Positions 1-64,000 of a DNA stretch of 64,000 nucleotides are shown piece after piece. The DNA is taken from positions 1 through 64,000 of the forward strand of contig JHUT02000010.1 of assembly GCA_000690595.2 (NCBI GenBank). The letters run 5' to 3'. The position numbers were made by a program, and so were the translations under genes. How positions within the stretch are numbered: the stretch's first letter is position 1; each line of letters begins with the position of its first letter. The notes beneath the pieces are model-generated. The model did not search any database. It was given only the letters and a program-made list of their open reading frames with translations, and had not been told where the DNA came from. The DNA is from Natrinema mahii (lineage in GTDB: Archaea > Halobacteriota > Halobacteria > Halobacteriales > Natrialbaceae).

Positions 1-383
1 TTGGCCGCCTTGATGATGATATCGCGTGCTTCGTCCTGGCCGATGACCTGATCAACGAGTCGATCGGGGACCTCGATGTCCTCGGTCGAGTCGATCTGTA
101 GCCCGCCCAGGAGGTCGTCCTCGGCGATCTCCTCGTCGACCTCGACGCCCGGATCGACCTCGACCGTACTCCCGAGGTCCTCGACCGTCTCGAGGTCGTC
201 GTCCTCGTCGGACGACGGCTCGATGTCGTCGATCGGATCGTCGACGTCGTCGCCGCGGTCGCCCTCGTCCTCGAGCGGCGGCCGGTCTCCCTGACGCTCG
301 GAGGGCCGCTCGCGCCCGTCCTCGTCGGGAGCAGCGCCCGGAGCGTCTTCGGGAGGATCGTCAACGTTCGTATCGTTACTCAT
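1..383 (-). CDS. lonB: ATP-dependent protease LonB, N-terminal part (gene runs off the left edge)
   Basis: The first ~127 codons of archaeal LonB, the membrane-anchored AAA+ serine protease for protein quality control. The ATG at 383 opens an acidic, Pro/Asp/Glu-rich leader of about 90 residues. This is followed by DDLLGGLQIDSTEDIEVP and VIGQDEARDIIIKAA, the conserved lead-in to the AAA+ module just before Walker A. The ATPase, membrane and protease parts lie outside the window. The assignment rests on these two blocks, which are highly characteristic of haloarchaeal LonB. A TATA-like box at 421-433 fits a short leader. Confidence 0.9.
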   Translation of the reverse strand, partial: MSNDTNVDDPPEDAPGAAPDEDGRERPSERQGDRPPLEDEGDRGDDVDDPIDDIEPSSDEDDDLETVEDLGSTVEVDPGVEVDEEIAEDDLLGGLQIDSTEDIEVPDRLVDQVIGQDEARDIIIKAA

Positions 384-420
384 AGAACTCTGTTCGGTAT
401 CTGTTTCGAAGGGATTGGGA

Positions 421-433
421 CTGATATACTTTC
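421..433 (-). promoter_or_regulatory. TATA-like promoter box of lonB
   Basis: Read on the minus strand this is GAAAGTATATCAG, the only AT-rich hexamer-sized box close to the lonB start, about 40 nt upstream. Position and composition fit an archaeal TBP site with a short 5' leader. It has not been tested. Confidence 0.45.
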
Positions 434-525
434 TCCATGCGGAGGATGGTGTCAGTTGCTGATACCGGCGGTCACAGCGCCCGACGTGGCTAATCAGGAC
501 ACAGCTGGTGAGATTTTAATTCAGT

Positions 526-543
526 TACATTCGTGTGAATGTA
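526..543. promoter_or_regulatory. Perfect inverted repeat in the lonB-nadM divergent spacer
   Basis: TACATTC-gtgt-GAATGTA is a perfect 7-bp inverted repeat with a 4-nt centre, next to an AT-rich run (ttttaatt, 514-521). It lies about 145 nt before nadM and 145 nt before lonB. The 289-nt spacer holds no convincing ORF. The repeat could be an operator for a dimeric regulator or an RNA hairpin; the sequence does not decide. Confidence 0.35.
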
Positions 544-672
544 TCGGCTCGCGATCGGTCATGGTGGCCGACGGGACGAGTGGGGGCTCGGCGGTCCGCT
601 GCCGGCCGGTAGCCCACGATCCGCTCGAGACGACTCGCCACGCTTAAGCGCCGTGCCCGAGCAGTTCCCGGC

Positions 673-1191
673 ATGACTCGGGGGTTCTACATCGGTCGGT
701 TCCAGCCGTTTCACAACGGCCATCTGAACATGGTCAAGCAGATCGCCGAAGACGTCGACGAACTCGTCCTCGGGATCGGGAGCGCCGACGACTCACACAC
801 CGTGCGCAATCCGTTCACTGCGGGCGAACGCATCATGATGATCACGAAGTCGCTGGTCGAGTACGATCTGGTCACCTACGCGGTCCCGATCGAAGACTTA
901 GAACGGAACTCGGTGTGGGTGAGCCACGTCCAGAGCATGAGCCCCGACTTCGATATCGCCTACTCGAACAATCCGCTCGTCATCCAACTCTTTCGGGAGG
1001 CCGGCATCGAGATCCGCCAGTCCCCGATGTTCAACCGCGACGTCTTGGAGGGATCGGAAGTCCGCGAGCGAATGATCACCGACGGCGACTGGCAGTCGCT
1101 CGTGCCCGACGCCGTCGTCGAGGTCGTCGAGGAGATGAACGGGATCGAGCGGATGCAGATGGTCAGCGACTCGGACTCGAACGGGGACTGA
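673..1191 (+). CDS. nadM: Nicotinamide-nucleotide adenylyltransferase (archaeal NadM type)
   Basis: Transfers AMP from ATP to nicotinamide mononucleotide to make NAD+, in the cytoplasm. The 172-residue protein opens with GRFQPFHNGH (residues 8-17), the nucleotidyltransferase HxGH signature at the ATP site. It continues with ADDSHTVRNPFTAGERIMM, typical of archaeal NadM. The length matches the family (about 170-180). The ATG at 673 is chosen because the conserved strand starts within five residues. A TATA-like gcttaagc lies 24-31 nt upstream, so the mRNA may be leaderless. The stop is 29 nt before the ATG of the next gene, so the two may be co-transcribed. Confidence 0.93.
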   Translation: MTRGFYIGRFQPFHNGHLNMVKQIAEDVDELVLGIGSADDSHTVRNPFTAGERIMMITKSLVEYDLVTYAVPIEDLERNSVWVSHVQSMSPDFDIAYSNNPLVIQLFREAGIEIRQSPMFNRDVLEGSEVRERMITDGDWQSLVPDAVVEVVEEMNGIERMQMVSDSDSNGD

Positions 1192-1219
1192 TTTGGCCTC
1201 GAGGGTCGTAGCCGCGACC

Positions 1220-2056
1220 ATGCTCACGCTCGCGTCCGACTTCGGCTCGCCCTACCCCGCGGCGATGAAGGGCGTGCTATTGGACCGCACCGATGCCCGA
1301 CTGGTCGATGTCGCACACGATTTCCCCCGACAGGACGTCCGTACGGCCGCCTTCTGGCTCCGAGAGGTACTGCCCTATTTCCCGCCGGCGACCCATCTGG
1401 TCGTCGTCGATCCCGGCGTCGGGACCGACCGCGACGCGATCGTTCTCCGCGCGGGCGATCACGTGCTCGTCGGCCCCGACAACGGCGTCCTGGTGCCCGC
1501 GGCAACCCGACTCGCCGGGTCCGCGGAACTCGAGTGCTACGCCGTCGATGAGGCGGCGCTCGAGCCGGTCGAACCGACCGCGCCCGCCGACGAGGCGGCC
1601 GGCGCGAGCCCGCAGCGACCGCCGGGCGGCCGGAGCAACACGTTCCACGGCCGGGACGTCTTCGCACCCGCTGCCGCCGCCGTCCACGACACGGCTCCGG
1701 ACGAGTTGGACTCGCTCGAGTGGCTGGAGCCGGCGGCGATCGACGTCGACCTGACGTTGCCGGCGCCGACGCTGGACGGCGAGCGGGCGGTCGGCGAGGT
1801 GCTGGTGGTCGACGGCTTCGGGAACGCCATCACGAACGTTCCGGGCACCTATCTCGAGGGGCGGGAGCGGATCGTCGCGAACGGCGATCCGGTCCCAGTC
1901 GGCGACACCTTCGCCGCGGTGCCGGCGGGCGAGCGGCTCGCGACCGTCGGGAGCCACGGCTACGTCGAATTCGACGTCAATCGCGGCCGCGGCGACGACG
2001 CGTTCGGCCTTGCACCCGGGGATCGGGTCGTCCTCGAGCCCGAGAGCGGCGAGTGA
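1220..2056 (+). CDS. SAM hydroxide adenosyltransferase / SAM hydrolase (DUF62 family)
   Basis: Members of this family (once DUF62, related to fluorinase and chlorinase) hydrolyse S-adenosylmethionine to adenosine and methionine. The 278-residue product starts MLTLASDFGSPYPAAMKG, the substrate-binding start of the fold, and has VVVDPGVGTDRDAI and VGPDNGVLVPAA further on. The C-terminal beta-barrel part includes DGFGNAITN. The ATG at 1220 is preferred over an in-frame TTG at 1193 because the conserved fold begins at once. Residues around 120-145 form a Pro/Ala-rich insert before FHGRDVFAPAAA. It lies 29 nt downstream of nadM. Confidence 0.88.
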   Translation: MLTLASDFGSPYPAAMKGVLLDRTDARLVDVAHDFPRQDVRTAAFWLREVLPYFPPATHLVVVDPGVGTDRDAIVLRAGDHVLVGPDNGVLVPAATRLAGSAELECYAVDEAALEPVEPTAPADEAAGASPQRPPGGRSNTFHGRDVFAPAAAAVHDTAPDELDSLEWLEPAAIDVDLTLPAPTLDGERAVGEVLVVDGFGNAITNVPGTYLEGRERIVANGDPVPVGDTFAAVPAGERLATVGSHGYVEFDVNRGRGDDAFGLAPGDRVVLEPESGE

Positions 2057-2064
2057 GGGGGCCG

Positions 2065-2427
2065 TCAATCGTCGGCCGGCCGCTGTCGCACCGGGTCGAT
2101 TACGATCTCGCCGTCGGCGTGCACCGTCACGGCACACTGCGAGAACGGAAACGACACCGAGCCGTCGATCCGGGACTCCTCGCCCCGCCAGTGGGCGACC
2201 AGGGCGTTGAGCGCGTCCGGATCGAGACGCTCCGAGAGCGCCTCGAGATCGTCCGGCTCGACGCCGAGGACCGACGAGACGGCCATGAGCAGGGCCGTAC
2301 TCACCGGTTCGTAGGCGCGATCGTCACACCAGGTGTGGTAGGTCTCGCGGTCCTCGTCGTAGTAGACCGTCCGACCGTCAGTGCCACCGATCGGCGTCAG
2401 GGTGTCTCGCGGAGCGGTTCCGGACAT
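2065..2427 (-). CDS. HalOD1 output-domain protein
   Basis: A 120-residue stand-alone HalOD1 protein. HalOD1 is a small haloarchaeal domain thought to act as an output module in signalling; its biochemistry is unknown. The body has the usual pattern: VSTALLMAVSSVLGVEPDDL, then LDPDALNALV, then a C-terminal pair of strands (VSFPFSQCAVTVHADGEIVI). The gene is convergent with the SAM hydrolase gene, 8 nt apart. A perfect palindrome sits 20 nt before its start codon and may control it. Confidence 0.8.
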   Translation of the reverse strand: MSGTAPRDTLTPIGGTDGRTVYYDEDRETYHTWCDDRAYEPVSTALLMAVSSVLGVEPDDLEALSERLDPDALNALVAHWRGEESRIDGSVSFPFSQCAVTVHADGEIVIDPVRQRPADD

Positions 2428-2446
2428 ACTAGACGAATATGATGTT

Positions 2447-2461
2447 TGTTAACACTTAACA
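2447..2461. promoter_or_regulatory. Palindrome at the HalOD1 promoter
   Basis: TGTTAA-cac-TTAACA is a perfect 6-bp inverted repeat covering about -20 to -34 relative to the HalOD1 start codon, where the TATA box of a leaderless haloarchaeal gene is expected. It may be the TATA box itself, an operator overlapping it, or both. Confidence 0.4.
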
Positions 2462-2531
2462 GTAATGGCCATAATCGACCGGGACCGGCAGCAAGCGATA
2501 CGAAAAAACGCGAACGCGGGAAACAGCGACG

Positions 2532-4109
2532 TTACTCGGCGGCGATGACGTCGTCGATGCGGGCGATCATCGTCGCGGCCTCGGTCGCGCTCTCGACGGC
2601 CTCGCGCTTGACGTCGGCGGGGTCGACGACGCCGTACTCGAAGGGATCGTCGATCGTGACCTCGTCACCGTCGGTGATCAGGCCCGCACGGCCCTCGGAG
2701 TCGTGGGCGGCACGGAGGTCCACGAGCGCGTCGATGGGATCACGGCCGGTGTTGGCCGCGAGCGTCCGCGGGACGATGTCGACCGCGTCGGCGAAGGCCG
2801 TCACGGCGAGCTGTTTGCGGCCCTCGATGCCGGCGGCTTCCTCGCGGACCTTGTCCGCGATCGCGATCTCGGTCGCGCCCGCGCCGGGGACGACCTCGCC
2901 GGACTCGAGCGCCGTCGCGACGACGTCGAGAGCGTCGCCGATGGCGCGCTCGAGTTCGTCGACGACGTGTTCGGTGCCGCCGCGGACGAAGACGGTGACC
3001 GTCTCGGCGGCCGCGCCGCCCTCGACGAACGCCAGGTCGTCGTCGCCGAAGTTCTCGGTGCGGATCCGGTCGGCGGAGCCGAGGTCCGCGTCCTCGAGGT
3101 CGTCGAGGTCGCCGACGCGGCGCGCGCCGGTCGCGGAGGCGACCTGTCGCGCGTCGCTGTCGCCCAGCCCTTCGAAGACGAGGACGTCCTCGTTTGCCAG
3201 GGCGTTGGCGACGCGGTCGTGGACGTCTTCGGTCGTGAAGACGACGTCGGCCCCGCTGTCGGCGACGGCCTCGGCATAGCCCTCGAGTTCGCCCTCTTCG
3301 GCGTCGATGGCGGCGTTGAGCTGGTCGATCGAGTCGATGGCGTACTCGGCGTCGACGTCGCCGGTCCGGACGTCGAGTTCGACGTCCAGAATGGCGATCG
3401 ACGCGTCTTCGACCGCGCTCGGCATGCCGTCGTGGGCGGGTTCCTCGTCGACGACGATCCCGGGGACGAGTTCGGTCGCGTTCGAGGAGGCACCGATCTG
3501 GGTGTGGACGGTGACGTTGTCGCGGGCGACGCCCTCGTCGGAATCGACGTGGCGGATCGCCTCGACGACTGTCTCGGCAAGGGACTCGGCGGTGAGTCCG
3601 CCGGTGCCCTTGCCGGTCATGCTCGACTCGGCGACCTGTCGGAGGATTTCGTCGTCGACGTCGGCCTCGTTGACCTGCTCGTCGATCGCCTCGAGGGCGA
3701 TCTCGGCGGCCTCGTGGTAGCCTTCGACGATCGTCGTCGCGTGGACGTCCTGTTCGATCAGGTCCTCGGCCTCGCCCAGCAGGTTGCCGGCCAGTACCGC
3801 GGCGGTGGTCGTCCCGTCACCGACTTCCTCCTCCTGAGTGTCGGAGACTTCGACGATCATCTGGGCCGCGGGGTGTTCGATGTCCATCTCGTTGAGAATG
3901 GTCGCGCCGTCGTTCGTGATGACGACGTCCCCGCCGGAGTCGACGAGCATCTTGTCCATGCCGCGGGGCCCGAGCGTCGTCCGTACCGACTCGGCCACGG
4001 CCTTGCCGGCCATGATGTTGGACGACTGGGCGTCCCGACCCTGCGTTCGCTGACTGTCCTCGCTCATAATGAACATGGGCTGTCCACCCATGCGTCGCTG
4101 TTGTGCCAT
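2532..4109 (-). CDS. Thermosome (group II chaperonin) subunit, short-tailed form
   Basis: A subunit of the two-ring ATP-driven chaperonin that folds cytoplasmic proteins. The 525-residue product has the ATP-site blocks [19 protein letters not shown] and [12 protein letters not shown], and [10 protein letters not shown] in the second half of the equatorial domain. Haloarchaea usually carry two or three paralogues, two near 560 residues with a Gly/Met-rich tail. This one stops at [11 protein letters not shown] with no Gly/Met tail, and its length resembles the third (CCT3-like) paralogue. An alternative start is the internal Met13 (MFIMSED region). A strong TATA box lies upstream. Confidence 0.93.
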
Positions 4110-4143
4110 CGTTGATCCTCACTACCTATGTCGTTAGCACTTC

Positions 4144-4151
4144 TATATAAG
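4144..4151 (-). promoter_or_regulatory. TATA box of the thermosome gene
   Basis: On the minus strand the sequence reads ggaaatact-TATATA, about 35-42 nt before the start codon. It has purine-rich sequence just upstream, as in a BRE/TATA pair. It is one of the clearest archaeal promoters in the window and fits a heat-inducible chaperonin gene. Confidence 0.55.
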
Positions 4152-4263
4152 TATTTCCCTCCCACCACCACTCCGTCTTGCGATTGCCCGTGTGAACCGT
4201 CGACACGACGGGTCGGCGACGAGCCGGTAGGGAAATATGGGTCCGCTCGGAATGACCGGACGA

Positions 4264-5097
4264 ATGCTGGAGCTGGAACACGGGTTCCGCGTCGTCGACG
4301 TCGCGACGCGGCTGCCGCCGGCCGACGGTACGGGGGGTCCCGGCGTGCCGACGATCACCGCGGACCGACTCGAGCGGGAGATGCATCAGGCGGGGATCAC
4401 GGGGTCGATCGTCTTCCCGCCCTCGCTCCCCGAAGCGGACTATCTCGCGCCGAACAACGGCGTCGCCAGACGCAGCGTCGACCGGCCGTTCGTCGCTTTC
4501 GCCCGGATCAACGGCACCGAGACGCCGGGCCAAACAGCCACCGACCGGCTGCGCAACGCCGTCGCCGGCCGCGAGGACCGCCACACCTCGCCGAGCGACG
4601 TCGAGAAGTTCGCCTACGACGACCGCTTTCACGGGTTCGTCCTCGACCCCGCCGTCGACGGCTACCCCGACGAGGACGTGCTGGCGGCCCTCGAGGATGT
4701 CGACCTCCCCGTGATCGTCCGCGGCGGCGTCGACGCGCCCCCCGAGACCCTCGCCGAGACGCTGCTCGACCGGTCGTTCCCCGTCGTCGTCGGCCGCTTC
4801 GGCGGCCACCCGCTGAACCGCGAGCTGATGGACGAGATGATCGACCTCCTCGACGAGTACGACGACTGCTACCTCGAGACGAGTTTCGTCCGCTATCGCG
4901 AGCAACTCGAGCGCGCCGTCCTCGAGCATCCGGACCGCGTCTTCTTCGGCAGCGGCGCGCCCGCCTGTCACCCCAACGTCGCGGTCATGGAGATCCTCAC
5001 GCTGGACGTCTCCGAGGACATGCTCCGTCGCGCGTTTTCGAAGAACGCCTGCCGCGTGATCGACGCGCTCGCGCCGGAAGCGGACAACTGGAACTGA
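4264..5097 (+). CDS. Amidohydrolase-fold (TIM-barrel) protein
   Basis: A 277-residue protein related to the amidohydrolase_2 family of TIM-barrel metal hydrolases; substrate unknown. The start MLELEHGFRVVDVATRLPP aligns with the first barrel strand. Later blocks include PVVVGRFGGHPL, DCYLETSFV and DRVFFGSGAPACHP, the last resembling the family's C-terminal Gly-Ser-Asp segment. The usual first-strand His ligands are absent (VDVATR has no His), so metal binding or catalysis may be altered. Two upstream in-frame Met codons (4237, 4252) are possible starts; 4264 is chosen because the fold begins there. Confidence 0.7.
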   Translation: MLELEHGFRVVDVATRLPPADGTGGPGVPTITADRLEREMHQAGITGSIVFPPSLPEADYLAPNNGVARRSVDRPFVAFARINGTETPGQTATDRLRNAVAGREDRHTSPSDVEKFAYDDRFHGFVLDPAVDGYPDEDVLAALEDVDLPVIVRGGVDAPPETLAETLLDRSFPVVVGRFGGHPLNRELMDEMIDLLDEYDDCYLETSFVRYREQLERAVLEHPDRVFFGSGAPACHPNVAVMEILTLDVSEDMLRRAFSKNACRVIDALAPEADNWN

Positions 5098-5157
5098 GCG
5101 CGTCACACTCGTCGCCCGTCGTCCTCCGAACCGTCGCGGGACTGGTCCGCTACCGTT

Positions 5158-6486
5158 CTACTGAACGACCAGCACCCGCAGATCGTTCAGGTTCGTCCCC
5201 GTCGGCCCCGTGAGAACGAGGCCGTTTCCGGACTCGAGATACGGATAGACGTCGTTGTCGGCCAGCGCCGCCCGTGCCGCGTCGGGGTCCTCGACGGTCG
5301 CGCCGTCGACGAGCGCGCCGGCCGCGTCGGTCGCGCCGTCGATGCCGTCCGTGTCGACCGCGGCGACCGCGACGTGCGTTTCGCTCGCCGCGAGCGACAG
5401 CGCCGCGCTCGTCGCGAACTCCTGGTTCGGACCGCCCGCCCCGTCGCCCCGGACCGTCACCGTCGTCTCGCCGCCCGAGAGGATCACGGCCGGCGGTTCG
5501 ATCGGCGTCCCGGTGGCCCGGCTCTCCGCCGCGATCGCGACGTGGGTCGTCGCCGCCTCGCGGGCCTCGCCGCGAACGCGCGAGGAGAGGATCAGCGGCT
5601 CGTACCCCCGCTCGGCCGCCGCGTCCCGCGCCGCCTCGAGGACGGTCATCCCATCGGCGACGACGTGGTTCGAAACGCGCTCGAACGCCGGGTCGTCCGG
5701 CCCCGGTGTCTCGGCGACCTCGCCGGCCGCGCCGCGCTCGAGATGCTCGCGGACGGCGTCGGGCGCGCCGATCCCGTAGCGCTCGAGAACGGCGAGCGCG
5801 TCGTCGAACGTCGACTCGTCGGGGGCGACCGGACCGCTGGCGATCACGCTCGGGTCGTTCCCGACCACGTCGCTGAGGATCACGCCGGCGACCGTCGCGG
5901 GGGCGGCCCGGCAGGCCAGTCGGCCGCCTTTCAGCGCCGAGAGATGTTTGCGGACCGCGTTGATCTCGCCGATGTCGGCCCCGCTTGCGAGCAACGCCTC
6001 GGTCGTCGACTGCAGCGCCGACAGCGACACGTCGCCGGCGGGCGCGGCCATGAGCGCGCTCCCGCCGCCGGTGATCGCCGCAAGCACGAGCGTGTCCTCG
6101 CCCGCCGCGTCGGCTGCCTCGAGCAGGGTCCGCGTTCCCGCGACCCCGCGCTCGCTCGGCGTCGGATGGTCGCCCTCGCGGACCGTCACGCGGTCCGTCT
6201 CGACGGGGTCGTCCGTGACGACCACGCCCCCGTCGATCCGATCGCCCAAGACGTCCTCGAGCGCCGCGGCGACGTGGGCCGCGGCGTTGCCGCCCCCGAG
6301 GACGACGATCTCGTCGTACGCCTCGAGGTCGTCGGTCGCGTCGGCGACGCGGAGGGTCTCGCCCTCGAGCGAGACGGCCTCGCGGACGACGGTGCGTGGA
6401 TGGCCCGCCTCGATGCCGGCCTCGACGCAGGCGAGCGCGGCCTCGCGGGCCTCGCTCGTCGCGAGTCGGTCGCGGTCCTCGATCAC
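5158..6486 (-). CDS. gck: Glycerate 2-kinase (DUF4147/MOFRL family)
   Basis: Phosphorylates D-glycerate to 2-phosphoglycerate, feeding glycerate into glycolysis. The 442-residue length fits the class-II family. The N-terminal domain has EIVVLGGGNAAAHVA, EGDHPTPSERG and AAITGGGSALMAAP, then INAVRKHLSALKGGRLA. The C-terminal MOFRL-type domain has VILSGGETTVTVRGDGAGG, PNQEFATSAAL and DTDGIDGATDAAGA. The start is a GTG at 6486, since the aligned region begins immediately. It is convergent with the amidohydrolase-fold gene. Confidence 0.9.
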   Translation of the reverse strand: MIEDRDRLATSEAREAALACVEAGIEAGHPRTVVREAVSLEGETLRVADATDDLEAYDEIVVLGGGNAAAHVAAALEDVLGDRIDGGVVVTDDPVETDRVTVREGDHPTPSERGVAGTRTLLEAADAAGEDTLVLAAITGGGSALMAAPAGDVSLSALQSTTEALLASGADIGEINAVRKHLSALKGGRLACRAAPATVAGVILSDVVGNDPSVIASGPVAPDESTFDDALAVLERYGIGAPDAVREHLERGAAGEVAETPGPDDPAFERVSNHVVADGMTVLEAARDAAAERGYEPLILSSRVRGEAREAATTHVAIAAESRATGTPIEPPAVILSGGETTVTVRGDGAGGPNQEFATSAALSLAASETHVAVAAVDTDGIDGATDAAGALVDGATVEDPDAARAALADNDVYPYLESGNGLVLTGPTGTNLNDLRVLVVQ

Positions 6487-6706
6487 GCCTGCCCACCCCG
6501 GGCGGCGTGCGGTCGCGGACCGGCGTCGGCGCTCGAGTCGGTCGCGGTTCTATCGGCAGCTCCCGTCGCCGTCATGTGTACGCGGTCAGTCGCGACCGGC
6601 TAAAACTCGCGGGTCGGCGCGCTTCGTATCAGGACGCTCGGGGACCCGATCGGCCGCACATGTCGAGTGGCTGTCTTTATGGGGCCGGGTCACGGACTAG
6701 TCGGCT

Positions 6707-7144
6707 GTGAGCTACACCCTTTCGTTCCGCCCGCTGCTCGAGGACGAGGGTTGGCGAGCCGGACTCGTCGGCGGCGTCGCTGCCCTCCCGTTCACGACTG
6801 CCACCTACGTCCGGACGGGAAGCGAACTCACCCTCGGTCCGGTGTTTGTCGCCGGCCTCATCGCCGGCTCTCTCGTCGCCGACCCGTCGGTGCGCTCTCG
6901 AGCCGCGAACAGGGCCGGCGTCATCGGCGCGTTGCCGGGGCTGTGGTTGGTCTCCGACAGCGTGTTCTTCATCGCGACCGGGATGGAGTCGGGGGCAGCG
7001 CGCATAGCAGCGGTGGTCGTTCTGACGCTGTTTACCGCGTTGCTGTTCGGACTGGCCGTCGCGGTCGCCGCCGTCGGCGCGCGGGTCGGCGGCTGGCTGC
7101 GTGCGAAGACCAGCTGGCTGCGCCCGGCCGGCGTCACGCTGTGA
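6707..7144 (+). CDS. DUF5518-like small membrane protein
   Basis: A 145-residue protein with about four hydrophobic segments (roughly 20-38, 48-62, 70-92 and 98-125) and a short basic C-terminus. Its glycine-rich pattern (GLVGGVAALPFTT, VFVAGLIAGSLVAD) resembles haloarchaeal DUF5518 proteins, whose function is unknown. The start is a GTG at 6707; a TATA-like tctttatgg lies about 30 nt upstream. The hairpin-rich spacer begins about 60 nt after the stop. Confidence 0.65.
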   Translation: MSYTLSFRPLLEDEGWRAGLVGGVAALPFTTATYVRTGSELTLGPVFVAGLIAGSLVADPSVRSRAANRAGVIGALPGLWLVSDSVFFIATGMESGAARIAAVVVLTLFTALLFGLAVAVAAVGARVGGWLRAKTSWLRPAGVTL

Positions 7145-7200
7145 GCATCGTTGGTCGGGTTCTCACCGGTTTCAGCCGCTCCGTGGTCGAACGATGACTG

Positions 7201-7394
7201 CTCGTGTGAAAACCTGTCTGGCGAGAGCAAAGCTCTCGCTGACCTTTGCTCACTTCGTTCGCAAAGAGACCAAAAAGCCGCTCACTCACTCCGTTCGATC
7301 GCGGTTCTAATCATGCCGGAACCAACGAAAGACGTCGCTTCGCTCGTCTTTCGCGTTTCAGACACGCCTTCGCTCTCGCTCAGTCGTGTCTGAA
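7201..7394. repeat. Run of intergenic hairpins
   Basis: No credible ORF. Four inverted repeats lie in series: CGAGAGC-aaa-GCTCTCG (7222-7238), CTTTGC/GCAAAG around an 11-nt loop TCACTTCGTTC (7244-7266), CGAAAGACG/CGTCTTTCG (7326-7353) and TTCAGACACG/CGTGTCTGAA (7357-7394). Between them is a T-tract motif (minus strand gcggctttttggtc) that recurs in the 145-bp repeat next door and beside dph6. It probably lies at the 3' side of converging transcripts. Confidence 0.75.
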
Positions 7395-7853
7395 CGACCG
7401 CTGACCAGTAAACGCCATCGCGACATCCACCTTTTTCCGCTCGGGTTCGCTCTCGTTGGTCGCTCACCCTCGCGCAAAAATCTGGACCAAAAAACCGCTC
7501 GGTCGTTGCACTCACTCGCGGGTGCTAATCGTGCCGAAACGACCGCTGACCCGTAAACGCCATCGCGGCATCCACCTTTTTCCGCTCGGGTTCGCTCTCG
7601 TTGGTCGCTCTCCCTCGCGCAAAAATCTGGACCAAAAAACCGCTCGGTCGTTGCACTCACTCGCGGGTGCTAATCGTGCCGAAACGACCGCTGACCAGTA
7701 AACGCCATCGCGACATCCACCTTTTTCCGCTCGGGTTCGCTCTCGTTGGTCGCTCACCCTCGCGCAAAAATCTGGACCAAAAACCGCTCGTTCGTTGCAC
7801 TCACTCGCGGGTGCTAATCGTGCCGAAACGACCGCTGACCCGTAAACGCCATC
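7394..7853. repeat. 145-bp tandem repeat copying the 3' end of purN-purH
   Basis: Three near-identical units begin at 7394, 7539 and 7684 (spacing 145, 145 and 144), and a fourth partial unit runs into the coding sequence. Each unit carries a copy of the last 12 codons and the TAG stop of the fusion gene (encoding AFTGQRSFRHD), then a GC-rich stretch, a T6 run and ttggtcc. Differences between units are a few substitutions (for example gaccag versus gacccg) and one A in the A-run. The units therefore look like a recent tandem amplification of the gene's 3' end with its putative terminator. Confidence 0.9.
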
Positions 7854-9451
7854 ACCATCCCGTGTTCGTCCGCCGCCTCGATCACGTCCTCGTCGTTGAC
7901 CGAGCCGCCGGGCTGGATCACCGCCTCGATGCCCGCTTCGGCGGCCTCCTCGATGCCGTCCGGGAACGGGAAGAAGGCGTCCGAGGCCATCACCGCGCCC
8001 TCGGCGTCCTTTCCTTCGGCGTGTTCGTCGGCCTTCATCGCCGCCAGTCGGACCGCGTCGACGCGGGACACCTGTCCCATGCCGATACCGACCGTCTCCG
8101 TGCCGTCCGCGAAGAGGATGCCGTTGGACTTGACGTGTTTCAGGGTCTGCCACGCGAAGACCATCGTCTCGAGTTCGTCGTCCGTGGGCTCGCGCTCGGT
8201 GACGACCTCGAGGTCGTCGGCCGAAATCGACTGGAGGTCCCGTTCCTGGACGAGACGACCGCCCACGAGCGGCTTCTCGGTGAAGCGCTCTGTTCGTTCG
8301 CCGAGTTCGCCCACATCGAGGACGCGGAGGTTGTCCTTCTCGAAGAGGACCTCGAGGGCGTCGTCGGTGTAGCCGGGGGCGACGACGACCTCCTTGAACG
8401 AGTCGATGATTTGCTCGGCCGTTTCTGCGTCGCACTCGCGGTTCAGGGCGACGATGCCGCCGAAGGCGCTCATCGGGTCCGTCGAGAGGGCCTTCTCGTA
8501 GGCCGTCGCGAGGTCGTCGGCGGTCGCACAGCCCGCCGGGTTGGTGTGTTTGATGACCGCCGCGGCGGGCTCGTCGAACTCCTTGATCAGGTTGAGCGCA
8601 CCGTCGGCGTCGTTGTAGTTGTTGTACGAGAGCCCCTTCGCGCCCTCGTTCAACTGGTCGGCGTGGACGACGCTGGCCTCGTCGGTGGTGTAGTCGGCGT
8701 AGACCGCGGCGTCCTGATGGGGATTCTCCCCGTAGCGGAGTTCGTCGGCGCGGTCGTCCGAGACGATGCGCCGACTCGGCAGGCCGTCGTGCTCGGCGTC
8801 CTCAATGCCGGCCACGTCAGCATCGACGGTGACCTCGCCCGCCTCGAGGTCGATATCGACCGCGTCCTCGGCGAACCACTTCACGGCGCGGGGGTAGGCG
8901 CGGAACTCGCCCTCGTAGAGGACCCGCTCTTTCAGGTCGTCCTCGTCGTCGCCTTCGTAGACCGGGATCGGCTCCTGCGTGACGATCGGGCCGGCGTCGA
9001 CGTCGTCCTCGACGACGTTTCCGTCATCGTCCGTCGCGTCCGTGACGACGTGGACCGTACAGCCCGTGACCGAGACGCCCGCCTCGAGCGCGTCGCCCCA
9101 GGCGTCCATGCCGGGGAACGACGGCAGCAGCGCGGGGTGGACGTTCAGCGTCGTGGGGGCCGCCTCGAGGAACGTCTCCGAGAGGATCCGCATGTAGCCG
9201 TCCAGACAGACGAGGTCGAACTCGTAGCCCGAGAGGGCCTCGAGGACCGCCTCCTCGTGGTCGCGGCGGTCCATGTCGTCCTCGAGCGGGACGACTTCGG
9301 TCGGAATCCCCCGCTCGGCCGCGCCCTCGAGCACCGGCGCGTCCGGATCGGTCGCGAGGATCACGGCGAACGCGGCCCCGCCCGGCGCTCGGTCGGCGAT
9401 GTTCAACAGGTTGCGCCCTCGGTTGCCGGCCATCCCGGCGATTCGCGTCAT
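7814..9451 (-). CDS. purH: PurN-PurH fusion: GAR formyltransferase and AICAR formyltransferase
   Basis: A bifunctional enzyme with both formyl-transfer steps of purine synthesis. Residues ~1-200 are a glycinamide-ribonucleotide formyltransferase domain (MTRIAGMAGNRGRNLLN, HPALLPSFPG, AGPIVTQEPIPV). Residues ~225-545 are the AICAR formyltransferase half of PurH (LRYGENPHQDAAVY, IKHTNPAGCA, GIGMGQVSRVDAVRLA). The IMP cyclohydrolase (MGS-like) domain of bacterial PurH is absent; archaeal PurO is the usual substitute. The ATG at 9451 is chosen over a longer open frame to 9607 because the Rossmann strand starts there. It is divergent from purB. Its last codons are part of the tandem repeat. Confidence 0.92.
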   Translation of the reverse strand: MTRIAGMAGNRGRNLLNIADRAPGGAAFAVILATDPDAPVLEGAAERGIPTEVVPLEDDMDRRDHEEAVLEALSGYEFDLVCLDGYMRILSETFLEAAPTTLNVHPALLPSFPGMDAWGDALEAGVSVTGCTVHVVTDATDDDGNVVEDDVDAGPIVTQEPIPVYEGDDEDDLKERVLYEGEFRAYPRAVKWFAEDAVDIDLEAGEVTVDADVAGIEDAEHDGLPSRRIVSDDRADELRYGENPHQDAAVYADYTTDEASVVHADQLNEGAKGLSYNNYNDADGALNLIKEFDEPAAAVIKHTNPAGCATADDLATAYEKALSTDPMSAFGGIVALNRECDAETAEQIIDSFKEVVVAPGYTDDALEVLFEKDNLRVLDVGELGERTERFTEKPLVGGRLVQERDLQSISADDLEVVTEREPTDDELETMVFAWQTLKHVKSNGILFADGTETVGIGMGQVSRVDAVRLAAMKADEHAEGKDAEGAVMASDAFFPFPDGIEEAAEAGIEAVIQPGGSVNDEDVIEAADEHGMVMAFTGQRSFRHD

Positions 9452-9628
9452 GGTCGGATGCCCGCCCGCGAGGGGCAAAGCCGTTGCGGTCTCGATCCCT
9501 AGGTTATGCACGAGTATGTATTGTTCGGGCAGTATTTCCGAATCGGCTGCTCGAGATATGCACGCTCGTGACCCCGTACGGGTCGCGGTTTCGATACGCT
9601 TTTGCACCGCGCTGGAAAGACTCGCACG

Positions 9629-11014
9629 ATGACCGACACCGACGCCCTGTACGCCGTCTCGCCGCTGGACGGCCGGTACGACGGACGGACCGCACCGCTG
9701 TCGCCGTACGCGAGCGAGGCCGCCCTGATGCGGGCCCGCGTCCGCGTCGAGGTCGAGTACCTGATCGCGCTGGCCGACCTCGAGGCGACGCCGCTGGAAC
9801 TCGGCCTCGAGGAACGCGAGGAGCTACGAAGTCTCTACAAGCACTTCGCCGAGGAGGACGCCGAGCTGATCAAGAAACTCGAGACCGAGGGCCACGCCGG
9901 CTTCGAGGCGACCAACCACGACGTCAAGGCCGTCGAGTACTTCGTCCGCCACCGGCTGCCCGACGGTAGCGACGCCTCGGCCTGGATCCACTTCGGGCTG
10001 ACCAGCGAGGACGTGAACAACCTCGCCCACCGGCTGCTGGTCCGCGACGCCGTCGACGAGGTGTTGCTGCCCGAACTGTACGACGTCCGTGACGCCCTCG
10101 CGGAGATGGCGCGGGAGTACCGGGACCTCCCGATGCTCGCTCGCACCCACGGCCAGCCCGCGACGCCGACGACCTTCGGGAAGGAGATGGCCGTCTACGC
10201 CTCTCGGCTGGGCCGTGCGACCGGCCGAATCCGGCAAGCGACCGACGATCTCAGCGGCAAGCTCGGCGGCGCGTCGGGCACCTACGCCGCCCACGTCGCC
10301 GCCTACCCCGACGTCGACTGGCAGGACTTCGCGGAGGACTTCGTCACGGAACTCGGCCTCGAGTTCGAACCCCTGACGACGCAGGTCAACCCCTGTGACG
10401 ACCTCGCGGCGCTGTTCGACGCCGTCCGCGGGGCCAACGACGTCCTGCTCGATCTCGATCTGGACATGTGGCTCTACGTCTCCGATCGCTACCTTGGACA
10501 GGAGGCCGTCGAAGGCGAAACCGGCTCGTCGACGATGCCCCACAAGGTCAATCCGATCGACTTCGAGAACAGCGAGGGGAACCTCTCGAAAGCGAACTCG
10601 GATCTCACCTTTCTTGCCGACTACGTCACCACCTCCCGGCTCCAGCGGGACCTCTCGGACTCGACGGTCAAGCGCAACATCGGCGGGGCCTTCGCCCACT
10701 GCCTGATCGCCTACGGGAAGACCGCCGCCGGCCTCTCGAAGGTCGTGCCGAACGAGCAGGTCATGCGCGACGACCTCGAGAATACCCCCGAGATCATCGG
10801 CGAGGCCGTCCAGACGATCCTCCGGCGCGAGGGCCAAGAAGACGCCTACGAGCGCGTCAAGGCCGTCACCCGGGGCAAGGACGTCACCCTCGAGGACTTC
10901 CGCGAGATGTTCGACGACCTCGAGGTCGACGAGAGCGTTCGCGAGGAGCTGCGCGCGCTGACGCCGGCCGGGTACACGGGCGTGGCGAGCGAGTTGGTCG
11001 ACGGCCTCGAGTAG
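9629..11014 (+). CDS. purB: Adenylosuccinate lyase
   Basis: Cleaves succinyl-AICAR to AICAR and adenylosuccinate to AMP, releasing fumarate, so it feeds the AICAR formyltransferase encoded next door. The 461-residue protein has LYAVSPLDGRYDGRT at its start, ARTHGQPATPTTFGKE in the middle and the superfamily signature GSSTMPHKVNPID around residue 300. The ATG at 9629 is preferred over an in-frame ATG at 9602 because the family N-terminus starts here. It is transcribed away from the purN-purH fusion; the 177-nt spacer must hold both promoters. Confidence 0.95.
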   Translation: MTDTDALYAVSPLDGRYDGRTAPLSPYASEAALMRARVRVEVEYLIALADLEATPLELGLEEREELRSLYKHFAEEDAELIKKLETEGHAGFEATNHDVKAVEYFVRHRLPDGSDASAWIHFGLTSEDVNNLAHRLLVRDAVDEVLLPELYDVRDALAEMAREYRDLPMLARTHGQPATPTTFGKEMAVYASRLGRATGRIRQATDDLSGKLGGASGTYAAHVAAYPDVDWQDFAEDFVTELGLEFEPLTTQVNPCDDLAALFDAVRGANDVLLDLDLDMWLYVSDRYLGQEAVEGETGSSTMPHKVNPIDFENSEGNLSKANSDLTFLADYVTTSRLQRDLSDSTVKRNIGGAFAHCLIAYGKTAAGLSKVVPNEQVMRDDLENTPEIIGEAVQTILRREGQEDAYERVKAVTRGKDVTLEDFREMFDDLEVDESVREELRALTPAGYTGVASELVDGLE

Positions 11015-11096
11015 ACGGGTTCCGGCGGGATCTGCGTCGCCCGCCGCGTCGACGAAGCCGGTAGTAAAATTACGTTTCAGGAACCCATCTCGGTCG

Positions 11097-11966
11097 CTAC
11101 CGGCGGCTTCGAAGTCGAACGTCGTACTCACACGCCGTCGAGATTCGGTTCAGGGACTCCCTGACGGCTGCCATCGTTTCCGCGTCGGGAAATCGTAGTT
11201 CGGACGGTCGATCTCGGCCGAGTAGCCGGTCGAGTCGTCGGCGTAGCCGCGTCGATGCCGCTCCGTCCGGGGTCGACCAAGTGACGACGGCGGTCTGGTC
11301 CGTCTCGTCGAATTCGATAGCTGCGATCGCCTCGAGATCGTACGTTCGAGACCGCGTGGAGCCGTCGATGACGAGTTCGACGCAGGTCGTGCCCACCCGC
11401 AATTCGTACCGTCGTTCACCGGCGGTCCAAGAGTGCAGGTCCGACCGGGCGAGCAGGCACGTCTCGGTGAGCGAGCGAACGGACTCTCGTAACTCGGCTT
11501 TCGTGGTCGCATCGAGGCCTCGGAGATTGACGTTTCTGACGTGTGCCTCGTCCGGCGTCGAGTGATACCGCCACTCGTCGTCGTCGACGACCAAAATCTG
11601 TTTGATGTCGTAGAGCCGCCACGTCCGCTCTGGTTCGGACGAGATCGAGAACGGGACCATCACCGTCCGCCCGTCGCCCTCGAGCGATCGGTGGAACTCG
11701 GTTCCGAGATTCGGAGCCCACGTCCGATCCTCATCGGAAACGCGTCGGAAGTCGGTTCGAAGCGCCTCGAGCGCCGCTGGGGCCCGAGTGGCGAGTTCGT
11801 CTTCCCACACGAGGACGCGAAGCGCCGTTCCATGTTCGACGGCCCACTCGAGGACCGCGTTTTCGGCCTCGATCAGTCGAGCGTCGTAGCTCCGGTCGGT
11901 CGCGTCCGTCTTTCGTACGAGGAGTCTGTGCGTCCAGTTCGACGGATATGGATCGAATTCAGCCAT
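11097..11966 (-). CDS. Hypothetical protein, 289 aa
   Basis: Not recognised. It is soluble and mixed alpha/beta, with no signal peptide or membrane segment. Sequence features include WTHRLLVRKTDATDRSYDARL near the N-terminus, WRLYDIKQILVVDDDEWRY around residue 130, and a C-terminal half with alternating strands (YELRVGTTCVELVID, AVVTWSTPDGAASTRLRRR). It has fewer acidic runs and more Arg/Thr than its neighbours. It is convergent with purB. Good haloarchaeal codon usage and the absence of internal stops over 289 codons argue for a real gene. Confidence 0.6.
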   Translation of the reverse strand: MAEFDPYPSNWTHRLLVRKTDATDRSYDARLIEAENAVLEWAVEHGTALRVLVWEDELATRAPAALEALRTDFRRVSDEDRTWAPNLGTEFHRSLEGDGRTVMVPFSISSEPERTWRLYDIKQILVVDDDEWRYHSTPDEAHVRNVNLRGLDATTKAELRESVRSLTETCLLARSDLHSWTAGERRYELRVGTTCVELVIDGSTRSRTYDLEAIAAIEFDETDQTAVVTWSTPDGAASTRLRRRLDRLLGRDRPSELRFPDAETMAAVRESLNRISTACEYDVRLRSRR

Positions 11967-12429
11967 TGTTTGTCACATGCGATGAAACTGACGTCAGTCG
12001 TGTGTGATGATTGCCCGCAGACCATCCCGAACCCGTCGTTACGCGGGGACACCGGTCGGTGGTTTGACGACGATTTCGGTCGCGATCGCCGTCACAACGA
12101 CCGCCGGAATCGCGACATTCGCGTGGGCTGTAGCCTTGTTTACCGCGATCACGACAGTACATTATAAAAACATATACTAATTTCTTAGATGTGCCACACT
12201 TGTTAGATCATGCCGACGAAGGAGAACGGTCTCCAAAGGCCGCTGTGGAGCCAAACCGTGGAGCATCTTCAGTTTCTCGAGCGCGTCGGGGCCATCACTC
12301 GCTCCGGCGGACCCCGTTGATTTCCGCCGACCGTTCGAGGCCCTCGAGTGGGACGTGACCGACGATGACGGCACCGGCACGCCGTTCCGGGATCGTGACT
12401 GTATAGGTCGCCCTCGAGCGACCATCGGT
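11967..12429. other. 463-nt spacer with an AT-rich promoter region
   Basis: The clearest landmark is the AT-rich run attataaaaacatatactaa (12161-12180), a plausible TATA region. A 57-codon ORF (listed separately) ends in it. Downstream to 12429 I see only a 36-codon ORF (12210-12320) without recognisable features, and no strong repeat. Confidence 0.5.
12007..12180 (+). CDS. Possible small membrane peptide, 57 aa
   Basis: An ATG frame of 57 codons with an Arg-rich start (MIARRPSRTRRYAGTP) followed by one hydrophobic segment (about residues 19-50) and a short YKNIY tail. The positive-inside N-terminus plus single span is a believable small membrane protein, but there is no clear promoter or homologue I can recall. 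It may be chance. Confidence 0.25.
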   Translation: MIARRPSRTRRYAGTPVGGLTTISVAIAVTTTAGIATFAWAVALFTAITTVHYKNIY

Positions 12430-12852
12430 ATGGAGTATCTCCTCTGGGTGATCGTCGCCCTCGTGGCGTACGGGTTGATGGCACCGCTGACGAGTTTCGT
12501 GACGGCGGAGGTTCCGCCCGCGGTCGCGCTCTTTCTCTCGACGACGGTCTTCCTCTGTCTGACGGCGGTCGTCCTCCTGGTGACCGGGACGGGCCAACTG
12601 GCCGACGTGACGACGCCGTCGGCGGGGATCGTCTACGTCGCGGGCCTCTTTCTCTCGACGGGGATCCTCGCGTACTATCAGGCCCTAGGGCAGGGGCCGG
12701 TCAGCGTCGTCGTCCCGATCTACGGCCTCTTCATCGTCGGCAGTTCGATCGTCGGCATCGCCGTTCTGGGCGAGGACCTGACCGCGACGCGGGCGGCCGG
12801 GATCGCCGTCGCGACGGCTGCGATCTACCTCGCCGCGGGGGGTGAAGAATAA
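12430..12852 (+). CDS. EamA/DMT half-transporter, first of a pair
   Basis: A 140-residue protein that is a single EamA unit of about five membrane spans, half the usual ten-span drug/metabolite transporter. It has the C-terminal EamA pattern YYQALGQGPVSVVVPIYGLFIVGSSIVG. The ATG at 12430 is chosen because the first span begins directly. Its stop codon overlaps the ATG of the next half-transporter by one base (TAATG), suggesting translational coupling and a heterodimer. The substrate cannot be told. Confidence 0.8.
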   Translation: MEYLLWVIVALVAYGLMAPLTSFVTAEVPPAVALFLSTTVFLCLTAVVLLVTGTGQLADVTTPSAGIVYVAGLFLSTGILAYYQALGQGPVSVVVPIYGLFIVGSSIVGIAVLGEDLTATRAAGIAVATAAIYLAAGGEE

Positions 12853-13268
12853 TGCGCCGATACCTCGAGCTGTCGGTCCTCGCCTGTCTGGCCTACAGTC
12901 TGGTCGCCCCGCTGCTCTCGATCGCGATGACCGACCTGCCGAGTTCCCTCGCCGTGTTTCTCTCGAACTCGGTGATGTTCGTCACGGTCGGCCTCGTCGT
13001 CCGCTATCGCGGACATCCCGTGCGGCCGTATCTGCGCCATCCCCGCACCCCGTACATCCTCGCGATGGGCGTGTTGCTGACGATCGGATTGCTGACCTAC
13101 TACCGGGCGCTCGCGCTCGGCCCGGTGAGCATCGTCGTCCCGATCTACGGCCTGTTCATCGTGGTCAGTTCCCTGCTCGGGATCGTCGCGTTCGACGAGG
13201 CCGTCACCCCGCGAAAGCTCGCCGCCATCGCCCTGAGCGTGGTCGCGATCGCGCTGATGTCGGTCTGA
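12852..13268 (+). CDS. EamA/DMT half-transporter, second of a pair
   Basis: A 138-residue single EamA unit with about five spans, related to its upstream partner (compare YYRALALGPVSIVVPIYGLFIVVSSLLG with the same block there). The one-base overlap with the previous gene and the equal lengths point to two half-transporters that assemble together, equivalent to one split or duplicated ten-span carrier. Partner identity is inferred from arrangement only. Confidence 0.8.
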   Translation: MRRYLELSVLACLAYSLVAPLLSIAMTDLPSSLAVFLSNSVMFVTVGLVVRYRGHPVRPYLRHPRTPYILAMGVLLTIGLLTYYRALALGPVSIVVPIYGLFIVVSSLLGIVAFDEAVTPRKLAAIALSVVAIALMSV

Positions 13269-13347
13269 CGGCGGCCGGACGACCGTTCCGGCCGTCAAGC
13301 AGTTCACGAAGCGAACATTATTGTTCGTACCGGCTCAAGTGACACTA

Positions 13348-13611
13348 ATGCGAACCGCCCTCCGCTATCACGCGTCCATGGCCGTCATCGGCGGCGCGCT
13401 CGCCCTCATGGGACTGGCTACGCTCGCGTCGGGGACCGTGTCCGTCCCGGCCGTCCTACTCTCGGTCGGCGGCGTCGGGATGCTCCTCGCGACGGGCTAC
13501 GAGGTCGTGCTGGTCGACGATCCGACGATTCCCGACGACCGACTCGTGAACGTCGTGACGATCGGCGCAGTCCTCACCGTCCTCGGGGGACTCCTGACGC
13601 TGCTGTCCTGA
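13348..13611 (+). CDS. Small two- to three-span membrane protein, 87 aa
   Basis: Not recognised. Three hydrophobic stretches (about 10-30, 34-50 and 68-86) are separated by an acidic loop (DDPTIPDDRLV). The ATG at 13348 is chosen because the earlier in-frame TTG at 13321 would add only a promoter-like stretch (attattgttcg). The spacer from the EamA pair is 79 nt; its AT-rich end suggests its own promoter. It converges on dapE. Confidence 0.6.
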   Translation: MRTALRYHASMAVIGGALALMGLATLASGTVSVPAVLLSVGGVGMLLATGYEVVLVDDPTIPDDRLVNVVTIGAVLTVLGGLLTLLS

Positions 13612-13650
13612 GGCCACGCCCGCCGAAACCGAGACGAGTCGTTCGTCGAC

Positions 13651-14820
13651 TTATCCGACCAGTTCCGACAGCGTCGCCTCGAGCGCCCGTGCGGCCGCCC
13701 GAACCGACTCGACCCGGACGTACTCCCGGGGCGCGTGTGCGACCGCGCCCTCGTCGTCGGCGAGGACGCCGGGACCGAAGACGACCGTGGGGGCGTCCGC
13801 GGCGAAGTAAGAGGCCTCCGTCGCCGCGGTGAACGGCCGAACCTCGCCGCCGGCGGCGTCCGCGAGCGTCCGCACGACCGGCGCGTCGGGATCGGTGTCC
13901 CAGGCCTCGAGGAACGGCGTCGGCCGGTCGGTAAAGCGAAACTCGAGGCCGACATCGTCGGGGACGGCGGCCCGCAGATGCGCGGTCAGCGCTTCGTGGA
14001 ACTCGTCGGCCGTCTCCGGGGGGACGCTCCGGCGGTCGACGGTCAGTGCGGCGTCTGCCGGCACCTGATTCGTCGCCGCGCCGCCCTCGACGACTGTCGG
14101 GGTCAGCGTCGCCGCGCCGAGTTGCGGGTGGGTCGGCGGCGCGTCCGCGCGCTCGCCGAAGGTCCGGACCGCCTCGAGGACGCCCTCGAGGGCGGCGACC
14201 GCGTTGACGCCGGTCTCGGGTTCGGCGGCGTGGGCGTTGGCACCCGAGAGGTGGATCGTTCCCTGGAACCGGCCCTTGGCGGCCGTACAGACGTCGAGGT
14301 CGGTCGGTTCGCCGACGATCACGGCGTCGGCGTCCGCGGTCAGCGACTCGTCGCCGGAGACGAGCGCGTACGCGCCCGTCGAGAGGACTTCTTCGTCGGG
14401 CGTGACCGCGAGCGTGACGCGGTCGTCGGTCGGCTCGACCGCGAAGAACGCGGACAAAAGCGCCGCGAGCGGCCCCTTCGCGTCACAGGAGCCCCGTCCG
14501 CGGATCACCGCGCCGCCGTCGGCCGCGGGCGCATCCGGATCGCGCTCGTAGGGGACGTGGGGCGAGACCGTGTCGATGTGGGTGTTCAAGACGACGTGGC
14601 GCTCGGCGTCGGCCGCCGGCGGTCCGCGACTCGCTAGCACGTTCCCGGCGTCGTCGACGCGGGGCTCGAGCCCGTGGGACTCGAGCGTCTCTCGGAGGAA
14701 CTCCCGCATCGGATCGACGTCCTCGTGGGAGGCGTGCTGGACCGCCGTCTCGAGGAAGTCGATGGGGTCGAACTCGTCGTCACCGTCGGGGTCGCTCGCG
14801 GTCGGCTCGTCCCCGCTCAT
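13651..14820 (-). CDS. dapE: Succinyl-diaminopimelate desuccinylase (M20 family)
   Basis: Removes succinate from N-succinyl-LL-diaminopimelate, the deblocking step of lysine synthesis. The 389-residue M20 metallopeptidase has the metal-site blocks NTHIDTVSPH, GRGSCDAKGPLAALL (bridging Asp) and TPDEEVLSTGA (general-base Glu and next ligand), with VGEPTDLDV after them. The specific DapE call rests on the operon, since M20 enzymes are hard to tell apart by motif. It is the last gene of the dap operon, 13 nt after dapF. Confidence 0.85.
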   Translation of the reverse strand: MSGDEPTASDPDGDDEFDPIDFLETAVQHASHEDVDPMREFLRETLESHGLEPRVDDAGNVLASRGPPAADAERHVVLNTHIDTVSPHVPYERDPDAPAADGGAVIRGRGSCDAKGPLAALLSAFFAVEPTDDRVTLAVTPDEEVLSTGAYALVSGDESLTADADAVIVGEPTDLDVCTAAKGRFQGTIHLSGANAHAAEPETGVNAVAALEGVLEAVRTFGERADAPPTHPQLGAATLTPTVVEGGAATNQVPADAALTVDRRSVPPETADEFHEALTAHLRAAVPDDVGLEFRFTDRPTPFLEAWDTDPDAPVVRTLADAAGGEVRPFTAATEASYFAADAPTVVFGPGVLADDEGAVAHAPREYVRVESVRAAARALEATLSELVG

Positions 14821-14833
14821 CGCTGGACCCAGC

Positions 14834-15664
14834 TCACAGTTCGGTCGGCGACCGGACGGTTACCTCGCCGTCGAACTCGTGTTCGACGGGGCCGGCGAGC
14901 GTCGCGTTCCCCCGGTCGTTGAAGCTCACCTGCAGGTCCCCGCCCGGGGGCCGGACCTCGACCGGGTCGGCGTCGGTCAGTCCGAGTCGACGCGCGACGA
15001 CCGCGATGGCGACCGCGCCGGTACCACAGGACTCGGTCTCGCCCTCCACGCCGCGCTCGTAGGTCCGCTGGTCGAAGCCGCCCTCGCCGTCGTGGCTGGC
15101 GATCGTGACGTTCGTCCCGACGGGAAAGGCGTCGGCGTAGCGGACCCGCGGCGCGACCGTCTCGAGGTCGACCGCGTCAACGTCGTCGACGAAGCTCACG
15201 GCGTGTGGGACGCCGGTGTTGACCATCGTCACCTCGAGGCCTTCGATCTCCTCCTCGAAGACGGGTTCGTCTGCCCTGACGGGGACTTCCTCGGGGTCGA
15301 ACGTCGGGGTCCCCATCTCGATGATGATCCCGCCGTCGGTCCGGTCCGCGCGCAGGGTGCCGGCCTGCGTGTCGATCATGACGCTGTCGGCTCCGGTCCG
15401 GTCCATGGCCCAGTCGGCCGCACAGCGCGCGCCGTTGCCACACATCGGCGCGGTCGCGCCGTCGGGCTGGACCAGCGTCATCACGACGCGGGGCGGTTCG
15501 AACCGGTCCTCGAGGGCGAGATAGAGGATCCCGTCGGCACCGACGCCGTCGTCGCGGTCGCACTCGCGTTCGGCGAGCGCGCCGCGGTCGGGGACGTACT
15601 CGTCCGCCTGGATGATTAGAAAGTCGTTGCCGGTGCCGTGGTATTTCTGGAATGGGACACTCAT
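14834..15664 (-). CDS. dapF: Diaminopimelate epimerase
   Basis: Converts LL- to meso-diaminopimelate by a two-base cysteine mechanism. The 276-residue protein has both active-site cysteines in their usual frames, MCGNGARCAADW and ESCGTGAVA, and starts FQKYHGTGNDFLII as the family does. The start codon overlaps the lysA stop by 4 nt (ATGA), so translation is probably coupled. Confidence 0.95.
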   Translation of the reverse strand: MSVPFQKYHGTGNDFLIIQADEYVPDRGALAERECDRDDGVGADGILYLALEDRFEPPRVVMTLVQPDGATAPMCGNGARCAADWAMDRTGADSVMIDTQAGTLRADRTDGGIIIEMGTPTFDPEEVPVRADEPVFEEEIEGLEVTMVNTGVPHAVSFVDDVDAVDLETVAPRVRYADAFPVGTNVTIASHDGEGGFDQRTYERGVEGETESCGTGAVAIAVVARRLGLTDADPVEVRPPGGDLQVSFNDRGNATLAGPVEHEFDGEVTVRSPTEL

Positions 15665-17022
15665 CGTACTGGGTCGTTGTCGGTGTCGGTCGCTCGGTCG
15701 TGGTCGTTCTTTCGGTCCGCCGTCGCGGCGCTTCGCGCCTCGCGTTCGGGTCGCGTCACGTCGGTGACCGTCTCGCGGCGACGGGCGAGCCGTGCCTCGC
15801 CGTCCGCGAGGACGACCGATGCCGGTCGGGGTCTGCTGTTGTACTGGTTCGCCATCTCGTAGCCGTAGGCCCCCGCGTTGCCGATCGCGAGGATGTCACC
15901 GCGTTCGCTTGCCGGTAGTTGACGGTCGGTACAGAAAACGTCGCCGCTCTCGCAGATGGGACCGGCGACGGTCTGGGGGACGCGCTCGCGACCGTCGGGA
16001 TCGTTCGCGGCCCCGCTCGAGCCGTCCCCCGCCTCGGCGGTCAGGTTCCGGATCGGATGGTAAGCGTCGTACATCGCCGGTCTGAGCAGGGTGGTCATCC
16101 CGGCGTCGACGCCGGTGACGGTCGTCTCACGGGCTTCCTTGACGGTGTTCACTTCGGTCAGCAACACGCCCGCGTCTGCGACGAAGTAGCGGCCGGGCTC
16201 GATCGTCAGTTCGGCGTCGACGTCACTCAGCGCCTCGCGGGTCGCCTCGGCGACGCCCTCGAGGTCGAGCGGCGCCTCGTCCTCGCGGTAGGGCACCCCG
16301 AAGCCGCCGCCGACGTCGACGAACTCGAGCTCCCCCACGGCGTCGGCCACGGAGCGGGCGAGGTCGCCCATCCGCGCGACGAACTCCCGGTGGGCCTCGA
16401 GCTGGTCGCTCGAGACGCCGGAGCCGACGTGGGCGTGGATCCCGACGACGTCGAAGCCGCGGTCGGCGGCGTCGGCCAGCACGTCGACGGCCCGCTCGGC
16501 GGGAACGCCGAACTTCGCGGCCGCGCCCGTCTTGACCTTCTCGTGGTGGCCGGCACCGATGCCGGGGTTCACGCGCAGACAGAGTCGGCCGTCGTAGCCG
16601 CGCTCCGCGAGGCGGTCGATCGTGTCCTCGGAGCCGGCGGTGACCGTCAGGTCGGGCTCGTCGGCCCACGCGTCGACGATCCAGTCGAGGTCTCGCGCGG
16701 GCGGGTTGACCGCCGTGTAGTGGATCTCCGAGCCGGACGCGCCCGCCTCGAGCGCCCGCTGGACTTCGCCGGCGGAGGCACACTCGAGGCCCGCGCCCGC
16801 CTCGCGTAGCGTCGAGAGAACGTCCCCCAGCGCGTTCGCCTTCACCGCATACAGGATCTCGGCGTCGGGAAAGGCGGCCTCGAGGCGGCGGTAGTTCTCC
16901 CGGACCCGCTCTCTGTCGAGGACGTACAGCGGCGAGCCGTAGTCCTCGACGAGCGTGCGTAGTTCGGCCGCGTCCCAGTCGGAGAGGCGGCGGACGGGCA
17001 CCGAAGCCGCGTCGTCAGTCAT
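15661..17022 (-). CDS. lysA: Diaminopimelate decarboxylase
   Basis: PLP enzyme that decarboxylates meso-diaminopimelate to lysine, the last step of the pathway. The 453-residue protein has LYAVKANALGDVL (PLP lysine), GIHAHVGSGVSS, GGGFGVPYREDE and ICESGDVFCTDRQLP (substrate-binding Cys-Glu). The ATG at 17022 is preferred over an in-frame ATG ten codons upstream because it matches the typical haloarchaeal start. Around residue 350 it has a Gly/Asp-rich insert (GDGSSGAANDPDGRE) before the active-site block. It is 46 nt downstream of the inserted toxin gene. Confidence 0.94.
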   Translation of the reverse strand: MTDDAASVPVRRLSDWDAAELRTLVEDYGSPLYVLDRERVRENYRRLEAAFPDAEILYAVKANALGDVLSTLREAGAGLECASAGEVQRALEAGASGSEIHYTAVNPPARDLDWIVDAWADEPDLTVTAGSEDTIDRLAERGYDGRLCLRVNPGIGAGHHEKVKTGAAAKFGVPAERAVDVLADAADRGFDVVGIHAHVGSGVSSDQLEAHREFVARMGDLARSVADAVGELEFVDVGGGFGVPYREDEAPLDLEGVAEATREALSDVDAELTIEPGRYFVADAGVLLTEVNTVKEARETTVTGVDAGMTTLLRPAMYDAYHPIRNLTAEAGDGSSGAANDPDGRERVPQTVAGPICESGDVFCTDRQLPASERGDILAIGNAGAYGYEMANQYNSRPRPASVVLADGEARLARRRETVTDVTRPEREARSAATADRKNDHDRATDTDNDPVR

Positions 17023-17068
17023 TGGTACGTCAAAGTGAGCGAGAGGATTCAAGCGTTTGGGTTCTTCG

Positions 17069-17449
17069 CTACTCCGATTCCCGTTCTTCGATCGCGATCC
17101 GATCGTCCGTCACGTCGTCGATCGATTTGTCCGACGAAACGATCGGATCTGCCGCCGCGTAGGCGACGTGGTACGCATCGAACGCAGTGAGACCGTCTTG
17201 TTCCATATAGTCCGCCGCCTGAAACAGGACATCCTCGTCTTCGGGGATAGTCGCGATTTCGAGCGCGGACGTGAGCGCTTCCATCCGATCGAACTCAAAT
17301 CGGTCCGAGATCACGAGCAGTTCGAGCAGCGTCGCTCGCGAGGTGTAGATCTCCCCCTCGTTCTCGTGCGCGATTTCGGCCGCCCGATCCTGCAGCCAAT
17401 CGTCGTCTTTCACCAACGCGATGAAAAAGTCGGTATCGGCGTATATCAT
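17069..17449 (-). CDS. vapC: PIN-domain toxin (VapC-like)
   Basis: PIN-domain ribonuclease of a type II toxin-antitoxin pair, expected to cleave RNA when free of its antitoxin. The 126-residue protein has the acidic site residues in the usual order: D5/D7 (MIYADTDFF), E43 (LLEL), D91 (FDAYHVAYA) and D107 (SSDKSID). It lies 6 nt after its AbrB-type antitoxin gene. The pair sits inside the dap operon between dapD and lysA, on the same strand, so it may be read from both its own and the operon promoter. Confidence 0.88.
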   Translation of the reverse strand: MIYADTDFFIALVKDDDWLQDRAAEIAHENEGEIYTSRATLLELLVISDRFEFDRMEALTSALEIATIPEDEDVLFQAADYMEQDGLTAFDAYHVAYAAADPIVSSDKSIDDVTDDRIAIEERESE

Positions 17450-17455
17450 CTGACC

Positions 17456-17707
17456 CTATTCACTCGCGTCGTCTATCGCGTCCGTTCGAGCGTTCTCGCG
17501 TGCCTCGCGCTTGATCTCGTCGATCGATCTGCCGTCGAAGGCATCACCGACGGCATCGCGGAGGCCCTCGATCGGGTCGTCGTTCAACGGGATCAGTTCG
17601 ATCCGATCCTCGAGTTCGACGACGCGGTATCGATCGCCGTGTCTCTCACGGATCTCGTGGGGGATGACGATGCGACCCCGATCGTCGGCTTCGGCTCGTT
17701 TGCTCAT
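17456..17707 (-). CDS. vapB: AbrB/SpoVT-type antitoxin (VapB-like)
   Basis: 83-residue antitoxin. Residues ~5-45 form the swapped-hairpin DNA-binding domain (ADDRGRIVIPHEIRERHG, then YRVVELEDRIELIPL). The C-terminal ~35 residues are helical and acidic, as expected for the segment that wraps the PIN toxin. A TATA-like acttttgatc about 20-30 nt upstream gives a possible own promoter. Such antitoxins commonly repress their own operon. Confidence 0.85.
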   Translation of the reverse strand: MSKRAEADDRGRIVIPHEIRERHGDRYRVVELEDRIELIPLNDDPIEGLRDAVGDAFDGRSIDEIKREARENARTDAIDDASE

Positions 17708-17817
17708 TACGATCCACTACTGGGGGAACGATCAAAAGTCCTCCCACGATCTCCTGTGGTTTCCCCGGGCCGAGTGCGATCACAGCGATTCGCACGGAGC
17801 CGGCGGGTGCGGCTCGT

Positions 17818-18654
17818 CTATTCCCGCAGCGCGTCCTCGCGCTCGGTCGCCTCGAGCGTCTCCGTTTCCAGGTCGGTCGCCACGACGGCGGGCTTGTACG
17901 CGCCGCCCTCGAAGAGGTCGTGGTCGCTGATCGAGGACTCGACGAAGCGGGTGAACGCGCGGCGGTCGGCGGGCAGTTCGCCGTAGATGACCTCCTCCTC
18001 GACGAGGTCGTAGACGGGGATGCGCGGCGTGAGGAGGGTGTTCTCGCCGACGACGCTGTTCTCGCCGACGACGAAGCCGCTGGTGACGCGACAGCCCGCG
18101 CCCAGCGAGACGTTGTCCTCGACGATGACCGGCGCGTTCTCGACCGGCTCTAAGACGCCGCCGATGAGGGTGTTCGCGCCGAGTTTGACGTTGTCGCCGA
18201 TCTGGGCACAGGAACCGACGGTGTCACAGGAGTCGACGAGCGTGCCGTCGCCGACGTACGCGCCGATGTTGACGAACGACGGGCTCATCATGATACAGTC
18301 CGAGCCGATGTGGGCACCCTGCCGGACGACGGTGCCGTCGGGCGTGTTGCGGCTCCCGCGGTCGCCGTATTCGCTCGAGTCCGCGAGCGGCAAGACGTCG
18401 TTGTACGTCGTGCCGCCGTGGTCGTACTGCTGGATCTCCCGAAGGCCGAAGTTCAGCAGGATGCCCTGCTTGACCCACTCGTTTGCCTCCCACTTGCCGC
18501 CCGATTTCTCGGCGGCCCGGACCTCGCCGGACTCGAGAGCGTCGAGGAAGGCCTCGAGGGTGGCGTATTCGTCCTCGCCGGCGGTGTCGGCGCTGACGTC
18601 GCCGTCCTGTTTGCGGTCCCACAGCTCGCCGATTTCGCGTTCGAGTGCGCTCAT
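17818..18654 (-). CDS. dapD: Tetrahydrodipicolinate N-succinyltransferase
   Basis: Succinylates tetrahydrodipicolinate from succinyl-CoA, defining the succinylase branch of lysine synthesis. The 278-residue protein has an N-terminal helical part and then a left-handed beta-helix of hexapeptide repeats (VRQGAHIGSDCIMM, NIGAYVGDGTLVDS, IGDNVKLGANTLIGG, LGAGCRVTSG). The start MSALEREIGELWDRK is taken because it overlaps the dapB stop by 4 nt; an upstream in-frame start would intrude further into dapB. The toxin-antitoxin pair follows 110 nt later. Confidence 0.92.
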   Translation of the reverse strand: MSALEREIGELWDRKQDGDVSADTAGEDEYATLEAFLDALESGEVRAAEKSGGKWEANEWVKQGILLNFGLREIQQYDHGGTTYNDVLPLADSSEYGDRGSRNTPDGTVVRQGAHIGSDCIMMSPSFVNIGAYVGDGTLVDSCDTVGSCAQIGDNVKLGANTLIGGVLEPVENAPVIVEDNVSLGAGCRVTSGFVVGENSVVGENTLLTPRIPVYDLVEEEVIYGELPADRRAFTRFVESSISDHDLFEGGAYKPAVVATDLETETLEATEREDALRE

Positions 18655-19418
18655 TCTCCGATCACGTCTGCGAAGTCGTACCACCCTGCCTTCTGTCCAG
18701 CGATCCAGACCGCCGCGTCGACCGCGCCCGCGGCGAAGACCCCGCGGTCCTCGGCGCGGTGGGTGAGCCGGACCTCCTCGTGGTTGTCCGCGAGGACGAT
18801 CTCGTGTTCGCCCGTTATCGTGCCCGCACGAAGCGCGTGGACGCCGATCTCGGCCTCCGTCCGCGGGGCCTCGCCCTCGCGGCCGTGAACGCGTTCGCCG
18901 AAGTCACCGTTTGCCTCGATCTCCTCGAGCAGCCGGTTGGCGGTGCCGCTCGGGGCGTCGCGCTTTCCGTTGTGGTGGGTCTCGACGAGTTCCACGTCGT
19001 AGCCCGGCAGGTTCCGGACCGCCTCGCCGACGACGTTGAGCAGGGCCTGCACGCCGCGGGCGAAGTTCGGCGCGTGGAGGACCGGGATCCCCTCGCTTGC
19101 GTCCTCGAGAGCGTCGTACTCGTCGTCGTCGAAGCCGGTCGTCCCCGTGACGAAGGCGACGCCGGCGTCGGCACAGGCCCGGGCGTAGTCGACGGCCGAC
19201 TCCGGGCCGGTGAAGTCGATCACGGCGGTCGGCTCGCGGTCGGCGACCAGCGCATCGAACTCGGCAGCGGGCTCGATATCGACGCCCTCGACCGTCTCGC
19301 CGTCGGGATCGCGGTTGACCGCGAAAGCGACCTCGCAGTCCTCGCGTCCCGCTGCCGCGGCGATGACTTCCCGGCCCATTCGCCCGGTCGCGCCGGTGAC
19401 GCCCAGTCGGACCGTCAT
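18651..19418 (-). CDS. dapB: 4-hydroxy-tetrahydrodipicolinate reductase
   Basis: NAD(P)H-dependent reductase, second step of the diaminopimelate pathway. The 255-residue protein has the nucleotide-binding GVTGATGRMGREV at the N-terminus, GTTGFDDDEYDAL, and the signature ETHHNGKRDAPSGTA with the catalytic His and Lys. It overlaps both dapA (upstream) and dapD (downstream) by 4 nt. Confidence 0.95.
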   Translation of the reverse strand: MTVRLGVTGATGRMGREVIAAAAGREDCEVAFAVNRDPDGETVEGVDIEPAAEFDALVADREPTAVIDFTGPESAVDYARACADAGVAFVTGTTGFDDDEYDALEDASEGIPVLHAPNFARGVQALLNVVGEAVRNLPGYDVELVETHHNGKRDAPSGTANRLLEEIEANGDFGERVHGREGEAPRTEAEIGVHALRAGTITGEHEIVLADNHEEVRLTHRAEDRGVFAAGAVDAAVWIAGQKAGWYDFADVIGE

Positions 19419-20338
19419 CGATCACCCTCCGCCGAGTCTGCCAGTTCCGTCTCCTCGCGCTCGAGGTCGGCCAGCACTGCCTCGAGGTCCTCGCGGTACT
19501 CGTCGGCCAGTCGGGAGAGCGGCGAGCGCAGGCGAGCCGGGCCGTAGCCGCGGATCTCCATGGCCTCCTTGACCGGGATGGGGTTGGTCTCGACGAACAG
19601 TTCGCGAAACAGCGGGCCGAGTTCGTGGTGCAGTTCCCTGGCGCGTTGGTAATCGCCGTCCAGCGCCGCACCGACCATGGCACACGTGCGCTCGGGTTCG
19701 ATGTTCGCGGCGACGCTGATCGTTCCAGTGCCGCCGACCGAGAGGGTCGGGAGGGTCATGCCGTCGTCGCCCGACAGCACCGCAAAGTCCTCCTCACGCG
19801 TGCGTTCGACGACCTCACTGATCTGGCCCAGATCACCGCTGGCGGCCTTGTAGCCCACGATGTTCTCGTGGCTCGCCAGCTCGACGGCGGTGTCGGGCTC
19901 GATGTTCCGGCCCGTCCGCGAGGGGACGTTGTAGACGATCTGGGGCAGATCGACGGCGTCCGCGATCGTCCGGTAATGCTCGATCAGCCCGCGCTGTTCG
20001 GGCTTGTTGTAGTACGGCGAGATGAGCAGGAGGCCGTCCGCGCCCGCGTCGGCGGCCCGCTCGGACAGTTCCAGCGCCTCGCGGGTGTTGTTCGAGCCGG
20101 TGCCCGCGATGACGGGCACGTCGTCGACGGCCTCGATGACGGCCTCGACGACCTCTACGTGTTCGTCGTGGGTCAGCGTCGCCGACTCGCCGGTCGAGCC
20201 GACCGGGACGAGCCCGTCGACGCCCGCGGTCTCGAGGCGCTGAGCGTCGGTCCGAAGGGTTTCGAAGTCGATTCGTTCGTCCTCGTCGAAGGGCGTACAC
20301 ATCGCCGGAAAGACGCCCGAAAGGTCGATAGCAGTCAT
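19415..20338 (-). CDS. dapA: 4-hydroxy-tetrahydrodipicolinate synthase
   Basis: Condenses pyruvate with aspartate semialdehyde through a lysine Schiff base, the committed step to lysine. The 307-residue TIM barrel has LVPVGSTGESATLTHDEH, the Tyr of ISPYYNKPEQRGL, and the Schiff-base lysine in VGYKAASGDLGQ. It is the first gene of the operon. I see no clear TATA box immediately upstream of its ATG, so the transcript may start further up in the 344-nt spacer. Confidence 0.95.
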   Translation of the reverse strand: MTAIDLSGVFPAMCTPFDEDERIDFETLRTDAQRLETAGVDGLVPVGSTGESATLTHDEHVEVVEAVIEAVDDVPVIAGTGSNNTREALELSERAADAGADGLLLISPYYNKPEQRGLIEHYRTIADAVDLPQIVYNVPSRTGRNIEPDTAVELASHENIVGYKAASGDLGQISEVVERTREEDFAVLSGDDGMTLPTLSVGGTGTISVAANIEPERTCAMVGAALDGDYQRARELHHELGPLFRELFVETNPIPVKEAMEIRGYGPARLRSPLSRLADEYREDLEAVLADLEREETELADSAEGDR

Positions 20339-20682
20339 GTGTTGGTGTCGTTGAGTCGTGTGTCGGACTCCGATCGGGAGGTCCTATCGGTTCCGATCGG
20401 TCGTTGGGGTCGGTGGTAATCGATCGCGCACGGTCGAAGCGTACCCGGGACGGGGGCGCTACGCCCGCCGCGAGCACTCGCAGGCGCGTTTACGTTTCGA
20501 AAAACGAGGGGCGACGCCGCTCACGGCGGACTCGAGTCCCGAGCGAGCGACGTGGCGCATACCCGGGAGACTGGGCCGGACCGACTTAGCCGTTGTGTCT
20601 TCGACCGGACTGTCGACGCGAATGGGGAGAGCTGACATACGAATCCACGTAGCTTATGCCGAGTCGTTGTCTAGAGTCAGCT
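20339..20682. other. 344-nt divergent spacer dapA/htpX
   Basis: No credible gene. An AT-richer run (tttacgtttcgaaaaacg, about 20489-20506) could be the dapA promoter. An agcttatgcc box about 25-33 nt before htpX could be its TATA element. No repeat of the hairpin families was seen here. Confidence 0.4.
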
Positions 20683-21507
20683 ATGACGAATTTCGGATTG
20701 AAAGTGCGAATGGCGATCGTCGGCTCGATCCTGTTCGCGTTCTACATGCTCGTCGGTGCCTTCGGCCTGGCGATGTTCGGGGTCCGCGCGTGGCCGCTCG
20801 TCGGGCTCGGCCTGCTCGTCCTCCCGGTCATCCAGTACAAGATCGGAACCTGGAGGGCCACAAGACGCGCCGAGGAGATGCCCGAAGACGGCCAGTATCA
20901 GGAGGTCCATCGGATGACGGAGTCGCTCTGTCGCGACATGGGCATCGAAAAACCCACGCTGATGGTCATGGATATGGGCGTCCCCAACGCCTTTGCGACC
21001 GGCCGGAAGGGCAAGAGCTACGTCGTCGTCTCGACCGAACTCATCCGCCTGCTCCAGCGGGACGAACTCGAGGGCGTCATCGCCCACGAACTCGCCCACA
21101 TCAAGAACCGCGACGTCCTCGCGATGGTCTTCGGAAGTTCCATCGCGATGATGGTCGGCTGGGTCGCCTACATGGTCTACATGTTCGGCGGCGAACGCAA
21201 CATCGGCAGCATCATCGTCGGTATGATCATCTCGAACATCGCCCAGATGCTCGTGATGGTGTTCGTGCTGGCGATCTCGCGGTACCGCGAGTACGTCGCC
21301 GACGACGACGCCCGCCAGTACATCGGCAGCGGCGATCCGCTCGCCCGCGCACTGGAGAAGATATCGCAGGGCTCGCAGGGACGGGAGTCCGAACTCGACG
21401 ACAGCATGAGCGCGCTGTGTATCTTCAACTCGGAGAAGGGCCTGCTGCAGACGCTGTTTGCCACCCACCCGCCGACGGAAAAGCGCATTCGGAAGCTCCG
21501 GAACTGA
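20683..21507 (+). CDS. htpX: HtpX-type membrane zinc metalloprotease (M48)
   Basis: Membrane-bound protease of the M48 family, likely degrading damaged membrane proteins. The 274-residue protein has two N-terminal spans (about 10-30 and 35-53), the zinc motif HELAH (residues 135-139) followed by IKNRDVLAM, two more spans, and SRYREYVADDDA, which carries the third zinc ligand Glu. The ATG at 20683 is preferred over an in-frame start nine codons earlier. A second, more divergent M48 gene lies at 34917. Confidence 0.92.
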   Translation: MTNFGLKVRMAIVGSILFAFYMLVGAFGLAMFGVRAWPLVGLGLLVLPVIQYKIGTWRATRRAEEMPEDGQYQEVHRMTESLCRDMGIEKPTLMVMDMGVPNAFATGRKGKSYVVVSTELIRLLQRDELEGVIAHELAHIKNRDVLAMVFGSSIAMMVGWVAYMVYMFGGERNIGSIIVGMIISNIAQMLVMVFVLAISRYREYVADDDARQYIGSGDPLARALEKISQGSQGRESELDDSMSALCIFNSEKGLLQTLFATHPPTEKRIRKLRN

Positions 21508-21578
21508 CCGCGACGGCGCCCCATCGTGACCGTCCCGAACGCCGCGATTTTTTATAGCCGCCCGCGACATGCTAGTAT

Positions 21579-22076
21579 ATGACGGAAATTCACCCCGGGC
21601 AGCGCGTCGCCGTCCTCGTCGACGCCCAGAACCTCTATCACACGGCCCAGAGCATGCACAGCCGCAACATCGACTACTCCGCCCTGCTCGAGAAGGCGGT
21701 TCAGGACCGCCAGCTCACGCGTGCGATCGCGTACGTGATCCGCGCGGACTCGCCGGAGGAGGAGAGTTTCTTCGAGGCACTGATCGACATCGGCTTCGAG
21801 CCGAAGATCAAGGACATCAAGACGTTCGCCGACGGCTCGAAGAAGGCCGACTGGGACGTCGGGATGAGTCTGGACGCGGTGACGCTTGCCAACCACGTCG
21901 ACACGATCGTCCTCTGTACGGGCGACGGCGACTTCTCGCGGCTGTGTTCGCACCTGCGCCACGAGGGGGTCCGCGTCGAGGTGATGTCGTTCCAATCCTC
22001 GACGGCGGAGGAACTCATCGACGCCGCCGACTCCTTCCTCGATCTGGGCGAGCGCCACGAGACGTTCCTGCTGTAG
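21579..22076 (+). CDS. NYN-domain (DUF88/LabA-like) protein
   Basis: 165-residue protein of the NYN family, PIN-fold predicted ribonucleases. It shows VAVLVDAQNLYHTAQ (first catalytic Asp), KKADWDVGMSLDAVTLA and TIVLCTGDGDFSRLCSHL (the paired acidic residues), then GVRVEVMSF. Target RNA unknown. A TATA-like ttttttatagcc lies about 25-32 nt before the ATG, so it probably has its own promoter rather than being read with htpX. Confidence 0.85.
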   Translation: MTEIHPGQRVAVLVDAQNLYHTAQSMHSRNIDYSALLEKAVQDRQLTRAIAYVIRADSPEEESFFEALIDIGFEPKIKDIKTFADGSKKADWDVGMSLDAVTLANHVDTIVLCTGDGDFSRLCSHLRHEGVRVEVMSFQSSTAEELIDAADSFLDLGERHETFLL

Positions 22077-22103
22077 GCGCGCCGACCCGGACCGGCCCGA
22101 GAA

Positions 22104-22280
22104 TCAGTTGGGCTGGCGGGTCTGCCAGAGACCGATCATCAGCGCGTAGCCGGTAACGAGCAGCGTCGCACCGGTAACGAGATAGACGAGCGGGCCGGTG
22201 ACGATCGCGGCCGGCCCGATCAGCGTCAGGGTCCCGATGACCAGCAGGGCGACCCCGAGACCGATTTGCGTGACGTCCAT
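22104..22280 (-). CDS. Small two-span membrane protein, 58 aa
   Basis: A short complete frame (ATG at 22280, TGA at 22104) encoding MDVTQIGLGVALLVIGTLTL, then a second hydrophobic hairpin (LVYLVTGATLLVTGYALMIG) and a WQTRQPN tail. Two glycine-rich spans joined by a short Pro/Ala/Thr turn and haloarchaeal codon usage make a real gene likely. It converges on the NYN gene. Function unknown. Confidence 0.6.
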   Translation of the reverse strand: MDVTQIGLGVALLVIGTLTLIGPAAIVTGPLVYLVTGATLLVTGYALMIGLWQTRQPN

Positions 22281-22425
22281 GTGGTACCGGCACTACTGAA
22301 TCAACGATAATAACAGTCTCTATCTCGTTTCAGTCACACAGTTGATGTGTTGGGCGATTGCTCCGGGAATCGGGCGTCGAAGACAGGTCGAAGGGCTTTC
22401 GACCGGCCGGAGCGAACCCCTCCCA

Positions 22426-22914
22426 ATGAGCGAGTCAGCAGACGGGAGCGCGGCCCTGCCCCAACTTCGGACCATCGCGGACTACCAGTTCGGCGCGGAT
22501 GCGGGGGCAGCGCTGTTCCCGCCGTCGGAATCGCTGACGGTCAAACGGACCACGTCGGGCCGCCCCCAGCAGATCCACGCCGACGCCGGCCGGATCGTCT
22601 CCTTCGGCACCGACGGCCGGTTCACGCTCGGTCTCGAGGGCGGTCGCCGGCTCGCGGCCGCGCTCGAGCCGCCGGCCTACCGAGTCGTCGTCGACGACGA
22701 GAGCGAGCCGTTCGTCCGCGAGGAGAAGAACGTCTTCGCGAAGTTCGTCCTTGAGGTCGGCGACGAGATCCGGCCGGGCGACGAGGTGCTGGTGGTCCAC
22801 GAGCGCGGCGAGTTGCTCGCGGTCGGGACGGCCGAACTCGACGCCGAGGCGATTCGGGACTTCGAGACCGGGATGGCAGTCAACGTGCGCGAGGGTGCGC
22901 CCGCAGAGACGTAG
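22426..22914 (+). CDS. PUA-domain protein
   Basis: 162-residue protein. The C-terminal ~75 residues form a PUA RNA-binding domain (VFAKFVLEVGDEIRPGDEVLVV, then GELLAVGTAELDAEAIRDF, then GMAVNVREGA) like that of archaeosine tRNA-guanine transglycosylases. The N-terminal part (LRTIADYQFGADAGAALFP) resembles the domain that precedes PUA in those enzymes. There is no catalytic domain, so it may be an RNA-binding accessory protein. The start at 22426 is used because the upstream in-frame extension is Arg-rich and unlike the family. Confidence 0.78.
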   Translation: MSESADGSAALPQLRTIADYQFGADAGAALFPPSESLTVKRTTSGRPQQIHADAGRIVSFGTDGRFTLGLEGGRRLAAALEPPAYRVVVDDESEPFVREEKNVFAKFVLEVGDEIRPGDEVLVVHERGELLAVGTAELDAEAIRDFETGMAVNVREGAPAET

Positions 22915-22950
22915 CGAGGTGACGGACCAGCAGCCGGTCCGCGAGGACCG

Positions 22951-23565
22951 CTAGAGCTGACATTCCCGACCGATCTCCCGTTCGTATCGCGCCTTGATCG
23001 CATCGAAGAGCCGCTCGCCGACGGGCGTCCGGAGCCGCGGCGCGGCCGTTGCGAAGAACTCGTCGAGGTTGTCGTACTCGTCGAACGCCTCGTTGCGCTC
23101 GGTCTCGTCGTAGCGGCCCTCGCGCTCGTATTTGAGCGCCTGCAGACAGTTGTCGATCAGATCCATGTCCTTGACGAACCGCGCCGTCGGGGTCTCGCGG
23201 GCCTCGTACGCCTCCCAGAGCGAACGGAACTCGTCGTCGCCGTCGAACGGCTCGAGCAGGTCCGTGATCGCGGCCCGCTCGCGGGCGACTTTCTCGTCGC
23301 CGTCGACCCGCTGGGTGCCGTCCTCGGCGCGCGTCGCGATGTCACCGATGCGGGCCTCGCCCAGATCGTGAAGCAGCGCCATCGACACCGCGCGGTCGCG
23401 GTCGACGTCGGCGGCCCGGTCGGCGTAGCACAGACACAGCGTCGCCACGCCCCACGTGTGGGCCGCGACCGACTCCGGGGCGTCGATCCCGCGGAGGACC
23501 CAGCCGGTCCGGCGCTCGTCTTTCAGTTCGAGGGCCTCGAGCAGGGCGTCGAGTTCGTCGGCCAT
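22951..23565 (-). CDS. HD-domain phosphohydrolase (YfbR/HDDC2-like)
   Basis: 204-residue metal-dependent phosphohydrolase. HD-family ligands are visible: H in SVAAHTWGVA, HD in ALLHDLGEARIGD, and the distal Asp in VKDMDLIDNCLQALKYE. Relatives are 5'-deoxynucleotidases, so nucleotide clearance is a reasonable guess. The ATG at 23565 is chosen over an upstream GTG-type extension because the fold starts with MADELDALLEALEL. It is convergent with the PUA gene. Confidence 0.85.
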   Translation of the reverse strand: MADELDALLEALELKDERRTGWVLRGIDAPESVAAHTWGVATLCLCYADRAADVDRDRAVSMALLHDLGEARIGDIATRAEDGTQRVDGDEKVARERAAITDLLEPFDGDDEFRSLWEAYEARETPTARFVKDMDLIDNCLQALKYEREGRYDETERNEAFDEYDNLDEFFATAAPRLRTPVGERLFDAIKARYEREIGRECQL

Positions 23566-23663
23566 TACCGTCGCCCACGCGCCGCCGGGGATTGAAAACG
23601 TCGATCGGCGGCCCGGGAGTTTGAATGGACTATTATGGGTGCGGGTATGTGTATAGATCACTA

Positions 23664-24521
23664 ATGCCGCAGAAACCAGATCTGAGCGGACAGGCCGCGT
23701 TTATAACGGGTACCACGCGTGGAATCGGGAAGCAACTCGCACTCGCGCTCGCCGAGCAAGGCTGTGACATCGTCTCGACGGGCAAGACCGTCGACGACTC
23801 GGACTCGGACCTCGAGGGGACGATCCACAAGACCGCCGAGGCCTGTGCCGAGAAGGGCGTCGAGACGCACGCGATCCAGTTGGACGTGCGCGACGAGGAC
23901 GCCATCGAGGCGGCCGTCGAGGAGGCGATCGACGAGATGGGCGAGATCAACATCGTGATCAACAACGCCTCGGCCATCCAGATGGGCGCGGTCGAGGACC
24001 TGCCGGCCAATCGCTACGACCTCCTGAACGAGGTCAACGTGCGCGGCACCTACCTCGTCTCGCGGGCGTTCATCGACCACCTCAAAGGCGTCGAGGACGA
24101 CGCCTGGATCCTGACGAACGCGCCGCCGGTCGAACTCGACCGCGCCCCGGGGTCGGCCGCCTACTCCTGGTCGAAGATGGGGATGTCGTTCGTGACGCTG
24201 TCGATGGCTCAGGAACTGGCCGACGACGAAATCGGCTGTAACACCTTCTGGCCGGTGACCGCAATCGACACGCGCGCGACCCGATACTTCGAGATGGGGA
24301 CCGAGGACGACTGGCGGACACCCGATATCGTCTCGGACACGGTTCTGGAGATCCTGGCCCGTGATCCCGCCGAGTTCACCGGGAACCGCGTCTACGACGA
24401 GGACTTCCTCCGGGAGGCCGGCGTCGAGGACTTCTCCGAGTACAACCTCACCGAAGGCAATCCCGAACCGACGTCGGCACAGCTGTTCGATCCGGGCTAT
24501 TCGCGGCCGGACGACGCCTGA
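23664..24521 (+). CDS. Short-chain dehydrogenase/reductase (HSDL2-like)
   Basis: 285-residue SDR with an N-terminal Rossmann motif (ITGTTRGIGKQLALALA), NNAS (INIVINNASAI) and the Tyr-X3-Lys pair in AAYSWSKMGMSF. The long C-terminus (about 70 residues after the core) is like HSDL2/SCP-associated reductases. The segment where the catalytic Ser normally sits reads LTNAPPVEL, with Ala where relatives have Ser-Pro-Pro. The ATG at 23664 is used because the preceding frame covers promoter-like AT-rich sequence. A strong hairpin follows the stop. Confidence 0.85.
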   Translation: MPQKPDLSGQAAFITGTTRGIGKQLALALAEQGCDIVSTGKTVDDSDSDLEGTIHKTAEACAEKGVETHAIQLDVRDEDAIEAAVEEAIDEMGEINIVINNASAIQMGAVEDLPANRYDLLNEVNVRGTYLVSRAFIDHLKGVEDDAWILTNAPPVELDRAPGSAAYSWSKMGMSFVTLSMAQELADDEIGCNTFWPVTAIDTRATRYFEMGTEDDWRTPDIVSDTVLEILARDPAEFTGNRVYDEDFLREAGVEDFSEYNLTEGNPEPTSAQLFDPGYSRPDDA

Positions 24522-24543
24522 GACGGGCTGTTGTACGATCGGC

Positions 24544-24572
24544 GGCGCGACCGCGGGTCCTGCGGTCGCGCC
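24544..24572 (+). terminator. Strong hairpin downstream of the SDR gene
   Basis: GGCGCGACCGC and GCGGTCGCGCC form a perfect 11-bp stem around a 7-nt loop, 22 nt after the SDR stop and before the nac promoter (ctaaaagg, 24620-24627). There is no U-run, so it would be a structured 3' end or insulator rather than a classical terminator. Confidence 0.5.
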
Positions 24573-24650
24573 GACACTGATGGCCGAGACTGTCCGCCCA
24601 CCCTCGAGCGAACGACAAACTAAAAGGTCGCCCGTGGCCACGTGTCGAGT

Positions 24651-25031
24651 ATGTTCGGAGGAGGCGGCGGCGGACTCAACCCGCGCAAGATGGAACAGAT
24701 GATGGAACAGATGGGCATCGACGTCGAGGACATCGACGCCGAAGAGGTCATCATCCGCACCGACGAGTACGACCTCGTCTTCGACGACGCCGAGGTCACC
24801 AAGATGGACGCCCGCGGCCAGGAGACCTACCAGGTCATCGGCTCGCCCGAGGAGGTCGAGGCCGGCTCGGCCGGCGGCAGTGCGGACGCCGGCGGCGACG
24901 CCGGCTCGTCGATCCCCGACGAGGACGTCGAACTCGTCGCGACCCGCGCCGGCGTCAGCGAAGACGAGGCCCGCGAAGCCCTCGAGGACGCCGACGGCGA
25001 CCTCGCCGCAGCAGTCGAATCCCTCGAGTGA
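24651..25031 (+). CDS. nac: Nascent polypeptide-associated complex protein (archaeal NAC)
   Basis: Ribosome-associated chaperone contacting new chains. The 126-residue protein starts [18 protein letters not shown], has the NAC beta-barrel ([26 protein letters not shown]) and, after a Gly/Ala linker, a C-terminal UBA domain ([27 protein letters not shown]). An ATG at 24651 is used rather than a GTG three codons earlier. The stop overlaps the GTG start of the tRNA methyltransferase gene, so the two are probably translated together. Confidence 0.93.
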
Positions 25032-25813
25032 CTCGCGTGAGCGAGGACGAGAGCGCGGACGACGCCGAAAGTGGCACGGATCGCGTCCCGGTCTTGCTCG
25101 TTCGCGGCGACCGCGAGTACCTCGTCGAACCCGGCGGCGAACAGGGGACCGACCTCGGCGTGCTCGAGGTCCCCGAAGACGTGCAGTCGGGCGACACCAT
25201 CGAGACGCATCTGGGCGACGAGTTTCAGGTGCGTCGGCTGCGCGGCCCCGATCTCTTTCATCACTTCGAGCGGACGGGCGCGCCGATGGTGCCCCGCGAC
25301 ATCGGGCTCGTCATCGGCGAGACCGGCATCGCCGGCGGCGACCGAGTCCTCGATGCCGGTACCGGAACCGGCGTCCTCGCGGCCCTGCTGGCCCGGGCCG
25401 GTGCCGAGGTCGTAACCTACGAGCAGGACGGCGAGTTCGCCGACGTGGCCCGGGAGAACATGGCGCTGGGTGGCGTCTCAGCGTCGGTCGACGTTCGAAC
25501 CGGCGACGTGACCGACGAGGTCGACGGCCTCGAGCCGTCGTCGTTCGACGTCATGACCCTCGATACGGCCGACGCGCCCGCGATGGTCGAACACGCCCCC
25601 GACCTGCTGGTCGACGGCGGCTTCGTCGCGGTCTACAGCCCCTTCATCGAGTCGACCCGCGAGGTCGCACGGACGGCCCGCGAGGTCGGCCTCGCAAACG
25701 TCACTACTCGAGAGACGATCCAGCGCGAGATGCAGTTCGACGAGCGGGGCTCGCGGCCGACGACCGCACCCGTCGGCCACACCGGCTATCTGACGATCGC
25801 GCGCAACGAATAG
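25028..25813 (+). CDS. trmI: tRNA (adenine-N1)-methyltransferase, TrmI type
   Basis: SAM-dependent methylase that makes m1A at positions 57/58 of archaeal tRNA. In the 261-residue protein an N-terminal barrel region ([32 protein letters not shown]) precedes the Rossmann fold with [33 protein letters not shown] and [14 protein letters not shown]. The start is a GTG overlapping the nac stop; a second GTG three codons later is possible. Pairing with nac links tRNA modification to translation. Confidence 0.88.
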
Positions 25814-25856
25814 GGCGATTCTCTTTCCTCAATTCACGCATTCAGCTCGAGAGAGC

Positions 25857-26178
25857 GGTGGCCGGGAGCGGACTCCGAGCATCGCGAGGAGTCCGCGATC
25901 CTACGGAAGAGCAAACTCTTCCGAGCATCGCGGACGCTACGCGTCCGCTCAACGGGGGAGGGTAGGCCGTCACCCGACACCGACCGCGAGCGAGTGAAAC
26001 GAGCGAGCGGGCCGACGACTGACCCGGAGAGCGCGGCGCGAAGCGCCGCGTCGAGGCGAGCGGCCGAAGGCCGCGAGCCAGGGGAAAGAGGAGTGCTTTT
26101 AATCGAAATTTTGCCGAGGGACATCGCGAGCGAGGCGCTCAGCGCCTTGCTCGCGATAGACCGCAGAGCAAAATTTCG
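25857..26178. repeat. Structured intergenic repeat, copy 1
   Basis: About 320 nt, ending exactly at the tfs stop codon. It shares its backbone with copy 2 at 37108-37345: ggtggccgggagcgg at the far end, cgaggagtccgcga, cgaccgcgagcga, gagcgggccgacgac and gaggagtgctttt near the end. It ends in nested stems: outer CGAAATTTTGC/GCAAAATTTCG (26104-26114/26168-26178), inner ATCGCGAGC/GCTCGCGAT (26123-26131/26149-26157) and an apical AGGCGC/GCGCCT. Other perfect hairpins inside are GCGGACGC-tac-GCGTCCGC (25930-25948), CGCGGCGC-gaa-GCGCCGCG (26032-26050) and GCGGCC-gaa-GGCCGC (26060-26074). Confidence 0.88.
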
Positions 26179-26487
26179 TTAGTTGTCGTCCTCGCGCCAC
26201 TTGTGTTCGCACTCGGTACAGATGAAAAAGCGCGTCTCGGACTCGTCGGCCGAGCGGATCTGTTGCATGTACCAGTGGGCACGGTCGTTGCCACATTCGG
26301 GACAGATGGCGTCGGTCTCGGGCAGCGAGGTCTCGCCGGAGGACTCGATGATCTCGCCGACCTCCTGATCGTCGGTGACGATGTACTGGTCGGCGTCGCC
26401 TTTCGGCTCCGTGTACCCACAGCTGCCACACTCCCAGAGGCCGTCGTCAGCTTTCATCATCGAACCGCATTCGTCGCAGAATTCCAT
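26179..26487 (-). CDS. tfs: Transcript cleavage factor TFS (TFIIS-like)
   Basis: Rescues backtracked archaeal RNA polymerase by stimulating transcript cleavage. The 102-residue protein has an N-terminal zinc ribbon (C4, C7, C20, C23) and a C-terminal TFIIS-type ribbon (C62, C65, C90, C93). The catalytic acidic pair D81-E82 lies in QIRSADESET. The length matches the family. The stop codon directly abuts the outer stem of intergenic repeat copy 1, so the transcript should end in a large hairpin. Confidence 0.95.
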   Translation of the reverse strand: MEFCDECGSMMKADDGLWECGSCGYTEPKGDADQYIVTDDQEVGEIIESSGETSLPETDAICPECGNDRAHWYMQQIRSADESETRFFICTECEHKWREDDN

Positions 26488-26613
26488 ACGACTCGGTTGT
26501 TGCTCACCCCGGTTAAGTGTGTAGAAAAGAAGTCGCCCCGCAAGCGGAGGGACGACGGCGTCGAGAACGAGCGGAAAGCGACGGGACGGTCGACGGAAGA
26601 CTCGAGCATGAAG

Positions 26614-27012
26614 TCATCGCACGGCAAGCCTGTACGTCCGTTCGATCGCTCCGTGGATCGCAAACACGAGACCAGCGACGAGAACTACCGTCTGGTAACC
26701 GGAGAGTGAGACGACGTTGGCGTCGATGTATTCGTGGAGGCAGACCGTGGAAACGACCACCAGAATGGAGACCGAGTCGTACGTATCCGCGAGGGCTTTC
26801 TCGCCGTCACCGGTCTCGTCGTCTCGAATCGAGGTTCCGGAGAGCGATTCGTATATCCGTTCGGTCGCTCGATGAACACCGACCAAAACGAGTACGAGGA
26901 GAACGAGAGACCAGACTATCGAAAGTTCGATTATAGTCGAGTTGACGTATATGACACAAAATCCAGAGGCGAGTACCGAGAACATATCGATAGCAGTTCG
27001 TCTTCTGATCAC
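26614..27012 (-). CDS. Hypothetical membrane protein, 132 aa
   Basis: Not recognised. It has about four hydrophobic segments (roughly 10-26, 29-45, 78-92 and 103-124) with a hydrophilic loop of about 25 residues (YESLSGTSIRDDETGDGE). Composition is more AT-rich and less acidic than the surrounding housekeeping genes, and it begins the AT-richer 26.6-30.6 kb stretch. The ATG at 27012 is assumed; an internal Met10 is also possible. Confidence 0.55.
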   Translation of the reverse strand: MIRRRTAIDMFSVLASGFCVIYVNSTIIELSIVWSLVLLVLVLVGVHRATERIYESLSGTSIRDDETGDGEKALADTYDSVSILVVVSTVCLHEYIDANVVSLSGYQTVVLVAGLVFAIHGAIERTYRLAVR

Positions 27013-27190
27013 CGTCGATCGTCTCTAGAAACTGCCCATCATATTATATTTCTAACTATACGGCCCCAGAGATATTGGACGGCCCACTGTCCGGGGACGG
27101 CCGTTCTCGTCGGGATTGCGATCGGGTGTGCAGTGACTCTCAGTGGTTACTATAGCGACGCTCCCGCGGACTGTCCTCAGCCGACTGTTC

Positions 27191-27210
27191 CGTTCGAAAG
27201 TATAATCGGT
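27191..27210 (+). promoter_or_regulatory. Promoter of the MFS carrier gene
   Basis: The box gaaagtataatcgg lies about 23-36 nt before the ATG at 27233, the spacing expected for a leaderless archaeal transcript. The 220-nt spacer upstream to 27012 is AT-rich and holds no ORF I can support. Confidence 0.45.
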
Positions 27211-27232
27211 CGGGATCACGCAGATATTGCCA

Positions 27233-28522
27233 ATGCCGAGCGTCGTGGAGCGACTCGTCGCCCCCTTCGCCGTCGATCGGCGGGTCCTCGCGCTGGCGGG
27301 CGCCCGCATGGCCGACGGGATCGGCAACTCGTTTCTGATCATCGTCATCCCGCTGTACGTGACCAGCGGCGTCGTCGGCGGGACGGCCTTCGGTCTCGGC
27401 GAGTCGCTGCTCATCGGGGTAATCCTCTCGCTCTTTGGCTTTCTCAACAGCAGTTTCCAGCCGTTTACCGGCCGGCTGTCGGATCGGATCGGCCGTCGCA
27501 AGCCGTTTATCCTGATCGGGCTCGCGGGCCTCGCGATGACCAACGTCGCGTACGTCTTCGCGGAGACCTACCGCTCCTTGCTGGTCATCCGTGGATTACA
27601 GGGCGTCAGCGTCGCCTTCATCATCCCGGCGTCGGTCGCGCTCGTCAACGAACTCGCGACGGCAGGCGACCGCGGCGGGAACATGGGCGTCTACAACACG
27701 TTCCGGCTGGTCGGGTTCGGGGCCGGGCCGGCGGTGGCCGGGGCAGTGGTCAGTCGCGGCCCGTACGCGCTCCCCGGCGGTCTGGCGGTCTCCGGGTTCG
27801 ACGCTGCCTTCTACGTCGCGACGATCACCGCGACGATCAGCTACGTCATGGTGACGGTCCTGGTCTCGGACCCCGAGTCGACGGCCGCCAACGCCGGCGC
27901 GGACCTCTCGATCCCGATCCGCGATCGGACCGGATCGCACCTGCTCGATCCGATCTTCACCCTCGGGGTCGCGTCGTTTTTCATGGCGACCGCCATCGCG
28001 CTGTTTGCGACCATCCAGCCGCAGGTCAACGCCCGCCTCGAGCAGGGGGCGACCTGGTTCGGCCTGCAGTTCGCGGGGTTTATCATCGCGCAGGTGGCGT
28101 TGCAGACACCGATCGGGCGGGCCTGCGATCGGTACGGCCGGCGACCGTTCATCGTGACCGGGATGGCACTGCTGATCCCGACGACGCTCGTACAGGGCTT
28201 TCTCCTCTCCTCGGCGCTGATGTTCGTCGCCCGCCTGTGCCAGGGGGTCGCCGCTGCCATGGTCTTTGCCCCGTCGCTGGCGCTGGCCGGCGATCTCGCC
28301 GGCGAGGGCGAGTCCGGCTCGAAGCTCTCGGTGCTGACGATGGCTTTCGGCTACGGGATCGCGGTCGGGCCGCTCTCCTCGGGCGCGCTGGTGCGGTTCG
28401 GCTTCGAAACCCCGTTCGTCTTCGGAACGGCACTCGCCGTCCTCGGGACGATCCTCGTCTACACGCAGGTCGAAGAGACCCTCGAGACGACGGCATCGGT
28501 GCCAGTCGTCGGGAGCGATTGA
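27233..28522 (+). CDS. Major facilitator superfamily transporter
   Basis: 429-residue carrier with 12 predicted spans. The MFS loop motif appears after span 2 (GRLSDRIGRRKPF) and again in the second half after span 8 (GRACDRYGRRPFI), showing the internal duplication. Membership in the drug-efflux-like branch is likely, but the substrate is unknown. The ATG at 27233 is chosen over an in-frame TTG two codons earlier. It is convergent with the winged-helix regulator at 28548. Confidence 0.88.
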   Translation: MPSVVERLVAPFAVDRRVLALAGARMADGIGNSFLIIVIPLYVTSGVVGGTAFGLGESLLIGVILSLFGFLNSSFQPFTGRLSDRIGRRKPFILIGLAGLAMTNVAYVFAETYRSLLVIRGLQGVSVAFIIPASVALVNELATAGDRGGNMGVYNTFRLVGFGAGPAVAGAVVSRGPYALPGGLAVSGFDAAFYVATITATISYVMVTVLVSDPESTAANAGADLSIPIRDRTGSHLLDPIFTLGVASFFMATAIALFATIQPQVNARLEQGATWFGLQFAGFIIAQVALQTPIGRACDRYGRRPFIVTGMALLIPTTLVQGFLLSSALMFVARLCQGVAAAMVFAPSLALAGDLAGEGESGSKLSVLTMAFGYGIAVGPLSSGALVRFGFETPFVFGTALAVLGTILVYTQVEETLETTASVPVVGSD

Positions 28523-28547
28523 TCGACAGCAAAAGACCGGGGTACCG

Positions 28548-29669
28548 TTACTGGAGCAGTGCTACCGCTCGATCCGCGAGTCGATACCGTGATGCCTGGT
28601 GAACGAAGACAATCCGGCCATACTCTTCGGATTTTGTAACCTCTCGAGACGATTCGATCGCATCAATTGCGGCGTTCAATCGGTCGACCGGGCGTTCGGA
28701 CCGAAGGTATTCAGGAACGGCTTCGGGAGCCACGTCGAATTCAGCCGCGAGAATACTCCGAATCGTTCGACCCGCGCCGTCGGCCAGTGCGATAGAGGGT
28801 TCAGCTGCCATTGCCGGCGGACCGTCTAGCTCTGCCGCTTCATCGTCCAACTCGACCGATTGTAACTCGTCGTCGATGTGTTCGATGAGCGCGTCGATAT
28901 TCGCCGCAGCTTCGTCCGTGACCTGACCGTTCACGATCTCATCGAGACGTTCGCTAATCGCGAAGATATCCGGCCCTGACGGCGTGACTCTCTCGACGAG
29001 ATCGACATCGATGAGTTGGTCCAGAGCTGTTTCCAGACGATATTCGAGAGATCCATCGACCGTATCCAACAGATCTGTCCGTTTGACCCCGTCGTGATCC
29101 GGTCCGATATCGTTCTCGTAGAGGGCAGTTATGATTTCGACCTGATCCGAGACGATCCGTGAGGACGGCTGCTCCTGACGAAGATATCGTTCGATTCGAT
29201 CGATGTCCGGAGTGTCCGTTTCCTCGTCGATAGCGAGTGCGCGATCGACCGGTGTCGGGAGTTCCGGACGTGGTGCATCGCGATGGCGCTGTGCTTTCTC
29301 CGAGAGCCGGGTATTGTCGTACACTGCACGCGCGACTGGCAACCCGCGAAGATAGTTATACTCGTCGAGTACGGAGACACCGTGTTTGCTCAATCCGTAG
29401 AACTGGGACGGCAAGTCCCGAGAGTCTTCGTTCGGTGGATGGTCGTATCGATTGACGATATCCGCCTCGTCGAGTACCAGTAGCTGATCTCGAATCGCCG
29501 CCTTGTTTTTTGGTATCAGATACGCTAACTCGTCGAGCGACGGAAGATGCGACGGATGTGCGAGGATGTACTGCAGAATCAAATGACGCGTTTCCTGCGA
29601 CAGTAGTTCGTAGACCTGCCGCTGCTCTTCGAACGGCCCGGCATCTTTCGCGGCAGAGGAGTCGCCCAT
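28548..29669 (-). CDS. Winged-helix transcriptional regulator, 373 aa
   Basis: The N-terminal ~90 residues look like an ArsR/MarR-type winged helix (QVYELLSQETRHLILQYILA, LPSLDELAYLIPKNKAAIRDQLLVL, then a wing ending FYGLSKHGVSVLDEY). A second helix-turn-helix-like block is around residues 185-240 (VKRTDLLDTVDGSLEYRLETALDQLIDVDLVERV). The C-terminus is helical and unassigned. The ATG at 29669 is preferred over an in-frame ATG 28 codons upstream, which would add a basic stretch spanning the promoter. It is divergent from the unknown gene at 29794, with repeated TTCGGAT motifs between them. Confidence 0.75.
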   Translation of the reverse strand: MGDSSAAKDAGPFEEQRQVYELLSQETRHLILQYILAHPSHLPSLDELAYLIPKNKAAIRDQLLVLDEADIVNRYDHPPNEDSRDLPSQFYGLSKHGVSVLDEYNYLRGLPVARAVYDNTRLSEKAQRHRDAPRPELPTPVDRALAIDEETDTPDIDRIERYLRQEQPSSRIVSDQVEIITALYENDIGPDHDGVKRTDLLDTVDGSLEYRLETALDQLIDVDLVERVTPSGPDIFAISERLDEIVNGQVTDEAAANIDALIEHIDDELQSVELDDEAAELDGPPAMAAEPSIALADGAGRTIRSILAAEFDVAPEAVPEYLRSERPVDRLNAAIDAIESSREVTKSEEYGRIVFVHQASRYRLADRAVALLQ

Positions 29670-29698
29670 ACAGCTCTTATACAGCGATTGTATCTCGA

Positions 29699-29741
29699 TT
29701 CGGATAATGGTTCGGATGAACTGGTATGGTATATTTCCGAA
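29699..29741. promoter_or_regulatory. Candidate operator between divergent genes
   Basis: Two direct copies of TTCGGAT (29699-29705 and 29711-29717) and an inverted TCCGAA (29736-29741) lie in the 124-nt divergent spacer, around an AT-rich ggtatatttcc. This looks like a binding site for the neighbouring winged-helix protein controlling both genes. Inference from arrangement only. Confidence 0.35.
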
Positions 29742-29793
29742 TAACCGGATCAATTGCGAACGTATTTACTGAGCGGCTCTTAACCCGAAAGAA

Positions 29794-30555
29794 ATGACCG
29801 ATCCCGGGCCGCCCGAAAACGCCGCAGAAATCATGGACCGCGTTGACGAGGCACTGCAAGGTCTCGAACTCGAGCCACACGAGTCATCGGAAGTCCTCGA
29901 GTTCGCTAACCATGAACTTCCCCACCTTCAAACCCCGGAGACGTCGTATTTCGTTCTCGGAAGCTATCGAGATCCGTTCATTCGTCGGCTACGTGTGGTG
30001 CAAAACGAGTTGGACAAGCGAGTCGGGACGTATCCGTTCCTCATGGGGGATCTTCGGGAGATCGATATCGACCGTCTTCCCACCTTTCGAATCAGGTTCC
30101 ATCTCCTCGCGGCCTATACGGATTATATCGTCGCCGTATACGAGCAAGATGCGGGTGGAGAGGTTACCGAACTCGGGAAGATCAGCTCAACGCCATATTT
30201 CGAAAAGGCAACCGTATTACCGAGGGACTATGCGTGGATGACCGCCCGAAAACTCGAGTCGCATGCTGACGTGGTCGCTGCTGCGGTAAATATGTATTTC
30301 AACGAGGAACTCGATTCGGAAGCAGTCGAGACCGAACTCGATGCACTCGTAGACCGCGCTCGTCGAAACGGAGTCGAAATTTCGGTTGACGAACTCGTGG
30401 AGCAGATAGATGCTCGGGAGGATGCGGACCGGGACGCCGTTTCGTATAGTTGGGTCCACCTCAACGAGTTCCGTCTTTTCGAACTCCATGACCGGTGTTT
30501 TCCGTGGTCGATCCCCGAAGAGTTACGAGACGTAACTGACGAACTGCCGAAATAG
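29794..30555 (+). CDS. Unknown protein with a nucleoside-deoxyribosyltransferase/TIR-like core
   Basis: 253 residues, soluble. Residues ~50-145 read like a Rossmann-type fold of the nucleoside deoxyribosyltransferase/TIR kind: SYFVLGSYRDPFIRRLRVV, YPFLMGDL, FHLLAAYTDYIVAVYEQDAG and GEVTELGKI, with a conserved-looking D110, E117 and E127. I infer the fold from this pattern and it is uncertain. The C-terminal ~100 residues are helical with many acidic residues. Codon usage is more AT-rich than neighbouring genes. It is divergent from a winged-helix regulator with shared operator-like repeats, suggesting a regulated pair. Confidence 0.55.
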   Translation: MTDPGPPENAAEIMDRVDEALQGLELEPHESSEVLEFANHELPHLQTPETSYFVLGSYRDPFIRRLRVVQNELDKRVGTYPFLMGDLREIDIDRLPTFRIRFHLLAAYTDYIVAVYEQDAGGEVTELGKISSTPYFEKATVLPRDYAWMTARKLESHADVVAAAVNMYFNEELDSEAVETELDALVDRARRNGVEISVDELVEQIDAREDADRDAVSYSWVHLNEFRLFELHDRCFPWSIPEELRDVTDELPK

Positions 30556-30603
30556 CGGGCCGGGACGCAACGCAAAAGTACCGGATCCCCATACGGTTCG
30601 ACG

Positions 30604-31107
30604 ATGACGCTCTCGGAGGAGGCCCAGGACCGGTTGGCGGACGTGGTGGAGCTACAGCCGACGAAGAACGGTGAGTTGCAGGAGCGGTGGGGGATGGAAA
30701 GCGGGAGCGAGGTCCACCAGTACCTCGAGAACGAACTCGGGGACTACTACTTCCGGGACGACAACAGCCTGATCAGGGCGACCGCCGAAGCCGCCGAGTT
30801 AGTCGACGTCGAGCCGGGAATCGAGAGCGATCCGGACGACGAAGGGGTCCCCTCGAAGGTCCGCGTCCCGGAACTGCAGGCGCGGATCGTGGCGGTGCTG
30901 GCCGGTCCCGACGAGGAGTCCGAAAGCGTCGTCTCGGTGCTGCACAAGCTCCGGGACGAGTACGACGTCGATGCCGAGGCCGAAGACGTCCGGTCCGGCC
31001 TCCAGAGTCTGCGTCGCAAAGGCGTCGTCGAGGTCGAGTATCGCACCGTCCCCACGTTCCGGCTGGCCGTCGCCCGCGACGACCTCGAGGTCGCCGTCGC
31101 CGACTGA
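30604..31107 (+). CDS. DUF5797 family protein (winged-helix-like)
   Basis: 167-residue haloarchaeal protein matching my recollection of DUF5797. It has two helix-turn-helix-like blocks: an N-terminal one (LADVVELQPTKNGELQERWGM, SEVHQYLENEL) and a second (SVVSVLHKLRDEYDVDAEAE, VRSGLQSLRRKGVVEVEY). It therefore looks like a small two-domain DNA-binding protein. Function is not known. It is convergent with the DUF5787 gene, 24 nt apart. Confidence 0.7.
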   Translation: MTLSEEAQDRLADVVELQPTKNGELQERWGMESGSEVHQYLENELGDYYFRDDNSLIRATAEAAELVDVEPGIESDPDDEGVPSKVRVPELQARIVAVLAGPDEESESVVSVLHKLRDEYDVDAEAEDVRSGLQSLRRKGVVEVEYRTVPTFRLAVARDDLEVAVAD

Positions 31108-31131
31108 CTCTCCGTTTCGAACGGTCGACGA

Positions 31132-32196
31132 CTACAGCTCCGGCCGCCGTCGTCGCCGGCGCTCCGCGAGGATTCGCTGGACCCGTTTTCCGGGCCCGCC
31201 CTCGATCGGCCAGCCGCGGGTGCGCCAAGCGGGCGGCTCGGGCTCGAAGTCGCCACAGGAGCCGGCGCATTCGGCGGCTGTCTGGCACCGCCCCTTGGCG
31301 CTGCAGTACGGCAGCGCCTGCGAGCCGTCGGGAGCGCGCAACTCGAAGCGCCGGCAGTCGGGCCGCATCGTGTCGAGAAAGGATCGCCAGCCGCGTTCGT
31401 AGGCACGCTCGGCGATCGCGAGCCGTTTGTCGGCCTTCCAGTCGGGGTCGGCGTACTCGAACCGGGCCGCCGAGCCGTCCCGGGCCCCGCCGTCGGGCCG
31501 CTCGAGGATGCGGGTCCCCGGTTCCGTCACCGGGAGCGAGCGGGGATACCACGCGATCTCTGCGGTCAAATCGTCGGGCTCGAGCGCGAGGACCCCGGCT
31601 TCGACCGGCAGGTCTTCGAGCAGCACGGGTTCGACCGACTCGCCCGTCTGCCGCGTGGCGACCCAGACCGCGTCGGCCAGTCCGACGGCGACGTCGTACT
31701 CGAGTTGCGAGGCCAGCGCGCCGGCGGCGCTGGCGTCTAAGTCGGGCTTGTTCTCGATGGCGACGATGCGCTCGAGCCAGTCGGGGTAGGCCCACCGTCG
31801 CCGGATCTCGATCCGGTTCCCGTGCTTGCGGGTCTCGAGGACCCCGCGGTCGGCGGCCTCGTGGATCGACTCGCGGACGTATCGCCACGGGTAGCCGGGG
31901 TCGGGAAGCGCGTCGCGGTAGTAGCGCCACTCCTCGGGGGCGTTTCGGACGACGTGCAGGAGGTCGCCGTCGAGCCGTCCGGGGCCGAACCGGGCGCGGC
32001 GGCGCAGGCCCTCGGGGTCGCACTCGAGGACGATCGTGTCCCAGCGGCGGCGGGTCGTCCCGAGTTGGCGGGCGACGAGGACGGCGGTGTCGTCGTCCGC
32101 AGCGCCGCCGTTCTCGGACACGTCCGGTGGCCACTCGCGCTCGGCCCATCGGCAGGCCCGGAGTTCGAACCCGAACTCGGCGGTGTGTGCGTCCAC
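31132..32196 (-). CDS. DUF5787 family protein, predicted PD-(D/E)XK nuclease with a cysteine cluster
   Basis: 354 residues. The central core shows IVAIENKPDLDASAAG (E148-X-K150) followed by ASQLEYDVAVGLADAVWVATR (Q164), the order found in RecB/Cas4-type PD-(D/E)XK nucleases. A lone N-terminal cysteine (C15) and a C-terminal group C281, C298, C304, C310 and C314 recall the 1+3 cysteine pattern of iron-sulfur nucleases such as Cas4 and AddB. The nuclease and cluster are inferred; the family has no assigned function I know of. The tail is strongly basic (RRRRR), as in nucleic-acid binders. It is followed upstream in the operon direction by a Nudix gene 157 nt away. Confidence 0.72.
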   Translation of the reverse strand: MDAHTAEFGFELRACRWAEREWPPDVSENGGAADDDTAVLVARQLGTTRRRWDTIVLECDPEGLRRRARFGPGRLDGDLLHVVRNAPEEWRYYRDALPDPGYPWRYVRESIHEAADRGVLETRKHGNRIEIRRRWAYPDWLERIVAIENKPDLDASAAGALASQLEYDVAVGLADAVWVATRQTGESVEPVLLEDLPVEAGVLALEPDDLTAEIAWYPRSLPVTEPGTRILERPDGGARDGSAARFEYADPDWKADKRLAIAERAYERGWRSFLDTMRPDCRRFELRAPDGSQALPYCSAKGRCQTAAECAGSCGDFEPEPPAWRTRGWPIEGGPGKRVQRILAERRRRRRPEL

Positions 32197-32353
32197 GCCT
32201 CCCGTTGGGTTCGGCGGGACAAAAACGCTGCCCGATCGGTCGGTGCCTGCCGCAAGCGGTCGCTACGGACGGCGCTACTGACCGGGTCTCGGGGCCGGCC
32301 GCGATTCCCCGTCGTACAACGGCGAGAGAAGCGACGTCTCGCTGACTGCGAGA

Positions 32354-32791
32354 CTACTCCGCGTCGTCCTCCTCGCGTTCGTCGATGAACTCGTGGGCCT
32401 GCTCCAAGATCTCTCGGGGGCCGTCCTGCGTGACGGTGTTTACCGCCTGTTCGTAGTCGCGCCACTGGAGGTCGCGATGTTCGTTGGACAGTTCCGCGCT
32501 GGCCTCGAACGACTTCGCGATGAAGAGGTGAACGGTCTTGTGGATCGTCTTGCCGTTGGCCTCGAAGACGTAGTCGTAATCCTCGCGAAAGCCGTCGAGT
32601 AGTCGGAACTGTTCGATACCTGCCTCTTCCGTTACTTCGCGGATAGCCGTCTGCTGAAGTTCTTCGTCTCCTTCGACACCGCCCTTGGGAAACTCCCAAT
32701 CGCCCGGGCGGCTCTTGAGTAGAAGATACTCGCGCCGGCCCCGCGTGTCGCGGAAGAGGATCGCGCCTGCGCTCGTAGCTTCGACTGCCAT
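32354..32791 (-). CDS. Nudix hydrolase, bis(5'-nucleosyl)-tetraphosphatase-like
   Basis: 145-residue Nudix enzyme. The Nudix box runs from G37 to G58 (GGVEGDEELQQTAIREVTEE, then AG), with the catalytic Glu residues in place. The start EATSAGAILFRD and the segment LKSRPGDWEFPKGG are typical of the diadenosine-tetraphosphatase branch, so hydrolysis of Ap4A-like dinucleotides is likely. A short AT-rich patch lies just before the ATG. Confidence 0.88.
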   Translation of the reverse strand: MAVEATSAGAILFRDTRGRREYLLLKSRPGDWEFPKGGVEGDEELQQTAIREVTEEAGIEQFRLLDGFREDYDYVFEANGKTIHKTVHLFIAKSFEASAELSNEHRDLQWRDYEQAVNTVTQDGPREILEQAHEFIDEREEDDAE

Positions 32792-32971
32792 TAGGTGGGC
32801 TAACAGGTGCGACGTTAAGAGAATATCGGACTGTTCGTCCTACGGACACGGATCGGGCCCGATCGTCACGCGGGACACGGGCGATCGTCTGCAGTCGTTC
32901 ACTGTCGTGCCGGCGACGCGTCTCAGCAGGTTTTTACGCGCCCGTCGCAGACGTATGCGACAGCACCAGCC

Positions 32972-33307
32972 ATGACCTTCGTCACCCGTCTCACCCTCCA
33001 GAGCGGCGATCGCGCCGCGCTCGATGGCATCGTCGAGGACATCAAAACCACCGCCGAACGGAAGGGGGCGGCACTGAAAGGTCCCCACTCCCACCCGCCG
33101 GAAAAGCTGTCGGTCCCCCAGCGTTGCCGGCTCCATGCCGACGACGACCGTCACTTCGACTCCTGGGAGTACACCGTCTTCACCCGCGAACTCGAGATCC
33201 ACGGCCACGACGACCTCGCGCGTAACATCGCCTCGCAGAACTTCCCCGACTCGGTCCACATCGAGGCCGAGGTCGAGCAGATTCACGGGGCCGGCCGCAG
33301 TAACTGA
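32972..33307 (+). CDS. uS10-like ribosomal protein paralogue
   Basis: 111-residue protein with the S10 fold: MTFVTRLTLQSGDRAALDGI, an internal segment KGAALKGPHSHPPEKLSVPQ matching the extended loop of S10, and FTRELEIHGHDDLARNI at the C-terminus. The genuine rpsJ normally sits beside the elongation-factor genes, so this is a second, diverged member (uS10/mL48 family). Whether it joins the ribosome or acts like NusE in transcription is unknown. Confidence 0.75.
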   Translation: MTFVTRLTLQSGDRAALDGIVEDIKTTAERKGAALKGPHSHPPEKLSVPQRCRLHADDDRHFDSWEYTVFTRELEIHGHDDLARNIASQNFPDSVHIEAEVEQIHGAGRSN

Positions 33308-33470
33308 TACGGTCTACTGTAACGCTTTCCCGGTGGGACCGCAGACGGTCACTGCCCCACCGGTAATGACTTACAGTCGACCGTATGAGCGGGCCTCGAG
33401 CCGTGTTCTCCGATCGTCGCGCATCGAAACCGGCGGGAGAGTTTTTGGTCGTTCACGACGAGGTGACGGT

Positions 33471-34799
33471 ATGACCGCGGACGACCTCGTCACGCTGCGT
33501 CGAGACCTGCACCGTCGACCCGAACCCGCCTGGCGGGAGTTCTACACGACCGCGCGGATCGTCGCGGAACTCGAGTCCCGACTGGGCGACGACCTCGCCG
33601 AACTCCACGTCGGCCCCGACGCGATCGCCGGCGACCACCGGCTGGCGGTCCCCGACGACGCGGAACTCACCCACTGGTACGAACAGGCGCGGGACGCCGG
33701 CGTCGACGAGGCCACCCTCGAGCGACTCGAGGGGGGCTACACGGGTGCAGTGGCCGTCATAGAGCGCGGCGAGGGGCCGACCGTCGGCCTTCGGGTCGAC
33801 ATCGACGGCTTGCCCCAAACCGAGTCCGATGACCCGAGCCACCGGCCCGTTGCCGAGGGCTTTCGCTCCGATCACGAGGGCGCGATGCACGCCTGTGGCC
33901 ACGACGCCCACGCGACGATCGGGATCGGCGTTCTCGAGCGGATCGCCGAGAGCGGTGCGGGACTCGACGAGTCGCGATCCTCGTCGGAACAGCGGTCCGA
34001 CGTAGATTTCGCGGGCACCCTCAAAGTCTTCTTCCAGCCCGCCGAGGAGGTCGTCGGCGGCGGCAAGGCGATGGCCGAGAGCGACCACCTACAGGACGTC
34101 GACTACCTGCTCGCGGTTCACATCGGCCTCGACCACCCGACCGGCGAGATCGTCGCCGGTATCGACGGCTTTCTCGCGGTGTCGCACCTCGAGGCCGAGT
34201 TCACCGGCGCGTCGGCCCACGCGGGAGGGCACCCCGAGCAGGGCCGCAACGCCGTCCAGGCGATGGCGACGGCGGTACAGAACCTCTATGGCATCCCGCG
34301 ACACAGCGAGGGGACGACCCGGGTCAACGCCGGCGTCGTCGAGGGCGGCAGCGCCGCCAACGTCATCCCGGCCGAGGCTCGGATCGTCGCCGAAGTCCGG
34401 GGCGAGACGACCGAACTCATGGAGTACATGAAGGGACGAACCCGGCAGGTCCTCCGGAGCGCCGCCGCGATGCACGACTGCGAGGTCGACATCGAGATCG
34501 GTGCGGAGGCCCCCAGCGCGACCAGCGACGAGGACCTCGTCTCGGTCGTGGCCGACGTCGCCGGCGATACGGCGGGGGTCGAGCGCGTCCTCGAGCGCGA
34601 CGAACTGGGCGGCAGCGAGGACGCGACCTACCTGATGCGGACGGTCCAAGAAAACGGCGGCAGCGCCTGCTACGTCGGCGTCGGGACCGACCACCCCGGC
34701 GGCCACCACACCGCGACGTTCGACGTCGACGAGGACAGCATCCAACACGGCATCGAGACGCTTGCGGGCGCGATCGAGCGACTCGGCCACGACCAGTAA
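33471..34799 (+). CDS. M20D amidohydrolase (aminoacylase/AbgB-like)
   Basis: 442-residue zinc amidohydrolase. Landmarks are LRRDLHRRPEPAWREF at the N-terminus, MHACGHDAHATIGIGVL (metal ligands), FFQPAEEVVGGGKAM, LLAVHIGLDHPTG and GSEDATYLM near the end. Relatives hydrolyse N-acyl amino acids or p-aminobenzoyl-glutamate; the substrate cannot be fixed. Two in-frame insertions rich in polar residues (around 60-90 and 162-178, ESGAGLDESRSSSEQRSD) are absent from compact homologues. A box gtttttgg lies about 25 nt before the ATG. Confidence 0.88.
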   Translation: MTADDLVTLRRDLHRRPEPAWREFYTTARIVAELESRLGDDLAELHVGPDAIAGDHRLAVPDDAELTHWYEQARDAGVDEATLERLEGGYTGAVAVIERGEGPTVGLRVDIDGLPQTESDDPSHRPVAEGFRSDHEGAMHACGHDAHATIGIGVLERIAESGAGLDESRSSSEQRSDVDFAGTLKVFFQPAEEVVGGGKAMAESDHLQDVDYLLAVHIGLDHPTGEIVAGIDGFLAVSHLEAEFTGASAHAGGHPEQGRNAVQAMATAVQNLYGIPRHSEGTTRVNAGVVEGGSAANVIPAEARIVAEVRGETTELMEYMKGRTRQVLRSAAAMHDCEVDIEIGAEAPSATSDEDLVSVVADVAGDTAGVERVLERDELGGSEDATYLMRTVQENGGSACYVGVGTDHPGGHHTATFDVDEDSIQHGIETLAGAIERLGHDQ

Positions 34800-34916
34800 C
34801 CGACCGAGAACGGACTCCAAATATTCTTGGGTATCCTACCAGTACGGATCGGTGACGGTGCAATCCGCTGATCCAGTCTCTGGTTCGCGAACGGCCGCGC
34901 CCGAGGTGTTCGTTCG

Positions 34917-36143
34917 GTGAGCCGTCCGACGCCCCTCCACCTCGGGCTCTGGGTGCGGATGGCGGTCGCCGGACTTCTCGTCGGAGCCGCACAGCTTGCG
35001 GTCCTCGCACTCGAGTTCACCGTCGGCGGGTTCGTCGCGCTGTTTTTCCTCATGGCGCTCGAGGGGTTTCTTTCCGTTTTCTTCGTCCTCTCGCTACTGT
35101 TCGCTGGTGCGTTCGTTTGGTGGCTCGGTGTCGCGGTAGTGATCCGCCGCTACTATCCCGACCGGACCCTTTCGGATCGCATCGCTCACGACGGCACCGC
35201 CGACGCAGTCGAAGCCATCGGCGAGACGCTGCTGTCCGCGGAAGCGATCGCGAACTGGCCGAAAATCCTCGGCCTGCTCGGCGGTGTGGCTCTCGGGTCG
35301 TTCGTCGGGTTCGCATTCACGGAGGCGGTCGCGTGGCGCTCGATCGTCGATCCGTTGTCCGCCGCCGCTGCGGTCGGCGTCCTCGTCGTCCTCGCACACG
35401 TGGCGTGGATCGTCTACTCCGAACGGACCGACGACGCCGCTGTGCTCCGCGATATCGAAGGCGTCGTCCGCGTCCTCGATCGGCCCGACGAGACCCTCGA
35501 GGAGCGCCGAACAGCCGTCCAGCGCCGTGTCGACCGGCTCGCCAGGCAGGCCGATCTCCCCGCACCGACGGTCCGTCTTGGCGTTTCGTCGACGCCGACA
35601 GCAGCGACCGTCGGCTATCAGGCCGGAGCGTCGACGATCGTCATCTCCAAGGGCCTGCTCGAGGCCGTCGACGACCGCGAACTCGACGCCGTCCTCGCAC
35701 ACGAACTCGCCCACGCCAAAAACAGGGACGCGGCGGTGCTGACCGCGTTATCGGTGCCCGCAGCGTCCGCGGCCGCGCTCATCGAGCGCTACGATTTCCA
35801 CCCGTTTGTGGCCGTTCCGTGTGGGATGGTCATTGTCCTCGTCCGGTGGTCCGTCGCCGTCGTCAGCCGCTATCGAGAGTACGTCGCCGACCGCGGTGCC
35901 GTCGCGATCACCGGCGACCCCGCGGCGCTGGCAAGCGCCCTCGAGAAACTCGATTCCGACCTCGAGGAGCGGCCCTCGAACGATCTCCGCAACCATCGTT
36001 CGACGGCCGCGTTCTCGATCGTCCCGCCGCCGTGGGAGGAACACCGCTTTTTCGACCGTACGCGGCGGTTCCTCCACCGGCGGCTGTTCGGCACGCACCC
36101 GCCGACGGCGCGCCGGATCGAACGGCTTCGGTCCCAGCGCTGA
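34917..36143 (+). CDS. M48-family membrane metalloprotease, divergent HtpX-like
   Basis: 408 residues with a GTG start. Four hydrophobic segments at ~12-38, 40-75, 115-137 and 147-167 precede the catalytic domain. The zinc motif HELAH is at residues 262-266, followed by AKNRDAAVL, and the third ligand lies in SRYREYVADRGA. The protein is longer than the HtpX at 20683 because of the extra N-terminal membrane part. The C-terminus ends FGTHPPTARRIERL, the standard M48 tail. Confidence 0.88.
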   Translation: MSRPTPLHLGLWVRMAVAGLLVGAAQLAVLALEFTVGGFVALFFLMALEGFLSVFFVLSLLFAGAFVWWLGVAVVIRRYYPDRTLSDRIAHDGTADAVEAIGETLLSAEAIANWPKILGLLGGVALGSFVGFAFTEAVAWRSIVDPLSAAAAVGVLVVLAHVAWIVYSERTDDAAVLRDIEGVVRVLDRPDETLEERRTAVQRRVDRLARQADLPAPTVRLGVSSTPTAATVGYQAGASTIVISKGLLEAVDDRELDAVLAHELAHAKNRDAAVLTALSVPAASAAALIERYDFHPFVAVPCGMVIVLVRWSVAVVSRYREYVADRGAVAITGDPAALASALEKLDSDLEERPSNDLRNHRSTAAFSIVPPPWEEHRFFDRTRRFLHRRLFGTHPPTARRIERLRSQR

Positions 36144-36156
36144 TCCGTCTCGTCGA

Positions 36157-36951
36157 TCAGGCGTCCATGACGACCTCGAGGTCGAACGCCTCGTCGGCGG
36201 GGGCCGAATCGGGCTCGAGGTAGCCGACTGCGAAGGCGCTGTAGACGCTGCCACCCTCCGGCGCGACGTCGACGGTCGCGACCACGTCGCCGTCGTTGGT
36301 CTCGGTCGCCGGGCGGACCTCGAGGGTGTAGTCGCCGCCCGGCACTTCGGTCGCGGCCGCGTCGCCGAAGGCGGCGTCTTCGAACAAGACGGTCTCTCCG
36401 TCGCCGACCGTCACGTCGACTGCGGGGGCGTCCGGCGACGCGTGGACCAGCCGGATCCGCGCGTCGTCGCCGGGATCGCTGACGTCGTCTTCCAGAACTG
36501 CCGGCTCGAAGGGCTGGTTCTCATCGGCGAGTTCGCCCAGCGCCGCGATCGTGAACGACCCCTCGGCGATCTCGAGGTCCTGATCGAAGACGACGGTGTC
36601 GGCGTCGCCGGCGGCCGTAATCATCACCTCGTAGGTGCCCGACTCGAGTTCGAGGTAGTCGCTGACGGCCCGGTAGGGCACGTCCTCGAGGACGGCGTCG
36701 CCGTCGACGGAGACGTCGACGTTGGGGGCGTCGGGCGAGAGGTGCGCGACCCGGACGTTCGACATCGAAGAGTCCATGCCGCCGTCCGATTCGGAGTCGT
36801 CCATGCCGTCGTCCTCCCCCATCCCGTTGCCCGAGTCGTCGCTCGAGCCGTCGTCGCCGTTGCCGTCGCCGCCCATACAGCCGGCGAGCGCGACGCCGCC
36901 CGCGGTGCCGATCAGTGTCAGTGCGCGTCGGCGCGTGTGGTTCTGTACCAT
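36157..36951 (-). CDS. DUF4397 lipoprotein, Tat-exported
   Basis: 264-residue extracytoplasmic protein. The N-terminus is a Tat lipoprotein signal (RRRALTLIGTAGGVALAGC, lipobox Cys25), followed by a Gly/Asp/Ser linker of about 40 residues. Two tandem DUF4397-type beta domains follow; each starts with a repeat of the pattern VRVAHLSPDAPNVDVSVDGD and IRLVHASPDAPAVDVTVGDG. The linker is a typical haloarchaeal surface-protein spacer. Function unknown, probably cell-surface. A palindrome lies upstream. Confidence 0.9.
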   Translation of the reverse strand: MVQNHTRRRALTLIGTAGGVALAGCMGGDGNGDDGSSDDSGNGMGEDDGMDDSESDGGMDSSMSNVRVAHLSPDAPNVDVSVDGDAVLEDVPYRAVSDYLELESGTYEVMITAAGDADTVVFDQDLEIAEGSFTIAALGELADENQPFEPAVLEDDVSDPGDDARIRLVHASPDAPAVDVTVGDGETVLFEDAAFGDAAATEVPGGDYTLEVRPATETNDGDVVATVDVAPEGGSVYSAFAVGYLEPDSAPADEAFDLEVVMDA

Positions 36952-36981
36952 CGTAACTCGTTACCCCACGAACACCAAAGC

Positions 36982-37011
36982 AAAAATACCCTAACAGCGT
37001 AGGGGTATTTT
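36982..37011. promoter_or_regulatory. Palindrome upstream of the DUF4397 gene
   Basis: AAAAATACCCTA and TAGGGGTATTTT form a near-perfect inverted repeat around acagcg, 31-60 nt before the start codon. It contains TATA-like sequence on both strands, so it may be an operator overlapping the promoter, or a bidirectional terminator for repeat copy 2 next to it. Confidence 0.4.
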
Positions 37012-37107
37012 CACGAGAATCGATAGTACGGCTGACCGAACTGTACGCCGGCGGTCGAATCGGACGAATCGCTCGAGAACGGAACGATGCGGCCCGCTGG
37101 AGCGATT

Positions 37108-37345
37108 GGTGGCCGGGAGCGGGCTCCGAGCGCTGCGAGGAGTCCGCGACTCGGGGAAGGGCAGGCGGCCACCCGACGCCGACCGCGAGCGAACCCGAAG
37201 GGTGAGCGAGCGGGCCGACGACCGATGTGGAGTGAACGTAGTGAACGGAACGGAGGGAGGAGTGCTTTTGATCGAAATTTTGCCGAGGGACATCGCGCTG
37301 TGCGGCGAAGCCGTCAGCGCGATAGACCGTAGCGCAAAATTTCGT
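37108..37345. repeat. Structured intergenic repeat, copy 2
   Basis: About 240 nt, ending 3 nt before the stop of the geranylgeranyl reductase gene. It has the same backbone and orientation as copy 1 at 25857. The terminal structure keeps the outer stem CGAAATTTTGC/GCAAAATTTCG (37273-37283/37334-37344), but the inner stem is ATCGCGCTG/CAGCGCGAT (37292-37300/37315-37323), changed on both sides relative to copy 1. The apical hairpin is CGGC-gaa-GCCG. The segment between the backbone blocks is shorter, and its internal hairpins are replaced by other sequence (gtgaacgtagtgaacgg). Confidence 0.88.
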
Positions 37346-37347
37346 TG

Positions 37348-38751
37348 TTAGTACTTCGGGTCGGCCCCGGTCGTCTCGTAGACCTTCTCCATCAGCTCGT
37401 CGCGGCGGTCCTGCCAGCCCGCCAGCCCCTCGGGGCTGGTCGGGTAGTTCTCGTAGTGGGCCAGGAGTTCGTCGGCGCGGCGCTTGGTCTTGTAGAGGTT
37501 CCAGATGGTGCCCCAGTGACCCCGGCTCTTGACCAGGGCCTCGAGCTTGAGTTTGAGTCCGATATCGGTACTGCCGGAGTACAGCGCCTCGGCGAGCTTG
37601 TCGCCGGGCATCGCAGCGAGCAGACTCATCAGGTCGTCGACGTCGACGGCCGTCGAGAGGATGTTGTAGACGTCCAGCGCGGCGTAGCGCGCGCCGAAGT
37701 GGTCCATCACCTTCTGGTTGTACTCCCAGAGGACGTCCTCGCCGAACTCGCCCGTCTCGAGCGCTTCGATGGCTCGCTCGGCGGCGTATTTGCCGCCGTA
37801 GGCGGCCCCGGCGATGCCGCCGCCGGTGGTGGGGTTGACGTGGCCGGCGGCGTCGCCGATGGCCATGTAGCCCGGATGCACGGCCGAGTCGTAGGGCCGG
37901 CGGGTCGGCAGCGCCGCGCCGAGCTTGTCCTCGACCTCGGCACCCTCGAACTCGGGGCGGTTCTCGAGGTCGCGTTTGAGGTCATCGACCAGTTGCATGG
38001 GCTCTTCGGTCATCTGGAAGCCCAGGCCGGCGTTGATCTCGGTGTCGGTCCGCGGGAAGTACCAGAGATAGCCCGCCGCGCGCTCGGTCGGCTTGAAGAC
38101 CAGCGCGTCGTCCCACTCGACGGGCTCCTCGACCTCGACGATCTCGCGGTAGGCCGAACAGAAGTGGCTGTAGTCGACGTTGGTGTCGAAGGTAGAATCC
38201 GAAAAGTCGACGTGGTCTTGCAGCACCGACAGCGAGCCGGCGGCGTCGATGACGATGTCGGCCTCGTAGGTGACCGGGTCGCCCTTACGGATCGCCTCGA
38301 CGCCCGTGACGCGGCCGCCGTCGTTCTGGCGGACGTTCTGGACGACGGTATCGTAACGGAACTCGACGCCCCGATCCTCGGCCCCGTCGATGATCCGGCG
38401 GCCGTACTCCCAGCGGTCGATGACGGCGAGTTCGCCCGGCACCGGGATCTCGAGGACGGTATCCTCCTGTGGGATCTCGAAGCGCCCGTGGTCGACGTCG
38501 GTGTTCGTAAAGGCGGGCTCGAGTTTGGACTTCGGGATCGCTTCGGGGAAGGCGTCGGCACCTTTCAACGCGTCGCCACAGGCGATGTGGCCCGCCTCCT
38601 GTTCGGACTTGCGCTCGAGGATGACGACCTCGTACCCCGCTCGTGCGATGGTCGCTGCGGCGTAGCACCCTGCCGTTCCGGCCCCGACGACGACCGCGTC
38701 CGGCGACTGAGTCTTCGGCGTCGTGGCGGCCGACTGCTCCTGCGTACTCAT
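37348..38751 (-). CDS. Geranylgeranyl reductase family FAD protein
   Basis: 467-residue FAD-dependent oxidoreductase. The dinucleotide-binding motif VVVGAGTAGCYAAATIARAG is at residues ~20-40, followed by the ILERK acidic end. Later blocks are IACGDALKGAD, VIDAAGS, GYLWYFPRTDTEINAGLG and YMAIGDAAGHVNPTTGGG (second FAD contact). Archaeal members saturate the isoprenoid chains of membrane lipids, so that role is likely. The ATG at 38751 is used because the frame upstream is open but promoter-like. A promoter motif shared with the ferredoxin gene lies 27 nt upstream. The 3' end runs into repeat copy 2. Confidence 0.87.
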   Translation of the reverse strand: MSTQEQSAATTPKTQSPDAVVVGAGTAGCYAAATIARAGYEVVILERKSEQEAGHIACGDALKGADAFPEAIPKSKLEPAFTNTDVDHGRFEIPQEDTVLEIPVPGELAVIDRWEYGRRIIDGAEDRGVEFRYDTVVQNVRQNDGGRVTGVEAIRKGDPVTYEADIVIDAAGSLSVLQDHVDFSDSTFDTNVDYSHFCSAYREIVEVEEPVEWDDALVFKPTERAAGYLWYFPRTDTEINAGLGFQMTEEPMQLVDDLKRDLENRPEFEGAEVEDKLGAALPTRRPYDSAVHPGYMAIGDAAGHVNPTTGGGIAGAAYGGKYAAERAIEALETGEFGEDVLWEYNQKVMDHFGARYAALDVYNILSTAVDVDDLMSLLAAMPGDKLAEALYSGSTDIGLKLKLEALVKSRGHWGTIWNLYKTKRRADELLAHYENYPTSPEGLAGWQDRRDELMEKVYETTGADPKY

Positions 38752-38777
38752 ATCAACTGTGTGGAGGCCGTGGTAAG

Positions 38778-38790
38778 AAAACGTTTTATG
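38778..38790 (-). promoter_or_regulatory. Shared 13-bp promoter motif, geranylgeranyl reductase gene
   Basis: On the minus strand this reads CATAAAACGTTTT, 27 nt before the start codon. The same 13 bases stand before the ferredoxin gene at 39362. It probably includes the TATA box (cataaaa) and the AACGTT palindrome. Confidence 0.5.
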
Positions 38791-38973
38791 GTCGGTCCGC
38801 GGTGGTGTCGCGTTGACCGCGGCAGTACCCGGTTCGGAGCAAGCGCGACGTTGTGGTGTGGCTGTCTTTTCACTTACAGCCGTGGCCCACGGGTTCACCG
38901 ATCCAGTACAGGTCTCCTTCGTAATATTTTCTAGATTAAATTTATATGTGCCACCATTCACTGTTTGAATGCA

Positions 38974-39312
38974 ATGCCTGGAAACGACGACGGACGGTCT
39001 CGACGAAACGTGCTGAAAACGTCCGCCGCGACGGTCGCTGCGGGTGTCGGTACGGTCGCCGCGGTCGGCACGGCCAGTGCATCCGATCGGGGGATCGACG
39101 TGGGTGATCAAGTTCAGGCCTGGGGAGACTTCGGGTACGCTCCCGGCTGGGAGAACAGCGACAGAAGCGGTGACTGGACGGAGATCAACCACTCTTGGGC
39201 GGGATACGTTCAGGCGATCGCCGACGACGACGGCACGGAGGTTTACAAGGTCGACTGGCACAAGCTAGACGACGACTGGTGGATCGCGGAAGATTTCGTT
39301 CGGGAAATCTAG
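38974..39312 (+). CDS. Tat-exported small protein, SH3-like
   Basis: 112 residues. The N-terminus is a twin-arginine signal (SRRNVLKTSAATVAAGVG, then a hydrophobic stretch and TASASD cleavage region). The mature ~75 residues (GIDVGDQVQAWGDF, GYVQAIADDDGTEVYKVDW, DDDWWIAEDFV) look like a small SH3-type beta barrel, by pattern only. Function unknown. The ATG at 38974 is preferred over an in-frame TTG three codons before. An AT-rich ttaaatttatatg about 25-38 nt upstream is a good promoter. Confidence 0.72.
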   Translation: MPGNDDGRSRRNVLKTSAATVAAGVGTVAAVGTASASDRGIDVGDQVQAWGDFGYAPGWENSDRSGDWTEINHSWAGYVQAIADDDGTEVYKVDWHKLDDDWWIAEDFVREI

Positions 39313-39361
39313 CCACCTCCCGCGGTTGGACGGAGCCAGCCGCAGCCGGCGTCCGCTGGCA

Positions 39362-39374
39362 CATAAAACGTTTT
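39362..39374 (+). promoter_or_regulatory. Shared 13-bp promoter motif, ferredoxin gene
   Basis: CATAAAACGTTTT, 25 nt before the ferredoxin ATG, identical in all 13 bases to the motif before the geranylgeranyl reductase gene. It fits a TATA-type element of a leaderless transcript. Confidence 0.5.
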
Positions 39375-39399
39375 AGGGAGGTCAGTCGTACCGAGAGGT

Positions 39400-39735
39400 A
39401 TGACTGAGTACACCATCGAGTTCGTCGGGACGGGTGAGACGATTACCTGTACCGACAAGGAGACGATCCTGAGCCGGTGTCTCGAGGAGGGCATCGCGCA
39501 GGAGTACTCCTGTCGGGTGGGGATGTGTCTGGCGTGTTCGGCCGAGATCGTCGCGGGCGAGGTCACTCAGCCCGCCGCCCGCGGGCTCACCGAAGAAGAG
39601 GCCGAGAACTACGCGCTGACCTGTATGGCCCGGCCGCAGTCGGACCTGCAACTCGACCGCGGGAAGTACCCGCCGAGCATCGAGGGCGACCTCGAGGCCG
39701 AGGGGGCGAGCGACGGCGCGGTCGCCGACGACTGA
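39400..39735 (+). CDS. 2Fe-2S ferredoxin
   Basis: 111-residue plant-type ferredoxin. The cluster ligands are C38, C43 and C46 (YSCRVGMCLACSA) and C75 (YALTCMARP), the usual CX4CX2C...C spacing. The fold starts EYTIEFVGTGETITC. It is shorter than the main haloarchaeal ferredoxin (about 129 residues), which carries a helical insert, so it is a second type. The partner is not known; the shared promoter suggests the geranylgeranyl reductase as electron acceptor, which is inference. It is convergent with the next gene, 4 nt apart. Confidence 0.92.
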   Translation: MTEYTIEFVGTGETITCTDKETILSRCLEEGIAQEYSCRVGMCLACSAEIVAGEVTQPAARGLTEEEAENYALTCMARPQSDLQLDRGKYPPSIEGDLEAEGASDGAVADD

Positions 39736-39739
39736 CCGG

Positions 39740-40921
39740 TCAGTCCGCGACGGCGCAGTTGTTCGGTCCCAACTCGAGTTCGAACGCCGTTTCGTCGTCG
39801 ATCGCCTCGCGCCCGAGGTTCGCCGCCACGATGCGCTCGTGGTTGGACGGCCGCGGCGGGAGGTCGCTCGTCGCGTGGGCGACGAACTCGGCTTCGTCCA
39901 TCGAGAGCGCCTCGAGCCGATCGCGGAGGTCGCCGAGCCGGGCCGCGTCGGTCCCGTCCGCACGCGGGTCGGCGGCGTCGCTGTAGTGGCCCGGCGCGAT
40001 CGTCGTCTCGTCGGGGAACGCGCGGACGCGGTTTTGAAGCGTCTCGTACAACGCCTCGGCAGCGGCGGCCGCGCCGTCGTCGCCGCGTTCCAGATCCGGC
40101 CGGCCGACACCCTCGAGGAAGAGCGTATCGCCGGTGAACAGGGTCCCGGCATCGTCGCCGGCGAGCCGAACGGAGACGGACTCGCTCGTGTGGCCGGGGG
40201 TCGCCACGACGGAAAGCGTCGCGTCGCCGACCTGGAGTTCGTCACCGTCGGAGACGGTCGCGGCCTCGAACGCCAGTCCACGGTCGGTCGCGCCCGCGGG
40301 AACGACGGCCGTCGCATCGGTTCGGTCCGCGAGCGTCCGGACGCCGCTGACGTGGTCGGCGTGGACGTGCGTATCGACGGCGTATTCGACGGTCGCGCCC
40401 CGGTCATCGGCGTCGGCGGCGTATCGGTCGGCGAAGGCGCGAAGCGGGTCGATCACCGCGGCTTCGCCGTCGCTATAGATCGCGTAGGCGAGACAGCCGC
40501 TCGAGGGGCGGTCGTACTGGACGACCGTCGCTGGCGCGTCGACCGCGAGTTCGCGGGCGAGATACAGGTCGGCCCAGGCGTCCATCCCGCCGGCGAGGTT
40601 TTCCGCGTCGATCCCCGCGTCCCGGAGGAGGGAAACGGCGTGGGCGCTCGCCTCGCCGCGGCCACAGACCGCCAGGATCGGCTCCTCGAGGTCGGCCACG
40701 AGGTCGGTCACGCCGCCGGTCGCCTGCGCCTGAATGAACTTCATGTGCGGGACCTGGACGGCGTCGACCCCCTCGCCCGTGAGGTGCCAGCGCTCGAATT
40801 CGTCGCGGTCCCGGACGTCGAGGACGGTCAGGTCGGCCCCGGTTCGCAGCCGCTCGGCCAGCGCCGCGGGAGCGATGGCAGGAGTATCGCTCGGTCCGTC
40901 GGCGTCGCTCCGGTCGGTCAT
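39740..40921 (-). CDS. Rhodanese-metallo-beta-lactamase fusion (persulfide-dioxygenase-like)
   Basis: 393 residues. An N-terminal rhodanese domain (residues ~15-125) has VLDVRDRDEFERWHL and the Cys loop AVCGRGEASAHA. The rest is a metallo-beta-lactamase fold (DTHVHADHVSGVRTLA, ATPGHTSESVSV, LFTGDTLFLEGVGRPD, TIAPGHYSD), like ETHE1-type persulfide dioxygenases, which often carry rhodanese partners in the reverse order. A sulfide or persulfide-handling role is inferred. Confidence 0.87.
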   Translation of the reverse strand: MTDRSDADGPSDTPAIAPAALAERLRTGADLTVLDVRDRDEFERWHLTGEGVDAVQVPHMKFIQAQATGGVTDLVADLEEPILAVCGRGEASAHAVSLLRDAGIDAENLAGGMDAWADLYLARELAVDAPATVVQYDRPSSGCLAYAIYSDGEAAVIDPLRAFADRYAADADDRGATVEYAVDTHVHADHVSGVRTLADRTDATAVVPAGATDRGLAFEAATVSDGDELQVGDATLSVVATPGHTSESVSVRLAGDDAGTLFTGDTLFLEGVGRPDLERGDDGAAAAAEALYETLQNRVRAFPDETTIAPGHYSDAADPRADGTDAARLGDLRDRLEALSMDEAEFVAHATSDLPPRPSNHERIVAANLGREAIDDETAFELELGPNNCAVAD

Positions 40922-41007
40922 GGTTCCGGGTACGTCCCCGGCGCTGGTAAACCCGCCGGCGGCCGCCGCTGGCGAACGTTCAACATCCTGGACGGTGTCG
41001 GACCAGT

Positions 41008-41643
41008 ATGGACGCCGACGAATTCGAGGACGCGGTCGCGGAATCGATGACCACCGAACTCGAGCGGCTCGGGTCGTCGAAGCGCCTCGTCGCGCTGACC
41101 GACGCCGACCTGACCGAGACGCAGGTCCTCCGGACCGCTGCGGACAGCGAGCGCGTCGCCGCGGCGACCCTCGCGGCGTGGGCCGACGACGAGGACCACG
41201 ACGGGGCGCGGGAGGTCTTCGCCGAGTTCCGCACGCAAGAGCGCGACCACGCCGACCGCATTACGGACTTGCTCGCGGGCGACTACGATGGCGACGCCGA
41301 GGGCGTGGACCCGATGCACGCCGAACTCCGCTCGCTCGAGTCGACGGCGGCCCGGCTGGGCGGGCTCGTCGGGCGGGCGCTGGTCGGAGATCGGACCCAC
41401 CTGCAGGTGGTGAGTTTCTTCGTCAACGAGGGCGACGAGGAGCGGGCCGACTGCTTCCGGGAACTGCGATCCGAGACGGCCGCACAGGGCGAGCGGGCGG
41501 CCGCGTTGCTCGCCGAGATCACCGCGGACGACGACGAGTGGGACGAGGCTCGAGCGGCCGCCGAAGCCGTGATCGACGCCGCGTACGGGGCGTACGCGGA
41601 CTCGCTGGACGAACTGGGACTCGATCCGAAACCGATCTGTTGA
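41008..41643 (+). CDS. Rubrerythrin/ferritin-like helical protein
   Basis: 211-residue, all-helical acidic protein. Two repeated helical pairs with Glu/His-bearing blocks (VFAEFRTQERDHADRITDL and VSFFVNEGDEERADCFREL) recall the ferritin-like fold. Haloarchaeal orthologues have been annotated as rubrerythrin family or as transcription antitermination protein; neither role is shown by the sequence. The C-terminus LGLDPKPIC is characteristic of this haloarchaeal group. Confidence 0.6.
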   Translation: MDADEFEDAVAESMTTELERLGSSKRLVALTDADLTETQVLRTAADSERVAAATLAAWADDEDHDGAREVFAEFRTQERDHADRITDLLAGDYDGDAEGVDPMHAELRSLESTAARLGGLVGRALVGDRTHLQVVSFFVNEGDEERADCFRELRSETAAQGERAAALLAEITADDDEWDEARAAAEAVIDAAYGAYADSLDELGLDPKPIC

Positions 41644-41732
41644 GAGCGCTCACGCGGCTGCGGGCGGGCCGGCGAAGCGAAAAGACGAACCGCGGCTGGG
41701 ACTCGAATCGGCGACGTAGTACGGCGGGTCGA

Positions 41733-42899
41733 TTACTCGACGAAGTCGATGTCGTCGCCCTGTGTGGGCTCGGGCTGGACCGGCTCTTCGCCGTCCGGCC
41801 GGCCGTAGATCTGGGGCGACTGGACGCCCGTAACGACGATCATGGTGCGCATGCTGCCCTCGAGGGACTCGTCGATGGAGGTTCCCCAGATGATGCGGGC
41901 GTCGGGGTCGATCCGGTCGTAAATCTCCTCGACGACGCCTTCGGCCTCCTCGATAGCCATGTCGTTGCCGCCGGTGACGTTGACCAGCGCGGAGCTCGCG
42001 CCGGAGATGTCGACGTCGAGCAAGGGCGAGCGCAAGGCGGTCTTGACCGAGTCCTCGGCCTTGGCCTCGGAGTCGGCCTCGCCGAGGCCGATCATGGCGA
42101 CGCCGCCTCGCTCCATGACGGTGCGGACGTCGGCGAAGTCCAAGTTGACGAGGCCGGGTTTCGTGATCAGTTCCGTGATCCCCTTCACCGAGCGCATCAG
42201 CACCTCGTCGGACACTTTGAACGCCTGGCGGACGGGGAGTTTGCCCACGGAATCGAGCAGGCGGTCGTTGGGGACGACGATCACGGTGTCGGAGACATCA
42301 CGCAGGCGCTCGAGGCCGGCCTCGGCGTTGGTCCGCCGGACCTCGCCCTCCGCAGTGAAGGGCGTCGTGACGATCGAGATCGTCAGCGCACCGGCCTCGC
42401 GGGCGGCCTTGGCGACGACGGGGGCGGAGCCGGTCCCGGTGCCACCGCCCAGTCCAGCCGTGACGAAGACCATGTCGGAGCCGTCGATGGCCTGGTAGAT
42501 GTCCTCTTGGCTCTCGAGGGCGGCCTCCTCGCCGACCTGCGGGAGCGAGCCGGCCCCGCGGCCGCCGGTCTTGTCCTCGCCCATGAGGATCTTGGTGTCG
42601 GCTTCGATCTCCACGAGGTGTTGAACGTCGGTGTTGGCAGCGACGAGTTTCGCGCCGTGGATCCCCTCCTCGTGCATGCGGTTGACGGTGTTTCCACCGG
42701 CACCGCCACAGCCGACGACGGTGATATCGGTCTGGAGATCCTGGAGAACGTCCTCGAGTTCGTCGTCGGTCATCGTCCCGGTCTGTCGGCCGTCCGACCC
42801 GGCGTCGTCGGCCGACTCCCCACCCTGTGGCGCCTCGTCGGGGACCGCGGCCGCCCCGTCCTCGGCCTCGTCGATTGCGTCGTCGATTATGGAGTCCAT
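41733..42899 (-). CDS. ftsZ1: Cell-division GTPase FtsZ, FtsZ1 type
   Basis: Tubulin-like GTPase that forms the cytokinetic ring. The 388-residue protein has an acidic N-terminal extension of ~50 residues, then the FtsZ core: [15 protein letters not shown], the GTP signature [15 protein letters not shown], and [25 protein letters not shown]. The C-terminus ends GDDIDFVE, close to the IDYVE-type end of haloarchaeal FtsZ1, which scaffolds the division machinery beside FtsZ2. FtsZ2 is not in this window. Confidence 0.95.
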
Positions 42900-42923
42900 T
42901 CTTGGCCCTGTCTAAAAGATGGA

Positions 42924-42932
42924 GCATAATTA
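42924..42932 (-). promoter_or_regulatory. TATA-like box of ftsZ1
   Basis: On the minus strand gtaattatg lies 25-33 nt before the start codon, fitting a leaderless transcript. A second AT-rich run (taatatatttttacg, 42969-42983) lies further upstream and could be an alternative promoter. Confidence 0.4.
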
Positions 42933-43057
42933 CCTTTCCCCTACACGTCAGCCGCCTGTCTGACACGGTAATATATTTTTACGTGTCGAACACGGGACAC
43001 CACGAAAGCCACTGCAGTGGTCGTATATACTCTTCTTACTGTCGGCTTTCGGTTCGG

Positions 43058-44440
43058 TCAGATTGGAAACCGTCGCGTGCGATCGGTCAGAACCCTCTCG
43101 GGACTGACCGTTTCCCCGTCGACGGTCACCGGGTCGCCGTCGGCGAGCGCGCCGAACTTCGGCCCCTCGGGAACACCGACCTCGCGCGCTATTTCGGGGT
43201 CGAAGGCCGTCTCCTCGGCGACGACGGCGTCGGCCTCGAGTCGGACGGCGTCGAACTTCGCCTCGAGGATGTCGGCCAACCCCTCGACGATGGCCCGCCG
43301 CGGGTCGCTCGAGTCGCCGTCGCGAGCGGCGGCACCGTCGCGGTCGTCCGCAGCATCGCCAGCGTTTGCGGGCACCGCAGCCCGCGAGCCGACGCGTGTC
43401 CCGCCGTTGTCCGTCGTGAAGGCGACGGCGTGAGCCTCGACGGTCGTCCGGACTCGATCGGGGTCGATTCCCTGTGCGGTCTCGACGAGATCGGTCGGGA
43501 GGTCGACGACGCGGATCTCGTCCGCGCGGCGGTCGCCGAAGCGAACGCCGTCCGCGATCGGACCGAGGGCGGCCTCGGTCCGATCGACCAGTTCGAGCGA
43601 CCGGTCGTCGACCTCGCGCAGCCACGTCTCGCCGACGAGTCGGCAGTCGAGATCGGCGAGGGTCTCCTCGAGGACCGGCCACTCGCCGTCCAGCAGCGCG
43701 ATCTCGGCGTCGCTGGCGTCGAACGCGCGCTCGAGGACGGCGCGGTGGGCCGTCGGGTGATCCATTGCCTCGAGGCCCCAGTCGGGGGCGACGTGGCCGA
43801 CCGCCCACGCGGTCTCGCGGACGATCCGTTCGAACCGCGGGGCGTAATGGTTGCCGCCGAAGCCGACGACCTGTCTGGAGCGATGCGGGTCGACGCCCCG
43901 AAGGTCGAGGATGGCCCGGGCGACCGCGTCGGCACCGGCGGGGTCGTCCCACTGCTCGTCGCCGCTGCCGAGTTCGGCAAAGAGCGACGGACAGCCCACG
44001 TCGGTGGGGCCGTGGTGGGTCCCCTCCATGCCGACCTCGTAGCCCGCCGGCGCGTACTCGTCGAAGGCCTCGAGCAGGCGGGCCAGCGCGTTCGGGGCGG
44101 CCTCGGCCAGCGCGTCGGGCTCACCGCCGAACTCGGCGGGGCCGAAGTTGCCCGTGAAATGGCCCGTCAGCAGCGGGCCGGTGTCCCCGGAGTGTCTCGA
44201 GGCGAACACCAGTAGGTCGGGGTCGCAGTCGAAGGCCGCGGCGGGGGACTCGAGTTCGATGTGGAGGTCGTCGAACGAACGCAGGGCCGCGTCCTCGAGG
44301 CGGTAGTAGGTGCCGCCCCCCGCCGCGTCGGGCCGGGAGTCGTCCTCGCGAACCTGCCAGTCGGCGTGCTCGCGGAGACGGTCACAGATGTGCTCGGAGG
44401 CGCGGTCGGCGCGGCTCTCGACGATCGCGAGCGTCGTCAT
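43058..44440 (-). CDS. dtdA: D-aminoacyl-tRNA deacylase (archaeal DtdA)
   Basis: Removes D-amino acids wrongly attached to tRNA. The 460-residue product starts MTTLAIVESRADRASEHI and has the family blocks DPDLLVFASRHSGDTGPLLTG (its first 20 residues), TGHFTGNFGPAEFGG, EGTHHGPTDVGCPSLFAELG and GFGGNHYAPRF. It is longer than archaeal homologues of ~280 residues; the extra C-terminal ~180 residues (after about residue 280) are a haloarchaeal extension that includes a low-complexity Ala/Asp stretch. The ATG at 44440 begins at the fold; a long open frame upstream is ignored. Confidence 0.92.
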   Translation of the reverse strand: MTTLAIVESRADRASEHICDRLREHADWQVREDDSRPDAAGGGTYYRLEDAALRSFDDLHIELESPAAAFDCDPDLLVFASRHSGDTGPLLTGHFTGNFGPAEFGGEPDALAEAAPNALARLLEAFDEYAPAGYEVGMEGTHHGPTDVGCPSLFAELGSGDEQWDDPAGADAVARAILDLRGVDPHRSRQVVGFGGNHYAPRFERIVRETAWAVGHVAPDWGLEAMDHPTAHRAVLERAFDASDAEIALLDGEWPVLEETLADLDCRLVGETWLREVDDRSLELVDRTEAALGPIADGVRFGDRRADEIRVVDLPTDLVETAQGIDPDRVRTTVEAHAVAFTTDNGGTRVGSRAAVPANAGDAADDRDGAAARDGDSSDPRRAIVEGLADILEAKFDAVRLEADAVVAEETAFDPEIAREVGVPEGPKFGALADGDPVTVDGETVSPERVLTDRTRRFPI

Positions 44441-44603
44441 ACGTTCCCGTCGGTGGGTGGCCCCGTTAACCTCGCCGGTTCGGACCCGCCGCCGGGGTCG
44501 CGCCGCGCCTTCTCGAGCCGCGGCGCTAAAAGCCCGCGGCAAACGCGGCCCGTAGCTTTTCGTCCGTGGGGAAATACCACACACCACACCGGAGTTGTGG
44601 AGT

Positions 44604-47042
44604 ATGAGCGACGACTCGTCCGACGGTGCGGAGTCGGGGACCGAGGCCGATTGCGCCGTGCCACGGGAGGACCGACGGATCGCCGACCGGCTCGGGATCC
44701 ACGACCTGAGCGCGGTCGTCAGCGACGCCGCCGTCGCGGTCCTCGACGACGAGGGGCGGTTCACCGCGTGGAACGACGGCGCGCGAACGCTTCTCGGATA
44801 CGACGCGGACGCGGCCGTCGGCTCGCGGTACCGCGTCCTCTTCCCGGCGGCCGAACGCGAAGCGGGCGGCCCGGAGCGACTACTCGAGGCCGCGCGCTCG
44901 AGCGGGACGGTCGAGTCAGAGGGGTGGCGCGTCGCGAGCGACGGCAACCGGGTGTGGGTCCGCGAGGTGCTGGCGACGGTCGACGACGGCGACGTCGGCG
45001 TCGCGGTGGGGCCGGCGGCCGAGCCGGCCGGCTACGTCTGGGTCGTCCACGACCGCACCGACGACCACGAGCGCGAACGGCGGCTTCGCGAGGCGAAGCG
45101 CGTCGCCGAACGCGTCGTCGAGTCCCAGCCGGACGTCGTCTACGCGTTCGACACCGCGGGGAACTTCATCGAGTGGAGTGGTCGAGTGCCGGACGTGACC
45201 GGCTACTCCGAGTCGGAGCTGGTCGGGATGGCCCCCCTCGAGTTCGTCGCGCCGGACGACCGAGACCGGATCCAGGCGTCGATCGATCGGGTCCTCGAAC
45301 GCGAGACGCCCGTCACCGTCGAAGCGGCGCTTCTCACCGCGGACGGCGAGCGGATCCCCTACGAGTTCAACAGCGCCCGCATCACCGACGACGACGGCAC
45401 CGTCCTGGGTTTTACCGGGATCGGCCGCGACGTCAGCGACCGCAAGGCCCGCGAGCGCGAACTCCGCGAGGAGAAGGCGTTCACCGAGGGCGTCCTCGAG
45501 GCCCAGCCGGACATCCTCTATGCCGTCGACACCGAAGGGAACCTGATCAAGTGGAACGACCAGTTCCGGCGCATGACCGGCTACGAATCGGACGCCCTCG
45601 TCGGCATGCATCTGCTCCGATTCATCGCGCCGGCTGACCGGGACCACATCGGGGCGGCGATCGATCGCATCCTCGAGGCCGGCGAGCGCGTGACCGCCGA
45701 GGGGCGACTCCTCACCGCGGACGGCGAGCGGATCCCATACGAGTTCAACAGCGCCCGCATCACCGACGGCGACGGCACCGTCCTCGGGTTTACCGGCGTC
45801 GGCCGCGACATCAGCGACCGCAAGGCCCGCGAGCGCGAACTCGAGCGACTCGAGCGACTCAACGCGATCGTGCGGACGATCGACGAGACGATGGTCGCCG
45901 CCGAGACGCGCGACGAGATCGAGCGGGCGATCGTCGAGGCGTTCGCGGCCGCCGACGCCTACCGGTTCGCCGCCATCGGTCGGGCGGATCCCGGTGGGAC
46001 GGACGGCTACGCCTGGACGCCCGAGACGGGGGCGGGGATCGACCCGACGGCCGACGCGGACCTCCTCTCGTCGTTCGTCGATCCGCCAGCCGAGGCCGAC
46101 GGCTCGCCGGCGCTCGAGAGCCGGAGCGTCCAGCGCTACCGGACCCTCCCCGAGAGCGAGAGCGAGGCGTGGCGAACCCACGCAGCGGCCCGCGAGTACG
46201 CGTCGGTCGCGGTCGTTCCCATCGTCGCGAGCGATCGCCCCCTCGGCGCGCTCGTGATCGCCGCCCGCGAACCGTCGGCGTTCGCCGACCGCGAGCGGGA
46301 GGTATTACAGGAGTTCGGCGGCACCATCGGGCACGCGATCAACGCGATGGCGGTCCGTCGACTCCTCTATCTCGACACCGTCGTCGAACTCGAGCTCGAG
46401 TCGACCGACCGCGGGGATGTCTGTATCGACCTCTCGTGGGCGGCCGGCTGCGATCTCTCGATCGACCACGTGTTGCCGCTGACCGACGAGGTGTTCGTCT
46501 ACTATCTCACCGTGTCCGACGCCGATCCCGACACGCTCCGGTCGGCGGCGACCGAGGCGACCGCGGTCACGGAACTGCGTCTCATCGACGCCGACGACGA
46601 CGAGAGCTACTGGGAGATCGTCGTCCGGGGCTCGACGATCACCGAACTGCTCGGGGAGTACGGGGCGCGCCTCGAGTCGAAGGTCGTCCGGGACGGCACG
46701 GCCGAGCTGACCGTACAGGCCAGTCCGGACGCGGACCTCCGGGAACTCGTCGGAGCGATCACCTCGGCCTACCCCGACACCCGGCTCGTCTCGAAGCGGA
46801 CCGTCGATCGGCCGGTCCGGACCCGCGGGGACTTCCGGCGGGCCGTCGAGTCGGCGCTGACCGAGAAACAGCGCCTCGCCCTCGAGGCGGCCTATCACGG
46901 CGGCTACTTCGAGTGGCCGACGCGAAACAGCGACGCCTCGGAGATCGCCGATCGGCTCGACATCGCCCGCCAGACGTTCCACCAGCACCTCCGGGTCGCA
47001 CAGGCGAAACTGCTCTCGGCGTACTTCGGCGACGGGGAGTGA
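44604..47042 (+). CDS. PAS-PAS-PAS-GAF-BAT-HTH_10 regulator (bacterio-opsin activator type)
   Basis: 812-residue cytoplasmic sensor-regulator. Residues ~33-155, 168-285 and 293-412 are PAS domains (FTAWNDGARTLLGYDADA, FIEWSGRVPDVTGYSESE, LIKWNDQFRRMTGYESDA). Residues ~424-575 are GAF-like and ~585-740 match the bacterio-opsin activator linker domain. The C-terminal ~55 residues are an HTH_10 domain (LTEKQRLALEAAYHGGYFEW, ASEIADRLDIARQTFHQHLR). PAS2 and PAS3 share a 132-nt segment of ~95% identity. The signal and target genes are unknown. Confidence 0.92.
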   Translation: MSDDSSDGAESGTEADCAVPREDRRIADRLGIHDLSAVVSDAAVAVLDDEGRFTAWNDGARTLLGYDADAAVGSRYRVLFPAAEREAGGPERLLEAARSSGTVESEGWRVASDGNRVWVREVLATVDDGDVGVAVGPAAEPAGYVWVVHDRTDDHERERRLREAKRVAERVVESQPDVVYAFDTAGNFIEWSGRVPDVTGYSESELVGMAPLEFVAPDDRDRIQASIDRVLERETPVTVEAALLTADGERIPYEFNSARITDDDGTVLGFTGIGRDVSDRKARERELREEKAFTEGVLEAQPDILYAVDTEGNLIKWNDQFRRMTGYESDALVGMHLLRFIAPADRDHIGAAIDRILEAGERVTAEGRLLTADGERIPYEFNSARITDGDGTVLGFTGVGRDISDRKARERELERLERLNAIVRTIDETMVAAETRDEIERAIVEAFAAADAYRFAAIGRADPGGTDGYAWTPETGAGIDPTADADLLSSFVDPPAEADGSPALESRSVQRYRTLPESESEAWRTHAAAREYASVAVVPIVASDRPLGALVIAAREPSAFADREREVLQEFGGTIGHAINAMAVRRLLYLDTVVELELESTDRGDVCIDLSWAAGCDLSIDHVLPLTDEVFVYYLTVSDADPDTLRSAATEATAVTELRLIDADDDESYWEIVVRGSTITELLGEYGARLESKVVRDGTAELTVQASPDADLRELVGAITSAYPDTRLVSKRTVDRPVRTRGDFRRAVESALTEKQRLALEAAYHGGYFEWPTRNSDASEIADRLDIARQTFHQHLRVAQAKLLSAYFGDGE

Positions 47043-47116
47043 CTCGGTGGCACCACCGAGCGATACCAGAGTATGCTGGTACAGTTCTTTCCACCGCTCG
47101 CAGTCTCTATCCGCCA

Positions 47117-48439
47117 ATGAGTTTCCCCCCGGCCCTCGAGCCGACGACGACCGCGGCGGACGTCCTCGCGGACCCGCACCGGCGGGCACTCCTCTCCGTG
47201 TTGCGCGACCACGAGGGGCAGTCCCCGACGGTCGCCACAGCGGCGCAACCCGCCATGCCGATCGCCGACCTCGCGACCGAGGTCGCGGCCGTGGAACGGG
47301 GCACTCCGATCGTTCCCGACGCCCACTGCGAGCGCCTCCGTATCGAGCTGGTTCACCGACACGTCCCGCGACTGCTCGATCGCGGCGTCCTGTCGCGGGA
47401 CGCCGAGGGCGACGAGCCGACGGTCTCGCTCACTGCCCACCCGATCCTCGATCTCGAGTGGGTCGGGAGCCTCCTCGACGATCCGACCGGGGACGCCATT
47501 CCGCTCGACGAGGAGACGCTGACCCGGACCCTCGAGGCGCTCCGGGAACCGCGGCGGCTGACCGTCTGTACCGAACTCGCGAATCGGGACGGATCGATCG
47601 CCGTCGACGACCTCGCCGCCGGCGTCCTCGTCCGGGAGGGAGAGGCGGACCGCCCCGCCGACGTGACCGACTCGCGGCGGACGGCCGTGGCGACGGAACT
47701 GGCTCACAAACAGCTCCCCGCACTCGCGGCGGCGGGGCTCGTGACCCACGACGACGAGTCGGGACGGGCCGCGCTCGAAACCGATGCGCCACACTGGGAC
47801 GTCGACTGGCTCGCCGACGGGCCGCTCGCCGAGGCCGCCGCGCTCGTTCGGTCCGACTCGACGCGACGAGCGCGACCCGAGCGCGAGCCGTCGGTCCCGG
47901 CGCGGACGGTCGCCCGGGAGCCAGACGGAAATGAACGGACGGAGACGGACGTCGAGAGCTGCTGGACGCTCGAGGGCGAGACGACCGTCGTCGAGCGGGG
48001 TAACGAGATCGCCGCCGGGGCCGACGAGGAACTGTTCGTCATGGCGCCACGCGCCGCGTTGCTCGGGTCGACGTGTCTCGAGAACCTGCGAAACGCCGCC
48101 GACCGGGGCGTCGACGTCTACGTCGCATCGCGATCGCCCCGCGTTCGCGACACCGTTCGGTCGACGGTGCCGTCGGCAACGATCTGTGAGCCACGGTTCG
48201 ACTGGCTCACCTTCCCGATGGACGCGTCGCACCAGGGGTACGTGATCCTCGCCGACCGCGAAGCGGCCATGCTCGTGACGGTCGATCGCAGGGCCGACGC
48301 GTCGGCGTCGCGAGTCGGCGCGATCACGGGTGACGGACGGGCGAACGCGCTGGTTTCGATCGTCTGCGAGCAACTGGGATCGCGACTGGATCGGCTCCCG
48401 ACCGCCGACGACTGCGACGAGACGCCGTTGCCGATGTGA
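47117..48439 (+). CDS. Tandem-HTH (DUF7344-like) regulator with a C-terminal sensor domain
   Basis: 440 residues. Two winged-helix units of the DUF7344 type follow each other (VLADPHRRALLSVLRDHEGQ ... LVHRHVPRLLDRGVLS and ALREPRRLTVCTELANRDG ... LAHKQLPALAAAGLVTHDD). The C-terminal half (about 290-430) resembles TrmB/PLD-type regulatory domains (ADEELFVMAPRAALLGSTCL, NAADRGVDVYVASRSP). It lies 74 nt after the PAS regulator, on the same strand. Confidence 0.75.
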   Translation: MSFPPALEPTTTAADVLADPHRRALLSVLRDHEGQSPTVATAAQPAMPIADLATEVAAVERGTPIVPDAHCERLRIELVHRHVPRLLDRGVLSRDAEGDEPTVSLTAHPILDLEWVGSLLDDPTGDAIPLDEETLTRTLEALREPRRLTVCTELANRDGSIAVDDLAAGVLVREGEADRPADVTDSRRTAVATELAHKQLPALAAAGLVTHDDESGRAALETDAPHWDVDWLADGPLAEAAALVRSDSTRRARPEREPSVPARTVAREPDGNERTETDVESCWTLEGETTVVERGNEIAAGADEELFVMAPRAALLGSTCLENLRNAADRGVDVYVASRSPRVRDTVRSTVPSATICEPRFDWLTFPMDASHQGYVILADREAAMLVTVDRRADASASRVGAITGDGRANALVSIVCEQLGSRLDRLPTADDCDETPLPM

Positions 48440-48441
48440 CC

Positions 48442-49386
48442 TCAGGAGACCAGCAGGACGAGGAAGCCGGCGTAGCCGACGACCAGAACCGCGCCGTCGA
48501 GTCGCGTGAGCCGCCGGCCGTAGCTCATCATGCCGACCAGCACGAGCGTGAAGGCGACCATGATCGGGAGTTCGAACCGGAGCGTCGCCGGTGCGACCTC
48601 GATCGGCGTGATCAGCGCCACGACCCCGAGTACCGCGAGGACGTTGTAGATGTTCGAGCCGACGACGTTCCCGACCGCGAACTCCGTCTCGCCGCGGACA
48701 GCACCCACGACCGAGGCCGCCAGTTCGGGCAGCGACGTCCCCAGGGCCAGCACCGTCAGCCCGATGATGAGATCCGGAACGCCAAGCGCCGACAGTAGCC
48801 CCGTCCCGCCGGCGACGAGCCACCGCGAGCCGACCACCAGCGCGATCAGGCCGGCGACGACGAGCCCGATATCGCGGGCCGAGACGCCCGCACCGGCGTC
48901 CGGATCGTCGGCCACCGACGGCGGATCCGCGTTCACGTAGTAGAGGAGAAAGGCCGTGAATCCGGCCAGCACCAGCAGGAAGATCGCACCCTCGAGGCGG
49001 CCGATCCGCCCGTTCGCGCCCAACCCGAGCAAGAGCAGGGCCGCGAGTACCATCGTCGGGACGTGCCGGCGGAGGACCCGATCGCCGATCGGGAGCGGTT
49101 TGATCAGCGCCGACACCCCCAGCACGAGCCCGATGTTGGCCACGTTCGAGCCGACGACGGTGCCCAATCCCACGTCGCTCGAGACGTTCAGCGCGCCGAT
49201 GGTCGAGACGAACAGTTCGGGCGCGGTCGTCGCGAAGGCGATGACGGTCACGCCGACGGTCGTCGCCCGCAGCCCGATCCCGAGCGCCAGCCGCCCCGCC
49301 CCCGAGACCAGTAGCTCGGCACCGCCGTACAGCGCGGCGATACCGGCCGCAAGCAGGAGGACGAACAGCGGCGTTCCCGAAAGCAT
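48442..49386 (-). CDS. Cation/calcium exchanger (CaCA family)
   Basis: 314-residue membrane antiporter with ~10 spans. Both alpha-repeats are clear: AFATTAPELFVSTIGA with GSNVANIGLVLG, and ALGTSLPELAASVVGA with GSNIYNVLAVLG. They hold the acidic and Asn residues that bind Ca2+/Na+. The length equals the YrbG-type exchangers. The gene is convergent with the tandem-HTH regulator (2 nt apart). Confidence 0.92.
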   Translation of the reverse strand: MLSGTPLFVLLLAAGIAALYGGAELLVSGAGRLALGIGLRATTVGVTVIAFATTAPELFVSTIGALNVSSDVGLGTVVGSNVANIGLVLGVSALIKPLPIGDRVLRRHVPTMVLAALLLLGLGANGRIGRLEGAIFLLVLAGFTAFLLYYVNADPPSVADDPDAGAGVSARDIGLVVAGLIALVVGSRWLVAGGTGLLSALGVPDLIIGLTVLALGTSLPELAASVVGAVRGETEFAVGNVVGSNIYNVLAVLGVVALITPIEVAPATLRFELPIMVAFTLVLVGMMSYGRRLTRLDGAVLVVGYAGFLVLLVS

Positions 49387-49839
49387 GGCCGCGGCTACTC
49401 ACGAAGGGCCTAAAAGCGACGCGAAACGCCCGTCGTCGCGGCGGCACTCGTTGCGCACGATCGACCCCGCCTCAGTGCGGTGGCGCGCGCTGTCGCCTGT
49501 CCGAACGTCGCGAGGCCGAACGCAGTGAGGCCTCGAAATACGAGCGGTGACCGAAGGGAACCGCGAGCCCAGTGAGGACGGGAGATAACGTTGCGCGAGG
49601 GATGAGTGAGCGAGCGGCAGCGAACGGCCAGCGGCCGTGAGCCAGCGAGTGAGCGAATCGGCTGGGGAGGGCGTGGCCACGCCGTGTTGCCACGATTGCG
49701 GGACGGTCGGGTCCGTCGTCCCGTGAGAGTTCGCCGCTCAATTCATCGATCGAAGGCCGGTCCGACGTGAGACGGGACCGACAACGCCCTGCCGGAGCCG
49801 GTCCCATTATAGGTCCCCCGCGCCGACTACCGAGAAACG
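49387..49839. repeat. Hairpin-rich divergent spacer (CaCA/aroE)
   Basis: 453 nt without a supported gene. Between 49490 and 49690 the sequence is made of short inverted and direct repeats. One is CGAGGCC/GGCCTCG around the 11-nt loop gaacgcagtga (49511-49535), the same loop type as at 7244 (reverse strand) and inside pabB at 52573. Blocks gagtgagcgagcgg and ttgcgcgag recur from the dph6 and purN-purH spacers. A gattatagg-like box (cattataggtc, 49804-49814) about 30 nt before aroE may be its promoter. Confidence 0.7.
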
Positions 49840-50649
49840 ATGGCAATGGACGTGTACGGGCTCCTCGGCAACCCGGTGGGACACTCCCTGTCCCCGCCGA
49901 TGCACGAGGCGGCCTACGACGAACTCGGCCTCGAGGCCCGCTACGTGACCTTCGAACCCGATCAGAATGCTCTCGAGACCGCGATCGAGGGCGCCGACGC
50001 CCTCGGGATCGCGGGGCTGAACGTGACGATCCCGTTCAAACAGGCGGCCCTCGAGATCGTCGCACCCGAGGACCTGGCGACCCGGATCGGCGCAGTCAAC
50101 ACGATCGACTTCTCCGGCTCCGGGCCGCCGACGGGCTACAACACCGACGCCGTCGGCGCGTTGCGCGCGCTCCGGGACCACGACGTGGACCTCGAGGACG
50201 CGCGGGCGGTCGTCGTCGGAGCCGGCGGAGCCGGGCGAGCGGTCGCGTTCGGGCTGGCCGACGCCGGCGCGACGGTCGCGATCGCCAACCGAACCGAGCC
50301 GAAGGCCCGCCAGCTGGCCGAGGCAGTCCCCCGGGCGAGCGGCCACGGACTGGCGGACGTCGAGCGGCTGCTGGCCGAGGCCGACGTGTTGGTCAACGCC
50401 ACCAGCGTCGGGATGGAGGAGGACGCGACGCCGGTGCCGGCCGACGCGCTCCACGGCGATCTGGCCGTCCTCGACGCGGTGTATCGGCCCCTCGAGACGC
50501 GATTGTTGCGCGACGCCGCCGAGGCGGGGGCCACGACGATCGACGGCGCGTGGATGCTGCTCTATCAGGGCGTCGAGGCGTTCGAGATCTGGACCGGCCG
50601 GGACGCGCCGGTCGCGGCGATGAACGAGGCGCTGCGCTCGCGGCTGTAA
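49840..50649 (+). CDS. aroE: Shikimate dehydrogenase
   Basis: Reduces 3-dehydroshikimate to shikimate with NADPH. The 269-residue protein has the shikimate site [28 protein letters not shown] (catalytic Lys), [20 protein letters not shown] and the nucleotide motif [19 protein letters not shown], with ANRTEPKA following. The start is at 49840; an internal Met3 is equally possible. It lies upstream of the chorismate-using pab genes on the same strand, separated by the helix-hairpin-helix gene. Confidence 0.95.
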
Positions 50650-50719
50650 CGCGGCGCCAGCACCGTCGGAGCCACAGTATCAGGCGAATTTAAGTGTTGG
50701 AACCCACTACGACCAGATA

Positions 50720-51430
50720 ATGGCAATCCTCCAAAAGCTGAAGTCCCTGTTGGGGTTCGACGAGTCGGACTCGGAGCGCGGGGGCGCTCGAGAGGTCGGG
50801 GTAACGGTCGAGCGGGAACGATCGAACGACGACGCGGGCGCGGCGGACGAGGGGGCCACCGAGCCGCCCCAGTCGGCGGCGGCGGGGTCGACGGCGTCGG
50901 GGTCGACGGAGTCGCTGACCGACGACCCCGATCGCCCGGCGGAGGCCGCCGAACCGGCGGAGGCGACCGGGCCGGAGACCGAGGACGCGGCACCGACGAC
51001 CGAGCCCGAGTCACCCGTCGAGGAGGCCGAACCCGACGCCGACGCGACGGCCGAGTCCGAGCCGGCGGAACCCGAGTCCGAAACCGCGGACGGGGCCGAC
51101 GACGCCGCAGACGAGGAGGCCGCGGCGACCGACTCCGACGCTGCGGAGGAAAGCGCCGCCGAACCCGCGCTCGAGGAGTCGGTCGCGGAAGCGGAGGCCG
51201 ACGACGACGTTGACGACGACACCGAACCCGACACCGAGCCCGAACCGGAAAATCAGGAACCGGTCGATTCCATCAAGGGAATCGGCCCGGCCTACGCAGA
51301 CCGGCTGGCCGGCGCGGGCGTCGAGACCGTCGGCGAACTCGCCGTCGCCGACGCCGCCGACCTGGCCGAGCAGACCGACATCTCCGAGAAGCGCATTCAG
51401 GGCTGGATCGACCGCGCCGAAGTCAGATAG
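50720..51430 (+). CDS. Acidic protein with C-terminal helix-hairpin-helix
   Basis: 236 residues. After MAILQKLKSLLGFDESD comes a low-complexity Glu/Ala/Asp/Pro/Ser stretch of ~160 residues. The C-terminal ~50 residues are a helix-hairpin-helix pair (SIKGIGPAYADRLAGAGVET, then VADAADLAEQTDISEKRIQG), a DNA-binding or protein-binding fold also seen in ribosomal L21e-like fusions and in RecA-type accessory proteins. The acidic stretch is disordered and haloarchaeal in style. Function unknown. A taagtg box about 25-30 nt upstream fits a promoter. Confidence 0.8.
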   Translation: MAILQKLKSLLGFDESDSERGGAREVGVTVERERSNDDAGAADEGATEPPQSAAAGSTASGSTESLTDDPDRPAEAAEPAEATGPETEDAAPTTEPESPVEEAEPDADATAESEPAEPESETADGADDAADEEAAATDSDAAEESAAEPALEESVAEAEADDDVDDDTEPDTEPEPENQEPVDSIKGIGPAYADRLAGAGVETVGELAVADAADLAEQTDISEKRIQGWIDRAEVR

Positions 51431-51592
51431 CCACCCGACCCCACCTCGCGCCGTTTCTCGAGTTCTTTCTTTTTGCTCCGGCGAGTGACGGCCGCCGGGC
51501 GATAAGCGACGATTCGGCCACGGCCGCGATCGCCCTCGAGTCCGAGGTTCCGAATCGCAAGCGAATTATCCGCTCGATCCGTTCCGGGCCAC

Positions 51593-53305
51593 ATGAGCGA
51601 TCCGCGCGTCGTCACGACGCTCGACTCGTTTCGCGCCGCCGCTTGCGACCCCGAGCCCGGCGCGTCGACCCCCCGTGACGCCCCGGCGACGCGCACCGGA
51701 CGCCGCGTTCCCGTCGAGGTGCGACTCACCGTCGACGACCCCTTCGCCGCCTACCGCCGCGCCCGCGACGGCGAGGGCGGTGCCTTCCTCGAGACGACCG
51801 GCGGCCAACCCGGCTGGGGCTACTTCGGCGTCGATCCGATCGACCGGCTCACCGTCGGCCCCGACGCAGTGGCACGAGCCGAGGGTGGCTCGCCGACGCT
51901 GGCCGCTCTCGAGGGCCTACTCGCCGCCGACGGACTGGCGCGGGGCGACTGCGACGTCCCCTACCCCTGCGGGGCCGTCGGCTGGCTCTCCTACGACGTC
52001 GCCCGCGAACTCGAGACCCTCCCCGAGTCGGCGGTCGACGATCGAGGGCTGCCGCGGCTCGAGGCCGCGGTCTACGACCGGCTGGCGGCCTGGGAGGCAC
52101 CGGTCGACGGCGAGACGACGCTGCGGATCACGGCCTGCCCGCGAGTCAGGGCCGGCGACGCGGAGGAGACGCCGTCCGACGACGCGCTCGAGGCCGCCTA
52201 CGAGCGCGGCCGTGACCGGGCGCTCGACCTCGCCGCGCGGATTCGCGAGGGCGATCCGACAGTCGGCGACCCGCCGGTCTCGAGCCCCGAGGCGACCTTC
52301 GAGAGCGACTGCGGCCGCGAGGCCTTCGCCGACCGCGTGCGGCGGGTCAAGGCGTCCGTCCGCGATGGCGACACGTTTCAGGCGAATATCTCCCAGCGGC
52401 TGGTCGCGCCCGCCGCGGTCCACCCCGTCGCCGCCTACGACGCCCTGCGGCGGGTCAATCCCGCGCCCTATTCCTGTCTGCTCGAGTTCCGGGCGGCCGA
52501 CCTGGTCAGTGCGAGTCCCGAACTCCTTCTTGAGCGCGAGGCGTCGCACGCCTCGGAATCCGCGAGCGGTGCGGGGCGCGAACACAGTGAGCGCCCCGAT
52601 GGAGCGAGCGGGGAGGAACGACCCGCGAGCAGACGACCCGCGAGCGACGGCGAGTTCGTCCGGACGGAGCCGATCGCGGGCACCCGACCCCGCGGCGAGA
52701 CGCCGGTCGAGGACGACGCGCTCGAGGCCGACCTGCTGGACGACGAGAAGGAGCGGGCCGAACACGCGATGTTGGTCGATTTAGAGCGCAACGACCTCGG
52801 AAAGGTCTGTGCGTACGGCTCGGTCGACGTCGCGGAGTATCGCCGGATCGACCGCTACTCGGAGGTGATGCATCTCGTCTCGAACGTCACGGGTAGACTC
52901 CGGCCCGACGCCACGTTGTCGGACGCCGTCGGCGCGGTCTTCCCCGGCGGGACGATCACCGGCGCGCCCAAACCGCGGACCATGGCGATCATCGACGAGC
53001 TCGAGGCGACCCGGCGGGGCCCCTACACCGGCAGCGTGGGGATCTTCGGTTTCGACGGCCGTGCGACGCTGAACATCGTCATCCGGACGCTCGTCCGGCA
53101 GGCCGAGGAGTACCACCTCCGGGTGGGCGCGGGGATCGTCCACGACTCCGACCCCCAGCGTGAGTACGACGAGACCTTGGACAAGGCGCGGGCGCTGATC
53201 ACGGCCGTCGACGAGGCGCTGGGCGAGCGGGCCGCACTGGGCCTCGAGGCCGAAAGCGACGAGGCGAGCCCGGAGACGGCCGACGGGGGTGAGCGGGGTG
53301 ACTGA
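51593..53305 (+). CDS. pabB: Aminodeoxychorismate/anthranilate synthase component I
   Basis: Chorismate-binding subunit making aminodeoxychorismate (folate/p-aminobenzoate) or anthranilate. The 570-residue product has the chorismate-site blocks [57 protein letters not shown] and [11 protein letters not shown]. The Ala of PIAGT is TrpE-like, while the neighbouring pabA and class-IV lyase gene argue for PabB, so the product is uncertain. Between SPELLLERE and [10 protein letters not shown] an insert of ~38 residues (about 316-353) is encoded by DNA built of hairpins like the intergenic repeats. The stop overlaps the start of pabA. Confidence 0.82.
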
Positions 53306-53951
53306 GTCGCGGACCCGCGTTCTCGTGGTGGACAACTACGACTCGTTCGCGTACAACCTGGTCCAGTACGTCGGCGAAGTCGCGGACGAGGTGATCGTCC
53401 GCCGGAACGACGAGATCGACCTCGCGGGGGTTCGGGCCCTCGAGCCGACGGGGATCGTCGTCTCGCCGGGGCCGGGCACCCCGCAGGAGGCGGGGATCTC
53501 GATGTCGCTGTTTGCCGAGACCGAGTACCCGATTCTGGGGGTCTGTCTGGGCCATCAGGCGCTGTGTGCGGCCAACGGCGCGCCGGTGGGCCACGCCCCC
53601 GAGGTCGTCCACGGGAAACCGTCGACGATCACCCACGACGGGACGGGACTCTTTGACGGGCTGCCCGAGACGTTTCGGGTCGGCCGCTATCACTCGCTGT
53701 CGGTCGAGCGCGCTGGCCTGCCGGACACGCTCGGGGAAACCGCCCGGACGACCGACGATCGCGGCGTCCTGATGGCGGTCCGCCACCGCGAGAAGCCCCA
53801 GTTCGGGGTGCAGTTCCACCCCGAGAGCATCCTCACGCGGGCGGATCCGGGCGCGGCCGGCGAGGACGGGAGCGGCGAGGAGATCTCGCTCGAGGTGGGC
53901 AAACAACTGATCGCGAACTTCTGTCGGCTCGCCGCCCGTGCCGACCGATGA
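53298..53951 (+). CDS. pabA: Aminodeoxychorismate/anthranilate synthase component II (glutamine amidotransferase)
   Basis: Glutaminase subunit supplying ammonia to component I. The 217-residue class I amidotransferase has [28 protein letters not shown], the nucleophile Cys in [11 protein letters not shown], and the catalytic His-Glu in [11 protein letters not shown]. The start GTG at 53298 gives the usual family N-terminus ([11 protein letters not shown]) and overlaps the pabB stop by 8 nt; a GTG at 53289 is possible. The 3' end marks the left border of an inserted island. Confidence 0.9.
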
Positions 53952-54141
53952 GTGTCTCGTCGCAAAGGGATACATTGCGGCAGGAGCAGTAGCTGGTCCG
54001 GTCGCAACGGCAATTTTTTCTGGGGTTGCGGCGTATTGGGCGGTCGTCAACATCAAAAACGACGGCTGCGGTGTCGTCATTAAGACAGACGTTAGCCCGG
54101 TCGACCCGCTGGTCCCGACTCCGACCGTGGGCTCGCAATAA
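53938..54141 (+). CDS. Small hydrophobic protein or gene remnant, 67 aa
   Basis: A GTG frame that begins 14 nt inside pabA in another frame and runs into the island. It has one hydrophobic segment (AAGAVAGPVATAIFSGVAAY) and two Cys. Codon choice is more AT-ending than in pabA. Because its start lies in pabA, it may be the 3' end of a gene whose 5' end was lost when the island joined pabA. Confidence 0.35.
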   Translation: MPTDECLVAKGYIAAGAVAGPVATAIFSGVAAYWAVVNIKNDGCGVVIKTDVSPVDPLVPTPTVGSQ

Positions 54142-54176
54142 CAGCTACAAACTTCAGCCACTTACAGTATGACAGT

Positions 54177-54569
54177 ATGAGTCAGACAACTGACGACATA
54201 CGAAAGATCGCTGTCCCCATCATCGTTGTAGCGACAGCGGCGGCCTTGATATATCCTGAGATTCAGACCCTGATACGTGGTGACCCACTTGGTAGCGGGA
54301 TCACTGATGTCGTTGTTGGTCTACTAGCTATCGTCTTGTACGTTAGTTTGAGTCTCATAACCCGGGCCTCAGATACGTCTGGGTTTGGAACTCAGGCTGA
54401 AAGATGGACCGTTTTGGCTCTGCTAGCAGTGGTCATCGGTATCAACACCGTATTGATCTATGCAGTGCCAGACTCCCCAGAGGCAGTAGGAATGCTAATT
54501 GTCTGTGCCGTCGGTGCGCTGGTTGTGTTCTTTGAACCGAATGGTGGAAGCTCAAGTCCACAGTCGTAA
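54177..54569 (+). CDS. Hypothetical four-span membrane protein, 130 aa
   Basis: Not recognised. Four hydrophobic segments (about 10-26, 41-59, 75-92 and 101-117) with short loops. Codon usage is markedly AT-richer and the protein less acidic than the flanking pab genes, which suggests recent acquisition. An ATG follows a ttacagtatgacagtatg motif, so an upstream ATG eight nt earlier (54169) is out of frame and ignored. Confidence 0.6.
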   Translation: MSQTTDDIRKIAVPIIVVATAAALIYPEIQTLIRGDPLGSGITDVVVGLLAIVLYVSLSLITRASDTSGFGTQAERWTVLALLAVVIGINTVLIYAVPDSPEAVGMLIVCAVGALVVFFEPNGGSSSPQS

Positions 54570-54970
54570 GGCAACATCTCCAGAGAGCGTTTGATACTGA
54601 TAGACACCATCCAACCAAAGAAATAAGCCAATCATAGAACCGATGCAACTCGCAACTGTATAGCAGTCCGTCTGCGAATGATCACCCCCTCATCGACGTA
54701 CAGATACACTTGGCGTCCCATCGATCTCGGTCGTCTCTATTCGGACCACACAGAACAGCAACAGAAATCTAATTCACTCACTGTCGCAACGAACTCGTCA
54801 CTACTCGGGTCCCGTTTCGCGTTCGACACAGCATGGCAGTCCCGATCGAACGCAACATCCGCTACGGAACTCGAGTACGAATCAGGACGTATCGAACCGT
54901 CCGAATCCGGCCGGCTACGGAGGGCCGGATTCGACTCGCGAAAGCGACCACCCGGCAGTGTGCAGCGGCC
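54570..54970. other. 401-nt AT-rich spacer in the pab island
   Basis: I see no supportable gene. The composition is AT-rich up to about 54800 and then returns to GC-rich. A 117-codon frame (54678-55031) is open but its product is rich in Ser/Thr/Arg without any domain. No repeat of the window's hairpin families is visible. Confidence 0.4.
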
Positions 54971-55189
54971 TCAGCGATCCCGTTCGATCACCGTGACCGC
55001 GTCGGGGTCGGGACCCACCACGACGCGATAGCCCGCGTACTCGAAGCGGACGGTGACGGTCGGGTTCGACTCGAGGACCGCAGTCAGCGCCTCGGTGTCG
55101 ACCGCGTCGCCGAGGGGCGGCAGACCCGCCACGGCGCGGTCCTCACGGGCCGCGATACACGTCAGTGCCGTAGCGAGTGCTGGATGCAT
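54971..55189 (-). CDS. HalOD1-like output-domain protein, short
   Basis: 72 residues with the HalOD1 pattern: LATALTCIAAREDRAVAGLP, then LGDAVDTEALTAVLES, and the paired strands VTVRFEYAGYRVVV. The start is an ATG at 55189 and overlaps the end of the zinc-ribbon frame by 47 nt in another frame. Related to the HalOD1 protein at 2065. It may be a partner of, or once joined to, the zinc-ribbon protein upstream. Confidence 0.6.
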   Translation of the reverse strand: MHPALATALTCIAAREDRAVAGLPPLGDAVDTEALTAVLESNPTVTVRFEYAGYRVVVGPDPDAVTVIERDR

Positions 55190-55322
55190 GGTGATCGTCG
55201 GAGCGTTCGACGAGCGCGAGTTCGAACGTCGTCTCGCAGTCCGGACACGTGGTCGGACCGTCGGTCGGTGCGATACGGCTGTCTGTCCCACAGTCGCAGT
55301 GGATGGTGATGCTCGAGACCAT
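55143..55322 (-). CDS. Small zinc-ribbon protein
   Basis: 59 residues, with a four-Cys ribbon in ITIHCDCGTDSRIAPTDGP, then TTCPDCETTF. Small zinc-ribbon/HalOD1 gene pairs occur in haloarchaea. The last ~15 codons overlap the HalOD1 frame, so the boundary of either gene may be wrong or a frameshift may have separated one fused gene. Function unknown. Confidence 0.5.
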   Translation of the reverse strand: MVSSITIHCDCGTDSRIAPTDGPTTCPDCETTFELALVERSDDHHASSTRYGTDVYRGP

Positions 55323-55421
55323 AGGTCGTTGCTGTGGCCCCGGCGCGGCGGTACGCAACCCAGCGAGGGCGTCGGCGACGGGAGCGACTGGTCGGCGAGA
55401 CGTCGGCACTTCTTTATTTCG

Positions 55422-55562
55422 CCACCGTCAATGGTGGATTGCTCCCGCTACGCGGGGGCGATAGTTGAGCCGGAGCGCAGGCCTCCAAGCAAGCACTCCG
55501 GCTCAGCGCACTTTCGTGCGCGTCTGTACGTTACGGAATCTATCCTAAAGAACGTTAGGATA
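55422..55562. ncRNA. Array of five perfect hairpins, possible structured RNA or insertion-sequence end
   Basis: Five stem-loops follow each other in 141 nt: CCACC/GGTGG (55422-55437), GCTCCCGC/GCGGGGGC (55441-55459, one G-U pair), TGAGCCGGAG/CTCCGGCTCA (55466-55505, 20-nt loop), GCGCAC/GTGCGC (55506-55521) and TATCCTAA/TTAGGATA (55541-55562). A TATA-like ttctttattt (55410-55419) sits just before the first. The first two hairpins resemble the subterminal hairpins at the 3' end of IS200/IS605-group elements, whose ends also give guide RNA for TnpB; no tnpA or tnpB remains here. Confidence 0.5.
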
Positions 55563-55771
55563 TTGATTGGTTGGGTGGGTAGTTGGTGGCTCGAGAGACG
55601 GAACGATGCCGTGGTTTGCCCGTGCTATCTACAAAATGTGGTGGCTATCGATCGGCGCGTCTCCGAGACACATCCCAATAACAGCCGATGTACACGACAG
55701 TTGGACTGGGGAGTTCAACCCGGCTGACAACGGTGAGACGACACGCCGGAGCAGATCCCCGTCAGTGCTTA

Positions 55772-56101
55772 TTACAGCGACGTATAGCCGCGAAGCGCCT
55801 CGATAGCCTCCACAACGAGTGCGTCCGCGAGTTTCCCCTGCTGATTGTCGAGATCTCGGTGTTTGATCGTCGTCACGTACCACGGAGAAACGTATGCATC
55901 CGCGTTCGATCCACCTCGAGTCCACGCCTCGTCAGGAACGGCAATGCCATCGGGGTGATCCTGTGTCGTCATTCCGACGGCGATACACTCTTCGGCTGCG
56001 AACGGATGTGAGGTATCGCTTACGACGAGCCACGGACGATACGCGGCATCGGATTTGTGCGGTGCTGGCCCCCACCAGACCTCTCCTTGCAGATCGGTCA
56101 T
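55772..56101 (-). CDS. PemK/MazF-like toxin
   Basis: 109-residue toxin of the MazF/PemK fold, normally an mRNA endonuclease. It has the typical start GEVWWGPAPHKSDAAYRPWL, VVSDTSHPFAAEECIAVGMT and IKHRDLDNQQGKLAD near the end. Its gene directly follows that of a small HTH protein with no gap. The pair lies in the island that splits the pab genes, on the opposite strand from pabA and pabC. Confidence 0.8.
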   Translation of the reverse strand: MTDLQGEVWWGPAPHKSDAAYRPWLVVSDTSHPFAAEECIAVGMTTQDHPDGIAVPDEAWTRGGSNADAYVSPWYVTTIKHRDLDNQQGKLADALVVEAIEALRGYTSL

Positions 56102-56461
56102 CTACTGTTCCGTATCGTCCGTCTCGACACCGGGACCCCACTCGTCGGGATCTTCCGGACCGAGTCGATCGGTCGCCGCACGAGCGGTCGCCAACGCGGT
56201 GAGCGTTTGCTCGGGGTCCTCGTCGTCGGCAACTGCCCAGTACTCGCCGCGGTGGCGGACGAGGCCGCGGTCTTCTAGCCGGGACAGGACGACGCCGACG
56301 CTCCCTCGTGCAACGCAGGTCGCCTCGTGGATCTCGTTCGGCGTGAACGCCTGCTCGGGCGATGACGCGAGAAAGGAAAGAATCTCTTCCGCGTTCGTCC
56401 GCCCGTTCGCTCGAAGTTCCGTCACCGGATCCTCCTCGAACCGTTCGATGTCGATGGGCAT
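56102..56461 (-). CDS. Winged-helix antitoxin-type regulator
   Basis: 119 residues. An N-terminal acidic segment (MPIDIERFEEDP) precedes a MarR/IclR-like winged helix (NAEEILSFLASSPEQAFTPN, then EIHEATCVARGSVGVVLSRLED, RGLVRHRGEYWAVADD). It stands immediately upstream of the MazF-like toxin gene, the normal antitoxin position. Haloarchaeal HTH/MazF pairs with this order are known. The ATG at 56461 is used; an upstream open frame overlaps the operator-like palindrome. Confidence 0.75.
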   Translation of the reverse strand: MPIDIERFEEDPVTELRANGRTNAEEILSFLASSPEQAFTPNEIHEATCVARGSVGVVLSRLEDRGLVRHRGEYWAVADDEDPEQTLTALATARAATDRLGPEDPDEWGPGVETDDTEQ

Positions 56462-56467
56462 ATCGAA

Positions 56468-56490
56468 CCTATGTAACGAGCTGTAATAGG
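56468..56490. promoter_or_regulatory. Palindromic operator candidate of the toxin-antitoxin pair
   Basis: CCTATgTAAC and GTaATAGG form an imperfect inverted repeat around gagct, 7-29 nt before the antitoxin start codon. Two more TTACA elements lie nearby on the minus strand. This is a likely site for autoregulation by the HTH protein and overlaps where the TATA box should be. Confidence 0.45.
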
Positions 56491-56591
56491 TGTAATGCCG
56501 TGGCGGGAGTGACGACGGCAGGACTCTCGAGGCACAGCCAGCAGGTTCATACACCTCCGAGTGCCACGACGAGATGACCTAACCCACCGCC

Positions 56592-57464
56592 ATGACCGAC
56601 GACCCCATCTACCACGTCGACGGCGACCTCGTCCCCGCCAGCGAGGCGACCGTCAGCGTCGACGACCGGGGCTTTCGCTACGGCGACGCTGCCTTCGAGA
56701 CGCTGCGGGCCTACGGCGGGACGGTCTTCGCGTGGGACGCCCACCTCGAGCGCCTCGAGCGGACCTGCGAGGCGCTCTCGCTCGAGCATGGGCTCGCCGC
56801 CGCCAACCTCCGGGCGCGGATCGACGAGACGCTCGCGGCCAACGACCTCGCGGACGCCTACGTCCGGCTGTCGATCACCCGCGGCGTCCAACCGGGGAAG
56901 CTCACGCCCGACCCCGAGGTCGACCCCACCGTCGTCGTCTACGCCAAACCGCTCCCGCGGGGCGGGCTCGAGGGCGAATCGGTCTGGGACGGGCCGGCGA
57001 CCGTCGAAACCGTCGCGACGCGCCGCGTCCCCGACGAGTCGATCCCCGCCGCCGCCAAGACCCACAACTACCTGAACGGGATCCTCGCGCGCACGGAACT
57101 CGAGCCCGGAAGCGACGAGGCGCTCATGTGTGATCTCGAGGGCCGGATCGCCGAGGGCGCGACGAGCAACCTGTGTTTCGTCCGGAACGGCACGCTCCAC
57201 ACGCCGACGACCGACGGCCCGGTGTTGCCGGGGATCACCCGCGAGATCGTCCTCGAACTCGCCCGCGAGGCCGGGATCCCGGTCCGGGAGGGACGATACG
57301 AGCCGGCGGCTGTCCTCGAGGCCGACGAAGCGTTGCTGACCAACCGAACGTGGGAACTCCGGCCGATCGCGACGCTTGACGGCCAGGCGATCGGCGGCGG
57401 ACCGGTCACCGATCGGCTCGCACGGTTATACGACGACCGCGTCGAGCGGACCTGTTACGAGTAG
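56592..57464 (+). CDS. pabC: Class IV aminotransferase, aminodeoxychorismate lyase
   Basis: PLP enzyme expected to release p-aminobenzoate and pyruvate from aminodeoxychorismate, completing the work of PabA and PabB. The 290-residue protein has the class IV blocks DDRGFRYGDAAFETLRAYGG, KTHNYLNGILA (PLP Lys), EGRIAEGATSNLCFV and LPGITREIVLELA. Branched-chain aminotransferases are related, but the neighbourhood favours PabC. It is separated from pabA by the island, while in many haloarchaea the three genes are adjacent (from memory). Confidence 0.85.
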   Translation: MTDDPIYHVDGDLVPASEATVSVDDRGFRYGDAAFETLRAYGGTVFAWDAHLERLERTCEALSLEHGLAAANLRARIDETLAANDLADAYVRLSITRGVQPGKLTPDPEVDPTVVVYAKPLPRGGLEGESVWDGPATVETVATRRVPDESIPAAAKTHNYLNGILARTELEPGSDEALMCDLEGRIAEGATSNLCFVRNGTLHTPTTDGPVLPGITREIVLELAREAGIPVREGRYEPAAVLEADEALLTNRTWELRPIATLDGQAIGGGPVTDRLARLYDDRVERTCYE

Positions 57465-57473
57465 CGGCGGCCG

Positions 57474-57869
57474 TCACCGCCCCGGTCGAATCGCCCACGA
57501 CAGCGACCAGCCGCCGAGACTGGTCACGCCGAAGGCGATCGCCGCGCGATGGGTCGGGTCGGCGATCGGGACCCCGGCGAGCAGATAGATGCCGGCGAAC
57601 AGCCCGAGCGCGACGGCGGACGCGGCGACGGTCCACAGGACGTCGGTCGACCAGGGCCACTCCTGTGGCCAGTGTGCTTCGTGAACGGATGGCACGATCA
57701 CGCCGAGCAGCATGAGTACCATGAACCCGCCGGCGAACTCGTCCCAGTACCACGTACTCCCGAGCCCGACCGCCATCGCGATCGGCACCGCGGTCAGCAG
57801 CACCGGCAGCGAGCCGGTCCGGAGATCGTCTCTGAACCGCTCGCGAAGGGTCGGTCGATCGGAGGACAT
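57474..57869 (-). CDS. Hypothetical four-span membrane protein, 131 aa
   Basis: Not recognised. Four hydrophobic segments (about 21-37, 46-62, 77-98 and 107-127) and a basic N-terminus (MSSDRPTLRERFRDDLRTG). Convergent with pabC, 9 nt apart. Codon use is ordinary for the genome, so it is probably outside the island. Confidence 0.6.
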   Translation of the reverse strand: MSSDRPTLRERFRDDLRTGSLPVLLTAVPIAMAVGLGSTWYWDEFAGGFMVLMLLGVIVPSVHEAHWPQEWPWSTDVLWTVAASAVALGLFAGIYLLAGVPIADPTHRAAIAFGVTSLGGWSLSWAIRPGR

Positions 57870-57995
57870 CGATAGCGACCGGTTCGAACCGGCCGCATAA
57901 AAATGTGGTTGGGAATCCGAGGAGTTGTCGGCCGGCGAGAGCGGATCACCCGAGAATCACCGCTCGATGGAACTCGAGCGAGCTGTATGCCGTAC

Positions 57996-59123
57996 TCACC
58001 GCGGCTCGACCGGCGACGGCCGCTCGGACTCGCCGATCGCCGCCGCTTGCCCGCCGGACTCGGCCGGTGCCTCGAGCAGTTCCCGCTCGGTCGCCGACAG
58101 CTCGAGGGCGAACTCGCTGCCGAAGGCCGACGCGGGCGTCTGAAAGCCGGCCGGGACCCGGTCGCCCTCGAGGACCCGTTGAGCGGCCGCGACCGCCGAC
58201 TCGGCCGTCAGGGCGTAGGGATTGGGGGTACGGAGCCGGGCGCGCGCCCGCCGGCCGGTCGCCTCGTCGACGACCTCTCCCCAGACGACGGCGCTACCGG
58301 TCGCCAGCTGGCGGTCGTCCGGCCCCTCGAGTCGGGCGTCGACGAGTCGCTTCAGGACTCGCTCGGCCGGCCCGCGCTCGAGGAGCCAGCCCAGCGAGTC
58401 GACGGCCGAGAGCGCCCGGTCGGCCCACGGCGGCGCGGCGGCGTAGACCTCGATCGATTCGATCCCGGTGCTGTGAGCGGCGGTGACGACGTCGCCCCAC
58501 GGGATCGTGACGGCGTGTTCGGGGCCGTCGCCGAAGTCGATCTCACGGCTCCGGAACGCGGTCGGCACCCGAATGAGCCGGCCGTTGCGGCGCACGACGC
58601 CGCCGTCGCCGAGGTGTTCGAGCATCGTCCGGGCCGTGCCTCGCGAGAGGCCGCCCCCGCCCTTGATCCCGAGTCGCAACTGGTCGGCGGCCGGGAGCTG
58701 CTCGGTGAGAAACGCCGCCAGACAGTCCGAGGGGACGACGTCGAAGCCGACGCCGGGCAACAGCGTGATCCCCGCCTCGCGGGCCTGCTCGTCGCGCTGG
58801 CGGAGCCGCTCGAAGACCGGGAACTCGCCGGTGATGTCGAGGTAGTCGGTCCCCGTCTCGAGGCAGGCCTCGACCAGCGGGCCGGCGGTATCGACGAACG
58901 GGCCGGCGCAGTTGAGGACGGCGTCGAAGGGGCGGAGTCGGTCCGCGAGGTCGTCGGCCGCGAGATCGACGGTCCGGCCCTCGACCCGGAGCGCGTCGGC
59001 CTGCTCGGCGACCGCGCGGCCGTCGCGGCCGGCGACGACGGGCGAGCCGCCGCGAGCGACCGCCTCGCGTGCGATCAGCCGGCCGGTGTAGCCGTAGGAG
59101 CCGTAGACGAGAAGGGAATCCAT
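57996..59123 (-). CDS. Saccharopine dehydrogenase-like oxidoreductase
   Basis: 375 residues. An N-terminal Rossmann fold (LLVYGSYGYTGRLIAREAVARG begins after MDS; its first 20 residues match) with VVAGRDGRAV, VLNCAGPF, DYLDITGEF and LLPGVGFDVVPSDCLAAFL is typical of the saccharopine-dehydrogenase/trans-acting enoyl reductase family. The substrate is unknown; a link to lipid or lysine metabolism cannot be shown. The gene starts with ATG at 59123, divergent from the Rieske gene. Confidence 0.87.
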   Translation of the reverse strand: MDSLLVYGSYGYTGRLIAREAVARGGSPVVAGRDGRAVAEQADALRVEGRTVDLAADDLADRLRPFDAVLNCAGPFVDTAGPLVEACLETGTDYLDITGEFPVFERLRQRDEQAREAGITLLPGVGFDVVPSDCLAAFLTEQLPAADQLRLGIKGGGGLSRGTARTMLEHLGDGGVVRRNGRLIRVPTAFRSREIDFGDGPEHAVTIPWGDVVTAAHSTGIESIEVYAAAPPWADRALSAVDSLGWLLERGPAERVLKRLVDARLEGPDDRQLATGSAVVWGEVVDEATGRRARARLRTPNPYALTAESAVAAAQRVLEGDRVPAGFQTPASAFGSEFALELSATERELLEAPAESGGQAAAIGESERPSPVEPR

Positions 59124-59219
59124 AGGCGGCGTTGGACGGAGAGGTGGTTAAAACTCCGTCAGACATATGCACGCTCGTTGTCGAAACGTTCAGGGCGACC
59201 GACCGGTAATCGGGGATCC

Positions 59220-59684
59220 ATGGACGCAGGACGGATCACGGCGCTCGCGGACGTGCCCGCAGACTCGACGGTGCTGTTTCGCGTCGCCGACGACGCGGGC
59301 GACGAGCAAGAAGCCATCCTGGTCAGGACCGCGCGGACCGAGAGCGACGGCGGCGAGCCGGCCGCCACCGACGACTCGAGCGACGACGGCGTGGCCTGCT
59401 GGCTCAACTACTGTCAGCATCTCACCCACATCAAACTGGACAAGGGGTCGGGTGCACCGATCCGAGACGGCGAACTCGTCTGTGCGAACCACGGCGCGTA
59501 CTTCGAACCCGACTCGGGCCGCTGTACCTTCGGCCCCTGTGAGGGGGCCTACCTCACCGACCTCGAGGTCACCGTCGCGGACGGCGACGTCTACCTGACC
59601 GACGACGACTACGAGTTCGTCGGCCCCGGTCCGCTCGAGACCGACGATGTCGACCGGACGTCGACCTCGAACGTCGAGTTCTAG
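59220..59684 (+). CDS. Rieske 2Fe-2S protein
   Basis: 154 residues. The cluster ligands are C65/H67 (NYCQHLTHI) and C88/H91 (LVCANHGAYFEPDSGRC). The first box has Gln between Cys and His, as in Rieske-type ferredoxins (CxH). Rieske domains act in electron transfer to oxygenases or nitrite reductases; the partner is unknown. An acidic loop of ~20 residues (about 41-58) precedes the first box. The stop overlaps the end of the DUF7344 gene by 4 nt, convergently. Confidence 0.9.
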   Translation: MDAGRITALADVPADSTVLFRVADDAGDEQEAILVRTARTESDGGEPAATDDSSDDGVACWLNYCQHLTHIKLDKGSGAPIRDGELVCANHGAYFEPDSGRCTFGPCEGAYLTDLEVTVADGDVYLTDDDYEFVGPGPLETDDVDRTSTSNVEF

Positions 59685-60040
59685 ATGTCGCCGGGGGCGA
59701 CGAGGTCCCGCTCCTGATCGTACGCGAGCAGGCCGGCGTCGACCAGCCGCGGCAGGTGATCGTGATAGAGCGAGAGATAGACCTCGGTGACCCGCTCGGC
59801 CGAGATGTTCGTCACGCTGTGGCCGGTCTCGCGAATGGCGACCTCCTCCGCGGCGTCGGGCAGCGTCACCTCCTCGCCGTAGGTGCGCATGACCCGCAAC
59901 AGTAGCCGGCGGCGCTGGTCGGCAAGCAGCGCGAACGCGTCGTCGATCGCCTCCGCCGACGCGTCGGGTTCGTCGAGCCATTCGAGGACCGTCTGGACGA
60001 ACTCGGCGCGGTCGGGTTCCGAGTGTGGTGCGGGACTCAT
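59681..60040 (-). CDS. DUF7344 helix-turn-helix protein
   Basis: 119-residue single-domain protein with the DUF7344 winged-helix pattern: IDDAFALLADQRRRLLLRVM, VTLPDAAEEVAIRE, and VYLSLYHDHLPRLVDAGLLA. Such proteins are common haloarchaeal regulators; the target is unknown. The ATG at 60040 is chosen over an Arg-rich upstream frame. An AT-rich gctaaatattag (60151-60162) about 110 nt upstream could be its promoter. Confidence 0.78.
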   Translation of the reverse strand: MSPAPHSEPDRAEFVQTVLEWLDEPDASAEAIDDAFALLADQRRRLLLRVMRTYGEEVTLPDAAEEVAIRETGHSVTNISAERVTEVYLSLYHDHLPRLVDAGLLAYDQERDLVAPGDI

Positions 60041-60225
60041 ATCTGTTCGATGAACTCGAGTCGAACGGCCGAGACGGTGCCCGGACACGCGGGGGTTCGT
60101 CGACCGGGACACGACCGCTCGCTCGAGGGGACTATCGGGTTTGCTCCTGCGCGCTAAATATTAGTGTCGAATCGGGGACGGAATTATACGCTATCGATGA
60201 CAGTCGCCCGCGCCGGACCGTTCGG

Positions 60226-60516
60226 TCACTCGATGGTAAACGTCGGTTCGTCGATCGACTCGCTCTTGCAGTCGGGACACCGGGAGGGGAGGTTCAGCAG
60301 GTCGTCGTAGTCGTCGAACCCGCAGTTCCGACAGGTCGGCGGGGCCACGAGGAACTGCTCGTCGCCGTCGGCCACCGACTGCGAGACGTGTTCGACGTGG
60401 CCAACCACCGCGTGGGGCGTGAGATCGAACTGCGTCGCGAGTTCGCTCGGCGTCGCCGGCTCGGCCCTGAGGGCGTCGGCGAGTTTCTGTCGGGTGGTTT
60501 CGTCGGCCTCGCGCAT
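60226..60516 (-). CDS. HTH/zinc-ribbon transcriptional regulator
   Basis: 96 residues. An N-terminal winged helix (LADALRAEPATPSELATQFD, LTPHAVVGHVEHVSQSV) is followed by a zinc ribbon (CRNCGFDDYDDLLNLPSRCP, DC). This HTH-plus-ribbon layout is a known archaeal class of predicted regulators. It is divergent from the nucleotidyltransferase gene at 60649. Confidence 0.82.
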   Translation of the reverse strand: MREADETTRQKLADALRAEPATPSELATQFDLTPHAVVGHVEHVSQSVADGDEQFLVAPPTCRNCGFDDYDDLLNLPSRCPDCKSESIDEPTFTIE

Positions 60517-60648
60517 ACCGGGGGTAACGGCGGGTGCGCTTTTACCGTTTACTCTCCGCTCGCCGCCTCGAGGCCGCCGTCTGCGACCGCCGCTCGCGTC
60601 CCCCGTGAAAGGACAACTGACTTAGACCCCGCAGGAGAACACCGCCCT

Positions 60649-61620
60649 ATGAAGGCCGTCGTCCTTGCAGGCGGGTACGCGACTCGGATGTGGCCGATTA
60701 CCAAACATCGGCCCAAGATGTTCCTCCCGATCGGCGAGTCGACCGTCGTCGATCGCATCTTCGCGGAACTCGAGGCCGACGAGCGGATCGACGAGGTCTA
60801 CGTCAGCACCAACGAGCGGTTCGCCCCCGACTTCGAGGCCCACCTCGCGGACAGCGAGTTCGACAAACCCCAGCTCTCGGTCGAGGAGACGACCGAGGAA
60901 GACGACAAGTTCGGCGTCGTTGGCGCGCTCGCCCAGTTGATCGACCGCGAGAACGTCGACGACGACCTGCTGATCATCGCCGGCGACAACCTGATCAGCT
61001 TCGACGTCGCCGACTTCCTCGACGCGTTCGAAGCGCGGGACGCGCCGACGCTGGCCGCCTACGACGTCGGCTCCCGCGAGAAGGCCTCCTCCTACGGTCT
61101 GGTCGACCTCGAGGGCGACCGCGTCGTCGACTTCCAGGAGAAACCCGACGACCCCAAGAGTACGCTCGTCTCGATCGCCTGCTACGCCTTTCCGCAGGCG
61201 TCGCTTTCCCTCCTGCCGACCTACCTCGAGGACGGCAACAACCCCGACGAGCCCGGCTGGTTCGTCCAGTGGCTCCAGAACCGCGAGGCCACCTACGCCT
61301 ACACTTTCGAAGAAGCGTGGTTCGACATCGGCACGCCCGAGAGCTATCTCGACGCCGTCGCCTGGCATCTCGACGGCGACTCGCTGGTCGCCGACTCCGC
61401 GACGCTGGAAGACGCCACGATCGGCGAGAACGTCCACGTCATGGCCGACGTGACCCTCGAGGGGACCAACCTCGAACACACCGTCATCTTCCCCGAGGCG
61501 ACGGTCCGCGACGGCGACATCCGCCGCTCGATCATCGACCGGGGGACCACCCTCGAGGAACTGGATCTCGCGGGGGCGCTCATCGGCGCCCACACGACGA
61601 TCACGAACGGCAGCGAGTAG
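60649..61620 (+). CDS. Sugar-phosphate nucleotidyltransferase
   Basis: 323 residues. The N-terminal catalytic domain has the signature AVVLAGGYATRMWPITKHRP and PKMFLPIGESTVVDRI, with IIAGDNLISF further on. The C-terminus is a left-handed beta-helix (ATIGENVHVMADVTLEGTNL) as in glucose-1-phosphate thymidylyl- and related transferases. It makes a nucleotide sugar, probably for glycan or glycosylation; which sugar is not shown. The ATG at 60649 starts at the first strand. Confidence 0.9.
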   Translation: MKAVVLAGGYATRMWPITKHRPKMFLPIGESTVVDRIFAELEADERIDEVYVSTNERFAPDFEAHLADSEFDKPQLSVEETTEEDDKFGVVGALAQLIDRENVDDDLLIIAGDNLISFDVADFLDAFEARDAPTLAAYDVGSREKASSYGLVDLEGDRVVDFQEKPDDPKSTLVSIACYAFPQASLSLLPTYLEDGNNPDEPGWFVQWLQNREATYAYTFEEAWFDIGTPESYLDAVAWHLDGDSLVADSATLEDATIGENVHVMADVTLEGTNLEHTVIFPEATVRDGDIRRSIIDRGTTLEELDLAGALIGAHTTITNGSE

Positions 61621-61695
61621 CACCCGGCGGCCGTCGATCGCGGGAATCGGCGATACACCTATGGGCGTTCCGTGTGTCACCCGTGATCAACGCAC

Positions 61696-62400
61696 ATGTG
61701 CGTCGACGAGACGGCCCGGACGGCCCTCGAGTCCCGCGCCGACGGCGTCCCGGCCGCGGACCTCGCGGCCGAGTTCCTCGAGTTCCGGCGCTGGACCGGC
61801 TCGAACCCGTTGTTGCTCGTCGTCGAGGCCGCCGCGGCCGCGACAGGCCAGCGGTTTCTCGACGGCATCAAACCGGCCGTCGAGCGGTTTCGCGATGCGT
61901 TCGTCGCGACCGGTCGGGTAGCATCGTTTTCGGACCTCGCCGCCCTCGAGCGCGATGACGACGACCTCGTGGCGGCGCTGGGTGCCAGACGCACGCGCGC
62001 AGTCTGTTGTGATGTCGCGGCCGTCCTCGCCGACTCCCCGGCGGAAGACGACCTCGCGGCGCTGGTCGAGTGGGCCGAAACCGCGGACCACTACCGCCAC
62101 GAGTCGGACCCGATCGGGTCGATCGCCGGCGTCGGCCCCGGGACCTTCCAGTACCTGCGGCAGTTGGCCGGCGTCGACACGCCGCGGCCCGATCCGACCC
62201 TCGAAAAACTGTTGTCGGCCGTCGACGGCGATCTCGAGCGCTCGCCGATCGACACCGCGACGCCCCGGCGGACGATCGCTTCCTGCGAGTGGCTCGCCGT
62301 CGTCTCGGGGTATCGCCCGCTCGAGATCGATCGGATCGCGTGGTGGCGAGCGACGGAACCGGCCGACCGGGAGGCGGTCCTCGAGGCCGCTCGTCCGTAG
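61696..62400 (+). CDS. Hypothetical protein with a helix-hairpin-helix-like segment, 234 aa
   Basis: Not recognised. The protein is helical. A segment around 145-170 (PIGSIAGVGPGTFQYLRQLA) looks like the helix-hairpin-helix of base-excision glycosylases, but no catalytic motif is visible. The ATG at 61696 lies 76 nt after the nucleotidyltransferase stop. Codon use is typical. A repeat element follows. Confidence 0.6.
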   Translation: MCVDETARTALESRADGVPAADLAAEFLEFRRWTGSNPLLLVVEAAAAATGQRFLDGIKPAVERFRDAFVATGRVASFSDLAALERDDDDLVAALGARRTRAVCCDVAAVLADSPAEDDLAALVEWAETADHYRHESDPIGSIAGVGPGTFQYLRQLAGVDTPRPDPTLEKLLSAVDGDLERSPIDTATPRRTIASCEWLAVVSGYRPLEIDRIAWWRATEPADREAVLEAARP

Positions 62401-62452
62401 AAGCGACGGAAGTCCCGCTGAACCCCGTCGAACCGCCGCTACGGACCGGGTG

Positions 62453-62552
62453 GACCACCTTGTTCCGCTCGGGTTCGCTTCGCTCACCGCTCGCGCAACA
62501 CTCTGGACCAAAAAAGTCCGCTCGCTCACTGACTCGCGGCGCTACGCGCCGC
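62453..62552. repeat. Intergenic repeat of the gaccaaaaaa family, dph6 copy
   Basis: The segment ttccgctcgggttcgct, then cgctcaccgctcgcgc, then ctctggaccaaaaaa matches the 145-bp unit near purN-purH in order and spacing. It ends with GCGGCGC-tac-GCGCCGC (62536-62552) and attttcg. It lies 28 nt after the dph6 stop on that gene's transcript, where the T6 run could help termination. GGAC/GTCC around the A-run gives a small extra stem (62505-62519). Confidence 0.75.
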
Positions 62553-62579
62553 ATTTTCGTTCGCTCGCGGTACACTGCT

Positions 62580-63305
62580 CTATGCGACCGTCGCGTCCGT
62601 GATCCGCAACCGGCCGCGCGTCCCCTCCCACTCGCGCTCGTACTCGAGGTCGATCCGCCGGTCCATGTGCGGTCCGTCCACGACGAACGTCTCGAACTCG
62701 CCGCCCTCACCCAAAATGTGGACGCCGTACTCCTCGTGCAGCGCCTCGAGTTCCTCGAGCGCCGCCCGATCGAGCGTGCGGCCGAGCCACGACTCGTCCA
62801 GTCCGCGGGCCGCGACCTGGATGATCGCAATCTCGAAGCCGGCCGCGAGCATCGCGTCGGCGAGTTCGCGGGGGTCTTCCTGCCAGAGTGGGGCGAACAG
62901 TTCACAGCCGAGGCGGTCGCACAGCCCCTGAATGCGGCTTGTCTGGTACTCGCTCTCGACGGCACCGGCGGTGACGCCCGCGATCCCACCGGGGAGATCG
63001 GCGTCGAGGTCCTCGAGGGCGGCCTCGAGGGGCTCGAGTTCGGCGTCGCCCTGCGTCCCGGAGTCGACGGCCGCGTCGGCCGCGAAGTCGTCCGGTTCGA
63101 CGTCGATCAGTTCGATGCCGATGCTCTCGGCCGCCAGCGTCGCCAGTTCCGTCGCGGGGACGTGATACATATACGAGTCGCCCGCGGGGTGGACGGTCAC
63201 GAGTCGCTCGACGGGCAGTCCCGCCTCGAGGGCTCGGTACAGCGCCCACGCGGAGTCCTTCCCGCCCGAAAAGAGGCTCACCCACGTCCCGTCTGCGTCG
63301 CTCAT
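62580..63305 (-). CDS. dph6: Diphthine--ammonia ligase
   Basis: ATP-dependent amidation of diphthine, last step of diphthamide synthesis on elongation factor 2. The 241-residue protein has the PP-loop SGGKDS (residues 13-18) at its start, LVTVHPAGDSYMYHVPATEL, GIAGVTAGAVESEYQTSRIQ and GEGGEFETFVVDGP. This MJ0570-related branch is the archaeal Dph6 type. It carries an Ala/Asp/Glu-rich stretch (about 75-100) between the second and third blocks. Confidence 0.9.
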   Translation of the reverse strand: MSDADGTWVSLFSGGKDSAWALYRALEAGLPVERLVTVHPAGDSYMYHVPATELATLAAESIGIELIDVEPDDFAADAAVDSGTQGDAELEPLEAALEDLDADLPGGIAGVTAGAVESEYQTSRIQGLCDRLGCELFAPLWQEDPRELADAMLAAGFEIAIIQVAARGLDESWLGRTLDRAALEELEALHEEYGVHILGEGGEFETFVVDGPHMDRRIDLEYEREWEGTRGRLRITDATVA

Positions 63306-63352
63306 GGTCGGTCGTCGGCCGGCGCAGGTAAATGGATACCGAGTCGGGACGG

Positions 63353-64000
63353 TCAGCGGTCGCGATCGGCGGCCGCGTCCGCGCCGCCGTCGGTGAGTTC
63401 GGGATCGCTCCGATCCGGGGCCGCGCCGGGGCCGGGTTCCGAGGGGGCGTCGGGGCCGATCGCGGACTCGCCGTCGGCCGCGTCGATCGTCGCCCCGTCG
63501 GGCGATCCTCCGTCGGAGCCGCCGTCGCTGCGTTCGTCCGCGTCGCTCGAGCCGCCAAGCGAAGCGGCGATCCGCGCGCCGACGAGGCTAATGACGATCG
63601 CGGTGACGACGTAGAGCGCGAGGCGTTCGCCCGCCCCCATCACGAACCGCTCGTTCGAGAAGATGAGGAACTCGTTGGCCGAGACGACAACGGGCTCCAT
63701 CTGGCCCTGTTGCTCGAGGAAGTACGCGGAGAACCCGCGGACGACCAGCCCCACGGCGATGACGATGAAGGGGAGGTTGAGAAAGGAAGTGCGGATGGGG
63801 TCGTCGCCGATCGCCTCGTCGAGCAGGCGGCCGGCGCTGGCCGTCAGCGCGGCCATCGCCAGCCACGGGACGCTGTCGAACGCGAACCGGGTCGCCGGGA
63901 TCACCACGCCGGAGGTATCCTCGAGTCCGGAGACGCCGAGCGCGCCGACGAACAGGCCGACGAAGGTCAGCCCGGCCGCGACGACGTAGGTGACGACCGA
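63353..64000 (-). CDS. Membrane protein with acidic C-terminal tail (5' end outside window)
   Basis: The frame is open to the right edge (codon at 64000-63998) and stops at 63353, giving at least 215 residues. The visible part has about four spans: VVAAGLTFVGLFVGALGVSG, then around MAALTASAGRLL, then LPFIVIAVGLVVRGFSAYFL, then ALYVVTAIVISLVGARIA. The last ~65 residues are a Ser/Asp/Gly/Pro-rich cytoplasmic or external tail. Not recognised. The start codon is not in the window. Confidence 0.7.
   Translation of the reverse strand, partial: SVVTYVVAAGLTFVGLFVGALGVSGLEDTSGVVIPATRFAFDSVPWLAMAALTASAGRLLDEAIGDDPIRTSFLNLPFIVIAVGLVVRGFSAYFLEQQGQMEPVVVSANEFLIFSNERFVMGAGERLALYVVTAIVISLVGARIAASLGGSSDADERSDGGSDGGSPDGATIDAADGESAIGPDAPSEPGPGAAPDRSDPELTDGGADAAADRDR

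Follow-up and report, generated by a model that had tools for sequence, protein, structure and literature searches.

In Halobacterium salinarum, the brz-brb operon regulates bop, and the available portions of the reports describe Brz as a small zinc-finger protein (PMC2253796, PMC3184054). Stand-alone HalOD1 proteins occur in up to 49 copies per haloarchaeal genome according to the accessible part of the relevant paper, in which we found no report of an RNA associated with HalOD1 (PMC5847659). Among the intergenic small RNAs of haloarchaea, sRNA132 of Haloferax volcanii has been characterised (PMC6560208). Here, we describe a locus of Natrinema mahii in a stretch of 64,000 nt (contig JHUT02000010.1, positions 1 to 64,000, referred to as the window). 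Our best reading is that the locus contains a predicted structured non-coding RNA gene of about 140 nt, which belongs to a multicopy haloarchaeal family and has a dedicated zinc-ribbon partner (Table 1).

The locus had been singled out for five consecutive stem-loops. These are present at 55422-55437, 55441-55459, 55466-55505, 55506-55521 and 55541-55562, with stems of 5, 8, 10, 6 and 8 bp, the 8-bp stem at 55441-55459 including one T-G pair. As originally stated, they come directly after ttctttattt (55410-55419) and lie outside any recognised ORF. The stretch folds far better than shuffled sequence (z = -5.5 for the plus strand and -6.3 for the minus strand; none of 200 shuffles was equally good), and the hairpins are thus not due to chance. 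The suggested comparison with Rfam (release 15) was carried out and gave no matches, either at the gathering score or, for the local region, at E values up to 10. A tRNA search of the window found none.

Table 1. Features of the RNA locus and its surroundings, with positions in the window.
Feature	Position	Strand	Remarks
pabA-like glutamine amidotransferase gene	53289..53951	+	left flank; PF00117
Stand-alone HalOD1 protein gene, 72 aa	54971..55189	-	overlaps end of zinc-ribbon gene
Zinc-ribbon protein gene, 59 aa, CxCG...CPxC	55143..55322	-	divergent from RNA
Direct repeat GTCGGC-N5-GTCGGC	55391..55407	+	11-bp period; just 5' of TATA box
TATA-like box TTTATTT	55413..55419	+	28 nt before helix A
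Hairpin 1 region with CAATggtggATTG	55422..55441	+	sequence conserved; helix perfect in 10/75 copies
Predicted structured RNA, about 140 nt	55438..55577	+	core of the finding; 75-copy alignment, covariation, covariance model
Helix A (hairpin 2), GCTCCCGC/GCGGGGGC	55441..55459	+	perfect in 72/75 copies
Helix B (hairpin 3), GAGCCGGAG/CTCCGGCTC	55467..55504	+	perfect in 74/75 copies
Variable loop of helix B, 20 nt	55476..55495	+	
Apical motif GCCTCCAAGC	55481..55490	+	reverse complement of GCTTGGAGGC of the commoner orientation
Helix C (hairpin 4), GCGCAC-TTTC-GTGCGC	55506..55521	+	perfect in 73/75 copies
Conserved 3' tail	55522..55577	+	contains hairpin 5 (55541-55562); 82% identity among pab orthologues
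Cargo: PemK/MazF-like and MarR-like helix-turn-helix genes	55772..56461	-	
pabC-like class IV aminotransferase gene	56592..57464	+	right flank; PF01063

BLAST identified one further copy in the same genome, with 82% identity. About 75 full copies were found in the Natrialbaceae, where 32 of 125 genomes had matches, most of them with one to nine copies. Exact pattern matches on named contigs came from Natrinema, Halopiger, Natrialba, Natrarchaeobius and Halobiforma. The block common to the copies runs from about 55386 to 55577. When 75 copies were aligned, the idea of a five-hairpin unit had to be revised: hairpins 2, 3 and 4 are conserved helices, hereafter helices A, B and C, whereas hairpins 1 and 5 are not. 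Hairpin 5 is conserved as sequence and not as a helix, its 8-bp stem being perfect in 21 of the 75 copies. The element also reaches further than the last hairpin, at which it had been taken to stop; its 3' end is close to 55577, past which conservation collapses. Comparison of 14 pab-locus copies gave identities of 91% for the promoter, 97-100% for the stems, 54% for the central loop and 33-45% for the 140 nt directly 3' of the RNA. Helix A stood at 97% across these orthologues, and its T-G pair is replaced by T-A or C-G in some copies. Truncated extra copies lie beside or near full ones at three loci (L082, 4876-4952; L074, 4928-5002; L067, 14279-14327) and derive perhaps from recombination. 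In Halopiger djelfimassiliensis, a CRISPR repeat array (Rfam CRISPR-DR24; L067, 11169-11459) is located between two RNA copies.

The pairing cells of helices A to C in the 75 copies included 98 G-U and 3 A-C combinations, the latter being what would read as G-U on the other strand. The plus strand is therefore the folded strand, and the same bias rules out a minus-strand RNA, which we had considered as a leader of the zinc-ribbon operon. In the near copies taken by themselves, the stems show so little variation that covariation is modest. A covariance model (R1), against which the window RNA scores 151 bits, was used to find distant copies in other families. In these families, helix B changes from GAGCCGGAG/CTCCGGCTC to GAGAGGGAG/CTCCCTCTC or GAGAAGGAG/CTCCTTCTC, with matching changes on both sides, and helix C of distant relatives shows double changes from A-U to G-C. 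With the distant copies included, 9 pairs had double changes, and 27 double compensatory cells were counted against 3.2 +/- 1.6 in shuffles, a count based on an alignment fitted to the model, with which a second alignment, not fitted to the model, agrees. All controls in which the helices were slid gave lower values. The three helices are thus strand-specific and supported by covariation, as in a structured RNA.

The TTTATTT box is invariant or nearly so in the Natrialbaceae copies, and most loci in distant families have an A+T box at a similar spacing. Haloarchaeal transcription begins some 25-27 nt downstream of the TATA box. The position of the box therefore predicts a start at about 55438-55442, so that, as a sequence match, the predicted RNA gene has its own promoter at the correct spacing. 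Because this start lies 3' of hairpin 1, the hairpin 1 region is predicted to form part of the promoter DNA surrounding this site, outside the RNA, which fits with its helix not being conserved. The upstream block that contains the GTCGGC repeats is strongly conserved, and the repeats may be a binding site. Of the options that the original prediction had offered, it is the new small RNA that agrees with these results: the gene is conserved, covarying and promoter-bearing, and has no match in Rfam.

The zinc-ribbon gene sits between the HalOD1 gene and the RNA. The HalOD1 assignment of the 72-aa protein is based on a PF18545 match with E = 7e-13 and 49 bits (Pfam cut-off 26.3). The zinc-ribbon protein had weak zinc-ribbon matches in Pfam, and its alignment (A3) contained eight invariant columns, including all four cysteines. 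With CxCG and CPxC pairs in fewer than 70 residues, it has the features of a CPxCG zinc-finger micro-protein and is predicted to bind zinc. An AlphaFold model was of low confidence (pLDDT 65) and too poor for use. A simple gene caller and clustering placed the HalOD1-type proteins found beside most copies in a cluster of 56 proteins.

In a profile search of 391 Halobacteria genomes, at least 75 of 85 zinc-ribbon matches had the RNA in divergent orientation within 400 nt, the two being 93-355 nt apart (median 120). Among the ten matches without a listed RNA, one (G012:C2) does have the RNA, and several are contig ends or weak, unrelated matches. Weak matches in other families (G152, G153, G310, G387 and G084) had no RNA match and are likely to represent other, unrelated small zinc ribbons. 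The pairing of zinc ribbon and RNA persists where HalOD1 is missing or degenerate, as in many Natrarchaeobius copies. In distant families, the RNA is accompanied by a diverged zinc ribbon, whether HalOD1 is there or not. This suggests that HalOD1 is a usual but dispensable part of the module. In the genome of the window, 2 of 26 HalOD1 matches are linked to the RNA, both of them among the weaker ones.

The RNA appeared to decay together with its partner. Beside degenerate zinc ribbons, which lose cysteines, the median RNA score was 118.6 bits compared to 146.2 bits (p = 0.0008, uncorrected for relatedness); the comparison is confounded, as a single genome contributes half of the ten copies with a degenerate zinc ribbon. 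At three loci (L029, L050 and L054), a good RNA is kept beside a degenerate zinc ribbon. Two apparent solo RNAs in Halopiger (L063 and L155) were dropped, as the adjoining sequence consists of a run of N; such runs reflect assembly gaps or masking and could mislead searches for solo RNAs.

In roughly half of the Natrinema species, the module and variable cargo split pabA from pabC (53951-56592 in the window). Members of the genus that lack the module have the two genes next to each other, 15-60 bp apart. The PemK/MazF-like and MarR-like cargo genes, a probable toxin-antitoxin pair, are found at the pab site in several relatives, though not in all. The second copy in the genome is in the leu operon, beside zinc-ribbon and HalOD1 genes of its own; this copy and its relatives in Natrinema, Halopiger and Natrarchaeobius lie between leuD and leuB. 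At three leu loci (L066, L071 and L073), two modules facing the same way enclose one and the same pair of genes (c27 and c28), neither of which has a Pfam match.

The 20-nt loop of helix B falls into two clear classes in the 75 aligned copies (alignment A1), with 57 forward and 18 inverted loops, the reverse complement of the inverted class matching the forward class. Inverted loops occur in several genera; the only pab-locus copies that have one are those of the window, L078 and L087. The inversion could arise without an enzyme, by template switching in the palindrome, or it may be the work of a site-specific recombinase.

The main rival to an RNA gene is a function at the DNA level, in which a mobile or integrative module would insert into operons and pick up cargo, with the hairpins serving as its recombination ends or single-strand attachment sites. 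The copies are indeed scattered, with a sporadic occurrence beyond the main family. They interrupt pabA-pabC, for which relatives have empty sites, and leuD-leuB, they carry variable cargo on the RNA side, in three cases flanked by direct module pairs, and the central loop is recurrently inverted. Nevertheless, no recurrent linked gene cluster fit as a transposase or integrase was found in the minority of neighbours that were scanned, and searches of plasmids, phages and IMG/VR found no copy of the element. The leu copy, common to several genera, looks vertically inherited. A TATA box at constant spacing and conserved protein genes point to a gene, and comparison by eye of empty and filled pab sites, with boundaries that are approximate and obscured by later cargo, gave no target-site duplication. 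We therefore consider the DNA-level explanation unlikely. Still less expected is an orphan TnpB guide (omega) RNA or a remnant of an IS200/IS605 right end, two of the options that the original prediction had offered, likening the first two hairpins to IS200/IS605 3' ends. The hairpins are consecutive, and the genome has six TnpB-like genes, but these are located elsewhere, and their surroundings contained no match to the RNA model, only chance BLAST matches of 10-17 nt. Of the two hairpins likened to an IS end, the first is not conserved as a helix. No TnpB-linked copies of the RNA were found; the well-preserved copies are tied to zinc ribbon and HalOD1, their helices covary, a promoter is present, and a guide-like variable 3' end at the insertion boundary was not seen. 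This origin appears extremely improbable, and the locus is a conserved gene module rather than transposon scrap.

An addiction pair resembling type III toxin-antitoxin systems, in which the RNA would neutralise one of the two small proteins, could explain the tight pairing of RNA and protein, the patchy distribution, the multiple copies and the co-decay. Type III systems combine an endoribonuclease toxin with tandem repeats in the antitoxin RNA. Here, no endoribonuclease toxin is seen, and the RNA consists of one unit without repeats. Pfam and NCBIfam named the partner proteins only as HalOD1/DdfA-like and zinc ribbon, neither of which has a known toxin fold, and HalOD1 is often lost while some degenerate zinc ribbons stand beside an intact RNA. 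Such a pair is decidedly unlikely. A structured RNA with a promoter that points toward pabC at the pab locus might also be the cis-acting leader or riboswitch of a downstream gene. However, the downstream genes differ between loci, and the orientation relative to the host operon varies, the leu copies pointing toward the leuD end. In the window, 1 kb and two minus-strand genes separate the RNA from pabC, which leaves a leader very improbable.

Comparison of sequences thus supports the family, the folded strand, the helices, the position of the promoter, the protein pairing and the insertion into pab, and it is highly probable that the RNA gene is real and is coupled to its zinc-ribbon neighbour. 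We infer that the RNA is transcribed, binds protein and acts in trans. It would be expressed from its own TATA-box promoter, divergently from the zinc-ribbon gene and usually HalOD1. The zinc-ribbon protein may be a regulator of the RNA, its binding partner, or both. It could act at the conserved upstream repeats, as Brz does on the neighbouring bop, or bind the three constant stems. Local control of transcription is plausible because of the Brz precedent, as far as the available parts of those reports describe it (PMC2253796, PMC3184054), and direct RNA binding is plausible because the stems are constant. HalOD1 would connect the RNA/zinc-ribbon pair to signal transduction. The RNA itself might titrate the protein or pair with mRNAs via its conserved unpaired 3' tail; a search for complementary targets in the genome gave, beyond the own copies of the RNA, one site with 3 mismatches and no long target. 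That the loop of helix B has been inverted repeatedly does not sit well with a loop that is read in one direction. This particular mechanism is tentative and on balance doubtful, whereas the RNA gene with its zinc-ribbon coupling and the mechanism, judged as a blend, are marginally favoured. Somewhat unlikely is a broader proposal, a new archaeal ribonucleoprotein class composed of a three-hairpin RNA, a dedicated zinc-ribbon partner and HalOD1 input, which would form a multicopy regulatory or integrative module with a loop flipped by recombination or template switching.

In the open-access literature, which leaves most subscription journals and preprints outside its scope, no similar RNA family was found, and the family is apparently undescribed so far. 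Among haloarchaeal proteins that lack a known biochemical role, HalOD1 proteins and zinc-finger micro-proteins rank with the commonest, and a conserved RNA gene tied to such a pair offers a concrete, testable partner. The locus also adds a strongly covarying RNA family that is absent from Rfam, and cultivable Natrinema species make it possible to study both the recurrent inversion of the loop and the way in which the module enters biosynthetic operons.

The locus shares hairpin-rich intergenic DNA with IS200/IS605 elements and TnpB omega RNA, but it has no TnpA, TnpB or IS end, its partner genes are others, and its helices covary. Like sRNA132, it would be an intergenic small RNA gene of a haloarchaeon, with a putative regulatory role; unlike sRNA132, it belongs to a covarying family that occurs in multiple copies and has a protein operon dedicated to it, a distinction drawn from description only. 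The 72-aa protein belongs to the same Pfam family as the stand-alone HalOD1 proteins (PF18545). The closest parallel is Brz/Brb, to the extent covered by the available portions of the reports: in both cases, a zinc-finger micro-protein shares an operon with a second small protein. Brz/Brb controls transcription of a neighbouring gene, and a counterpart here is proposed by analogy. According to the same portions, Brz is encoded upstream of, and co-oriented with, a protein-coding target, whereas here a divergent, predicted RNA gene is the neighbour, and HalOD1 takes the place of the second protein.
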